Shown here one piece after another: positions 1 to 37,617 of a stretch of 37,617 nt of DNA. The notes under the pieces were generated by a model. That model was not told where the DNA came from and made no database searches. It was given only the letters and a program-made list of their open reading frames with translations. Positions within the stretch are counted from its first letter, which is position 1. Each line of letters starts with the position of its first letter. Position numbers and translations under genes: made by a program. Source of the DNA: a virus; IMG/VR virus record IMGVR_UViG_3300042542_001723, positions 1 through 37,617 of that record; one strand, given 5' to 3'.

Positions 1-127
1 GGCCGATCACGTTGTTCTGGATAGCGCGCAGCGCCTGCTTCGCATAGTCCGAATCACGGCACAACTGCCGCGCCCGGTTGCGCAATGCCTTGAAGCTCGA
101 CTTGATCTCGCTATCGGCGCTGGTGCC
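1..127. repeat. Left copy of 127-bp terminal direct repeat (circularity overlap)
   Basis: Bases 1-127 are identical to 37491-37617. The repeat lies inside the portal gene, and joining the copies restores one uninterrupted portal reading frame. An exact length of 127 is what an assembler using 127-mers leaves on a circular contig. I read it as an assembly overlap and not as a biological terminal repeat. The true unit length is then 37,490 bp. Confidence 0.93.
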
Positions 128-241
128 ACTGGTCACCCAATCCGCCGTCAGCCGGCTAACGCGCGCACCCTGATACGCACGTTGCCGCGGCCGGATCGGC
201 GCGAATCCCATTGCCTTGAACAGCCGAGTGCGCAGACCCAT
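1..241 (-). CDS. Portal protein, N-terminal part (gene continues at 37490)
   Basis: This is the start of the lambda-gpB-family portal, the dodecameric ring at the capsid vertex through which DNA is pumped and to which the tail is attached. The ATG at 241 overlaps the stop of the upstream gene (TGATG), so translation is probably coupled. The N-terminus reads MGLRTRLFKAMGFAP and continues through RLTADWVTSG and SADSEIKSSF, a typical lambda-type portal opening in which conserved Arg, Asp and Trp residues precede an LRNRAR segment. The frame leaves the window at base 1 and resumes at 37490; the joined product is 528 residues, close to lambda gpB. Only the break point is artificial; the gene looks intact. 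Confidence 0.9.
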   Translation of the reverse strand, partial: MGLRTRLFKAMGFAPIRPRQRAYQGARVSRLTADWVTSGTSADSEIKSSFKALRNRARQLCRDSDYAKQALRAIQNNVIG

Positions 242-810
242 CAGAACCTCACGAACAGATTGAACGGATTGCCCAGACCATTGGCGATCAACTGAGCTTT
301 CTGCTCACGATTCACGTCGGCCTTCAACTTAGTTTCTAAAGCCAGCAGATCCGTCAGGTCGTATTTCTTCAGGCTCCGGTTGCCGATGGTGTATTCCTTC
401 GCCACACCACCGGAGACGATCGTGCGGATCGCGGCCTGCACCGCATCGAGATCCTTCTGCGCCTGCGACCGACCATCCAGCGCGCCCGGCGTGCCCGAGT
501 AGCTCAACGCCGCCAGCACCGTCGACTGGCCGCTGCCAAGTGTGATCGTGCTGCCCGTCTTGGTCGCAACCGCCTGCCAGTACCAAGTGCCAGCATCGAA
601 CCCAGCACTGGTGGCCGCGGCAATGCTGAACTCCCAGCCGGTGCCATAGGCAGTGCCGACCACGGTCGCGCCTTCGCTAGCAGCGTTAAACCGCAGGTAG
701 TAGGTCAACGTATAGGCAGCACTGCTCACAGTGTTGCCAAGGTTGTCCACGCCCTCAACGTCCCGCCACTGGATCGTGTCGCCTGCTCTGATCTCGCTCG
801 GGATGTTCAC
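241..810 (-). CDS. gpW-like head-tail joining protein with an extra N-terminal domain
   Basis: The 189-residue product starts at a GTG (810), 3 bases after the terL stop, and ends overlapping the portal start. Its position between large terminase and portal is that of lambda gene W, whose product closes the filled head and provides the tail-binding surface. Residues from about 115 onward (QKDLDAVQAAIRTIVSGG, then YTIGNRSLKKYDL and a Lys/Glu-rich helix) fit the helix-hairpin-helix layout of gpW. Lambda gpW is only about 68 residues; here about 110 N-terminal residues rich in Thr, Ser and aromatic residues look like a beta-sandwich domain. The gpW assignment rests on order and pattern and not on a strong signature. 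Confidence 0.6.
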   Translation of the reverse strand: MNIPSEIRAGDTIQWRDVEGVDNLGNTVSSAAYTLTYYLRFNAASEGATVVGTAYGTGWEFSIAAATSAGFDAGTWYWQAVATKTGSTITLGSGQSTVLAALSYSGTPGALDGRSQAQKDLDAVQAAIRTIVSGGVAKEYTIGNRSLKKYDLTDLLALETKLKADVNREQKAQLIANGLGNPFNLFVRF

Positions 811-813
811 GGC

Positions 814-2703
814 CTACCAGTTGCTCACGAACGAAGACGCCGCAGGAGCAGGCGACTGCTTCCTCGATCTTAGCGGTGCCTTCTTCCCTTCTTCCATCTG
901 CTGCCGTAGCTGCTCCCACATCGTTGCTTGGTTCATCCGCCGGCTGTAAATCAGCAACGCCGCATAGCCATAGACCGCACAATCCAGCGCTTCATTTCGA
1001 TCACCCGACTTCTTCACCCACTCCCTGATCGGAAACCCCCGGTGATATCGCAGCGCTTGCCGTTCACTGGTCAACTGCCGGAAGTATTCCTCATCAGCAG
1101 CCATCCCGAAGTTCAAGCTGCCGCCAGCTTCGTTATGGCGCAACCTCCCGAACAGCGTCGTCTTGATCGTGTCCGTTCCCAACTGGTACAGCGTCACGCC
1201 TTTCTTCAGCACCTTCCCGCGCCAGTTCACATCCACCTTGTTCCCCTTGCCCACCGCCGGACTGTTGCGCCGGCTGCTGCCCTTGATTGCCACCACGCCC
1301 TGCCGCACGCGCTCGCGCACATAGTTGTAGACCTCGTGCGTGCAGTGGCCGCCAGAGTCGATCGCCATCTGCGCGATCTTCAACTCCTTCCCGCAAGCTG
1401 TCGACCAGCCGGTGGCAAGCACATGATCCAACTGCTTCCACACCTCAAGCTGCGTCGGGTCGCCCATCAGCTCCTGATGCCACACCAGCCAGCCGGTCTC
1501 TCCCTCGCCCCATCCCCACACTGACACAGCGACACGATTGTCCTGCACGTCAACGCCAGCCGTCAGCAGCACCACCCCATCGGGGCATGTGCCTGGCTCA
1601 TATGCCAGCCGCTTGGCCATCAGACCTTCAGCGTTCACCGCCGCTGCATAGTCCTCCTCCCATGTCTCCGCCAACCGGGTGTTGACGAACGCCTTCAGCG
1701 CTGGACCATCGCCCTTCGCCCGCAGGAAGTCATCAACCAACTGCTCCCAGCTGCACCATCCCAGCGGGCTATACAAACCCGACAGATGGAAGCCAGCAGT
1801 CTTGCCATCGCTTGGTGCCGTCGCGCGCCATTCACCAGCGCCCAGCATCCGGGGCTTATGCACCTCCTCAAATCGCTCGCCGCATTTCTCGCACTCATAC
1901 TTCGCCGTCTCCGGTCGCCGCTCCTCCCACTTCAACCTTGACCACTGCAGCCATTGCATCTCACCGCAACACGGGCACGGCACATAGAACCGCCGCTGGT
2001 CGCTCCGCTCATATTCCGCCTCGATGCGGCTGAAGTCCTTCACGGTCGGCGTGCTGGTCAGCAGGATCTTCCGCCGCGCAAACGTGGTCGTCCGCCGCTC
2101 TGCCAGCGCCACCGGATCGCCCTCGCCATCCACATCGCTCGGGAACGCATCGATCTCATCGGCGAACAGATACCGGCACGGCGCTGAGCGCAATCCCGTC
2201 GCGCTGTTGGCGCCAGTCAACAGCAGGATCCCGCCGAGGTACTCCTTGGCGAACATCGTGTTCCCCGAATCCCGACTCCTGGCCGGTGCGATCTTCTGCG
2301 CCAGGCACGGCGTTTCATTGATCAAACTCTCCAGCCGCTGCTTGCTCAAGCGCTTCGCCATCTCCACCGTCGGCTGCACGCACAACATCGGACCGGGCGC
2401 ATGGTCAATCACATACCCCAGCCAGTTGCTCCCCGCCTCCGTCTTGCCCGTCTGCGCCGCGAACATCATCACCACCCGCTGCACCGGGCTACTGCTGCTC
2501 AAGCAGTCCATCGGCTCTCGCAGGTAAGGAGTCCTTCCCGTCCGCCACGGTCCAGGTTCCGCACTGGCCTTGCTGCTCAACCGCCGATAACGATCCGACC
2601 ACTGGCTAACCGTCAGTGGCTCCTCAGGCCGTAGCCCCTCCATGAAGCCAGCGCGCCATGGGTTAACCATCAGCCAACTCCACCAACGCAGCACGGTGCT
2701 CAT
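814..2703 (-). CDS. Terminase large subunit, lambda gpA family
   Basis: ATP-driven DNA packaging motor and endonuclease that cuts concatemers. The 629-residue protein has a Walker A motif AQTGKT at residues 83-88, a Walker B segment ending in DE at 182-183 (CRYLFADEIDAF), the coupling-type segment LLTSTPT near 214-220, and a four-cysteine zinc-binding pair (CPCC at 243-246, CEKC at 271-274) typical of gpA-type terminases. The nuclease domain begins near AGVDVQDNR. The gpA family usually cuts at a specific cos site, so cohesive ends are expected. The stated start overlaps terS by 41 bases; a second ATG at 2670 (MVNPWRAGF) would give an 8-base overlap and is at least as likely. Confidence 0.93.
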   Translation of the reverse strand: MSTVLRWWSWLMVNPWRAGFMEGLRPEEPLTVSQWSDRYRRLSSKASAEPGPWRTGRTPYLREPMDCLSSSSPVQRVVMMFAAQTGKTEAGSNWLGYVIDHAPGPMLCVQPTVEMAKRLSKQRLESLINETPCLAQKIAPARSRDSGNTMFAKEYLGGILLLTGANSATGLRSAPCRYLFADEIDAFPSDVDGEGDPVALAERRTTTFARRKILLTSTPTVKDFSRIEAEYERSDQRRFYVPCPCCGEMQWLQWSRLKWEERRPETAKYECEKCGERFEEVHKPRMLGAGEWRATAPSDGKTAGFHLSGLYSPLGWCSWEQLVDDFLRAKGDGPALKAFVNTRLAETWEEDYAAAVNAEGLMAKRLAYEPGTCPDGVVLLTAGVDVQDNRVAVSVWGWGEGETGWLVWHQELMGDPTQLEVWKQLDHVLATGWSTACGKELKIAQMAIDSGGHCTHEVYNYVRERVRQGVVAIKGSSRRNSPAVGKGNKVDVNWRGKVLKKGVTLYQLGTDTIKTTLFGRLRHNEAGGSLNFGMAADEEYFRQLTSERQALRYHRGFPIREWVKKSGDRNEALDCAVYGYAALLIYSRRMNQATMWEQLRQQMEEGKKAPLRSRKQSPAPAASSFVSNW

Positions 2704-3196
2704 CCGTCAGCACCTGATGGATCGCCGCTGGATCCGTCTCGCCCGCCAACTGATGGCTGAGCCGATCCGCCAAATTCGCCAGTGCCTCACGAACGCTCCT
2801 TCCCATCGCGAACGCTTCCTTCTTCACATCCACCGCAGGCACCAGCTCGCGCCGCTTCAGGTCCACCTCCAGCTTCGCTAGCTCAGCTTGATAGTGCTCA
2901 CGCCGCGCGCGGCTTTCGTTCAGCTCCGGGATCTCATCATCAGGCAATGCAGCCAACCGCTGCCGTAGCTCCCGCGGATTAGCCGGCCGCGGCTCCACCG
3001 GGTCAGGTTCATCCACCTTCGCGTTGTTGTTCTTCAGCGTGTTCTTCCGCCACAGTTCCAGCGCAAGATCACGATCGAGCCAACGCTTGCCGTCCTCCTC
3101 AACAACAGCCTCAGCAATCCGGCTCTTGCTTGCGTGAGTCACCGCCGCCTTGGTGCAGCCTTTGATCAGTGCAAACTCCGCGAACGTGACCAGCAC
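2663..3196 (-). CDS. Terminase small subunit (Nu1-like)
   Basis: The 177-residue protein is the DNA-recognition subunit that positions the large terminase at the packaging site. Residues 1-50 form a winged-helix-like segment (FAEFALIKGCTKAAVTHASK, then a Trp-Leu-Asp-Arg turn), as in lambda Nu1. The middle is charged and helical (RARREHYQAELAKLEVDLKR), likely the oligomerisation coil, and the C-terminal part would contact TerL. The start is GTG at 3196, preceded by AGGAG at 3208-3212 (11-base spacing); no in-frame ATG gives a better start. It immediately precedes and overlaps terL. The upstream gap carries repeats and hairpins that are plausible TerS targets. Confidence 0.82.
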   Translation of the reverse strand: MLVTFAEFALIKGCTKAAVTHASKSRIAEAVVEEDGKRWLDRDLALELWRKNTLKNNNAKVDEPDPVEPRPANPRELRQRLAALPDDEIPELNESRARREHYQAELAKLEVDLKRRELVPAVDVKKEAFAMGRSVREALANLADRLSHQLAGETDPAAIHQVLTDEHRAALVELADG

Positions 3197-3357
3197 GCAG
3201 TTAACTGCTCCTAGTTTCTGTTAACTGATGCTAAACCCCACTAAACTCCCTCTAGGGGGATCTCATTGCAAGAATTGGTGAGATCCCTTGCGGTGCAAGG
3301 CTTTAGAGGGTTACAGCTCTGGCGCTAATTCTTTTGTGCGCGCTTGCGATAACCCGT
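3197..3357. promoter_or_regulatory. Structured gap upstream of terS: candidate cos / terminase-binding region
   Basis: This 161-base gap is one of the longest non-coding stretches in the genome and sits where lambda has cos. It contains palindromes CAGTTAACTG (3198-3207) and CTGTTAACTG (3218-3227), 20 bases apart and flanking the terS ribosome-binding site, then CTAAAC at 3231 and 3241, 10 bases apart. A nested secondary structure follows: CCCTCTA (3248-3254) pairs with TAGAGGG (3304-3310) and encloses GGGATCTCA/TGAGATCCC (3257-3265/3279-3287) and CTTGC/GCAAG (3287-3291/3295-3299). The repeats are in helical phase, as expected for terminase binding, but an operator controlling terS is an alternative. 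The nick positions cannot be read from sequence. Confidence 0.5.
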
Positions 3358-4233
3358 TCAGTATTGAGGGTGAGGACCCAAAACCCTTGGGGGGCAAGGG
3401 GTTTCGAGGATTGATAGCTGTTCGATTCCGGGCTGGGAACTACGAAGAATGTTCTGCAGCTTTGTCCAACGTGTATCACTAAAAAAGGACTGCGATCGAT
3501 ACCACTGCTCAGCATTGGCTCGACCTTTACTAAAGTTGCAGCGCTGGCACGCGGGCACAATGTTGCCTAGGTGATGCTCACCGCCCTTGCTGATGGGGAT
3601 CACGTGCTCCACCTGCAGATCGCCATTAGCACCGCAGTAAGCGCACTCATGACCGAACTGCACCCACCTGCGCCATAGCTGGTCACGGCTGAGCATCAAG
3701 GCGGTGCTGCCCCTCTCTTGCGCCTTGCGCCGTTTGGACTTGCTGCGATGGTAAAGCCTGTGGCTCTCATCGGTCATATAGCGCCAACGTTCGTTGCGTA
3801 GGTTTTGCTGGCGTTTGTGCTCAACACGATCGCTTGGGTTTTGACGCCAATGCTCACGCTGTTGGTCGTAGACCAGGCGAGCCACTGATGGCAAGTGTCC
3901 TGCGCGTTTGATCGCCTTACGCAATGCAATCGTGTCTTTATCAGACGCAGGGGTGTAAGGCAAACCATATTTAGATCGCGATGGTCTGCCTTCGACTTTG
4001 CGCTTTGCGGCTACATACTCAGCCTGCTTGCGTCTGAATGCAGGGTCTTGCCTTAATCGCTTTTGCTTGTCAAGCGAATCAATTCGCTCACACCAAGGAC
4101 AAACCTTTCGCCTGATGTAACGAAGAGTCAAGCCATCAGCGTGGATGTGATTGCGCTTGCATGGTTTGCCGAGCCTGAACATTTCAGGATCGAATGGCTC
4201 ACCAGGGGCTGGCAACTCATATGCTTTTGGCAT
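3358..4233 (-). CDS. HNH endonuclease next to the terminase genes
   Basis: The 291-residue protein carries a C-terminal HNH domain: CAYCG, then LQVEHVIPISKGGEHHLGN with the catalytic His, then a second Cys pair in CQRCNFSKG. The Cys pairs bind structural zinc and the His-Asn-His residues bind the catalytic metal. An N-terminal segment has a further Cys set (GKPCKRNHIHADG and KVCPWCER), which may be a second zinc finger for DNA binding, followed by a long basic region. HNH proteins beside terminase genes assist cos cleavage in HK97-type phages, and the location directly upstream of terS fits this. A homing endonuclease is the alternative, because a second HNH gene lies at 14378-14722. The C-terminus after the domain (SILETPCPPRVLGPHPQY) looks unstructured. 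Confidence 0.85.
   Translation of the reverse strand: MPKAYELPAPGEPFDPEMFRLGKPCKRNHIHADGLTLRYIRRKVCPWCERIDSLDKQKRLRQDPAFRRKQAEYVAAKRKVEGRPSRSKYGLPYTPASDKDTIALRKAIKRAGHLPSVARLVYDQQREHWRQNPSDRVEHKRQQNLRNERWRYMTDESHRLYHRSKSKRRKAQERGSTALMLSRDQLWRRWVQFGHECAYCGANGDLQVEHVIPISKGGEHHLGNIVPACQRCNFSKGRANAEQWYRSQSFFSDTRWTKLQNILRSSQPGIEQLSILETPCPPRVLGPHPQY
3381..3404 (-). terminator. Inverted repeat at end of HNH gene, weak terminator candidate
   Basis: AAACCCTTG (3381-3389) and CAAGGGGTTT (3395-3404) form a stem with one bulged G and a 5-base loop inside the last codons of the HNH gene. In minus-strand RNA the stem ends in a UUUU run. It could reduce read-through into terS, or belong to the structured region next to it. 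The T-run is short, so confidence is low. Confidence 0.3.
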
Positions 4234-4291
4234 CGCCTGGTGCTTCAGGTGGTCACGGTCTGGGCTGCGTCAACAGCGCCAGGCCACCATC

Positions 4292-4960
4292 TTACCGCGC
4301 AGAAGCCATCGCGCGCTCAAGGCTGCTCCTGAGATAGCCGCCGAAACGGCGCTCAGCCACCTTGCCAACAATGTCAGCGATGGGGAAACGACGTTCGTAA
4401 CGCGCCTGCGGCACTGCGGTGAATAGCGGCCTCAGCTTGCCGCTGGCCATGCGCTGATAGACGCCAGGTTCGCGGCCACCACCTAATGGCTTGCCGATGA
4501 ACACGGAGTTCTTGCCGCTGCTTTGAACGTTGCGAATGATCCTGCCAAGGGTTGCGCGACTCACATTGCCCTGTGAGTTCTGGCTCACGATGTTGGGAAC
4601 AAGTCGAACGTTGCTCGGCATGTTGCCGACCTGCATCGAGACCAGCTTGACCTCGAACGGTTTGCGGCCACGACTGCCGCCATAGATATTTGCACGCAGA
4701 TACGGCAGGCGCTTTCGCTCTGGGTAGATCTGAACTTCCAAGTTGCGCTTGTTGGCCTTGCGAACCAACCAAGCGTTCTCGATGAACTTGGTGGGCTGGT
4801 TGAAGTATTGACGCGAGGCACCACCAAGAGCTGTCCTGCCATCAAAGCCGACGCTGTTGAGCGCCTGGCTGATGGCGAAGGGGAGCTGCTTGGTCATGGT
4901 GTCGGTCCACCGGATAGCGGTGGGCAGCTCCGACTTGATATCCAGGCGGATGGCGGTCAT
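4292..4960 (-). CDS. gpZ-like minor tail / neck protein, displaced from the tail genes
   Basis: The open frame extends up to 5008, but ATG 4960 (MTAIRLDIKSELP) is the more natural start and gives 222 residues. The pattern (TKQLPFAISQALNSVG, a basic middle, a GGSRGRKPFE turn, then VFIGKPLGGGREPGVYQR and a C-terminal helix) resembles lambda gpZ / minor tail protein Z, which completes the tail end that joins the head. Lambda Z lies between FII and U. Here those connector genes are at 32.0-32.9 kb with no Z there, and this protein lies between the primase and HNH genes. The displacement is the main oddity. The family call is by pattern only. Confidence 0.5.
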   Translation of the reverse strand: MTAIRLDIKSELPTAIRWTDTMTKQLPFAISQALNSVGFDGRTALGGASRQYFNQPTKFIENAWLVRKANKRNLEVQIYPERKRLPYLRANIYGGSRGRKPFEVKLVSMQVGNMPSNVRLVPNIVSQNSQGNVSRATLGRIIRNVQSSGKNSVFIGKPLGGGREPGVYQRMASGKLRPLFTAVPQARYERRFPIADIVGKVAERRFGGYLRSSLERAMASAR

Positions 4961-4988
4961 GCACCAAGGGTAAGGGCGGAAGCCCGTG

Positions 4989-5005
4989 CCCAACCTGACC
5001 AACCT
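4989..5005 (-). repeat. Two AGGTTGG-type motifs (minus orientation)
   Basis: CCCAACCT at 4989-4996 and CCAACCT at 4999-5005 are minus-strand copies of the AGGTTGGG motif that recurs at 5123-5147 and 7217-7233. They lie in the leader or 5' end of the gpZ-like gene. Confidence 0.45.
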
Positions 5006-5013
5006 CACCCTTT

Positions 5014-5038
5014 CCCCAAAAGGGGGTAATACACCCCC
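5014..5038 (-). promoter_or_regulatory. Mutually exclusive hairpins in the leader of the gpZ-like gene
   Basis: CCCC-AAAA-GGGG (5014-5025) and GGGGGT/ACCCCC (5022-5027 with 5033-5038) share bases 5022-5025, so only one of the two stems can form fully. They lie between the AT-rich promoter-like stretch and the gene start. The geometry is that of an attenuator or antiterminator switch, but there is no strong U-tract after the second stem, so its function is open. Confidence 0.35.
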
Positions 5039-5069
5039 CTCTCTCTCTTTATTTATACTCTTTTATAAA

Positions 5070-5093
5070 GGTTAGGAGGTTAGGAGGTTAGTA
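5070..5093 (+). repeat. Three tandem 8-bp repeats GGTTAGGA
   Basis: GGTTAGGA at 5070-5077 and 5078-5085, and GGTTAGTA at 5086-5093, are head-to-tail without spacers. They are close variants of the GGTTGGGA copies at 7218-7233 at the other end of the primase gene. Short tandem iterons beside an AT-rich stretch and a replication gene are typical of initiator-binding sites. Confidence 0.7.
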
Positions 5094-5116
5094 GAGGGGC
5101 TGCAGCGCAGCGGATC

Positions 5117-7291
5117 TCAGCTCCCAACCTTTTTTGTCGAGGTTGGGCACGAGTACACCCAACGCCTCTTACCCCCCGAACAGTCCCGACGCTTGTCGCA
5201 TCCGAGATCCTTGAGAATTGATGCGACCTGCATCTGATCTCCCCTTGTTTGACGCTCGAGAGGTTTCTCGATTGCGTTGCTCAGCACCTCCTCCGTGGTG
5301 ATCGGTTCGATGCTGATGCGACGTGCGAGGTACTCCTGCACGGCGGCGTGCCATGGGTTGGAAACCAGGTACGCCTCGTTCTCGGTTTCGACCTGTGCCT
5401 CCAGCTCACGCGGCAGATGGTTGGCCTCGCCATTGCGGTAGGCGGCAACTGCAGCCGACCAGATGGCATCCCGCTCCAGCAGCAGGCCATCAACGGCGAT
5501 GTGTGGCGCTGCGAGCACGGGGATCACCCAGAAGCGACGGTTGCCGGTGTCATCGACCAGGAAACCGCTGTCGCGGTTGGTGGAGCCGACGATGATGCAG
5601 CGGCGTGGGAAGTCCTCCGTGGCCTTGCCGTAGGGAACGCGGAAGGTGTCGGTCTGCTGCGAGAGGAACGCCTTCACCTGGCCTGCGTGCCGTCTGCCTG
5701 TGAGGTGATCCAGCTCGGCGTACTCCATGATCCAGGAGCGGTGCAGCACCATTAGGTCGTCCTTGCTGGATACGTCTCGGAGGGCATCAGAGAAGAACGC
5801 ACCGCCGAGGTTGCGCCAGAAGGTGGACTTGCCGCAGCCTTGGGGTCCCATAAGCACGCAGGCGGAGTCGTGCTTGCTGCCTGGCTCGTAGACGCGACGG
5901 ACTGCGGCGATCAGGGTGGCGCGCAGCATGGCGTCGTAGAGGGTGCCGGGGGAATCTGCTGGGCGCAGGTATGCAGTGGCGAGGTGATCGATTGAGACAG
6001 GCGGGACTTCCTCTGAGACTCGATCGAGGTATTCGCGAACTGGATCGAACCGATTGGCCTGCGCGACGTAGACGATGGCATCAGCGGCCAGCTCCTTGGA
6101 GACCTTGATCCCCATCTGCGCGAACTGGAGGTAGTAGTGCTCCAAGCCTTCGATCGGCTTGGTATCCAGCTCGATGTTCTGGGTAAAGATGTTGAAGCGC
6201 AGGCGATCACCGAGCTGCTGACGAATCAGGGTGAGCAGCTCATCGGCCTCGAGCTTGACGGCCTTGCCGGAGCCTGTGGCCTCCATTGCCGCGGCTTTGG
6301 GGTTGGCATCACCGAGGGCAGCCTTGAGGGCGTTAACGGCCACCTGACGGGGCGAGATGCCACCTGCGAGGTGGTAGAGGGTGCCGAGGCCAACACCACC
6401 TGCGTCGGCCTTGAAGGTCGACCACTTGTGTTCACATTCGCCGGCCTTGAACTTGCCGGAGCCGGCAGACCACTGGATCCAGTCGGAGAGCAGCGAATCG
6501 TTGCCGACGCTATGAAGCGCCATGCCGACCTTGATCCATTCGTCGTAGTCGTCAGCGAGGCTGGATGGGATGTTGGCGAGGTAGGCGCGAGCCTGCTCAG
6601 CGTCTTCGGTTGGGTTGGGGATGTGGATGAGCGGCGGAATATCAGGACCGCGCATCATCTGCTGGAGGAGCACCGATGGCGCTTCGGCCATGGGTAGATC
6701 ACCCGGCGCGCGGCCTTTGAGCCAGCGGTAGGAGCCTGTGATGGGGTGCTTGCCAAGGACAACGGACTGGCAGCCGGTCCAGCGCAGCTCGAGCTGTTCG
6801 CCCTTGATTGAGCTACGGAGCTTGGTGGTCTTGATCTGATCCCAGAAGCCGCGGGGTACGGAGTAGATGATCTGCAGGCGACCATCACGGCCGGAGGTAA
6901 CTGCCCACGATTTGGGCAGGTCGCGAAGGGAGGTGCCAAGGGATTCAAGGACCTCTGAGGCACCGAGGCCGTCGTGATCGACGAACAGGAGGCCGCCAGA
7001 TGGTGGACCTGCGAGGACACCAACGGCGACGGCACGACCTGCGTGCAGCTCAGCTTCGAGCTGGCGCTTGCTGAGGGGGTTCTTCTGCCATTCGGGTTGA
7101 TATGGGCGTTTGTCGTTCCCGACGGCGACCAGCGCCCATGAGTCGGGAATGTCTGTGAGTTGATCGATGATGGCGGCCACGTCGGCTCTGTGCGTTAGCC
7201 GACAGAGTGTGGCGCAAGGTTGGGAGGTTGGGAAGTTATCCCAGGATTTCTTCTGCGTCTCGCACTGAGCGCGCCACTCCAGCGATGCCAC
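5117..7291 (-). CDS. Primase-helicase: prim-pol-like, PriCT-like and VirE/D5-type ATPase domains
   Basis: The protein has up to 724 residues and is the replication initiator enzyme of this phage. The N-terminal third resembles bifunctional primase-polymerases: GGLLFVDHDG supplies a D-x-D metal pair at about 105/107 and SGRDGRLQIIY follows. Residues 247-295 (DDYDEWIKVGMALHS to CEHKWSTF) match a PriCT-type linker. The C-terminal half is a VirE-like superfamily-3 helicase: Walker A GPQGCGKST at 482-490, Walker B-like WIMEYAELD at 520-528, an STN sensor, and RRFWVIPV. The ATG at 7291 overlaps the upstream gene by 56 bases; no later ATG precedes the catalytic domain, but a GTG at 7180 would begin just before the conserved part and leave the repeats at 7217-7233 intergenic. 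No DNA polymerase is encoded, so it probably hands over to host polymerase. Confidence 0.85.
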   Translation of the reverse strand: MASLEWRAQCETQKKSWDNFPTSQPCATLCRLTHRADVAAIIDQLTDIPDSWALVAVGNDKRPYQPEWQKNPLSKRQLEAELHAGRAVAVGVLAGPPSGGLLFVDHDGLGASEVLESLGTSLRDLPKSWAVTSGRDGRLQIIYSVPRGFWDQIKTTKLRSSIKGEQLELRWTGCQSVVLGKHPITGSYRWLKGRAPGDLPMAEAPSVLLQQMMRGPDIPPLIHIPNPTEDAEQARAYLANIPSSLADDYDEWIKVGMALHSVGNDSLLSDWIQWSAGSGKFKAGECEHKWSTFKADAGGVGLGTLYHLAGGISPRQVAVNALKAALGDANPKAAAMEATGSGKAVKLEADELLTLIRQQLGDRLRFNIFTQNIELDTKPIEGLEHYYLQFAQMGIKVSKELAADAIVYVAQANRFDPVREYLDRVSEEVPPVSIDHLATAYLRPADSPGTLYDAMLRATLIAAVRRVYEPGSKHDSACVLMGPQGCGKSTFWRNLGGAFFSDALRDVSSKDDLMVLHRSWIMEYAELDHLTGRRHAGQVKAFLSQQTDTFRVPYGKATEDFPRRCIIVGSTNRDSGFLVDDTGNRRFWVIPVLAAPHIAVDGLLLERDAIWSAAVAAYRNGEANHLPRELEAQVETENEAYLVSNPWHAAVQEYLARRISIEPITTEEVLSNAIEKPLERQTRGDQMQVASILKDLGCDKRRDCSGGKRRWVYSCPTSTKKVGS
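5123..5147. repeat. Inverted AGGTTGGG repeat at the 3' end of the primase gene
   Basis: CCCAACCT (5123-5130) and AGGTTGGG (5140-5147) are perfect 8-bp arms around a 9-base loop, within the last codons of the primase-helicase. There is no U-tract on either strand, so a simple intrinsic terminator is unlikely. The arms are the same motif found singly or in tandem at 4989-5005 and 7217-7233. Confidence 0.6.
7217..7233 (+). repeat. Two tandem GGTTGGGA repeats at the 5' end of the primase gene
   Basis: GGTTGGGA occurs at 7218-7225 and 7226-7233, just downstream (on the minus strand) of the VRR-NUC stop at 7236. If the primase starts at the GTG at 7180, the repeats are in a 55-base intergenic gap; if at 7291, they are coding. 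They match the repeat family at 4989-5147. Confidence 0.6.
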
Positions 7292-7586
7292 CGGCTGTGC
7301 GGACGGCGCCGAGCCAAGCCTGCTGCGCGGGGGTGAGGTGGCCTGTGGTGGTCTTCACCTCGATGCTGGTGAAGACGGCAACGCGCTGCCCGACCATCTC
7401 GGGTGTGATGGTGATGGTGCGCCAGCCGATCAGGTCTGCGGAGCCGCGCGCGAGGCCGAACTGGACCGGCCTGCCACTACGCGGATCTGGCAGGGTGCCG
7501 GTGTTGTTGCGGAATAGGCGGAGATCGGATCGGGTGCCAACTGCCAGGCGGATGCGCTGCTGGATGTCGGTTTCAGCGTTTGGCAC
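7236..7586 (-). CDS. VRR-NUC family nuclease
   Basis: A small PD-(D/E)XK-fold nuclease of the VRR-NUC type, a stand-alone form common beside phage helicases and primases and active on branched or structured DNA. The visible core is ETDIQQRIR, then LFRNNTG, GSADLIGW, FTSIEVKT (the E-x-K catalytic pair) and a C-terminal helix AQQAWLGAVRTAGGIAGVA; Asp of SADLIG and Glu/Lys of IEVKT are the expected metal ligands. The open frame extends to 7658, but that would overlap the helicase by 86 bases and add a non-conserved tail. I prefer the GTG at 7586 (overlap 14 bases, about 116 residues). No good ribosome-binding site is visible, so translation is probably coupled to the helicase. Confidence 0.82.
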   Translation of the reverse strand: MPNAETDIQQRIRLAVGTRSDLRLFRNNTGTLPDPRSGRPVQFGLARGSADLIGWRTITITPEMVGQRVAVFTSIEVKTTTGHLTPAQQAWLGAVRTAGGIAGVARSVRDAEEILG

Positions 7587-8934
7587 GCGCGTGATAGATG
7601 CGGTACGCCCAGCCGGGACTGTAGCCACGCTCATTGGCCAGGGCGAGAAGCTGCTCAAGGGTGCGAGCTGTGCCCTGCTTGCGGCGTTCAGCGATGCGCT
7701 GCTGGACGGCTTCGCGCTTCAGCTCCTGCAGCTCACCTGCTAGTTGGCGGATCTTGCGGTTAGTAATTGGTGCGCATTGTGCGCCACAGACTGGGCACTG
7801 CGGTTGCGGCTTGAAGGCGGCGTAGCACTCAGGGCATGTGCGCACGGATGGCGCTGCTGTGCCTGCGGTGCGCCTGATGCCATCGTCGAGCGTCCAGTCA
7901 CGGTGATCATCCGGGAACCCATGGCGGGTGACATTGCCAACATGGTCGAGGATCAGCGCAGCCTGCTTGCCAGGTGCTGGGCGGAGTACGCGACCGACCT
8001 GCTGGAGGTAGAGACCAAGGGACTTGGTGGGGCGCAGGAGGATGGCAACGCTGGCAGCGGGCACATCAAAGCCTTCGGAGACCACATCGACGGTCACTAG
8101 CACCTGCACGGCACCTGCGCCGAATTGCTGCACCACCTGATCACGGTCAGCGGTGTTGCCGAGAAGTAGCTGAGCAGCGATGCCTGCAGCTTGGAAAGCC
8201 GCGCAGACTGATTCAGCGTGCGCGACATTGCAGCAGAACGCGATGGCCTGCTGGCCTACAGCGAGCCGCTGGTAGTGCGCGATGGCATCACCTGTGACGG
8301 TTGGGCGATCCATGGCCGCCGCGGCCTGGTCGTTGGCGTAATCGCCAGCTCGGGTGCGGATGCCGGATAGATCGGCTAGCACTGGTGGCGCGTAGATGCG
8401 GGAATGGCTGAGGAAGCCAGCGTCGATTAGCTCAGCGACCGAGGGACCGAGCACCAAGTGGTCAAACGCACTCCGGAGGCCGCGGCCATCGAGGCGGCAT
8501 GGGGTGGCGGTGACGCCCAGGCGGTAGGCGGCCGGCCAATGCTGCAGGGTGCGCTCCCACTGGCTTGCGATGGCGTGATGCGCTTCGTCGATGATGATCA
8601 AGTCCGGCTGCCAGTGGATGGCTGACAGGCGACGCGCGATGGTCTGAACTGAGGCCACCTGCACGGCGGCAGGCGATGGCTCAATGCCTGCAGCGATCAG
8701 GCCGTGATCAAGGCCTGCCCATCGCAGCTTGTCGCTGGCTTGGCGAAGCAGCTCACGGCGATGCACCAAGATGAGCACCCGCCGGCCTCGAGCAGCAGAT
8801 GCCTGAGCGATGGCGGTGAAGATGATGGTCTTCCCTCCGCCGGTTGGTAGGCATAGCAGTGGTGCCCGGTAGCCGAAGCGATAGGCATTGCGGAGATCGT
8901 CGATTGCGCGCTGCTGGTAGCTGCGGAGCTGCAT
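7573..8934 (-). CDS. DEAD/DEAH-box superfamily 2 DNA helicase
   Basis: The 453-residue SF2 helicase has a Q-like motif (LRSYQQRAIDDL), Walker A PTGGGKT (30-36), motif II DEAH (116-119), motif III TATP near 139, and motif VI QQVGRVLRPAPGK. A zinc-ribbon-like segment (CPECYAAF with CPVCGAQC) follows, then a Lys/Arg-rich tail. Proteins of this shape unwind forked or branched DNA during phage replication and repair. It is the first gene of the minus-strand replication unit helicase-nuclease-primase and diverges from the exonuclease gene at 8988 across a 53-base gap. Its own promoter must lie in that gap or inside the exonuclease gene. Confidence 0.93.
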   Translation of the reverse strand: MQLRSYQQRAIDDLRNAYRFGYRAPLLCLPTGGGKTIIFTAIAQASAARGRRVLILVHRRELLRQASDKLRWAGLDHGLIAAGIEPSPAAVQVASVQTIARRLSAIHWQPDLIIIDEAHHAIASQWERTLQHWPAAYRLGVTATPCRLDGRGLRSAFDHLVLGPSVAELIDAGFLSHSRIYAPPVLADLSGIRTRAGDYANDQAAAAMDRPTVTGDAIAHYQRLAVGQQAIAFCCNVAHAESVCAAFQAAGIAAQLLLGNTADRDQVVQQFGAGAVQVLVTVDVVSEGFDVPAASVAILLRPTKSLGLYLQQVGRVLRPAPGKQAALILDHVGNVTRHGFPDDHRDWTLDDGIRRTAGTAAPSVRTCPECYAAFKPQPQCPVCGAQCAPITNRKIRQLAGELQELKREAVQQRIAERRKQGTARTLEQLLALANERGYSPGWAYRIYHARAKR

Positions 8935-8987
8935 GGGGTTGCACTTGACGGCATCAGGCTATAGGATCGCGCAAGTCGCCACACCCT
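8935..8987. promoter_or_regulatory. Divergent promoter gap between helicase and exonuclease
   Basis: This 53-base gap separates genes transcribed away from each other, so it must serve both or be backed by upstream promoters. For the plus direction, TATAGG at 8960-8965 is a plausible -10; TTGCAC at 8939-8944 would be a -35 with a short 15-base spacer. CTATAG is self-complementary, so a similar -10 exists on the minus strand. No clear ribosome-binding site precedes ATG 8988. Confidence 0.4.
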
Positions 8988-9821
8988 ATGGAGAACGCCG
9001 ACTATCACGCGCACCCTGCGATCTCAAAGTCGCATCTGGATCTCATTGCGCGATCACCCTTGCACTACTGGGCGCGCTACATCGACCCGAAGCGCGTCAT
9101 CCCTGAGCCGACGCCAGCGATGCGCATCGGCAGCGCAGTCCACACCCATGTGCTCGAGCTGCACAAATGGGATGCCGAATACACCGTGGCACCCGATGGC
9201 CTTGATCGCCGCACCAAGGCCGGCAAGGAAGCATGGGCAGCGTTCGAGGCTGAGGCCAACGGCCGCACCGTGCTGAGCCGAGAGGATGCCGATCTGGTCA
9301 TGCACATGGGCAGAGCAGTGCTCGGCCATCCGGCTGCTGCATTGCTGCTCGGCATGGCAGGCGAGGCTGAGACCACGCACATGTGGACAGAGCCGACCAC
9401 TGGCCTGCAATGCAAGTGCCGGCCGGACTGGATCACCGAGGATGGCGGCATCGTGGTGGATCTCAAGACCACGGAGGACGCCAGTCCGCGGGAGTTCCGC
9501 CGCAGCATCGCGAAGTGGCGGTATCACGTCCAAGCCGGCTGGTATATGGCGGGCATCGAGGCTGCCTACGGCAAGCGGCCAAGCGGATTCATTTTCATCG
9601 CAGTAGAGAAGAAGCCGCCGTTTGCGGTTGGTGTCTATGCCGCTGATGAGCAGATGATCGAGCGCGGCTATCAGACCGCCATGCGCGATCTGCAGACACT
9701 GGCGGAGTGCAAATCCAATGGCCGCTGGCCTGCATACAGCGATCGGATCGAACCGATCAGCCTGCCGGCATGGATGACTGGCGAGGCCAACACACAGACC
9801 ACCGAGATCGAGATGTATTGA
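8988..9821 (+). CDS. RecE-like PD-(D/E)XK exonuclease
   Basis: The 277-residue protein resembles the exodeoxyribonuclease VIII / DUF3799 group that resects double-stranded ends to give single strands for annealing. It opens with a YHAHPAISKSHLDLI helix typical of the group; GSAVHTHVLE carries a conserved His near 52; the catalytic set is Glu128 (EAETT), Asp147 in KCRPDW, and Asp158/Lys160 in VVDLKTT, followed by the helix WRYHVQAGWYMAGIEAAYGK. It is the first gene of the plus-strand recombination unit and overlaps the annealing protein start (TGATG), the usual pairing of a two-component recombinase. Confidence 0.9.
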   Translation: MENADYHAHPAISKSHLDLIARSPLHYWARYIDPKRVIPEPTPAMRIGSAVHTHVLELHKWDAEYTVAPDGLDRRTKAGKEAWAAFEAEANGRTVLSREDADLVMHMGRAVLGHPAAALLLGMAGEAETTHMWTEPTTGLQCKCRPDWITEDGGIVVDLKTTEDASPREFRRSIAKWRYHVQAGWYMAGIEAAYGKRPSGFIFIAVEKKPPFAVGVYAADEQMIERGYQTAMRDLQTLAECKSNGRWPAYSDRIEPISLPAWMTGEANTQTTEIEMY

Positions 9822-10471
9822 TGGAATCCACAGCACTCACCACCACCCAGCCGACTGGCTCCGTTTTTTCGGGGATTCAGCAGTTCGAGGACGCCCAGCG
9901 GATTGCAAAGGCTTTGGCCAGCAGCACGCTGATCCCACCGCAGTTTCAAGGCCAACAGGGGTTCGCCAACTGCCTGGTCGCGCTTGAGATCGCCAATCGG
10001 ATGGGCATCTCGCCCTTTCTGGCGATGCAGCACCTACATGTGATCCACGGTCGGCCATCGTGGAGCAGCAGCTTCATCATTGCGATGGTGAACGGCTGCG
10101 GCCGATTCAGTCCGCTGCGGTTCGAACTGAGCGGCAGCGGCGACAGCTTGGCCTGCTACGCGGTCGCCAAGGATCTCGCCAGCGGGCAGGAGCTGAAGGG
10201 ACCGACCATCACGATGGCGATGGCGAAGAAGGAGCAATGGGCAACCAAAGCGGGCAGCAAGTGGCAAACGATGCCGGAGCTGATGATCCGCTATCGCGCC
10301 GCAGCGTTCTGGGGTCGTCTTTATGCCAGCGATCTGCTGCTGGGGATGCAGAGCCAGGAGGAGGTGGTTGACATCGAGCCGGTGACCGTGAGCGATCAGG
10401 TCGCTGATCTGAACGCCGCCATCCCTGAGCCGGCACCTACACCGGAGCCTGAGAGCGATGAACTCTTCTGA
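9821..10471 (+). CDS. RecT-family single-strand annealing protein
   Basis: Starting at the ATG that overlaps the exonuclease stop gives 216 residues; an open frame extends upstream to 9707 but is not needed. The core motifs (ALEIANRMGISPFLAMQHLHV, WSSSFIIAMVNGCGRF and TMPELMIRYRAAAFWGRLYA) match RecT-like proteins of phages, which coat single strands produced by the exonuclease and promote annealing. The C-terminus ends in acidic residues and Phe (PEPESDELF), resembling the acidic tip of single-strand binding proteins. The next gene starts 14 bases before the stop. Confidence 0.87.
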   Translation: MESTALTTTQPTGSVFSGIQQFEDAQRIAKALASSTLIPPQFQGQQGFANCLVALEIANRMGISPFLAMQHLHVIHGRPSWSSSFIIAMVNGCGRFSPLRFELSGSGDSLACYAVAKDLASGQELKGPTITMAMAKKEQWATKAGSKWQTMPELMIRYRAAAFWGRLYASDLLLGMQSQEEVVDIEPVTVSDQVADLNAAIPEPAPTPEPESDELF

Positions 10472-10649
10472 ATACCTGACTGCCACCCAGCTTGCGCAGC
10501 GATGGGGGTTGCACCCCGACACGTTGATGCGCTGGCGCAAGGCCAACAAGGGTCCGGCGTATTTCCGCACGCCAGGCTTCGTGCTCTACCCATTGGCCGG
10601 GGTGGAGCAATACGAACAGGCCAACACCACTACCAACGAGCAACCATGA
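10458..10649 (+). CDS. Small helix-turn-helix (excisionase/MerR-like) protein
   Basis: The 63-residue protein reads YLTATQLAQRWGLHPDTLMRW, a helix-turn-helix of the HTH_17/excisionase type, followed by a wing-like stretch ending in YPLAGVEQYEQ. Proteins of this kind bind specific DNA sites as regulators or as recombination directionality factors. No integrase is present, so a regulatory role in the early region is more likely than excision. It overlaps recT by 14 bases and the next gene by ATGA. Confidence 0.8.
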   Translation: MNSSEYLTATQLAQRWGLHPDTLMRWRKANKGPAYFRTPGFVLYPLAGVEQYEQANTTTNEQP

Positions 10650-10960
10650 GTTTCAAGCTGAACCTGAGCATCTTCAAGTCGACCAAGCCTGAAAGCAAGG
10701 TGGACTTCAGCGGGATGATGAACATCAAAGTGGAGGAGCTGGATGCGCTCTGCCGCTTTGTCATGAGCCAGACGCCCGACCAGTACGGCAGCGTCCAGGT
10801 GCCGATCAGCGGCTGGAAGAAGACCAGCCAGAAGGGACTGGCTTATGTGAGCGCCGTGGCGCAACCGCCCCGGGACTGGGTGGATCCCGGTGATGCTGCA
10901 CAGAAGCTCGCCGCGGCCACTGATGGCGTGGTCATCGACGTGAGCGACGACATGTTCTGA
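10646..10960 (+). CDS. SSB-like protein with acidic C-terminal tip
   Basis: ATG 10646 overlaps the preceding stop (ATGA) and gives 104 residues; the longer open frame to 10502 is a shadow of the HTH gene. The body alternates beta-like segments (VDFSGMMNIKVEELDALCRF, YGSVQVPISGWKKTSQKG, LAYVSAVAQPP), compatible with an OB-fold. It ends VIDVSDDMF, an acidic tail closed by Phe, like the DDDIPF tip through which SSB recruits partners. With exonuclease and annealing genes immediately upstream, a single-strand DNA-binding role is plausible. There is no decisive family signature. Confidence 0.5.
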   Translation: MSFKLNLSIFKSTKPESKVDFSGMMNIKVEELDALCRFVMSQTPDQYGSVQVPISGWKKTSQKGLAYVSAVAQPPRDWVDPGDAAQKLAAATDGVVIDVSDDMF

Positions 10961-10961
10961 G

Positions 10962-11159
10962 CTACATCAACTCCAGCTCGAGGCGGGCGATCTCATTGAC
11001 CGCCTGCTGCAGGAGTTGCTGCTGGTAGCAAGCCTGCTTTAGGAGTGCTGCCGCCATAACGCCCGCATCCGGACTTGAGAGAAGGGTGCGGGCTTGTTTT
11101 TCGATCTCGAACTGCTGTTCTGGCGAAAGCTCCACCAGCATCCACTCACCGAAGCGCAT
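10962..11159 (-). CDS. Small NblA-like protein, antisense within the early region
   Basis: ATG 11159 gives 65 residues; the open frame continues upstream to 11699 but only this part looks protein-like. The segment VELSPEQQFEIEKQARTL followed by a Leu/Gln-rich helix (LLKQACYQQQLLQQAV) has the length and N-terminal signature (E-L-S-x-E-Q-Q-F) of NblA, the adaptor that marks phycobilisomes for proteolysis in cyanobacteria and is carried by some freshwater cyanophages. The C-terminal half is less similar to NblA. It is the only minus-strand gene between 8988 and 14378, starts 27 bases from the divergent zinc-ribbon gene, and its stop is 1 base from the stop of the SSB-like gene. An unrelated coiled-coil protein is the alternative. 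Confidence 0.45.
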   Translation of the reverse strand: MRFGEWMLVELSPEQQFEIEKQARTLLSSPDAGVMAAALLKQACYQQQLLQQAVNEIARLELELM

Positions 11160-11186
11160 TGTGCTAGACCAGTGGGGCACACCTGC

Positions 11187-11429
11187 ATGATACCGATGCA
11201 ATGCCAGCGCTGCTCCAGCTCGATGGTCAGAGCAGTAGCCACGAACAACAAGGAGCCGGGCGTGACCGTGCGGAAGCGGCAGTGTGCCGATTGTGGGTTC
11301 GTGTGGTTCACGGTGGAGCTGCCCGTTAGCCCGGCGGTGGTCGGTTGGGGGCGGATCGATGCGAAGGGACAGAGCAAGCCGGTGCTGCGGGTGCCGGTGG
11401 AGATCGCGGTCGGCACCGAGGCCGTGTGA
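11187..11429 (+). CDS. Zinc-ribbon protein, NrdR-like N-terminal finger
   Basis: From ATG 11187 (MIPMQCQRCSSS) the protein has 80 residues; the frame is open back to 11094. Two Cys pairs (MQCQRC and RQCADCGF) separated by VRKRQ-type basic residues match the zinc ribbon at the N-terminus of NrdR, the repressor of ribonucleotide reductase genes, but the ATP-cone domain of NrdR is absent. It is therefore probably a small DNA-binding regulator. It is divergent from the minus-strand gene at 11159. Confidence 0.6.
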   Translation: MIPMQCQRCSSSMVRAVATNNKEPGVTVRKRQCADCGFVWFTVELPVSPAVVGWGRIDAKGQSKPVLRVPVEIAVGTEAV

Positions 11430-11516
11430 AGAACTGTCACACGCGTGTGGCATGTGCCCTGTAGGTGGGGCATGATTAGCGCATCGGAGGGAAACACCTC
11501 CGCCACCTTCTGAATC
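11430..11516 (+). promoter_or_regulatory. Promoter-like region upstream of the tiny-gene cluster
   Basis: The gap carries a perfect 12-base palindrome CACACGCGTGTG (11438-11449), then the motif GTGCCCTG (11454-11461), 9 bases before a -10-like CATGAT (11471-11476). A start near 11483 would put a CGGAGG/CCTCCG hairpin (11485-11490/11497-11502, 6-base loop) at the 5' end of the RNA. Twenty of 25 bases from 11453 match the region at 14978-15002. The palindrome is a likely operator. Confidence 0.5.
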
Positions 11517-11690
11517 ATGAACATCACTGAACTCCGCCGCCAACTCACCGCCGCCGGCTGGTGGGTGTATGCCAGCAACAACCATGGTGAGGGTCGTCGC
11601 TACTTTGTCCAAGACGACCGCTACAAGCGTCAAGGTCTGTGGCGTGCTGACCGCGAAACCTTCCGTCAGTGGGCTACTGCGCAGCTCTGA
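11517..11690 (+). CDS. Small protein of unknown function (57 aa)
   Basis: MNITELRRQLTAAGWWVYAS begins a compact, basic, Trp/Tyr-rich protein that ends RQWATAQL. It is the first gene after the promoter-like region and starts with a well-defined ATG 26 bases downstream of the GGAGG in the leader hairpin. I do not recognise a family; the aromatic pattern suggests a folded alpha/beta miniprotein. Confidence 0.6.
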   Translation: MNITELRRQLTAAGWWVYASNNHGEGRRYFVQDDRYKRQGLWRADRETFRQWATAQL

Positions 11691-11715
11691 TCCATCCACC
11701 TATCACTTCAATCCA

Positions 11716-11850
11716 ATGATCAACCGCATCAACAACGCCATCTGTCTCCTTGTCGTCGCGGCCGTGTTCGCCATGATCGGCATTGAAACCGGCAACCAAG
11801 CAGGCGCTACGCACTCCGGTACGCAGTCCTACATCGAGGTGCGCAAGTGA
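11716..11850 (+). CDS. Small single-pass membrane protein (44 aa)
   Basis: MINRINNAICLLVVAAVFAM gives a positively charged N-terminus followed by one hydrophobic helix, then a polar tail (GTQSYIEVRK). It could be an inner-membrane peptide or a secreted product with an uncleaved signal. The stop overlaps the next start (GTGA). Function unknown. Confidence 0.55.
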   Translation: MINRINNAICLLVVAAVFAMIGIETGNQAGATHSGTQSYIEVRK

Positions 11851-12020
11851 CCCCCCGCCGCTTCTACTTCACGATCAAGGCCGCCAACGTCGTCGAGTGC
11901 GTGCAAGCGCACAGTCTGACCGAGGCCAAGCTGATCGCCGCCGACACATGGCTCCCTTGGTGGAATCAGATCGAATGGCTCAACCCCGAATCTGTCACTG
12001 ATCCGAACATCCATGTCTAA
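11847..12020 (+). CDS. Small protein of unknown function (57 aa, GTG start)
   Basis: The GTG at 11847 overlaps the preceding stop (GTGA) and gives a 57-residue protein: TPRRFYFTIKAANVVECVQA, then an acidic/Trp-rich half (DTWLPWWNQIEWLNPES). The pattern suggests a small beta-alpha-beta fold. It overlaps the next gene by 8 bases (ATGTCTAA), which supports translation of both. Confidence 0.55.
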   Translation: MTPRRFYFTIKAANVVECVQAHSLTEAKLIAADTWLPWWNQIEWLNPESVTDPNIHV

Positions 12021-12246
12021 CTCTCCGATCGCCTTCCAATGGCGCACCGATCCTGAGGATCAGGGTGTCTACGGCGAAGGCATTAGCAGGCCACGCCATG
12101 GTGCTCGCACACGCGAGTATCGCCTGATTGTCTATCCCCGTGGCGCGCAACCACTGACATGGATCACGCGCGCTGAATCACAAAAACACGCGATCCTGTA
12201 CGCGCAGAATCGCTGGCCATCCGCTGAAATCGAACTTGCATCATGA
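12013..12246 (+). CDS. Small protein of unknown function (77 aa)
   Basis: The protein has short beta-like segments (PIAFQWRTDPEDQG, REYRLIVYPRG) and a C-terminal helix (ESQKHAILYAQNRWPSAEI), a layout like that of the previous gene and possibly a diverged relative. It is coupled on both sides by overlaps (8 bases and ATGA). No family recognised. Confidence 0.6.
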   Translation: MSNSPIAFQWRTDPEDQGVYGEGISRPRHGARTREYRLIVYPRGAQPLTWITRAESQKHAILYAQNRWPSAEIELAS

Positions 12247-12503
12247 CCCCAGACCAATCCATCGTTCCTTTCCATCGTTCGTTCATCCTTGCGAAAGTTA
12301 TCTACCTCGACAAGGTGAATGATCTCAGCCGATCCGAACTGGATCTGCTGAACATCGAGACACTGGCCGCATTGCAGGAAGCCAGACACAACTACGACCT
12401 GATCGAAGACAAGCAATCGGAGGAGGCCAGTGGCGAGTATCGCCGTATGAAGATGGCCGGCTATTTCCAAGCTGCTATTCAGATCGCCCTGCAGAGCCGA
12501 TGA
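12243..12503 (+). CDS. Small helical protein of unknown function (86 aa)
   Basis: Starts in an ATGA overlap and ends in another. An N-terminal hydrophobic strand (HRSFILAKVIYLDKV) is followed by two amphipathic helices (SRSELDLLNIETLAALQEA and a Lys/Glu-rich segment), compatible with a helical hairpin. Function unknown. Confidence 0.6.
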   Translation: MTPDQSIVPFHRSFILAKVIYLDKVNDLSRSELDLLNIETLAALQEARHNYDLIEDKQSEEASGEYRRMKMAGYFQAAIQIALQSR

Positions 12504-12700
12504 ACGACGCATCTCGCGCCCGCCTCTATAGCCTGCTCGAGGGCAGCAACACCTTCAAGGCTGGCCAAGCATCAGAGCGTGATCGCCTCCGCCTGCTGAT
12601 CGACATTCGCATCGATCAGCTACGGGGCACCACCGGCATTAAGAACCGGGAGCAGCTCTGCGCTGAATTGTTGAACCTCCGTCAGTACCTCAACGAATGA
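12500..12700 (+). CDS. Small helical protein of unknown function (66 aa)
   Basis: A charged, helical protein (RARLYSLLEGSNTF, RDRLRLLIDIRIDQLRG, EQLCAELLNLRQYL) with ATGA overlaps at both ends. The regular Leu spacing suggests a short coiled-coil. Function unknown. Confidence 0.6.
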   Translation: MNDASRARLYSLLEGSNTFKAGQASERDRLRLLIDIRIDQLRGTTGIKNREQLCAELLNLRQYLNE

Positions 12701-12987
12701 AGCCGCAACAACTCGACCAGCGCCGCGCCGACATGATGGAGGCGCTTTACCAACGCAGCGGCCGCGACCAACTGCCATACGGCCATCCGCTGCGCAGCAC
12801 CTACACCGGCCTGTGGCAGGAGTTCGCCCACGATCTTGCAGTTAACTTCCGCGATACCGACTACCCCGAGCTGTTCGCCCGTGTGGTGAAGGCGATGGAT
12901 GCCACCGAGTCGGTGATGACCGAGAAACAGGCGCAACAGGCCATCGAGGTATGCCGCCAGCAGCTCTTGGGGGACAAATGGCGGTGA
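12697..12987 (+). CDS. Small helical protein of unknown function (96 aa)
   Basis: The protein is helical and acidic/basic mixed, with a central GLWQEFAHDLAVNFRDTDY segment and a C-terminal Gln-rich helix. The start overlaps the preceding stop by 4 bases, and the following gene starts 10 bases before this stop. I do not recognise a family. Confidence 0.6.
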   Translation: MKPQQLDQRRADMMEALYQRSGRDQLPYGHPLRSTYTGLWQEFAHDLAVNFRDTDYPELFARVVKAMDATESVMTEKQAQQAIEVCRQQLLGDKWR

Positions 12988-13196
12988 GAGCCGCGAACCG
13001 AGGCAGCTTCACCGCTGGCCATGTGCCTGCCACTGCTGTATTGCTGCCGCAGAACGCCATCGAGATCCGCCGTCGTCGCGCTGAAGGCTGGAAGATCAAG
13101 CAGTTGGCGCAGACCTACGGCGTCAGCGAGACCCACATCATCGACATCGTTTTCTACCGCAAATGGAAGAACGCAGACCAGCAGGCGACGCAGTGA
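12978..13196 (+). CDS. Small HTH-type DNA-binding protein (72 aa)
   Basis: ATG 12978 overlaps the preceding stop and fits the local coupling pattern better than the upstream ATG at 12951. After a flexible start, AIEIRRRRAEGWKIKQLAQ and TYGVSETHIIDIVFYRKW form a tri-helical helix-turn-helix of the type found in resolvases and transposase-like regulators. Such a small protein would be a local regulator. Its target is unknown. Confidence 0.65.
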   Translation: MAVRAANRGSFTAGHVPATAVLLPQNAIEIRRRRAEGWKIKQLAQTYGVSETHIIDIVFYRKWKNADQQATQ

Positions 13197-13423
13197 ATCA
13201 TCCCGCCCACTACCAAGCCGGCACCATCGAGGCCATCGACTTCATCGAATCGGTGATCTGTGATGCGCCGCACATGGTCCTGGCATACCTGCAGGGGCAG
13301 GCACTCAAGTACATGATCCGCATGTGGCTCAAGGGCAACGCGCTCGAGGATGCCCGCAAAGCGGAGTGGTATCTGAATCGACTCATTGCCAAGATGGAGT
13401 CATGCTCGAACATCTCCGCCTGA
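13163..13423 (+). CDS. DUF3310 (SaV-like) protein
   Basis: The protein carries NHPAHYQAGTIEAIDFIESV, the signature opening of the DUF3310 family of short phage proteins, then LQGQALKYMIRMWLKGN and EDARKAEWYLNRLI. The family is widespread in phages and implicated in nucleotide metabolism by gene context, but no activity is established. A GTG at 13193 overlapping the upstream stop (GTGA) is an alternative start that keeps the whole domain. The next gene starts 22 bases before this stop. Confidence 0.85.
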   Translation: MEERRPAGDAVNHPAHYQAGTIEAIDFIESVICDAPHMVLAYLQGQALKYMIRMWLKGNALEDARKAEWYLNRLIAKMESCSNISA

Positions 13424-13623
13424 ACTGGCTTGAGCGACAAGCGCTGCGGATTCTATGCCGCAGCGAGCGCATCGGCCTGCTGGTGGTGAAGCGCCACGGC
13501 TCTCGGATGGTCTTCATCGTGCGGGATCAGAGCGATCCGATCGACATCACGCAGGCCGATGAACCGCTGTCGATGCAGCTCGAGCGGTTGTATCACCAGC
13601 CGAGCTATGGAGAGGATGAATGA
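13402..13623 (+). CDS. Small protein of unknown function (73 aa)
   Basis: MLEHLRLNWLERQALRILCR opens a helical N-terminus, followed by a beta-like half (GLLVVKRHGSRMVFIV) and an acidic end. It overlaps DUF3310 by 22 bases and the next gene by ATGA. No family recognised. Confidence 0.55.
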   Translation: MLEHLRLNWLERQALRILCRSERIGLLVVKRHGSRMVFIVRDQSDPIDITQADEPLSMQLERLYHQPSYGEDE

Positions 13624-13958
13624 TCAGGTTGCACGCTGGCCGATTACTGCTGGTGTGCGACCGCATCGATCGGACATGGCACGCGCGCGTGATTCTTGGT
13701 CCGAAGGCTGAGCACCAGGTCGAGGTGGACACTGGCACCAATAGCCTGCACGATGCGCTGCTGAAGGCTGAGGCAGTCTTCCAGGCGGCGGTGGCCAGCA
13801 TCAGACCGGAGACGGCCAGCGTGATGTGCTGGGACTGCATCCAGTGGGAGATGAGCACACAGCGTTGCGATTTGCTGCTGCCTGAGAGCAAGCGAAGTGG
13901 CGGGCGCTACGCGGTGAGTTGCGACTTCTTCCAGCGGGCATTGCCGGCGGCAGACTGA
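13620..13958 (+). CDS. Small protein with Cys motif, unknown function (112 aa)
   Basis: The protein has an N-terminal beta-rich half (RLLLVCDRIDRTWHARVILG) and a C-terminal half with three Cys (CWDCIQWEMSTQRC), suggesting metal binding, then a last Cys in YAVSCDFFQR. The four Cys could form one zinc site. Function unknown. Confidence 0.6.
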   Translation: MIRLHAGRLLLVCDRIDRTWHARVILGPKAEHQVEVDTGTNSLHDALLKAEAVFQAAVASIRPETASVMCWDCIQWEMSTQRCDLLLPESKRSGGRYAVSCDFFQRALPAAD

Positions 13959-13977
13959 TAGAGGCCGCCAGGTCGCC

Positions 13978-14190
13978 GTGTCAAAGCGTGAGTTCAACAC
14001 GCCTATCCGTGAGCCGTGGAATGTGCTCATCCATCAATCGCTGCAGGCAATCGACCGGCACAACCGCCTGTGGTTTGCATCGGGCGATGGATGGCACCTC
14101 CAGCAGGCGCAGGTACTGCGGGACTATGTGGCGGGCCTAAAGACATGGATCCATCGTGAGGAGGCACGGCAATGTTCGGACCTGAAGTGA
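13978..14190 (+). CDS. Small protein of unknown function (70 aa, GTG start)
   Basis: The GTG at 13978 is the only reasonable start. The protein is helical and Trp-rich (REPWNVLIHQSLQAIDRHNR, LQQAQVLRDYVAGLKTWI). It follows a 19-base gap, the first clear gap since 11715, and overlaps the next ORF by 19 bases. No family recognised. Confidence 0.5.
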   Translation: MSKREFNTPIREPWNVLIHQSLQAIDRHNRLWFASGDGWHLQQAQVLRDYVAGLKTWIHREEARQCSDLK

Positions 14191-14342
14191 TCAGCCGGAC
14201 TGATCGAGACGGCGGCTACATCGAGGTGCTGATGCCTGTGAAGGGTGAGGTGTACTACCGGAGTTGTGTCGGTGGCGTGTGCCGGTATAGCTCGGACTGG
14301 TTCCAGGCGGAGATCTACCTCAATCAGATGCTGCGGCCATGA
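14172..14342 (+). CDS. Small protein of unknown function (56 aa)
   Basis: MFGPEVISRTDRDGGYIEVL, then GEVYYRSCVGGVCRYSSDWF and a short helix: a beta-rich miniprotein with two Cys. It shares an ATGA overlap with the membrane peptide that follows. Confidence 0.45.
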   Translation: MFGPEVISRTDRDGGYIEVLMPVKGEVYYRSCVGGVCRYSSDWFQAEIYLNQMLRP

Positions 14343-14422
14343 AGACCCCGCTGGTGGTCGTGTTTGGGATGACCTGGCTAGGCGGCATGTTGCTCGCCAC
14401 CATCTGGCTGACGATGTTCTGA
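14339..14422 (+). CDS. 27-residue membrane peptide
   Basis: MKTPLVVVFGMTWLGGMLLA with a hydrophobic end (TIWLTMF) is nearly all one membrane helix. It is coupled to the preceding gene by ATGA. Its 3' part overlaps, antisense, the end of the HNH gene at 14378, so it could be fortuitous. Confidence 0.35.
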   Translation: MKTPLVVVFGMTWLGGMLLATIWLTMF

Positions 14423-14722
14423 GTGGCTGGTGATCCACTGCACGATCGCCCATTCACCAAGCGCCGACCAGAACGGTTGAGCGCGATACCAGTCGACCCA
14501 TGGCTTGTGGCCTTTCTGGCTGTTGCACATCAGGCAGCAGGAGACCAGGTTCTCGCGGACCGTCAGGCCACCGTGGACCTTAGGAACGACGTGATCGAGG
14601 GTGGGACTGCGGCCGAGGGGATCGTTGCAATAGGCGCACCTATATCCCCAGCGGAGGTGGATCTGATCACGCGCCGATCGACGGGTGACCAGCCGGGTTT
14701 CGTCAATGTGGTGCTGATCCAC
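14378..14722 (-). CDS. Small HNH endonuclease
   Basis: The 114-residue protein has the HNH core CAYCNDPLGRSPTLDHVVPK, then GGLTVRENLVSCCLMCNSQK with catalytic His and paired Cys for zinc, and a short C-terminal helix KPWVDWYRAQPFW. It starts at GTG 14722 and overlaps the upstream minus gene by 20 bases. As a stand-alone HNH gene oriented against its neighbours it could be a homing-type insertion; it shares the K-G-x-x-x-x-x-W-Y-R-x-Q-x-F layout after the HNH core with the larger HNH at 3358-4233 (GRANAEQWYRSQSFF), so the two may be paralogous. Confidence 0.85.
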   Translation of the reverse strand: MDQHHIDETRLVTRRSARDQIHLRWGYRCAYCNDPLGRSPTLDHVVPKVHGGLTVRENLVSCCLMCNSQKGHKPWVDWYRAQPFWSALGEWAIVQWITSHSEHRQPDGGEQHAA

Positions 14723-14888
14723 ACAGGTCTACGGGGAGGGTGAACAGCTCGATGCCCAGCTCTAGGAGATCTTCCTCGTTGTGGACGAACTCAGCGATCT
14801 GGGAGTAAATGTCAGCCGGCAGCTCCTCGGGATCGGTTTCGGAGCGCACCAGCACCTTGGCGGTGATCTCCACGATGTACGCCCGCAT
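14703..14888 (-). CDS. Small protein of unknown function (61 aa)
   Basis: ATG 14888 (MRAYIVEITAKVLVRSETDP) gives 61 residues; the frame is open to 15005 but the extension would cover the promoter-like region. It is an acidic alpha/beta miniprotein (LPADIYSQIAEFVHNEEDLL). It is the first gene of the short minus unit ending in the HNH nuclease and diverges from the plus gene at 15025. The start of HNH is inside its last codons. Confidence 0.6.
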   Translation of the reverse strand: MRAYIVEITAKVLVRSETDPEELPADIYSQIAEFVHNEEDLLELGIELFTLPVDLCGSAPH

Positions 14889-15024
14889 GGGCGGCAGCCC
14901 CGGCTGGTTAAACGGTAGCGGGTGAGACGGGATCGACAGATGTGACAGTTTGTTAACGTGCCCTGCATCCGGGGCACTGTGCCCTGTCGGCGGGGTATAG
15001 TTCACACATCAACGCACCGGACCA
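14889..15024. promoter_or_regulatory. Divergent regulatory region with GTGCCCTG repeats and a TATAGT box
   Basis: The plus direction has TATAGT at 14996-15001, a good -10, 23 bases before ATG 15025. GTGCCCTG occurs at 14958-14965 and 14979-14986, 21 bases apart, with the inverted GGGCAC at 14972-14977 between them. The second copy is exactly 9 bases before the -10, the same spacing as in the region upstream of 11517. The repeats look like a regulator binding array. No clear minus-strand promoter is visible for 14888. Confidence 0.55.
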
Positions 15025-15291
15025 ATGACCCGCCGCCCCTCCATCACCGACAACATGACCGCCGCCGAGCTGGCCGCATGGAAAGCCAACAACCGCAAGC
15101 CTTCGACCGTCATCATTGAAGTCGCCAAGCCTGCCCGCAAGTCCCAGCGCCAAGAATGGCAAGAGTTTCGCACCGAGACCCTTGGCATGATCGAAGCCGC
15201 CAAGCGCGAGCGCCACTTCCACATCCTCCCCCAACTGATGCAGCGCCTCAACACCGCCAACGAGATGCTCAACAACCGGGCGCTGGCCTGA
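15025..15291 (+). CDS. Small basic protein of unknown function (88 aa)
   Basis: The Lys/Arg-rich protein has a helical middle (QRQEWQEFRTETLGMIEAAK, then HILPQLMQRLNTANEML). MTRRPSITDNMTAAELAAWK offers two possible starts (15025 or the second Met). It is the first gene after the TATAGT promoter-like region. No family recognised; nucleic-acid binding is possible from composition only. Confidence 0.6.
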   Translation: MTRRPSITDNMTAAELAAWKANNRKPSTVIIEVAKPARKSQRQEWQEFRTETLGMIEAAKRERHFHILPQLMQRLNTANEMLNNRALA

Positions 15292-15299
15292 CCCTCACC

Positions 15300-15317
15300 G
15301 GGCCGCTCCGGCGGCCC
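15300..15317 (+). terminator. GC-rich hairpin after the 88-aa gene
   Basis: GGGCCGC (15300-15306) and GCGGCCC (15311-15317) form a perfect 7-bp stem with a TCCG loop, 9 bases after the preceding stop. There is no T-run, so it is at most a partial terminator or an RNA-stabilising stem between two cistrons. Confidence 0.4.
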
Positions 15318-15329
15318 TACTCTCCACCA

Positions 15330-15560
15330 ATGGACTTCACAGAAGAGCAGTACCGAGCGCAGGGGCTTTATCCCCCGTGTCCCAGAGCGCGCTACATCCC
15401 CAGCTCGTCGCCTTTTGCCGCCGGTGACGTATGGCAGCCCGACGACACTACCGAGCAGTTTGTTGCCTGGGAACAGCACTGCATGGCCACTGGTGGCGTG
15501 TGGACTGTGCGCCTCTGGTGGGTGCCAGTCTCCGAGCTGCCGATCCCACCGCTGCCCTGA
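15330..15560 (+). CDS. Small protein of unknown function (76 aa)
   Basis: ATG 15330 gives an acidic, Pro/Trp-rich protein (MDFTEEQYRAQGLYPPCPRA, then WEQHCMATGGVWTVRLWWVP). It follows the GC hairpin and is 1 base from the next gene. No family recognised. Confidence 0.5.
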   Translation: MDFTEEQYRAQGLYPPCPRARYIPSSSPFAAGDVWQPDDTTEQFVAWEQHCMATGGVWTVRLWWVPVSELPIPPLP

Positions 15561-15561
15561 C

Positions 15562-15750
15562 ATGACCTACATCCTCCGCATCGGTCCGTGGCACATCGGA
15601 CCGTTCGCCACTCACATCGCTGCCACCACCTTCGCGGAGCAGCACGGCTGCGACGATTACACGATGATCCCGCTGGATGATCCGGCTGAAGCACCCGGCA
15701 ACATCCACCGGCTACGGATGGCGCCGCTGCAGCATCCGATGGCGCGCTAG
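15562..15750 (+). CDS. Small protein of unknown function (62 aa)
   Basis: MTYILRIGPWHIGPFATHIA starts a mixed alpha/beta miniprotein. It is the last plus-strand gene; its TAG shares the palindrome CTAG (15747-15750) with the stop of the convergent dCTP-deaminase-like gene. Function unknown. Confidence 0.5.
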   Translation: MTYILRIGPWHIGPFATHIAATTFAEQHGCDDYTMIPLDDPAEAPGNIHRLRMAPLQHPMAR

Positions 15751-16262
15751 CCCTTGCTGCCCGTGACGCCGAGATCGGCGTTGTAGCGGCCTGTGGCGGC
15801 ATAGCTCCGATCCGGTCGACCGCTCACCAGCAGGAACTTCATTTGGCCGATGCGTAGACCAGGCCAGATCGGCAATGGATGCATCCGGCGGCCATTCTTC
15901 AGCTCCATGGTCAGCCTGCTGCCATACCAACCTGGATCACACCAACCAGCCTCAGCATGATCCCAGCCTTCGCGTGCGCGACTCGACTTGAGAACAAACT
16001 GCGCACCGACGTGATCGGGCAGGTTAAAGATCTCCCTGGTCTCCGCTAGGAACCACTCGCCCGGCTGAATCCAGAACGGATCTTGCTGCGTGTGGCCTGT
16101 GATGCCAAGGATCTGCAGCTCAGGATGGCCTGCCACCTCGATCATGATCCGATCGCCCAGCGTCACATCCAAGCTGGCTGGGTTCAGGTGATCGTCGTTG
16201 TAGGGCGTCACCATCGCCTCCTGCTTGCACAGGCGGCAGATCTCATGATCAGGTAGAAGCAT
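15747..16262 (-). CDS. dCTP deaminase-like protein (Dcd/DUT superfamily)
   Basis: The 171-residue protein has the trimeric dUTPase/dCTP deaminase fold signatures: NPASLDVTLGDR near the N-terminus, KSSRAREG followed by AGWCDPGWYGSRLTMELKN in the centre, and PGLRIGQMKFLLV near the end. Dcd converts dCTP to dUTP (or with dUTPase activity to dUMP), feeding dTMP synthesis during phage replication. Whether the deaminase Glu is present cannot be settled by eye: AEAGW occupies the place where Dcd enzymes carry the active-site loop. It is the last gene of the long minus-strand unit, overlapping the endolysin stop by 1 base. Confidence 0.82.
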   Translation of the reverse strand: MLLPDHEICRLCKQEAMVTPYNDDHLNPASLDVTLGDRIMIEVAGHPELQILGITGHTQQDPFWIQPGEWFLAETREIFNLPDHVGAQFVLKSSRAREGWDHAEAGWCDPGWYGSRLTMELKNGRRMHPLPIWPGLRIGQMKFLLVSGRPDRSYAATGRYNADLGVTGSKG

Positions 16263-17344
16263 CAGGTGTAGTCCCAGCGCCGGCGTTTGCCATCAGCGCG
16301 GCGGCCGAGATGGATGAAGGCCGGTGCAGCGTAGCCGAGGCTGAATGGCCAATTCTCATCGCACCACTTCTCGACAGCTTTCATGTCGGCACCATCGATC
16401 ACAAAGTCGACTGCACCAACGCCAGGCGCTGAGTAGAGATGCTCGCTATCAACAGCACCACCCACCGACGCGTTGATCGGAGCCGGCCTGAAGCCGCTGG
16501 TGATGATGATGCTCTTGCCGCCAAAGCGTTGCCGCACCCGCTCGAGGAACGCCGCCAGCTCCGCTGCAGTGTTCACCTGATACTGATGGACGAAGCGCCG
16601 CGCCTCCTGATCGAGCGCAAACTCACCCAGCCGGATGTGTGGTGTGATCCGCGCGCTGAACGATGAGTCGGGCGTCAGCCTGGCCGGCTCCTGCTGCATC
16701 TTCGGCCGATGGTCGCCCCACAACTCCCCCTCTGCTCTACGGCGCCGCAGCAGGCCAGCCTCGACGTTGGTGCCAGGGTTGCGGTACAGCTCCATGGCGA
16801 CGGGCACCTTGTCCCATGCCTGATCGCGCAGCACCTTGCTGATCGTCTCGAATCCGGGTGTGCCGTAGAAGTCAGCGCCGAGGTTGTAGGCGAAGCTCAC
16901 CAGCGCTGATCGCTGGTTGTCATCCATCACCTTCCAGTGCGGGATGGTACTGGCCAGCTTGTCGGCGATGCGATCCACCTCCAGGCGGAGCATCATGTCG
17001 GCCTCGATCACGTTGATTTTGTCGCCGCGCTTCACCGGCACGCCACCGCTATAGCGGGTGGTGCCATAGCCGATCGTCCACGGATCGCCACCACTGAGCG
17101 GATCGGGGTAAGCAGAAAGATGCACGCCCTCGAATTGCTTGATCAGGTTGATTGCAGCCGATAGGTCAATCTGCTTACCGTCCTGCGACCAAGCCTCGAA
17201 CCACGGCCGATCACGCCGCATCGCCTGCTTGTAACCATTGGCGGCAATGTCCTGCTCAAGCAGGCTGATCGCCGCGGCCTGATGGGGGAGTCCCTTGTAG
17301 TACCGAAACAGAGCTTGCAGAGTGATCGGTGCCGTGTTGGCCAT
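16262..17344 (-). CDS. Two-domain endolysin: GH24 lysozyme + M15-like peptidase
   Basis: The 360-residue protein would cut peptidoglycan in two ways. Residues 65-210 are a T4-type lysozyme (GH24): Glu72 (FEG), Asp81 (YPDP) and Thr90 (WTIGYG) form the E-8-D catalytic spacing. Residues 225-360 resemble peptidase M15 (D-Ala-D-Ala type): SGFRPAPINASVGGAVDSEH gives the first metal His at 302, Asp313 (AVDF) and His345 (FIHLGR) the others. The domains are joined by a Pro/Arg-rich linker. There is no signal peptide, so release needs a holin; tiny membrane proteins at 17347-17487 and 17512-17745 are next to it. Start ATG is 2 bases after the upstream stop. Confidence 0.92.
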   Translation of the reverse strand: MANTAPITLQALFRYYKGLPHQAAAISLLEQDIAANGYKQAMRRDRPWFEAWSQDGKQIDLSAAINLIKQFEGVHLSAYPDPLSGGDPWTIGYGTTRYSGGVPVKRGDKINVIEADMMLRLEVDRIADKLASTIPHWKVMDDNQRSALVSFAYNLGADFYGTPGFETISKVLRDQAWDKVPVAMELYRNPGTNVEAGLLRRRRAEGELWGDHRPKMQQEPARLTPDSSFSARITPHIRLGEFALDQEARRFVHQYQVNTAAELAAFLERVRQRFGGKSIIITSGFRPAPINASVGGAVDSEHLYSAPGVGAVDFVIDGADMKAVEKWCDENWPFSLGYAAPAFIHLGRRADGKRRRWDYT

Positions 17345-17346
17345 GA

Positions 17347-17487
17347 TCAGCGGCGCTTAGGGAACATGATGCGCAGCGCTTGGAGAAGGAGCTGGATCCA
17401 GCTATTGGACTTCAGCGGGGAGACGGCGATGATCTCGGAGCCAGCGGCCACGATGATCGCGATGATCGCGATGATTTCAGGGGACAT
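17347..17487 (-). CDS. Holin-like membrane peptide (46 aa)
   Basis: MSPEIIAIIAIIVAAGSEII is a strongly hydrophobic helix, followed by a second amphipathic segment (WIQLLLQALRIMFPKRR) with a positively charged end. It sits 2 bases upstream of the endolysin gene, the usual place for a holin. Tiny proteins of this pattern with a SPLKSNS-type turn occur in cyanophages, but holin activity is inferred. Confidence 0.6.
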   Translation of the reverse strand: MSPEIIAIIAIIVAAGSEIIAVSPLKSNSWIQLLLQALRIMFPKRR

Positions 17488-17511
17488 AACAGCAGTGCCT
17501 GAGTCCTAAAG

Positions 17512-17745
17512 CTACTGCTTCATTTCCAGAACGCGAACACGCTTATCTAGGTCCGCCAGTTCGGTGCGTGCATCGATCTTTAGTTCTTCGATCGATTTGG
17601 CCATCTGCACCACCGTGGCCTCAATCCGTGCTGACTGGATCTGCATCGAGATCAGCAGGCCACCGATGGCAACCATGCCAGTAGCCAAGACGGTGGGCAG
17701 CGAGGCGGAGAAGACGCCACCGACGCTCTGTGGTTCTTCAGCCAT
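17512..17745 (-). CDS. Small membrane protein with coiled-coil tail (spanin- or holin-associated candidate)
   Basis: ATG 17745 overlaps the upstream stop by 8 bases (ATGGCTGA) and gives 77 residues; the open frame reaches 17853. After a short polar start, LPTVLATGMVAIGGLLISMQ is one membrane helix, followed by a charged heptad-like helix (IEELKIDARTELADLDKRVR). This topology resembles an inner-membrane spanin or a holin regulator, and the gene is in the lysis block. An outer-membrane partner is not evident. Confidence 0.55.
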   Translation of the reverse strand: MAEEPQSVGGVFSASLPTVLATGMVAIGGLLISMQIQSARIEATVVQMAKSIEELKIDARTELADLDKRVRVLEMKQ

Positions 17746-17905
17746 CGCTGTGGCGACTTCCATCCCATCCATCGTAGCGATCGAATGGGTCCGGCCTCCC
17801 CTGCAGGATGACCAGCGCACGGCGGTAGTAGTGGTTATCCGTCTTCCCGACACGCTCGAGGTGGTCGCGAATTTTGCGCCAATTCTCGAGAGTGTCGCGA
17901 TCCAT
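17738..17905 (-). CDS. Small conserved-type phage protein (55 aa)
   Basis: MDRDTLENWRKIRDHLERVG, then NHYYRRALVILQGRPDP and an acidic end. I recall the N-W-R-K-I and D-N-x-Y-Y-x-R-A pattern in small proteins of cyanophages, where they sit near lysis or tail-fibre genes; function is unknown. ATG 17905 overlaps the preceding stop (TAATG). It is too short to be found by a length filter but is coupled on both sides. Confidence 0.6.
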   Translation of the reverse strand: MDRDTLENWRKIRDHLERVGKTDNHYYRRALVILQGRPDPFDRYDGWDGSRHSDG

Positions 17906-18042
17906 TAGCGGCCTTGCCCCCTTAGTGGCTTGCGCCCGCGGCGCCGTGGGCGGGACTGTTGTCCATACCCTTGGCGCGTGGTCTTCGGTGGACCAGGCTG
18001 ATGCTCGATGCGAGCGGTGCCAGTCTTAGAGCGGACAGCCAT
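17905..18042 (-). CDS. Small Arg-rich protein (45 aa)
   Basis: MAVRSKTGTARIEHQPGPPK continues with TTRQGYGQQSRPRRRGRKPL and ends RGQGR. The composition is extremely basic, without hydrophobic core. Similar tiny proteins with an R-I-E-H-x-P-G-P-P-K start and an R-G-Q-G-R/K end occur in many cyanophages; their role is unknown, nucleic acid binding being an obvious guess. Starts in a TAATG overlap with the upstream gene and ends in one with the next. Confidence 0.65.
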   Translation of the reverse strand: MAVRSKTGTARIEHQPGPPKTTRQGYGQQSRPRRRGRKPLRGQGR

Positions 18043-18542
18043 TACTCAGCCACCTCGTCTTCAGCAGCAGGCACGGGGGCATAGGGATCCACAGGCCAAG
18101 CGGGGTAATCGGCGCCAGTGATGTAGGCAGCCAGCGCGTCAGTGTCGGCGGTTTGACCGATTTCGTAGACCTTGCTGCCAGCAGCCAGACGGATTTCTTC
18201 GCGCCAAGTCTTCAGCACGGGGTCAGCGGCTTTGCCGTTATCGGCCTCGCGGATGATGATCCAGTCGGTGGGGGACAGCAGGCTGTTGGCGGTTTGCCGT
18301 GTAGCGGCGGTCCACTGTTCGACGAGTTGGGCGTGGTCTTTCGGGATCAGGTGGCCTTCGGCGTCGTAGCCCCAGTAGAACCTCTCATCCCAAGATTTGG
18401 GGTCATCGCACTCGGTGATGCCGATGGCAGCCTTTTCCTCGGCGGTGGAGAGGCGCAGCCAGTTGGCGGGGTACTTGGTGCCTTTGGCGTCGGTGAAGGG
18501 GGTGTCAACCGCAAGAGGCTGACCGTCGAGCAGGAAGGCCAT
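18042..18542 (-). CDS. Tail fibre assembly-like / XkdW-like protein
   Basis: The 166-residue protein has a first half with YPANWLRLSTAEEKAAIGI and a C-terminal half with a LLSPTDWIIIREADNG segment, then TWREEIRLAAGSKVYEI. The S-x-T-D-W...W-R-x-x-x-R pattern is found in small tail-associated proteins of the XkdW and tail fibre assembly type. GGAG lies a suitable distance before ATG 18542. It follows the two adhesin-like genes, so a chaperone or fibre-tip role fits. Family call tentative. Confidence 0.55.
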   Translation of the reverse strand: MAFLLDGQPLAVDTPFTDAKGTKYPANWLRLSTAEEKAAIGITECDDPKSWDERFYWGYDAEGHLIPKDHAQLVEQWTAATRQTANSLLSPTDWIIIREADNGKAADPVLKTWREEIRLAAGSKVYEIGQTADTDALAAYITGADYPAWPVDPYAPVPAAEDEVAE

Positions 18543-18577
18543 GGTTAGCTCCGGTGAGGGTGTGCCCGTTTCATAGG

Positions 18578-20917
18578 TCAGCGGGCGAGGGAATACTTAA
18601 ATGGTGACTCGCTAAATGCAGCGAACACATAAGTGCCGCCAGAGGCATTGTCCCCAGCATTTGCTGCACGCATCTTGAAGCCGTTAGAAAGGAAGTCCAA
18701 GCGGCTCACGGTAGTTTCAGCGTCTGACAGGTTTGCGTAAAGTTCTGGTCCCATAACGTTGTAAGTGCCACGGGCGGAATCTTCCATAAACCAAGAGCCG
18801 GTACTGTCTGTCCGCTTGAACATCACAAATCGGGGGCGGAAGCCGCAGAAGCAGAACGGACCATCGCTGGACCCGTTGCCCGTGTAGCTGCCGAACTTGC
18901 TGAAGCCCGCGACTTCGGACCACAGGTAGGCGACGTTAGCAACACCGTTTTCGTTTGCATAGTTAGTAAGAGACGGATAAAAAAACGTGCTTGTCGGTGC
19001 GCCGTAAGCACCACTTGCGTTGAGTCCGCCAGTGCCGTTCAAGAACAAGTTGCTTGTGGCTGGTGTCCACAACTCTCCACAGCCTTGAACGGACCAGTTG
19101 TATGTCGATCCGCGACCTTTTTCAATAATTAGCTTGGGTTTGACTCCAAGATTATGAGGAATTTGCCGACCATTAACGCCATCCCCCGTATAGGTCACAA
19201 TGTCAAACCCCGGCGTGGCGCTTTCGTCCCAGCACCAGGCGACAATGCTCGCACTTGAGGTGTTTGTCGAACCCCAGTTCTGTACAGGACCGACCGTGAA
19301 GCCGTTGGCATCGAAAGATGCAAGGTCGTTGCCGGCAGATGACGTTGATTCGGCGTCAGTCACATTGGAGCTGAGGCCAGCAGCACGACCGCGAACCGTG
19401 TCGAACAAGCCGTGGTAGTTGGTGCCAGAGCGGTTTTTCAACCACACCAGATCGGGCGAGAAATTGAGACCTGTGATGCTTTGCGTGGCGTTGGTGCCGG
19501 TATACAGCTTCACGTCGAAGTAACTGCTCGGCTTCTTAATCGACGGCTCGGGCAGGTTCTGCGTGTTCAGCGCCACGAAGCCCGACGGCGGGGTGTAGGC
19601 GAAGGGGCGTTGGCCGAAGTTGGCGTTGCAGTCGTAGGTGTTGTACGAGTAAAACGACGGGGTGACGGTTGCAGGTGAGTAGCTTTGTGCCGTACCAACA
19701 GCAGAACCGTTGCGGTAGAACTGCACGGTTTTTGCGTCGGCATCTACAGCAACACCAACAACATCGTTGGCGGCCATGTTACTGAAGCCGCTCTGCAAAG
19801 CAGTTCCCGAGCTGTTATCAATCGTTCCGTTGCCGCTGAGATAAACATCGGGCCGCACGGTTGCAGCAGTAGTCAGAACGTTTCTTTCGGATCCCATAAT
19901 GCCCACTCCAGGAACACGAAGAGTGGTGGGTCCGGCATCGTTGACCGTGACTTCCCAGTACCACTTGCCGGACGAAACTGCGATTGTCCCAACGCAGGAG
20001 TAGGCATTAGAGCCAGCGTTTCCATTAACCGCGTCCAAATTGCCGTTGCTAAACGTCCATGTCTGAGAGCCTTGCTGCGGCAGCCAAGTGCAGTAGTTCC
20101 CCCTGCCATTGCCGCCATCGGCGTAGGGCGTTGGGGTGTCGATCAGGCTGTCGTTGCCTGCGCCAGCAGTCACGCTGAAGTTATTGGGCGTCCAGTTGTT
20201 GCCGTTGCCGCTGCTGTCCTTGCCCAGTGTGGTGCTGGTGGTGCCGCTGTTGTCCGAGAAGTTGAGGTAGAAGCCGTTGGTGCCGTAGGTGCCGGCATAC
20301 TTCTTCGGCTTCCACACGCCGGTAATGGTGTCGGTCTCGCCAAAGCTGCTGGGGGTCAGGGCTTGGCCGTCGATGTTATAGAACTCGGTCAGGTAAAAGT
20401 TGCCAAACCACGTTGATGCTGTTCTTGATCCAATAAACGCACCCTGATTAACATTCCACTGCGTATCGTAATTTTGTGTCGGCGGATCATTGGAACCTGT
20501 CTGCTGAACCCCATTTATGTATAACTTCATTCGGTCCGCAGCCGTAGCTTGCGTGGTATCTACTGCGGCGACGATGTGATACCAAGCCGACGGATCACGA
20601 AAAACACCGGAAGTGTCAAATTTATACGTTGCTACGCCAGCTGCCAAGTTTAACCGCAGAACATCACTTGAAGCCAAGTAATTTAATTCTGTAAATGTGG
20701 AGCCGTTATTTGAACCAAAAATTGTTTGCTCAGTCCCAGTAGAAAATCTTGTTCTTTTTACCCAGCACGAAACGGTCCAAGTCCTGCGGTTTGTGGTGCT
20801 CGCCGGAGTCCTGTTGAGGTACGCCGAATCCGCCGAGTTGAACCGCAGGCTGCGTTCGATCTTGTAGCCCTTCTCGCCACCAAGCAGCAGCGCGTCGATG
20901 TTGCCGGGAACGGTCAT
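18578..20917 (-). CDS. Large adhesin: LamG-like and SPRY-like lectin domains (receptor-binding candidate)
   Basis: The 779-residue protein begins with a short anchor, then a LamG/concanavalin-like domain (about 20-200: TWTVSCWVKRTRF, WYHIVAAVDTTQA, MKLYINGVQQTG, IGSRTASTWFGNFYLTEF). A SPRY-like module follows (about 300-450: GKWYWEVTVND, DVVGVAVDADAKTVQFYRNG), then a C-terminal half with repeated Y-T-G-(D/N)-G motifs and SPDLVWLKNRSGTNYH. Such multi-lectin proteins are typical fibre or tip adhesins of aquatic phages binding host polysaccharide. The first 350 codons are visibly richer in A/T than neighbouring genes, suggesting acquisition by exchange. Direct receptor specificity cannot be read. 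Confidence 0.75.
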   Translation of the reverse strand: MTVPGNIDALLLGGEKGYKIERSLRFNSADSAYLNRTPASTTNRRTWTVSCWVKRTRFSTGTEQTIFGSNNGSTFTELNYLASSDVLRLNLAAGVATYKFDTSGVFRDPSAWYHIVAAVDTTQATAADRMKLYINGVQQTGSNDPPTQNYDTQWNVNQGAFIGSRTASTWFGNFYLTEFYNIDGQALTPSSFGETDTITGVWKPKKYAGTYGTNGFYLNFSDNSGTTSTTLGKDSSGNGNNWTPNNFSVTAGAGNDSLIDTPTPYADGGNGRGNYCTWLPQQGSQTWTFSNGNLDAVNGNAGSNAYSCVGTIAVSSGKWYWEVTVNDAGPTTLRVPGVGIMGSERNVLTTAATVRPDVYLSGNGTIDNSSGTALQSGFSNMAANDVVGVAVDADAKTVQFYRNGSAVGTAQSYSPATVTPSFYSYNTYDCNANFGQRPFAYTPPSGFVALNTQNLPEPSIKKPSSYFDVKLYTGTNATQSITGLNFSPDLVWLKNRSGTNYHGLFDTVRGRAAGLSSNVTDAESTSSAGNDLASFDANGFTVGPVQNWGSTNTSSASIVAWCWDESATPGFDIVTYTGDGVNGRQIPHNLGVKPKLIIEKGRGSTYNWSVQGCGELWTPATSNLFLNGTGGLNASGAYGAPTSTFFYPSLTNYANENGVANVAYLWSEVAGFSKFGSYTGNGSSDGPFCFCGFRPRFVMFKRTDSTGSWFMEDSARGTYNVMGPELYANLSDAETTVSRLDFLSNGFKMRAANAGDNASGGTYVFAAFSESPFKYSLAR

Positions 20918-20920
20918 GCG

Positions 20921-21862
20921 TCAGCTCAGGTTCGTGATCAGCTGGGCGTGGATGCTAGTCGTGCTGCGGACCGCATACACCAGCGCATCAACAGCAGACA
21001 ACGTGCTGGTGACGGTGGGCGCGGTGCCGCCGCTGAAGTCCCAGTAGCTACCGAAGCTCATGGTGCGGGCAGTGCTGGCGTCCTGCGTGATGAAGATCAC
21101 TCCGCTTTGGCCGGCTGTCAGGTTCGTCGGGTTAGCCAAGGTGACCGTATGACCCAGCGTGATGCTGAAGTTATTGGCGAGTGCAAAGTCTGGTGTCACC
21201 GTGCTGGCTGAAGTCAGCGTTGAGATGGTGCCGCGTTGTGCTGCACTAAAGGTTTGCGCCAAGCTGAGCAGCGGCACCGTGCCAGTGGCATCCGGGAGCG
21301 TGATCGTGCGATCCGCCGTGGGATCCGTGACCGCCAGCGTGGTTTCGTTGCCATCGGCGGTGCTGCCCTCAAACACCAGCGACCCAGCCGAGCCGATCTC
21401 AAGGGCGCCGGTAATGGTGCCGCCGGAACTGAGCAATGGCGACGCCCAACTCAGCGTTCCGCTGCCATTGGTTACCAGCGTCTGGTTCGAGCTGCCGTCG
21501 GCATTTGGCAGCGTCCATGTGACATTGCTAGCAACGGTTGCTGGCGCTTGAAAAGCCAGCCAGTTGCTGCTGTCAGAGTCAGCAAAACGCAGATCGCCCT
21601 GTGCATTCAGGGTGATGTTGCCGTTGAAGGTCTTGCTGCCAAACTCACCATCCAGCTCAAGCAGTTCCACCCATGCCGAGTTCGCGGCATTGCGGATCTT
21701 GAGCAGGCCGGTGGTGGTATCTGCCCAGAGCTGAAAAGCGTAGGTCGTACTTGGCTCGGTCGCGCCGCTGTTGTTCGTGACGATCGCACCGAGGGCGCCG
21801 TTGATGTCGGATCTAACAGCCGCACCAGTGCCGTTGGCTATGACGTAATCGTGCTGAGCCAC
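20921..21862 (-). CDS. Tail fibre-like structural protein
   Basis: The 313-residue Ser/Thr/Gly-rich protein opens MAQHDYVIANGTGAAVRSDI, an N-terminal module I associate with fibre proteins of marine phages that mounts the fibre on the tail tip (ALGAIVTNNSG, TYAFQLWADTTTGLLKIRNA). The rest is beta-repetitive: GNITLNAQGDLRFADSDSSN and repeated LPNADGS-type turns, then TITLPDATGTVPLL. No catalytic residues. It sits directly after gpJ and before the lectin protein, 3 bases from the latter, so the two probably form one fibre complex. Confidence 0.7.
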   Translation of the reverse strand: MAQHDYVIANGTGAAVRSDINGALGAIVTNNSGATEPSTTYAFQLWADTTTGLLKIRNAANSAWVELLELDGEFGSKTFNGNITLNAQGDLRFADSDSSNWLAFQAPATVASNVTWTLPNADGSSNQTLVTNGSGTLSWASPLLSSGGTITGALEIGSAGSLVFEGSTADGNETTLAVTDPTADRTITLPDATGTVPLLSLAQTFSAAQRGTISTLTSASTVTPDFALANNFSITLGHTVTLANPTNLTAGQSGVIFITQDASTARTMSFGSYWDFSGGTAPTVTSTLSAVDALVYAVRSTTSIHAQLITNLS

Positions 21863-21890
21863 GAATCAAGCGCCCACTAATAGACCGAGT

Positions 21891-24800
21891 TTAGCCTTGC
21901 CGTCCATATCCGGTTGCACTCCATGTGAAGCTGCGGGTTACGGCACTCCCGCCGGAGTTGAAGAAACTGATCGTGAAGCCGGTGCCGGTCACGCCGGTGA
22001 TCTGGAAGTAGTCGCCAGCCTGCATGTTTTGCGCCGTGATGCCAACGCTGGGCAGGTAAGCATTGACGCCGCCGATGCTGGCCGTGCCAGTGAAGAACGG
22101 GTGAGTGAAGGTCACGCCGGTGTTGGTGGTGCCAGAGACGGCGGCAACACTTTGCTCGGTGCGGCGTTGGACGGTGGCAAGGTAGCCCAGCTCATCCACG
22201 AGGATGTTTTCGGCAATGTCGCTGCTGGTCAGCGTGGTGCGGAACTGGAAGCCACGGCCACGGAAGGTGCCATTAACGAACGGCTGCCATGCACCCCAAG
22301 TCGGGGTGCCGCCGGGGTTGTCGGTGGTGCTGCGAAGTTCCAACACAGCGTTCACCGAGTCAATGACGCCACCATCCCAATCGCTCCAGGTGTCCACCTC
22401 GCCTAGGCGGCTGTCGATCAGATCGCTAGGGAAGTAGCCGCGGGTGACGAAGTAGCGACTGAAGTCGATGGAAAAGGTGTTGCCGAAGTCAACGGTGGTG
22501 GCGAAGTTGTAGGTGCCGGACGATTGAACGTCGCCCATCACGTCAAAAGTCACCAACGCATCAACATCCAGCACATCGTCCAGCAGTTCAGAACCGTCCA
22601 GCGTCAGGGCATCGAACTCATCGCTGTAGAAGACATTGGTGCGCGTACCTTGGAAGGGTGGCGCGTCTTGGTCTTCGCGGCGGTTGATCAGCGTGAGCGG
22701 TGCCAGCGTATCTGGCAGGTCGATGATGATGCTGGTTTCGTTGGCGCTCTGGCGGCCTCCGTCATCCTCGAACTTGATCAACACCTCGCCTTCCACCAGC
22801 GGGATGATGGCCTCGGTGGCACTACCGGATTTGGCTTCCACCAAGTCGACACTGTTGCTCCAGCTCGCGCTGCCATCCGTCAGGTTGCTGTGGCGGATGT
22901 GGACACTACCTCCAACTTTTACGTCGATATCAACGGTTTGATCCCACCGCAGGCGGCCGGAGTTGGCATTGATGGCCTCGAAGCTGAGGTTCTGGACGTT
23001 GCCAGGTACAGCGGTTTTGCCGATCGCCGCAAAGTTCAGTGATGCAGGCGATGTGCTTGGTGTGCGCGCACCGTTGAGCGTATAGACCCGGATCTCATAG
23101 GTCTGTGCAGTGGTGTCGAGGATCTCGTAATCAGTCTGCGGAACGTTGACCGTTGTCCAGTTGCCGTTCAGTGGGCGCCATTGCACCTGATACTCAGATG
23201 CTCCGACCACAGCACCCCAGCTCACAATCAACTTGACCCGTGCTTGGCCGTTGCTTTCGTAAATGGTCTCTGATGCGGAGAGGTTGCTTGGCGCTGGTTT
23301 CGGTTCGTTGAGCTTGGTGATATCACGAGCCTCGAGCTTAAAGCCGCGCTCGACATAGTTGTATTTGCTGGCGTTGTACGCGATCGCAGTGACTTCGTAC
23401 TGAACGCGATCGATCTCGCTAATCGTTAGCACGCGCCAAGTGCTGGTCTCGACGTTGCTGTTGCTCAGCACCCAGATGCTGTTGGCATTCGGTGCAGTGC
23501 TGAACGCCGAGGCGACCGTGATGTTCGCGCCAGCGATGCTGCTGATCGCCTTGGTCTCGACGGTGCCATCAGGCAGGATCACCGATAGCGTCGCGCTGCC
23601 GGTGGTGACCAGATCGGTCTCGGCGGTGTCGTCGACCGTGATCACGGTGGTGGTGGCTGCTGCAATGCGGCCACCACGGCGCACGCCAGCCTTCACCGGA
23701 TCGGCGATCTCGATCACCTGCCCTGGCCTGACGACCACGCCAGCATCCACGGAGGTTCTGAAGGAAACCACCTCGGTTTCGTACTGCTCGGTATAGAGCA
23801 GCCACTCGCCAAGGCGGGCAGCCTGACCGCGACTGGTGCAGGCAAAGGCCTTGATGTTGGTGGTAATCACGCCATACTTCGCGATGGCGTCCTTGTCCTC
23901 CACCACTTCATAGGCAACGTCTTGCGTTTCGAGATCGAGGTAGCTGATGATCGCGACTGTGTGCCTGGTCTTCAGATCCGACCCGGTGTAGGTAAAGCCA
24001 TCAGCACTGACATTGGCCAGCGTGAATAGGTAACTGGCATCGGTCGGCTTGTCTTGGCTGATGGTCAGGCTGCCGGTGCTCCAGTACGGCATCACCCGCA
24101 TCACGGAGCACAGATCGTTGATCAGCTTGTAAGCCTCCTCCTGGTTCTGGATCAGGGCATTGCAGGAGAACCGCGGCTCGAATCCACCGAAGCCATCATC
24201 GACTGTGGCCGAGGCGTATTGGCTGGCGGAATAGAAGGCGAACTTGTCGAGCTGGCTGGCGGTGATGTGATCACCTAGTCCCCAGCGCGTGTTCGTCAAC
24301 AGTGCGTAGAGGATCCAGGCTGGATCTGAAGTCCAGACCGCAGCGCCGAAGGTGCCATCCCATGCGCCGGCGTAGCTGATGGCGCCGGTGGTCTGATTCA
24401 CAGTCCCGTTGCTCGGGATCTGCACCTTCATCCCGCGGACGCGATAGGTGCGGCTGGGGATGCTGCTGAACTGTTCAGCATCCAGGCGCATCGCGACCAG
24501 AGCGCTGTTGGGATAGCGCAGTTTCTGCTCAGTGATCTCGGTGTAGCTCGACCAGTAGAAGTCGTTGAGCAGGTTGGTATCGACGCTATCAGCGGTGACG
24601 CGCACCACACGCACATCAACCGGGAACGCCCCGGTGAAACTCACCTTGTAGTCCTTCTGATATTGATCAGCGGTGCGACCGGCGATCGTGTCATCAATGA
24701 CGGTGGTGTAGCCGCCACCGTTGTATTGCACTTGGATCCGCAGATTCAAGCTGGTGCCTCTTACATCACCTTCATCGGTGTATTGCTCAAGCCGCGGCAC

Positions 24801-25280
24801 CGTAATGGTGACCCGAACAGCGTCGACGGTGGTGTCGGTGATGGTGCGCGTGATCGGCGTAGCCTGCTCGACCTTTACCTGAACGCTGCTTTCCCGTTCA
24901 ATATCGGAGAAGCCGGGGATGTAGGTCTGCGCCTGCGTGCCGTACCTGGTTTGCAGCGTGACATTCTGGAAGTTGTAGTCGGCCGTCTGCGGATTCGTCG
25001 CATCAGCGCCTTGGCGCAGAATCTGCGTGCCGTTCAGGAATACATCCTTAAGGAGTGCCCTGTTGTAGTCAGCGCTGTCGCGCGCGTAGGCCGCGGCCGA
25101 TGGGAAGCCTTCGATCTCTCCTTCGCTCAACAGGTCGACGAACGTCGCATATTGCTTCGAGGCCAGCGTGTCTGGGTCACGAACTGGCGTCCGAGTTGGC
25201 GCGACAACAGTCTGCTGGACGACGGTTGTACCACCGCCGCCGCCGCCACCACCACCTGCGCCACGGATCAGTTCGCTCAT
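21891..25280 (-). CDS. gpJ-like tail tip host-specificity protein
   Basis: At 1129 residues it almost equals lambda gpJ (1132). The N-terminus has a poly-Gly run, followed by DPDTLASKQYATFVDLLSEG, the hallmark of the gpJ family. The central part forms the tail hub domains (SVMRVMPYWSTGSLTISQDK; GQAARLGEWLLYTEQ; VDAGVVVRPGQVIEIADPV). Fibronectin type III-like segments follow around 670-770 (PAPSNLSASETIY, SEYQVQWRPLNGNW, TYEIRVYTLNG). The C-terminal 200 residues, normally the receptor-binding part, are divergent. It forms the tail tip with gpI, gpK, gpL and gpM, encoded just upstream. Start overlaps gpI by 4 bases. Confidence 0.93.
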   Translation of the reverse strand: MSELIRGAGGGGGGGGGTTVVQQTVVAPTRTPVRDPDTLASKQYATFVDLLSEGEIEGFPSAAAYARDSADYNRALLKDVFLNGTQILRQGADATNPQTADYNFQNVTLQTRYGTQAQTYIPGFSDIERESSVQVKVEQATPITRTITDTTVDAVRVTITVPRLEQYTDEGDVRGTSLNLRIQVQYNGGGYTTVIDDTIAGRTADQYQKDYKVSFTGAFPVDVRVVRVTADSVDTNLLNDFYWSSYTEITEQKLRYPNSALVAMRLDAEQFSSIPSRTYRVRGMKVQIPSNGTVNQTTGAISYAGAWDGTFGAAVWTSDPAWILYALLTNTRWGLGDHITASQLDKFAFYSASQYASATVDDGFGGFEPRFSCNALIQNQEEAYKLINDLCSVMRVMPYWSTGSLTISQDKPTDASYLFTLANVSADGFTYTGSDLKTRHTVAIISYLDLETQDVAYEVVEDKDAIAKYGVITTNIKAFACTSRGQAARLGEWLLYTEQYETEVVSFRTSVDAGVVVRPGQVIEIADPVKAGVRRGGRIAAATTTVITVDDTAETDLVTTGSATLSVILPDGTVETKAISSIAGANITVASAFSTAPNANSIWVLSNSNVETSTWRVLTISEIDRVQYEVTAIAYNASKYNYVERGFKLEARDITKLNEPKPAPSNLSASETIYESNGQARVKLIVSWGAVVGASEYQVQWRPLNGNWTTVNVPQTDYEILDTTAQTYEIRVYTLNGARTPSTSPASLNFAAIGKTAVPGNVQNLSFEAINANSGRLRWDQTVDIDVKVGGSVHIRHSNLTDGSASWSNSVDLVEAKSGSATEAIIPLVEGEVLIKFEDDGGRQSANETSIIIDLPDTLAPLTLINRREDQDAPPFQGTRTNVFYSDEFDALTLDGSELLDDVLDVDALVTFDVMGDVQSSGTYNFATTVDFGNTFSIDFSRYFVTRGYFPSDLIDSRLGEVDTWSDWDGGVIDSVNAVLELRSTTDNPGGTPTWGAWQPFVNGTFRGRGFQFRTTLTSSDIAENILVDELGYLATVQRRTEQSVAAVSGTTNTGVTFTHPFFTGTASIGGVNAYLPSVGITAQNMQAGDYFQITGVTGTGFTISFFNSGGSAVTRSFTWSATGYGRQG

Positions 25281-25891
25281 GCTTCTATCTGCACGGTGTC
25301 GATGCCGGCCGAGATCACCACGGAGCCGCAGACCACTTCACCGAACGCTAGGGGCAGCGGGACACCTGCCCGGCTGGTGTTCTGAATCCCGCTGAAGCTG
25401 TAGGACTTTTGCGGATCCATTTCGGTGTTGGTGGTGCCCTGTGGTCCGCTGTAGGTGCCAGAGCTGGCCAGCGTTGGCGTTGGCGTCAGTGCCTGCGAGA
25501 TGCCGCCCAGGATCAGCGCGCCGCCAAGCAGACCGATCTTGGTGACAGTGGCGCCAGCAAGACCAAGGCCAAGGCCAGGGATGAAGATCGCTGCAGCCAC
25601 CAACGCAACGCCAGCAAGGATCTGCCCCACGCCGCCACCAGCGCCGCCGATCACCGGCACGATCTTGATCGCATTGCTGCCAGCCGGACCATGCAACTCC
25701 TCCATGCCAACGGCATGATCACCAACCATCACGCGGTAGTGCCGCCCCTCTTGACACATGTGCCGCTCGACCTGCGGATAGTTGGCTAGCAGGAATCGAA
25801 TCGCCTCTGCTGCACTATCGACGGCCGCCATGAACTTGCGCCGTCCGAGGAACTTGGCTAGCTGCCCATACACCCGGATCTCGCGCAGCAT
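25277..25891 (-). CDS. gpI-like tail assembly protein
   Basis: The 204-residue protein opens MLREIRVYGQLAKFLGRRKF and continues AEAIRFLLANYPQVERHM, the ubiquitin-like N-terminus of lambda gpI, followed by a Gly/Ala-rich hydrophobic stretch (GVGQILAGVALVAAAIFIPG) and a Ser/Thr-rich tail. gpI acts in tail tip assembly with gpJ and is not in the finished virion in lambda. Its position between gpK and gpJ fits exactly. Confidence 0.9.
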   Translation of the reverse strand: MLREIRVYGQLAKFLGRRKFMAAVDSAAEAIRFLLANYPQVERHMCQEGRHYRVMVGDHAVGMEELHGPAGSNAIKIVPVIGGAGGGVGQILAGVALVAAAIFIPGLGLGLAGATVTKIGLLGGALILGGISQALTPTPTLASSGTYSGPQGTTNTEMDPQKSYSFSGIQNTSRAGVPLPLAFGEVVCGSVVISAGIDTVQIEA

Positions 25892-25899
25892 GGCAGTTC

Positions 25900-26619
25900 T
25901 CAGCCTTCGGTCAGTTTATCGGCGTCGCGATGGCGGAGTCTACGGCCAGTGCAATTTTGCAGCCAACCGCCGTACAGATCACGGCTCGAGAGGCGGCCGC
26001 GGAGATGGTGCAGCACCAACTGATCACCGATATACACACCGCAGTGGTTGAGGCCGCGGCCTTCAATATTCATTAGCAGGCCGTCGCCAAATTGCAGCGG
26101 CTCCTCCTCCGGCAGTTGATAGAAGCCAGCATCCTTCCAGAAGCCATCGAATAGCGGCTGCACCTCGAAGTCCGCATGGGTGGCAGGTCGATCCCAGTCC
26201 GGTAGGTCGATGCCATGCTCGCCGTACCAATCGCGCACCAGCGTCCAGCAGTCGCTCACATCCCACACCCAGCTACGGCCGATAAGCGGTGCCTTGTAGC
26301 CAGTGGGGTGGGTTTCAGACCAGGCTTCAGTCTTGGGGTTGTAGATGAACCAAGGCAGGCCGGTGGCCTCGATGCTGATCAGATCGGCCTGGCTCGGTTC
26401 TGGCGGCGTCACCGGATGGCTATGGAAGACCGCTACGACTTCCCCCGCCTCCTCAGCAGCCGCATAGTCCTCAGGAGAGAGGACGAACTGTGTGCCATCT
26501 TGATCCAAATTGCAGCAAGGCCAATAACGGCGACGGCCTTTGATAACGACCACCAAGCCGCAAGCCTCACGCGGATCTTCCTTGGCCGCATGAAGTGCGG
26601 CGTCATCTTTCCAGCTCAT
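25900..26619 (-). CDS. gpK-like tail tip protein: JAB metallopeptidase + NlpC/P60 domains
   Basis: The 239-residue protein has the JAB/MPN metal site: Glu18 (EACG), His66 and His68 (HSHP), Asp79 (SQADL). The second domain is NlpC/P60-like with Cys124 ([11 protein letters not shown]) and His192 (NHCGVYIG), probable nucleophile and partner, and a further His pair at 204-205. The lambda homologue is thought to help tail tip assembly and may open peptidoglycan during DNA entry. Both active sites appear intact. It overlaps gpL by 4 bases and is followed 8 bases later by gpI. Confidence 0.9.
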
Positions 26620-27353
26620 ACGGTGTAGGCGCCAATGCCAGGGAAGCTGCCATAGGGCAGCTCGGAGGTCGCCCCGAATCGCAACTTACAACTGCTGAGG
26701 CGCTTGCCACATACATCAGCAGCCAATGTCGCGACCGAGTTGTCGTTCGCATCGAAGTAGTTGCTGCCGGTGTAGCCGCACTCGGTCGAGCGGTAGACCC
26801 ATTGGCAGATGTTGGCAATGCACTGCCGCTTAGGTGCCCGCACACCAACCAAGTCGAATGCCGCAGCCAACTCGAACTCAACCACCTGGCGGCTCTCGGA
26901 TGACTTGCGCGCGATCTTGTAGACCTCCCGCGGGAACTCGGCGTTTGGGTCGGGCGTGCCGTAGGGATTGGTGCCGCCGGTGAAGTTAGCGCCATCGATG
27001 TAGCGCGCCATCGTGCGGATCCTGGTCAGCGTTGCCCCTGTTAGATCGTTGCCAGCGGTGGTCGTGTTGACCGTTGCCAAGATCGTGCTGATGCTGCCGA
27101 GGATGTTGCTCACCTTGATCTTCGGCCGCGGCAGGCTGCCCGTGCCGGTGTACTCAAATCCTTCGGCCTCGACCGGGAACCGCTGATAGCTATTGCTATT
27201 CCAGACCAGCTCCCCGTTGGCGTTCATATTGCTGCCGGCATGGAAGCGGTACACCGTGTTGCTGCCATGCAGAGCAGTGACAAGCTGCAGCTCGAATAGC
27301 TCGATGATGCTGCTCGGCGCAATCTTCTGTAGCTCTGAGACGGGTATCGCCAT
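26616..27353 (-). CDS. gpL-like minor tail protein with Fe-S type cysteines
   Basis: The 245-residue protein begins [18 protein letters not shown], typical of gpL. The C-terminal third contains five Cys (KRQC, NICQW, STECGY, DVCGKR, SSCKLR). Lambda gpL binds a [4Fe-4S] cluster through four C-terminal Cys, so at least four here could be ligands. gpL is part of the tail tip hub. Gene order M-L-K-I-J is preserved. Confidence 0.88.
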
Positions 27354-27355
27354 GG

Positions 27356-27691
27356 CTACGGCTCGAACACTTCGATGAAGGTGGCGGTGATGTTATTGAA
27401 GTTGCAGGAGCGCAGCGTGGTCTGCCACTCCCTGCAGATGTATTTGCCAGCAGTGCCGCGGGGTGGTGTCCAGTCAAAGCTCTCGACACCAGCTCGGGCA
27501 TCTAAGAAGGCCGTGATGTTATCGCGCTCGGTATCGGTCCGGTTCAAGAAGTTGAGCTGCCACTCCTTGCCATTGCGGTGCAGACCGAAACCGACGCGAT
27601 GCTGGTAGCCATCACCTGCCTCGAAGGTGACCACCCTCGGCTTGCTGATCTCAGTGGCCTCGAAGCTGGGCGTGTAGGTGAAGGTGGCCAT
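27356..27691 (-). CDS. gpM-like minor tail protein
   Basis: The 111-residue protein (FTYTPSFEATEISKPRVVTF, then GDGYQHRVGFGLHRNGKEWQ and a TATFIEVFEP end) matches the gpM family, distal-tail-like hub proteins between tube and tip. It starts in an overlap with the tape measure stop (TAATG) and is 2 bases from gpL. Length is that of lambda gpM. Confidence 0.9.
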   Translation of the reverse strand: MATFTYTPSFEATEISKPRVVTFEAGDGYQHRVGFGLHRNGKEWQLNFLNRTDTERDNITAFLDARAGVESFDWTPPRGTAGKYICREWQTTLRSCNFNNITATFIEVFEP

Positions 27692-29847
27692 TAGTTGAGC
27701 AAGCCTCCTGGGCGCTTCTGGATCACGATCTCATTCTTGACGGCTTCGCTGATTGCCCGGCCGAACTCGGCACCCTTGGCGTTATCACCTTGAACGCTGG
27801 TGCCGCTGGCGTCAACATTCACCACCACGCTCACCGCACCACCGCCATTAGCGGCCTGCACGCCGAGGCGGCCATCACGGCCGCGGCGCAGCGGCATGAT
27901 CGCCTCAGGTCCGGCCTCGCCCATCAGGCCGATGCCATTGGCGAAGGGGAACATCGTCGGCCTGTCGACGATGCCGCCACGGGCGAACTTCTGGATGCCG
28001 TTCTGGGCGAAGACGTTGCCCATGGCGCTCGGCTTGATATTGAAGATATCGAAGATGCCACCCACCAACGGCCTGATGATGGCCTGCCGGATCGCAATGC
28101 GAGCAATGTCGGCGATGATGCTATTAGCCAGGTCGGTGAAGTTTGCCTTGCCGGTGGTGACGAAGCTGGTTAGTTGATCCTCTAGACCTTGGAAGGCGCC
28201 CTTGACTGAATCGGCAACCTGTCCGCCGAAGTTCTTGAGGCTGTCGTAATACTGCCTAAGGCTTTCGCCGAAGGTGTCTCCAAAGCCATCCTTCACCTGC
28301 TTGCTGGCTGCCACCAGCTCTTTCAGCTTGTCGATCTGCGCCTGAGTCAGACCAGGCAGGCGCTCCAGAATCGTTTGCAGTTCGCGATCGATCTCGACCT
28401 GCTTGAGCTTGTCGCCGGTGATCAGGCCAGCCTTGATCTGCAGCTCCTCCACAGTGCGCTTGTAATCCTCCTGCAGTTGGTTGCGCTTAATAAAGTCTTG
28501 CGCAACAGCGGCACCCGTCTTCGTCGCTATGTCGGCAATGTCTTCCATGTATTGCCGCTCGGCCTTGGCTAGCTCAAGTAGATCATTGCGGTTCTTCAGC
28601 TTGCTCTCCGCAAACTTCTGCTGAGCAATCTCGTACTTAATCGAAGCGACCTGCGTTTCGTTTTCCTTCCGCTGCGCCTCAAGCAGATCTAGCTCAAGCT
28701 GGTATATTTTTTGGCTTACTTCTTCATTTTTTTTAGATTTTTCTTTTTTGCCTTCACCTCGTGCAGGGAGCAGTGCCGGAGTTGCCGGCAAAGATGCCCG
28801 ATTCAGTTTAGGGACTGCAAACTCAGGCTGCTGCTGAAGAAGTTTTATAAAGTTTTTTTCATTAAAACCAAAACCAAGAAAAGCGCTTCCCGCTTGTCTC
28901 TGAAGTGCTCGCCGACGCTGTTCCCCAATGATGCGATCGATGGCAGCGGGTCCGCCAAATGGCAACTGCCCGGCTCGAACGGATGCTGTTGCTTCCGCCT
29001 GCTGAGGACCGCTAATAGCCAACTTAATGGCCTTGTTAATTGTATCGATTACATTGATCGCCAAATCTAGAATTGCTTTAACAGCCGGACCCAAGACTGT
29101 TCCGATCGTTTGCGAGAGACCTGTGATGTTATCTTTCAGTGTGCTGAATTTGCCGTTTAGGGTATCGCTTTGAGCAATGGCACCATCAGCATATTTACCG
29201 CCGGCAGCGGTAAGGCGCTGAATGGCAACCTCAACAGCCTCAGCGCTGATTCTTCCACCTTCGAGTGCCTTGGTAAATTCTTGGCCTTGCAACTTATACA
29301 TCTTCTGCAGTTCAGCCGAGAGCGCAACGCCACGCTCTTGGAATTGCAGTAGCTCCTCGCCTTGCAGTCGCCCTTTGGCAACCACTTGGCCATAGGCCGT
29401 CGCGAGTTCGCCCAAGTTGGCGCCGGTTGCGCCAGCTACATCGCCGAGCGTTTTTACAACATCAACAACTCGACTCGAGTCAACTCCAAAGGCGTTTAGG
29501 CGTTTTGCCGTCTCGATCAGTTCAGTCGACTCAAACGGAGTTAATGCTCCATAGCTTTGCAGTTCTCGAATGATTTGAGATGCCTGAGTCGCGCTGCCGG
29601 TTAGGACCTGCAGGCTGCGAGCTTGGCTCTCTAGTGTCGCTGCATCTCCGAAGATTTTGTTAATGATCAAGCCGCCGCCGACCAAGCCAGCAAGTCCACC
29701 AACGGCTGCGCGCAAGCCGTCGAATGACATTGCAAGATTTTTAACCTGCCCCTGAACTCCCTGCATGGAGTTGCCAAGGCGGCGGATATTGTTTTCTCCG
29801 GTGACATTGGCTCGAATTCTGAGCATTGCCTCCATGTTCATGGCCAT
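27691..29847 (-). CDS. Tape measure protein
   Basis: The 718-residue protein sets tail length and is expelled at infection. The N-terminal domain contains VGGLAGLVGGGLIINKIFGD and SQIIRELQSYGALTPFESTE, then ATAYGQVVAKGRLQGEELLQ, characteristic of tape measure N-termini; hydrophobic segments follow near 245-265; residues about 360-480 are a long charged coiled-coil. The C-terminus has FARGGIVDRPTMFPFANGIG and GEAGPEAIMPLRRG, the lambda gpH-like C-terminal motif. At about 0.15 nm per residue a tail of roughly 105-110 nm would result (inference). Codons 320-385 are unusually A/T- and Lys-rich compared with the rest. Confidence 0.95.
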   Translation of the reverse strand: MAMNMEAMLRIRANVTGENNIRRLGNSMQGVQGQVKNLAMSFDGLRAAVGGLAGLVGGGLIINKIFGDAATLESQARSLQVLTGSATQASQIIRELQSYGALTPFESTELIETAKRLNAFGVDSSRVVDVVKTLGDVAGATGANLGELATAYGQVVAKGRLQGEELLQFQERGVALSAELQKMYKLQGQEFTKALEGGRISAEAVEVAIQRLTAAGGKYADGAIAQSDTLNGKFSTLKDNITGLSQTIGTVLGPAVKAILDLAINVIDTINKAIKLAISGPQQAEATASVRAGQLPFGGPAAIDRIIGEQRRRALQRQAGSAFLGFGFNEKNFIKLLQQQPEFAVPKLNRASLPATPALLPARGEGKKEKSKKNEEVSQKIYQLELDLLEAQRKENETQVASIKYEIAQQKFAESKLKNRNDLLELAKAERQYMEDIADIATKTGAAVAQDFIKRNQLQEDYKRTVEELQIKAGLITGDKLKQVEIDRELQTILERLPGLTQAQIDKLKELVAASKQVKDGFGDTFGESLRQYYDSLKNFGGQVADSVKGAFQGLEDQLTSFVTTGKANFTDLANSIIADIARIAIRQAIIRPLVGGIFDIFNIKPSAMGNVFAQNGIQKFARGGIVDRPTMFPFANGIGLMGEAGPEAIMPLRRGRDGRLGVQAANGGGAVSVVVNVDASGTSVQGDNAKGAEFGRAISEAVKNEIVIQKRPGGLLN

Positions 29848-29849
29848 GG

Positions 29850-30520
29850 CTATGCTCCCTGCTTATTGATCACGGTCATCGCTGCGGCCTCCATGGTTTG
29901 CAGGTCCTCCAGCAGCGCGCGCGGTTCCTCTACGTCGTACAGCTTAAACAGCCAACGCACCGCTGCATAGTCCAATCCGATCACACCACTCATCGTGGTG
30001 CGCCACTGTGTCTGCACACGGAGAAACATTTGCACCACCGGCCAATTCTCTGGGAGGATCCCGAAGTCTTCATCCGGTGGCGGCGGCAGATCCGGCAGGT
30101 CGAAGCCAAAGGCCGCGGCATCGTCGGCAGTTTCGTCCACAACGCCACCGCCTGCCCAATGCTCAGCGGCCTCGATCAGTTTTTTCGCTTGGCTCCCTGC
30201 AGGCTCTCGAAGTAGGCCATCACCACAGCCGTCGCGAGCAGAGGAATGTCGAGCATTTGATCGAGCGCCTTCTGGCTGAAGGGCACATCCTTGCCATCGC
30301 CATCGGTCACACCAGACCAACCGACCAGCACCTCCGCAGCTATCGCGCCGTCGATAATTTCGCCAGCCTCAATCTGCTGGCCGATCTCCCTGATGCGGCT
30401 TTGCGGGAGGCGCTTGAATTCACCATCGAAGGTCTGACGCTCGTGGCGGCCACCATCGACAGGAAGATCGAAGGCGACCGGCCACGAGTAGGTGTCCGAC
30501 TGCTTAAGAACAAACGCCAA
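29850..30520 (-). CDS. gpGT-like tail assembly chaperone made by -1 frameshift
   Basis: The longer chaperone consists of gpG (114 codons, 30520-30179) joined by a -1 slip at A AAA AAC to the T frame (30179-29850), giving about 223 residues. After the slip the T part reads LIEAAEHWAGGGVVDETADD, a Pro/Asp-rich linker (LPDLPPPPDEDFG), then WPVVQMFLRVQTQWRTT and a helical end. In lambda gpGT binds the tape measure and recruits tube subunits and is absent from the virion. The T frame has no convincing start of its own. Confidence 0.88.
30176..30520 (-). CDS. gpG-like tail assembly chaperone
   Basis: The unshifted product has 114 residues (DTYSWPVAFDLPVDGGRHER, then SQKALDQMLDIPLLATAVVM) and ends AKRKN one codon after the slippery site. 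In lambda gpG coats the tape measure during tail assembly in excess over gpGT. It lies 2 bases after the tail tube stop and directly before the tape measure, the conserved location. Only a fraction of ribosomes should shift. Confidence 0.9.
   Translation of the reverse strand: MAFVLKQSDTYSWPVAFDLPVDGGRHERQTFDGEFKRLPQSRIREIGQQIEAGEIIDGAIAAEVLVGWSGVTDGDGKDVPFSQKALDQMLDIPLLATAVVMAYFESLQGAKRKN
30179..30185 (-). promoter_or_regulatory. -1 programmed frameshift site A AAA AAC
   Basis: The minus-strand heptamer AAAAAAC is in the register X XXY YYZ of the gpG frame (CGA AAA AAC TGA), with the zero-frame stop immediately after it. A one-base backward slip continues in the gpT frame with CTG ATC GAG. 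Downstream bases are GC-rich and could form a stimulatory stem, but I did not identify one clearly. Confidence 0.9.
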
Positions 30521-30522
30521 GG

Positions 30523-31461
30523 TCAGGTGAAGGCGAGACTGAACTCATCATTGCCCGAACTGGTCGGAACCGCAATAAACGGCATATTCAGCATCTGCAC
30601 GCCATCCTGATCCGAATAGGTCAGGTTGCCCAGGTCGGACTGAGCAGTGGTCACCGTGGCGATGTTGCCGCCGGTCGTGCCGTGCTGGAAGGTGATGCTG
30701 CCGGTGCTGCTGCCGGTAGCGATCGTGAAGAAGTCCTTGGCCGTGATGGTCGGAGCTTCGATCACGATGGTGCCGCTGGGCGCCCGGTTGGTGATCATGA
30801 TCTCCTTCGCGCAGCCGACCAGTTCGCGATAGATCACGTCGTTGGCCATGCTGAAGTTGTAGCTCTGCAGGCAGCCGCTGTAGGAGAAGGCGCTGAAGTT
30901 GGTGGTGTTGCCCTGCTTGAAGATGAGCGGAGTGGCCTGGTTGGCGTAGGTCGGGGTGGGCAGCGTCTCATCGGTCGGGGCGTTGTAGATGCCCGTCATG
31001 GTGAAGCTGATCACGGGAATCTGACCCACTTCGCCGTTGATCTCGAAAGTGCCGCGGCAGCCGGTCAGCTTGTGGCGGATGCCATCCTCGTGGTAGTGGA
31101 TGGTCACAGAGCTGAAGCTGGTGCTCACAGGCGCATAGGTGGCCGAGGTGCTGGTCACCAGCGTTTCGCTCAGGCCACATGCCTTCAAGATCGGACCGTA
31201 AGCGGGAGCGGTACCAGCGGTGCCAGAGCCAGCCAGTTCAACCTCGAAGCTCACCTCGACCCTGGTCTGAGCCAGCAGTTGATCGGCTTGCCCCATGTAA
31301 GGACGCACCAGATCGCGGTTCACGGTCTCAGCGACCAGCGGCTGGATCTCGAGGTTGCGCACCAAGATGGCATTGCTCGAGCCGGTCGGACTCGAGTCAG
31401 TGCCGTAGGTGCTTTCAATCTTCGCCAGAATCAGGCGCCGGCGTGTCAGAACTGAGGCCAT
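30523..31461 (-). CDS. Major tail tube protein
   Basis: The 312-residue protein (SVLTRRRLILAKIESTYGTD, then an EVELAGSGTAGTAPAYGPIL segment with LKACGLSET) matches the tube protein family of siphoviruses in which AGTAPAYGPLLKACG is highly conserved. A Thr/Ser/Gly-rich C-terminal part may form an extra surface domain. It is the expected gene between tail terminator and chaperones, and should be one of the most abundant virion proteins. The preceding small ORF overlaps its start by 47 bases. Confidence 0.93.
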   Translation of the reverse strand: MASVLTRRRLILAKIESTYGTDSSPTGSSNAILVRNLEIQPLVAETVNRDLVRPYMGQADQLLAQTRVEVSFEVELAGSGTAGTAPAYGPILKACGLSETLVTSTSATYAPVSTSFSSVTIHYHEDGIRHKLTGCRGTFEINGEVGQIPVISFTMTGIYNAPTDETLPTPTYANQATPLIFKQGNTTNFSAFSYSGCLQSYNFSMANDVIYRELVGCAKEIMITNRAPSGTIVIEAPTITAKDFFTIATGSSTGSITFQHGTTGGNIATVTTAQSDLGNLTYSDQDGVQMLNMPFIAVPTSSGNDEFSLAFT

Positions 31462-31579
31462 TGGTGGCTACCTCGGGTTGTGGATGGGGAGCCGGCTGGG
31501 TCCGCTCGACGAGCTTTCGCTTGCCGGTTTTCTTGTCGACCAGATAGCTGCCGCCCTGGCCTGTGTATTCGTCCATCAT
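31415..31579 (-). CDS. Small tail-region protein (54 aa)
   Basis: MMDEYTGQGGSYLVDKKTGK continues RKLVERTQPAP and ends in a polar Ser/Asp/Pro-rich tail. The GGSYLVDKKTGKRKLVERT motif resembles tiny proteins found beside tail tube genes in other phages, so I keep it despite its 47-base overlap with the tube gene. It fills the gap between tail terminator (stop 31588) and tube. Function unknown; the C-terminal part is constrained by the overlapping frame. Confidence 0.6.
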   Translation of the reverse strand: MMDEYTGQGGSYLVDKKTGKRKLVERTQPAPHPQPEVATNGLSSDTPAPDSGED

Positions 31580-31587
31580 CGTAGCTA

Positions 31588-32019
31588 CTACGGACTCTGC
31601 GCCAAATTAGCGACCTGCGTCCGATACTTCACCACGAAGTCGCAGGAGATCACACCAGATGGCTGGTCTGCCTCCTGCATATCAAAGCTGACTCCAGTCG
31701 GTTGCACGTCGTAGGCATGGCCTCCGACCGTTAGATCTGCCATCACCTTCGCGTGCAAACTCTCCACGATCGGATCGGCTACTTGATCTGGGATGTTGCC
31801 TCGCACAATCACCGCAATGCGCACGGTGAGCGTCCAGTCCAGCGTTGGTGTGCTGGTCAACTGCACGCACACATCGTTGATCGGCTCGACCACGATCGCC
31901 GGCAGCTCTCCCCTAGCCAGTGGCTCCACCCTGCTGCGGTAGATCCTTGTGCTCACGCCAGTGGTGCCCGTCAGCGCCGTGCGGATACCAGCCAAGATCG
32001 ACTCGCGCTTCGTTGTCAT
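31588..32019 (-). CDS. gpU-like tail terminator
   Basis: ATG 32019 overlaps the preceding stop (ATGA) and gives 143 residues (MTTKRESILAGIRTALTGTT; ELPAIVVEPINDVCVQL; TLDWTLTVRIAVIVRG; then a FVVKYRTQVANL end). This matches the tail completion/terminator group (gpU-like), which caps the tube and stops its growth. The longer frame to 32046 is less likely. Its place just upstream of the tube gene fits. Confidence 0.78.
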   Translation of the reverse strand: MTTKRESILAGIRTALTGTTGVSTRIYRSRVEPLARGELPAIVVEPINDVCVQLTSTPTLDWTLTVRIAVIVRGNIPDQVADPIVESLHAKVMADLTVGGHAYDVQPTGVSFDMQEADQPSGVISCDFVVKYRTQVANLAQSP

Positions 32020-32654
32020 GCCGATGCCACCTGCACCACTGTGCAAATGATGCCCGGAATCCCCGGATGCGCGAACGGACTGGTCGCCGCAGCCTCAGCG
32101 TGGATGTATGCAGCAGCGTTGCTGGTCGCCCAGATCAGCTCGATATAGTCAGCCGCCGCCAGCTTGAGGATGAAGTTCACCGTTCCGATCACATTGCCCT
32201 CAACGCCGCCATGGCTGGAGATGATGCTGAACTTGCTATCGCTGTCGGCCACATCACCGCTAGCGCCACTGTCGTTTTTGCGGAGCCATACGTTGATGTC
32301 ATGAATCTGCGCGTCGGAATTGCTGAATTGAATCGAGAACGTGAAGCTGTAGATGCCCGGATGGTCAACCGTGATCCGGCTATCCGAGATCACTTTGATG
32401 CCACGGTTGTCTAGATCGTTCTTGCGCAGCAGGATCGACGTTGGCGTATTAGCCGTAGCCGTCTGCGACGTTGTATCCCAGAACGATGCCCAGTTGGCTG
32501 GACTGCTGAAATACGGCAGCGTGTTCCACGCTGTCCTGCCGTCACCAATCTTCAGGTTGCCGGTCTGACTTTCAAGGCCAGGCTCTCCTGCCATCAGCAC
32601 AGGATTCTGCGCTGCCCACTGGCTCCGTGTGTTGATTTTGAAGGGACCGCTCAT
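32016..32654 (-). CDS. Virion surface protein: Mtd-type N-terminal module + C1q/TNF-like jelly roll
   Basis: The 212-residue protein begins with a motif usual at the base of fibres (SQWAAQNPVLMAGEPGLESQ, then TGNLKIGDGRTAWNTLPYFS), the small module named after tropism-determinant proteins. Residues 60-212 (ITVDHPGIYSFTFSIQFSNS, HDINVWLRKN, FILKLAAADYIELIW) have the beta pattern of C1q/TNF-like trimers. Proteins of this type are trimeric spikes. It lies between the head-tail connector and tail terminator genes, not with the other fibres, so it may decorate the neck or head. Overlaps by 4 bases on both sides suggest it is an established part of the operon. Confidence 0.65.
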   Translation of the reverse strand: MSGPFKINTRSQWAAQNPVLMAGEPGLESQTGNLKIGDGRTAWNTLPYFSSPANWASFWDTTSQTATANTPTSILLRKNDLDNRGIKVISDSRITVDHPGIYSFTFSIQFSNSDAQIHDINVWLRKNDSGASGDVADSDSKFSIISSHGGVEGNVIGTVNFILKLAAADYIELIWATSNAAAYIHAEAAATSPFAHPGIPGIICTVVQVASA

Positions 32655-32929
32655 GTCTTCTGAATCCCGAGCTGAACGAACTTGCCGTCGTCAATCAACA
32701 TCGTCTCGCGGACGGTATAGGCAGTCCCATCCACAGTGATCGAGTCGCCGCGGATGAGACTGCCAAATGCGGAGGTTCTGGCGGTCAGCGTGTAGTCGGT
32801 GGTGAGCACCATCCCATCGCTGATCACCTGGCTGGGCATATCCAGGATCCCATTAGCGGTAGTGGCGCCAGCCGTGCAGCTGACGCCAAAGTCCGCCAGG
32901 AAGATGTCCAGATCCTCCGTCAGAGCCAT
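32651..32929 (-). CDS. Head-tail connector, FII-like
   Basis: The 92-residue protein (EDLDIFLADFGVSCTAGATT; then DYTLTARTSAFGSLIRGDSI, VDGTAYTVRETMLIDDGKFV) matches the small beta-barrel joining proteins like lambda gpFII, where D-F-G-x-x-x and G-D-x-I-x-V-x-G-x-x-Y-x-V-R are recurrent. It attaches to the connector after DNA packaging and receives the tail. It is 2 bases after the decoration-like gene. Confidence 0.8.
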   Translation of the reverse strand: MALTEDLDIFLADFGVSCTAGATTANGILDMPSQVISDGMVLTTDYTLTARTSAFGSLIRGDSITVDGTAYTVRETMLIDDGKFVQLGIQKT

Positions 32930-32931
32930 GA

Positions 32932-33312
32932 TCAGCCGTACTTCGCAGAAGCCAGGCCGATCACAGCCACGGCACCGGCGCCGGTGCCACCAGCCACGGT
33001 CACGGAGACCTTCACAAAGCGCTTGATGTCGGTGACGTTCACAAACAGTTTCTGCAGCGAAGCAGTGTTTGCGGTGGTGGTGGTGAAGCCGCCACCAGTC
33101 ACGTCGGTGTAAGTACCGCCGGAGGTGTCGGAATGGGTCAGCTTGACGGCATAGGTGATGCTAGCACCGCCGGCTTCGGCGTCCAGCAGCACAGCAATGT
33201 CGCCTTCGTAGCCCTGCAGATCGATGGCAGAGCCGGTCCCGGTAGCGGTCACAACGTCGTTGCGGAGCAGGCCGAGAACCGTGGTCTTAGAGCCAAGGTT
33301 GTGGATGGTCAT
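32932..33312 (-). CDS. Small capsid-associated (decoration-like) protein
   Basis: The 126-residue protein is Thr/Gly/Ala-rich (TIHNLGSKTTVLGLLRNDVV, then QGYEGDIAVLLDAEAGGASI and KLFVNVTDIKRFVKVSVTVA), a beta-sandwich-like pattern found in many phages immediately after the capsid gene and usually annotated as structural. A capsid decoration or stabilisation role is inferred from place and composition. Confidence 0.6.
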   Translation of the reverse strand: MTIHNLGSKTTVLGLLRNDVVTATGTGSAIDLQGYEGDIAVLLDAEAGGASITYAVKLTHSDTSGGTYTDVTGGGFTTTTANTASLQKLFVNVTDIKRFVKVSVTVAGGTGAGAVAVIGLASAKYG

Positions 33313-33515
33313 GATTTAGCCCTCCGTCGAGGGGTAGATGGTTTAGGTGCTGGTTGAGCAATTTCCTCAACCAAATCGGCCACCTTGTCGGCGACCGCAA
33401 CAGCTTTGCCAATGCCGATCAACAGCTTGGCGTCCGAGGGGGAAGCCTCATGGACTTCCCCGAGACGGATCACCTGGCCTGCCAGCATTGTTTGCCGTAG
33501 GACCTTGATCAACAT
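33309..33515 (-). CDS. Small head-region protein (68 aa)
   Basis: MLIKVLRQTMLAGQVIRLGE continues VHEASPSDAKLLIGIGKAVA and ends in a Pro/Arg/Lys-rich tail. The L-x-G-x-V-x-x-x-G-E-V-x-x-x-x-x-x-x-A-x-x-L-I-x-x-G-K-A pattern is a common small protein between capsid and connector genes. Function not established; an adaptor to the capsid is likely. Confidence 0.65.
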   Translation of the reverse strand: MLIKVLRQTMLAGQVIRLGEVHEASPSDAKLLIGIGKAVAVADKVADLVEEIAQPAPKPSTPRRRAKS

Positions 33516-33517
33516 GA

Positions 33518-36145
33518 TCAGAGGGTGTCGTTGCCGCGGCTGAAGGACTCAGGATGGCGGATTGCGATGTCGCAGTCCTGCATCGCCACAACGCGGACGG
33601 TGCCGCTGGTGCTGTGGGTGTAGGGGTCCACCATCAGGTCGAGGCCAGAGAAGTAGCCGATGATCAGGTCGGCGAAGTTGCCGAACCACAGATCGCCAGA
33701 AGCCACTTGGTTGGACAGCACACCGCGGTAGCCGTTCACCTCGCCGTTTTCCATGATGAAGATGCCGGAGCCGGCGTCCTTCTTCGTGGTCTTGAGGTTG
33801 CCGCGCATAGCAGCGTTCATCAGGTACACAGGCGTACCGAGCAGAGCGTTGGCAGTAGCCACGTCGCTCTCCAGTGCCACCACCTCAGCGAAGGTAGGAG
33901 CAGCAGCAGCGAAGTCCTCGGTGCCGATGCCGGTGGTGTTCTTCAGACCCAGGGGCTCGCTGTTGGAGCCGGTGCCATACAGGCCGGCGGCGTCGATCTT
34001 GAGAGCGATCACGCTGGCCAGGTCGCTGCGCACCATGTTCTCCACGTCGATGGAGGACTGGATCATCAGGCGCCTGCTGAAGTCTGTGTAGGCCGCCACG
34101 GTACGGGGCACCAGACTCACCTGGTCGACGGTCTGCTGGGACTCGGTGGGGGAGCCGGACTCGGCCACCCAGTAAGCGGTAGCAGCGCCGGACTGGCGGG
34201 GGATAGCCACGTTGCCGGTCAGGCCGGTCAGCACGGTGGCGCCAGCTTGATCCAGGGCGGAAGCGTTACGGAGCAGGTCGATGAACGAACCGGCATCCAG
34301 ATCGGTAGCAACCAGGTTGCCGCCGGCGGAAGCGGTGCCGACGTTCAGGTCACGGCGCAGCACATCCTGGGGGATGGTGATGCCACGGGACTGACGGCCG
34401 AGTTTGGCAGCAGCAGCTTCGGAGGCCTCGATCTCGAACGCAGCAGCCTCACGGGCAGAGCGGTCGGTCGGGTTGGAAAGATAGTTGATGGCACGCAGGA
34501 AGGAGAAGCTGCGGCTCTCCTTCTCGCTGAGGCCAATGTCGGCGGCCTGCATGGTCACGGTCTCCTGGGGAATGTTGAGCTTGTCGAGGACAGCAGCACG
34601 AGCCTCATCGATTGAACGACCAGACTCGACCATTTGCCGGCCAAGATCCTCCATGCGGTGCTTGGAGCACAGGGAGGTGATATCTGAGATGCGGGCGCGC
34701 TCAGCCTCGGCGGCTTCAGCACGCACCACGGCCAGATCGGGGGTGGTGTTTTCCATTGAAGGAATGGGATCGGGTGTTGGTGCTGCCGAAGCAGCAGTGT
34801 CATCCTGCAGAGATCGACCAATCCCGACGCCGGGGTCAGCCGGCACCGAGACGACGCTGATCTCGTAAGGAGACCAAGCAGTAGCAACAAAGTCGCCACT
34901 GCCACGCTCCTCCATTTTGTCGATGGAGTAGCCGAAGGAGACATTCCGAAGAACGCCATCCTTCACATCACTCAGGATCTCCTGAGCGAATGGGTTGCGG
35001 CTAAACCGCACACGGGCATAGCCACGACGCTTTGACCCGTCGATGTATGCCCGCTCAACCACACCGATCACTTTGTCAGGGTTGTGGTTGAACAGCAGCG
35101 GCGCACCATCGTTCAAGCGGCTCAGATCAGCAGCCTTGCCTTCATGGCTCAGGATCTCATTGCCGAAGTATCGAGCGACCGGATACTCAGAGCTAAAGGG
35201 GAACTCGTAGGTCCGATCCTCCACCTCATCGAACGCAGTCATCTCGCTGCGCTGATACTTGCCGGTCAGGCTGCGCAGTGCCGCGATCTTGGTGAGCGTC
35301 GAGAACTTATGGCCGACCAGCGTCTCGGTCGCCTCCCAGCCTTCGTCGCCTTCGCGGTAGATGCGAATAAGAGCAGCAGGATCCTCAGCGCTGGCGTCGA
35401 TGCTGAACTCGGTGTCGGGTACGCCCAGCGTGCCCTCACGCATCACATGCTCGATCCGACCGCGCGCAGTGCCACCGCTCGAATCCCACTGCACAAAGTC
35501 GCCTTCGCTCAGTTCGCCCGGTGCAGCACGATCGGCTTCACCATCGCCCGTAGCTTCCTCGAACATGATCGGATCGAAGTCATGCTCGGCCAGCCAAGCA
35601 CGCGCCTCGGCTGGGGTGTACTGCGAGCTACGGAATCGGATGGCTTGAATTTCGCTCACGCCTTCCTTGATCCCGTAGATGAAGTCAATGCCTGAGCCGC
35701 CCGCATCGTTCTCTCGACGTAACGAATCATATTGCTCGGGATCGGTCAGCCGAGCAGCATGTTCATTCGGATAGGGGCGCTCTAAGTCCACGGCGCTTCT
35801 TTCTTGTAATGCCTTGATTCTATCGGCCTTGGATGTAGCCCATTCCTGGCCAGCATCTCCGCCCCATGCCGCCCATGCCACACGTCCAGGCGATGGATAG
35901 CCATCTTCGCCAGGACTGAATCCTTCGCCCTGCTTGTCCACCTCATGCCGGGCGAACCATGCCGCCATCGTGATCACCGTGTCGGCGCTCAACTCATCAC
36001 CGCCGAGGATCTGCCCAGCTCGCCTAGCCGCCACCTCGGTGCCGCCATCGCGCCCCTCAGCCTTCCAATCCCGATAGCGCTGCGCCTCCTCCTTCATGCC
36101 CTCCGTGGGCATCAGGTCGATCTCCTGCCCCTCGATCGTTGCCAT
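33518..36145 (-). CDS. Prohead protease - major capsid protein fusion with N-terminal accessory domains
   Basis: ATG 36145 overlaps the portal stop (TGATG); the protein is 875 residues. In order: an accessory domain at 25-105 (TEVAARRAGQILGGDEL, MAAWFARHEVDKQGEGFSPG, GRVAWAAWGGDAGQ); a second at about 150-200 (FIYGIKEGVSEIQAIRFRSS); a Tudor-like module at 215-285 (GDFVQWDSSGGTARGRIEHV); an HK97-type serine protease at 305-440 with His354 (LLFNHNPDKVIG), Ser403 (NVSFGYSI) and SVVSVPAD; a Glu/Ala-rich delta/scaffold region at 465-590; and an HK97-fold capsid protein to the end (SFIDLLRNASALDQAG, YWVAESGSPTESQQTVDQVS). The protease probably cleaves itself and the delta domain. An internal ATG at 34756 (codon 464) could make free capsid precursor of 412 residues. 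Confidence 0.88.
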   Translation of the reverse strand: MATIEGQEIDLMPTEGMKEEAQRYRDWKAEGRDGGTEVAARRAGQILGGDELSADTVITMAAWFARHEVDKQGEGFSPGEDGYPSPGRVAWAAWGGDAGQEWATSKADRIKALQERSAVDLERPYPNEHAARLTDPEQYDSLRRENDAGGSGIDFIYGIKEGVSEIQAIRFRSSQYTPAEARAWLAEHDFDPIMFEEATGDGEADRAAPGELSEGDFVQWDSSGGTARGRIEHVMREGTLGVPDTEFSIDASAEDPAALIRIYREGDEGWEATETLVGHKFSTLTKIAALRSLTGKYQRSEMTAFDEVEDRTYEFPFSSEYPVARYFGNEILSHEGKAADLSRLNDGAPLLFNHNPDKVIGVVERAYIDGSKRRGYARVRFSRNPFAQEILSDVKDGVLRNVSFGYSIDKMEERGSGDFVATAWSPYEISVVSVPADPGVGIGRSLQDDTAASAAPTPDPIPSMENTTPDLAVVRAEAAEAERARISDITSLCSKHRMEDLGRQMVESGRSIDEARAAVLDKLNIPQETVTMQAADIGLSEKESRSFSFLRAINYLSNPTDRSAREAAAFEIEASEAAAAKLGRQSRGITIPQDVLRRDLNVGTASAGGNLVATDLDAGSFIDLLRNASALDQAGATVLTGLTGNVAIPRQSGAATAYWVAESGSPTESQQTVDQVSLVPRTVAAYTDFSRRLMIQSSIDVENMVRSDLASVIALKIDAAGLYGTGSNSEPLGLKNTTGIGTEDFAAAAPTFAEVVALESDVATANALLGTPVYLMNAAMRGNLKTTKKDAGSGIFIMENGEVNGYRGVLSNQVASGDLWFGNFADLIIGYFSGLDLMVDPYTHSTSGTVRVVAMQDCDIAIRHPESFSRGNDTL

Positions 36146-37617
36146 CAATCTCCCTGCAACTGCTCGCTCAGATCTTCAGTCCCTTCTTCCTCGGGATAGT
36201 CCTCCTCCTCCTCGATCACCGGCTCGGTCTCCTCGAACGGTGCCTCGGTGCCCATCGGCCGTGAAGCCTGCACCGCACCACCCTCAGTCACCTCGCTCGG
36301 ATCGGTGTCCGTGATGATGTTGAACTCATCGAGCATCGCCAGCTCGCTCTGGCGGGTGAGCATCACATCATCCAGGTCGCCACCCTGTTCTGCGATGACC
36401 TGCGTCAGAGTCTTGAAGCCGCATCGCACCGCGGTCTTGTACGCATCCACTTCCTTCTGCGGATCAACCCACTCCCAGCTCCGGGGGATCCACTTGCTGG
36501 CGCGATAACGATCAGGGTTGGTCTCATATCCAGGCAGGTTCACAGCACCGCTCAGCACCGCCATCTCCAGCCATGCGTTGAAAACAGGCTGGTGGAAGTT
36601 CTCGATCATGTACCGCTGCAGCACGCGGTACGCATCACGCTCCTCGAGCAGGCTCAGCCGGCTGCTGCTGTAGTTGCTCTCGGAGAAGTTCTTGCTGATG
36701 CTCTCAAACGAAACGCCCAGGCCAGCAGCCACAGCACGCAGCATCGACCGGGTGAATGGCTCGAGCTGACCGTCCGGTGCGTTCATGTCCGGCACCGTCA
36801 CGCTCTGACCCGGATCGAGGTACTTGAACACTCCCGGCTGGAACTCGCTAACGCGCTCGCCTTCATACATCTCATCCGCCGTCAGTTCACCCTCGGGACT
36901 AGTGATAAATCCCATCAGCGCACTGCTAGCCCGTGCCCGCACCAGCTCGGCCTCCTCATAACCCTGCAGCATGTGCAGCCGCATCAGCGCCGATGCGAAC
37001 CACGTCACGCCCCTGGTCTGCCCAGGTCGTTCCGGAATAAACAGATGGATCACCTCATCAGCAGGTACCCGGATCCGGCGGCCAGTCGTGCGCACGTTGC
37101 CGGCGTAGGTATCGCCCGGATGGTTCGCATAGAAGTGATACGCCTGCGGCCGCAGATACTGATCCACCTCGATGCCCATCCGCACCGTGTTGCCATCCTT
37201 GGCCTGCGGCACGTCATCATCGATCAGGTAGTCAGCCTCCAGTAGTTGCAGCGCGAACGGCACACGGCTATCGCCGAACGGCCGGCGGATCATCCTGATG
37301 AAGATCTCGCCGCTCTCCGCCAAGCTGCGCACCGCCAGCCGCTCGATATCGTGGAAGCCGAGCAGGCCGCTCACGTCGCAGCGGTATTTGTTCATCCATT
37401 TCTCGAACGCCTCATGGATTTGGGCGTTCATCGCCTCATCCAACTTGCCCCCGCGCAGCATCCGCACCTGGCTCTGATGCCGGATGCCGTGGCCGATCAC
37501 GTTGTTCTGGATAGCGCGCAGCGCCTGCTTCGCATAGTCCGAATCACGGCACAACTGCCGCGCCCGGTTGCGCAATGCCTTGAAGCTCGACTTGATCTCG
37601 CTATCGGCGCTGGTGCC
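36145..37617 (-). CDS. Portal protein, C-terminal part (lambda gpB family)
   Basis: This carries most of the 528-residue portal. It contains CDVSGLLGFHDIERLAVRSL, GEIFIRMIRR, VIHLFIPERPGQTRGVTWFA and FSESNYSSSRLSLLEERDAY, all lambda-type portal signatures. The C-terminus has about 40 residues very rich in Glu (EEEEDYPEEEGTEDLSEQLQ), a tail seen in several portals, perhaps repelling DNA or binding the scaffold. The last 127 bases duplicate the left end of the window; the true start is the ATG at 241. The stop overlaps the protease-capsid start by 1 base. Confidence 0.93.
   Translation of the reverse strand, partial: GTSADSEIKSSFKALRNRARQLCRDSDYAKQALRAIQNNVIGHGIRHQSQVRMLRGGKLDEAMNAQIHEAFEKWMNKYRCDVSGLLGFHDIERLAVRSLAESGEIFIRMIRRPFGDSRVPFALQLLEADYLIDDDVPQAKDGNTVRMGIEVDQYLRPQAYHFYANHPGDTYAGNVRTTGRRIRVPADEVIHLFIPERPGQTRGVTWFASALMRLHMLQGYEEAELVRARASSALMGFITSPEGELTADEMYEGERVSEFQPGVFKYLDPGQSVTVPDMNAPDGQLEPFTRSMLRAVAAGLGVSFESISKNFSESNYSSSRLSLLEERDAYRVLQRYMIENFHQPVFNAWLEMAVLSGAVNLPGYETNPDRYRASKWIPRSWEWVDPQKEVDAYKTAVRCGFKTLTQVIAEQGGDLDDVMLTRQSELAMLDEFNIITDTDPSEVTEGGAVQASRPMGTEAPFEETEPVIEEEEDYPEEEGTEDLSEQLQGD
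37491..37617. repeat. Right copy of 127-bp terminal direct repeat
   Basis: Identical to bases 1-127; it should be removed to obtain the circular map. See the left copy for interpretation. Confidence 0.93.

Follow-up and report, generated by a model that had tools for sequence, protein, structure and literature searches.

Genomic context of the nblA-like gene

The window, i.e. the whole stretch of 37,617 nucleotides analyzed here, is an IMG/VR virus record with a GC content of 60%. Its nearest named phages are S-CBS3, S-CBS1 and S-LBS1, and it is a Synechococcus siphophage related to these three, with the host assigned from the relatives. An nblA-like gene is located at 10962..11159 on the minus strand, with its ATG at 11159, and encodes a protein of 65 aa. 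Upstream on the plus strand lies an early recombination module that includes an exonuclease VIII (8988..9821; phrog_412, E 2e-101), a RecT-like annealing protein (9842..10471; phrog_561, E 1e-73) and an excisionase-like HTH gene assigned by a protein-family match (10458-10649). No integrase was found among the window proteins scanned. The convergent neighbor (10646..10960, plus strand) encodes a protein of 104 aa, which the initial annotation labeled ‘SSB-like’; it has no PHROG match, leaving this label without PHROG support. The 1-base convergent spacing described there is correct, as the plus-strand gene ends at 10960 and the stop codon of the nblA-like gene begins at 10962. On the other side, 27 bp separate the ATG of the nblA-like gene from the start of a divergent plus-strand gene (11187..11429), which encodes an 80-aa protein without PHROG match whose sequence contains CxxC pairs (zinc-ribbon-like).

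Further along the plus strand, an 86-aa protein (13163-13423) has, by family match, a C-terminal domain known from several phage nucleotide-kinase families. Two HNH endonuclease genes are located on the minus strand (3358-4233 and 14378-14722), as is a gene for an 876-aa protease-capsid fusion (33518-36148), in which the prohead S78 protease and major capsid domains are combined in one protein. Terminase, portal, primase and endolysin genes are also found around the early region. Among the mapped genes, the nblA-like gene is indeed alone on the minus strand in the interval from the exonuclease (8988) up to the HNH endonuclease (14378). A consensus promoter or terminator was not found between 10850 and 11600, and the independent control that had been proposed for the gene is unproven. 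The window (1-37617) yielded no tRNA genes and no Rfam families above threshold.

Sequence features and conservation of the gene

The product of 10962-11159 (minus strand, 65 codons) is MRFGEWMLVELSPEQQFEIEKQARTLLSSPDAGVMAAALLKQACYQQQLLQQAVNEIARLELELM. Three elements stand out in its N-terminal half. Residues 1-8 (11136..11159, minus strand) form an arm with the pattern M-x-[FW]-x-x-W-M-x, which is phage-specific and was defined on an alignment of 32 diverse phage members of the family, in all of which M1, W6 and M7 are invariant. Residues 10-17 (11109..11132, minus strand) carry the NblA signature ELSPEQQF, confirming the motif reported near the start of the 65-residue protein; it aligns with ELSLEQQFSI in canonical NblA and with LSxEQxFxxE in picocyanobacterial NblA-like proteins. 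Within it, LSPEQQF (residues 11-17) fits the canonical pattern L-[ST]-x-E-Q-[QE]-F, and the motif is degenerate in sister clades of the phage family. The window has 536 open frames that are 40 aa or longer; a search of these for [LIV][ST]xE[QE][QEK][FL] returned one occurrence, where residue shuffles lead one to expect 0.02. The third element, E20-x3-R24-x6-D31 (11067..11102, minus strand), is seen in the alignments to be common to picocyanobacterial NblA-like proteins; in the phage set E20 is invariant, and R24 and D31 are conserved in at least 90%.

A scan of viral contigs identified relatives of the gene on 232 contigs. The best 80 of these 232 are all full length, with 86-100% identity. 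A further scan with an intermediate member of the family found 110 related contigs, of which those kept are 47-75% identical to that member. Hundreds of related virus fragments, from both fresh and salt waters, carry the gene, unannotated there. dN/dS ranges from 0.03 to 0.17 in 11 pairwise comparisons, with one exception given as zero, in which synonymous sites are saturated. M1 is common to the relatives, whereas the codons 5' of it diverge, which supports the ATG at 11159 as the start codon.

The gene order around these relatives is conserved as well. Nearly all window-type loci listed retain the divergent neighbor with CxxC pairs, and the homolog of the 104-aa neighbor, where detectable, is on the opposite strand in 71/71 loci and within 150 bp in 69/71. 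Where a sigma-factor gene was detected nearby, it is always on the strand opposite to the nblA-like gene and lies within 150 bp in 13/18 cases; these 13 loci represent the S-CBS1-type phages, in which the two genes are arranged tail to tail. One might still read 10962-11159 as an open frame that is no gene, pointing to its solitary position on the minus strand within a plus-strand block and to the lack of a consensus promoter. This reading has practically no chance of being right and is already refuted by the conservation (full-length frames in all of the best 80 contigs, low dN/dS, and conserved start and synteny): 10962-11159 is a real, constrained gene.

Single-sequence and family searches

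Single-sequence hmmscan of the 65-aa protein against the Pfam, PHROG and NCBIfam families gave no match. The direct search with the NblA family PF04485, which the initial annotation had proposed as a check, was negative for the protein itself at E ≤ 10 (curated cut-off 25 bits) and for its relatives (0/32). As a control, PF04485 does detect the NblA proteins of PaV-LD and Ma-LMM01. It also misses the published NblA of S-SCSM1, which was predicted by its authors with HHpred, a distant-homology method (PMC9602691), and for this reason profile-profile comparison is the proper test. Taken alone, the hmmscan result would mislead into rejecting NblA. Searches with tblastn using the Anabaena and S. 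elongatus NblA proteins as queries returned no credible cyanophage NblA. A degenerate-pattern scan of genome contigs based on the phage family found no relative, whereas a whole-genome profile search succeeded.

Profile-profile comparison with NblA

For the comparison, 49 picocyanobacterial NblA-like proteins were collected without use of the phage family. The phage profile (A2/A3) matches the proteins of this set over their whole length with a probability of 96% (P 1e-9 to 2e-9), and 79 canonical NblAs with a probability of 80-87% (P about 1e-5). The picocyanobacterial set in turn matches canonical NblA at 96% (P 4e-9). In the controls, 13 neighboring-gene families reached at most 1.8% and 100 column shuffles at most 7.8%. 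When the alignment was begun after LSxEQQF, from residue 18, the match to canonical NblA fell to 1.2%, whereas the picocyanobacterial match stayed at 85% (P 6e-6). The link to canonical NblA is therefore largely one of motif, length and fold, and the link to the picocyanobacterial branch spans the whole core including the E-x3-R-x6-D spacing. Among 177,635 PDB sequences, NblA structures ranked first (1ojh, E 0.059) and second (3cs5, E 0.57) with the phage profile; these E-values are marginal and the ranking is unbiased.

Retrieval works in both directions. In 150 genomes from the picocyanobacterial order, the phage profile found small genes, with per-genome E-values as low as 2e-6; one of these genes (G309, contig 10) is also matched weakly by PF04485. 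A reverse profile was built from picocyanobacterial NblA-like proteins and the S-SCSM1 NblA, excluding the phage family of the window, and was run over whole phage records. In the window its sole match is the 10962-11159 gene (E 0.0015). It also matches S-CBS1 gp26 (E 2e-4), KBS-S-2A CPKG_00010 (E 9e-7) and one gene of S-TIM5 (E 5e-14), a phage previously reported to carry nblA (PMC9602691). The cyanopodoviruses Syn5, P60, S-CBP1 and S-CBP3 and the siphophage S-CBS3 gave no match with this profile, and the gene is therefore not universal in these phages. Across 13 picocyanobacterial and S-SCSM1 rows, E13, R17 and D24 are invariant, with the same spacing as E20, R24 and D31 in the phages.

Up to six NblA-like paralogs per genome were observed in picocyanobacteria (G182, G309, G306, G253 and others). 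They score below the Pfam NblA cut-off and hence escape standard annotation.

Predicted structure

AlphaFold2, run on the monomer with 32 phage sequences as input, gave a model with a mean pLDDT of 88. It predicts a short helix 1 (residues 13-27; 11079..11123, minus strand) and a long helix 2 (residues 33-64; 10968..11063, minus strand). A control model of a Nostoc/Anabaena-type NblA has helices at residues 9-22 and 27-55, and the predicted short-plus-long layout is the same in both. The length of 65 aa falls within the size range of NblA, about 55-65 aa. A Foldseek search of the phage model against the PDB returned no significant match. This result is uninformative, since the same search with the genuine Nostoc/Anabaena NblA model did not find 1OJH either.

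In Anabaena NblA, L51 and K53 are C-terminal phycobiliprotein-binding residues, and K53 is reported to be important for this binding. One alignment places L49 of the window protein opposite L51 and Q51 opposite K53, so that the K53 equivalent appears unconserved in this alignment; another alignment has a different register.

In summary of these comparisons, the product of 10962-11159 belongs, as judged from its sequence, to the NblA superfamily, in the branch closest to the picocyanobacterial NblA-like proteins. The relationship had initially been guessed from a single motif, and it is upheld by the controlled profile-profile comparison, the two-way retrieval, the PDB ranking and the predicted two-helix fold. 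Absence of profile similarity together with a host lacking phycobilisomes had been named as grounds for abandoning it; profile similarity is present, the nearest phages infect Synechococcus, and sampled relatives of this host possess phycobilisome linkers.

Comparison with known NblA proteins

The picocyanobacterial NblA-like proteins share with the phage protein the LSxEQxF motif, the E-x3-R-x6-D spacing and a core of about 50 residues. The phage proteins are extended at the N-terminus by the M-x-[FW]-x-x-W-M arm and are also longer in their C-terminal part. This arm does not occur in the picocyanobacterial or the canonical NblA alignments. In a tree the phage proteins form their own clan (support 0.99); as it is built from about 50 columns, this tree served solely to assess the monophyly of the phage group. 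Canonical NblA (PF04485; Anabaena 1OJH, S. elongatus 3CS5 and the freshwater phages PaV-LD and Ma-LMM01) has the size, the ELS-x-EQQF motif and the two-helix layout in common with the window protein, which in contrast lies below Pfam detection, is only weakly similar outside the motif and has the extra N-terminal arm. The NblA proteins of the myoviruses S-TIM5 and S-SCSM1 (Nadel et al. 2019, as summarized in PMC9602691) fall within the same superfamily and are matched by the same profile, S-SCSM1 being one of its rows, but here the virus is an S-CBS-like siphophage and the N-terminus differs.

Proposed function and alternatives

The cellular NblA homodimer binds phycobilisomes, via its C-terminus, and ClpC simultaneously and so directs the Clp protease to the antenna (PMC7760959), and loss of phycobilin has been linked to phage NblA expression (PMC9602691). 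We consider it probable that the gene encodes a phage proteolysis adaptor of the NblA superfamily that delivers the phycobilisome to the Clp protease during infection. By analogy with the NblA family, the two-helix protein would dimerize, the dimer would bind phycobiliproteins and host ClpC, and the ClpC-bound adaptor would hand the phycobilisome to the Clp protease early in infection; dimerization, both binding activities, degradation and early timing are each likely on this basis. Digestion of the phycobilisome would then supply amino acids for building virions, and the infected Synechococcus/Cyanobium cell would capture less light.

An adaptor of the same superfamily could instead act on a substrate other than, or beyond, the phycobilisome, in which case the phage-only arm would bring some other protein, of the host or of the phage, to Clp. 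The conservation of this arm in phages and its absence from cellular NblA would suit such a role, as would the tail-to-tail position next to a phage sigma factor in the 13 S-CBS1-type loci and the several paralogs per picocyanobacterial genome, which suggest diversified roles. Among the picocyanobacterial genomes sampled, NblA-like genes occur in 89/89 that have many phycobilisome linkers, in 7/17 that have one and in 1/44 that have none. The copies kept in the one-linker, Prochlorococcus-like genomes without full phycobilisomes again speak for another substrate, whereas the contrast between many-linker and linker-free genomes fits an antenna role, a co-occurrence that is confounded by Synechococcus versus Prochlorococcus ancestry and is thus supporting only. 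Known phage NblAs moreover act on phycobilisomes, according to PMC9602691, which cites earlier work. On balance we regard a different or additional substrate as unlikely. That the siphophage branch with its invariant W-M arm was repurposed outright, as a re-targeted adaptor sending another host or phage protein (e.g. of the transcription machinery) to Clp, is quite doubtful.

A very improbable explanation is that NblA is no relative at all: the gene would encode some other small helical protein of the phage, such as a modulator of host RNA polymerase or sigma factor, and convergence on a short LSxEQQF helix cap would account for the resemblance. The negative single-sequence profile searches, the motif-driven match to canonical NblA and the adjoining sigma-factor gene in sister phages are in line with convergence. 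Yet the picocyanobacterial match extends past the motif (from residue 18 onwards) with the same E-x3-R-x6-D spacing, the reverse search of the whole window matches this gene alone, and NblA occupies the first two places in the PDB ranking. An adaptor of the NblA superfamily acting on the phycobilisome remains our preferred interpretation.

A siphophage branch of NblA

Phage nblA genes are known from myoviruses, podoviruses and large freshwater phages. The genes described here constitute a new, unannotated siphophage branch of NblA with its own N-terminal W-M arm, which includes S-CBS1 gp26 and KBS-S-2A CPKG_00010, both annotated as ‘hypothetical protein’. For the S-CBS1 group, Nishimura et al. 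list no nblA (PMC5332604), and a literature search on S-CBS1 and nblA retrieved no paper assigning one. Priority is not certain, as a figure legend of PMC9602691 mentions cyanosiphovirus sequences.

Pfam, PHROGs and NCBIfam miss this branch, which is present in hundreds of siphophage-type contigs. If the proteins are active, nblA-bearing cyanophages are undercounted and the Synechococcus siphophages must be added to them. According to an estimate of Nadel et al. 2025 (cited in PMC12892361), viral NblA cuts global cyanobacterial light capture by up to 5%. Two of the phages that carry the nblA-like gene, S-CBS1 and KBS-S-2A, have been isolated, and its function is therefore directly testable.

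Both S-CBS1 gp26 and KBS-S-2A CPKG_00010 are full-length orthologs of the window protein (about 40-43% identity) and are likewise encoded on the strand opposite to the early operon, but they adjoin a sigma-factor gene instead of the recombination module and have a three-residue insert before helix 2. S-CBS1 gp26 (L082:9925-10170) and three other relatives (L357, L361 and L364) carry an extra basic, Trp-rich C-terminal tail that the window protein lacks, e.g. RRPWWHLW or RSWWQRLL, which is possibly membrane-associating.

Follow-up and report, generated by a model that had tools for sequence, protein, structure and literature searches.

A conserved internal start codon in fused protease-capsid genes of phages suggests a nested scaffold-capsid product

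We analysed a stretch of viral DNA of 37,617 nucleotides (the window; IMG/VR record IMGVR_UViG_3300042542_001723, positions 1 to 37,617), in which one open reading frame encodes a prohead protease, a scaffold and an HK97-fold capsid domain. Comparison of this gene with its relatives strongly suggests that a hidden second start at the protease/scaffold boundary yields a capsid precursor without the protease, and a nested scaffold-capsid product of about 412 aa is likely. Protease-capsid fusions are already known, and the conserved internal start is the part of interest. Annotations of the fused genes read simply 'major capsid protein' and give no account of how the phage keeps a protease off most of its subunits. 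If our reading is true, the conserved hidden start provides that account, several hundred phage sequences hold a second, unannotated gene product, and the long form, with its optional N-terminal modules, is a route for extra domains into the procapsid.

The fused gene is located on the minus strand, from ATG 36145 to the stop codon at 33518-33520 (Table 1). Its start overlaps the stop codon of the portal gene as TGATG and is preceded by the Shine-Dalgarno (SD) sequence AGGGAG (−8.2 kcal/mol). Residues are numbered here according to P0001, a translation of 876 aa in which an upstream TTG is counted; the residue numbers of an earlier note on this DNA are lower by one. That note had placed all domains in a single frame, and the searches agree: Pfam recognises Peptidase_S78 (PF04586, E 6.9×10−10, 39.7 bits versus a cut-off of 21), Phage_capsid (PF05065, E 1.8×10−44) and Hva1_TUDOR (E 3×10−5, or 9.9×10−7 with the module alone), and a structural model shows the scaffold helices. 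The proposed active-site residues His354 and Ser403, which are His355 and Ser404 of P0001, proved invariant in 58 divergent relatives, as did Glu429, the putative third catalytic residue. The motif H-E-V-D-K-Q-G-E-G of module A occupies P0001 68-76.

Table 1. Coordinates of the fused head gene, its parts and the adjacent portal gene in the window
Feature	Position	Strand	Remarks
Whole fused gene	33518..36145	(-)	modules A-B-Tudor, S78 protease, scaffold (delta-like), HK97 capsid; 875 aa
Module A	35813..36121	(-)	P0001 10-112, HEVDKQGEG ... GRVAWAAWGGDAG; helical, optional; related to PHROG 2859
Module B	35549..35791	(-)	P0001 120-200, PYPNEHAARL ... AIRF; alpha/beta, optional
Tudor-like module (Hva1_TUDOR)	35363..35503	(-)	P0001 216-262; SH3-like barrel, optional
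Prohead protease Peptidase_S78	34829..35176	(-)	P0001 325-440; His355, Ser404, Glu429 invariant
Internal start codon ATG (Met465)	34754..34756	(-)	in disordered protease-scaffold linker; predicted product ~412 aa
Codons −3 to +4 at internal ATG	34742..34765	(-)	minimum of third-position variability in the aligned protease-scaffold-capsid region, window's clade
Helical scaffold (delta-like) region	34358..34735	(-)	P0001 472-597
Likely maturation cleavage A608/G609 (TASA/GGNLV)	34322..34327	(-)	inferred from first residue of R4C chain 8gta
HK97-fold major capsid domain	33536..34324	(-)	P0001 609-871
Portal gene (lambda family)	36145..37617	(-)	directly upstream of fused gene; start at other end of window, 2-241

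An AlphaFold2 model of P0001 306-876 (mean pLDDT 79, protease well predicted) predicts a core in which disordered linkers separate the protease from the scaffold helices and these from the HK97 fold. The internal Met is residue 160 of the model and falls into a low-confidence linker (model residues 142-165), and the helices (model residues 167-292) follow it directly. A second low-confidence stretch (model residues 296-314) contains the presumed cleavage site at model residue 304, with the HK97 fold beyond. Foldseek returned the R4C capsid as the top PDB match of the model (8gta, E 3.6×10−23), and HK97 proheads were also matched. The R4C capsid has 415 copies, and the paper that describes it makes no mention of a protease or of cleavage (PMC10276861). 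Of the 629 aa encoded by the R4C gene, a member of the fused family, the 8gta chain comprises only the last 268, which is experimental support for the C-terminal part alone forming the mature shell in this family. By analogy, the capsid precursor is likely to be cut near A608/G609, since the first residue of the chain aligns with G609; this agrees with the mature N-terminus near TASAGGNLV that the earlier note predicted. We rejected 8gta as proof of the mature N-terminus, because its residue numbers begin in the twenties and unmodelled residues may precede.

The internal ATG was kept in all 54 non-redundant loci of the window's clade. Over the eight codons from −3 to +4, third-position entropy fell to 0.062 bits, the lowest value among 537 overlapping windows (mean 0.733), although variability at the first and second codon positions was above the usual level there; the codon before the ATG, for example, was mostly TCA, GCA, CTA or GTA. 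Those S-LBS1-like relatives that have no linker Met have Val there, which is encoded by GTG in 12/12 cases (11 and L270). In S-LBS1-like genes, 47% of Val codons are GTG, and the chance of 11/11 would be ~3×10−4 under an assumption of independence that does not apply to these sequences. Two 'ATC' cases among the S-LBS1-like loci were pattern misplacements, with an ATG three codons on. Conservation, third-position constraint and the exchange of ATG for GTG bear out at the sequence level the suspicion, raised in the earlier note, that ATG 34756 serves as a start, although a nucleotide constraint at this place could serve something other than translation.

No SD sequence was found before ATG 34756 (+0.3 kcal/mol), nor at the internal ATG in any of 21 distinct contexts of the window's clade (0/21). 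Several other genes of the window likewise start without an SD sequence. RNA openness was rejected as the sole start cue in this clade, as the internal ATG was only moderately open (~21% of gene positions were at least as open). Translation is known to begin without an SD sequence in cyanobacteria and, more broadly, at start regions that lack structure (PMC6847405, PMC3121790); the cyanobacterial hosts of S-CBS1/3 and S-LBS1 give only a hint of the host of the window's virus. The start of the long form, in contrast to ATG 34756, is well supplied with an SD sequence, so that in this virus the short form is not necessarily the more abundant product.

Outside the window's clade, SD sequences were frequent at the linker Met. 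In a first set, all 29 representatives (29/29) had a Met between the PAD motif of the protease and the scaffold, and the SD threshold was fixed at −4 kcal/mol after this set; the E. coli phage ep3 scored −6.0 at its junction ATG. In a larger set outside the cyanophage-like groups, with one representative per cluster, the linker Met was present in 49 of 51 divergent relatives, a count that excludes 34 loci without a recognisable PAD motif. With the best-scoring linker Met chosen per sequence, an SD sequence of ≤ −4 kcal/mol was detected in 45/49 cases, compared with 231/928 (25%) of the other internal Mets; as the sequences are related, the Fisher p of ~9×10−22 for this enrichment overstates their independence. 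Taking the first linker Met, an SD sequence preceded it in 96% of the distinct contexts in the CRP-like group (background 21%) and in 82% of those in the Persinger-like group (background 26%). Copies in bacterial genome contigs mostly gave the same picture of linker Met and SD, and a few relatives (e.g. L136 and L158) had neither a linker Met nor an obvious substitute.

We consider it probable that the fused gene is a nested tripartite head gene whose long, protease-bearing protein and short, internally started protein assemble together, with cleavage near A608/G609. Translation from ATG 36145 would produce the long protein, consisting of the optional N-terminal modules, the S78 protease, the scaffold and the capsid domain, and translation from the in-frame ATG 34756 would produce the short one, scaffold and capsid, as a counterpart of HK97 gp5. 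Both would join in assembly via their common scaffold/capsid part, so that only some of the subunits would bring the protease and the N-terminal modules into the procapsid. Cleavage by the protease would then part scaffold and capsid, and the C-terminal domains would form the mature shell. The earlier note had worried that each capsid subunit would carry a protease, unless the internal ATG made most of the capsid protein. This worry probably does not apply, because translation appears to have a conserved start at the internal codon. We also favour, with less assurance, a wider proposal in which, throughout a widespread phage family, one nested gene comprises the whole head-maturation programme: a protease protein with exchangeable modules and a scaffold-capsid protein started at ATG or GTG, led by an SD sequence in most clades and, in the cyanophage-like clade of the window, SD-less and constrained, with the choice of start setting the dose of protease and modules per procapsid. 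Among open-access papers, we found none on nested starts in protease-capsid fusions.

It is unlikely, in our view, that the full-length polyprotein alone is made, carrying protease and modules on every subunit until self-cleavage in the procapsid strips off the N-terminal part. Such a scheme would fit the lack of an SD sequence at the internal ATG in the window's clade and the good SD sequence of a long form coupled to the portal stop, and it could be tolerable for relatives with short N-termini (~40-50 residues before the protease). Moreover, the protease-scaffold linker contains the motif AASAAP (window 34778-34795, P0001 452-457), invariant in 54 loci, which is similar to TASA/GG at the entry to the capsid domain and may be a second cleavage site. 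However, a full-length product alone leaves unexplained the SD enrichment in other clades as well as the third-position constraint and the ATG-to-GTG exchange, and a T=7 procapsid (T taken from R4C) would have to accommodate an N-terminal part of 608 residues some 415 times, which would seem sterically demanding.

Less likely still is an origin of the short form by cleavage at the conserved AASA/AP site of the linker, or from an internal promoter, instead of internal initiation. The invariance of AASAAP favours this origin, and a product of linker cleavage would be nearly identical, but cleavage needs no start codon, SD sequence, GTG substitution or third-position constraint, and a simple consensus scan of 33300-37617 found no sigma-70-like promoter.

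That the fused frame is an artefact, with two genes joined by a missed stop codon or frameshift, can practically be dismissed: split relatives exist, but the same fusion is present in 310 of the 325 relatives fetched (independent contigs and isolates, mostly from IMG/VR), including sequenced isolates, and is therefore neither chance nor an assembly error. Most of the other 15 loci were either truncated at contig ends or so divergent that the test could not be applied. A comparison of split and fused homologues, as the earlier note had proposed, thus revealed no consistent gene boundary near 34.75 kb. The fused protein was matched by 128 phage records, and a single protease-capsid gene is found in the isolates S-CBS1, S-CBS3, S-LBS1, the CRP roseophages, R4C, RcSaxon, Persinger, Mica, Alexa, PT1, ep3, VP882 and phiHAP-1. 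When IMG/VR was queried with R4C, zero relatives were returned. PHROG 617 aligns P0001 301-875 with positions 16-624 of its 626-position profile (E 1.4×10−172), from protease through capsid in one frame. The cut-off of NCBIfam NF045541 (scaf_prot_MCP2, 'prohead protease/major capsid protein fusion protein') was missed (183 versus 525 bits, mainly over residues 309-547). Judging by hundreds of relatives, PHROG 617 and NF045541, the fusion is of a described kind, and its presumed novelty did not hold, as both families already comprise such proteins. A "tripartite capsid gene" of Gifsy-2 also figures in the title of a paper of 2010 (Effantin et al., Virology 402:355, cited in PMC8814770 and PMC8538268).

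In the split relative L160, a protease-like ORF (20-1021), called so from its sequence and position and not by profile, is followed by a scaffold-capsid ORF (1045-2364). Phage phiPsal1 has an S78 protease gene with module A and, two small genes on, a capsid gene annotated as 'HK97 including scaffold/propeptide'. In these two split arrangements, the boundary between the separate genes thus coincides with the internal ATG.

With a short form started internally, the window's gene most likely works, by analogy, like HK97 gp4/gp5 combined with the internal start of lambda C/Nu3. In lambda, C/Nu3 is a protease-scaffold gene from which an in-frame internal start yields the scaffold alone; the lambda protease belongs to another family, and the capsid protein E is encoded by a separate gene. 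In the gene family of the window, too, an in-frame start codon is conserved where protease and scaffold meet, but the presumed nested product also carries the capsid protein. Gifsy-2 is said to have a "tripartite capsid gene" composed of a protease, which we take to be ClpP-like, a central scaffold-like domain and the major capsid protein. The window's gene likewise has protease, scaffold-like and capsid parts in one gene; in contrast to Gifsy-2, it has an S78 (HK97-type) protease and extra N-terminal modules, and a full Pfam scan detected S78 and no ClpP-like (S14) domain in it. The likeness to HK97 lies in the S78 protease, the helical scaffold domain N-terminal to the HK97 fold and the presumed cleavage at a disordered boundary, whereas gp4 and gp5 are separate genes in HK97 and are fused here, where the start of the presumed gp5-like product is internal. 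HK97 gp5 comprises a scaffold domain of 103 residues and a capsid domain of 281 (PMC10275583). The fusions of PHROG 617 and NF045541 (phiHAP-1, VP882, Persinger, S-CBS1/3, R4C and others) have the same protease-scaffold-capsid order in one frame, but many members are without modules A, B and Tudor, all three of which are present in the window's gene.

Profile searches showed that modules A, B and Tudor (C) occur in fused ORFs in the orders A-B-C, B-C, A-C, A-B, A, C and once A-C-B, or not at all, and the protease-scaffold-capsid core was unchanged across all combinations. Module A is also found on S78 and XkdF-type proteases of other phages and on a halovirus portal protein, and it is accompanied by a Tudor-like and an inorganic pyrophosphatase domain in a 'minor head protein' of Nodularia phage kac65v151 (L333, 2419-4020). 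Among the BFVD matches were numerous prohead proteases, XkdF proteins and portals. Foldseek searches, run on modules A and B together with the Tudor module, whose hits took up the VIA list, gave A and B no PDB match below E 0.001. On this evidence, the three modules behave as exchangeable head-associated domains. If the internal start is used, they are carried by the longer product only; we infer that they enter the procapsid on the protease-bearing form and would then be removed or released. A position of these accessory domains within the procapsid, as put forward in the earlier note, is plausible and in keeping with their repeated occurrence on proteases and portals. CRP-like loci without module A (L201, L186, L200 and others) often carry another N-terminal module, FPTKGDDKKISLRNSNYPQFDYDFA..., which makes the set of exchangeable modules larger than three.

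An exact repeat of 127 bases is located at both ends of the window (1-127 and 37491-37617) and is spanned by the portal gene (2-241 and 36145-37617), and the record probably represents a complete genome of ~37.49 kb that is circular or circularly permuted. In the head-tail connector region (window 32019-32654), we also observed a gene that encodes a Major tropism determinant N-terminal domain (Mtd_N), and in S-CBS1/3 genes annotated as mtd are located in the corresponding connector region.
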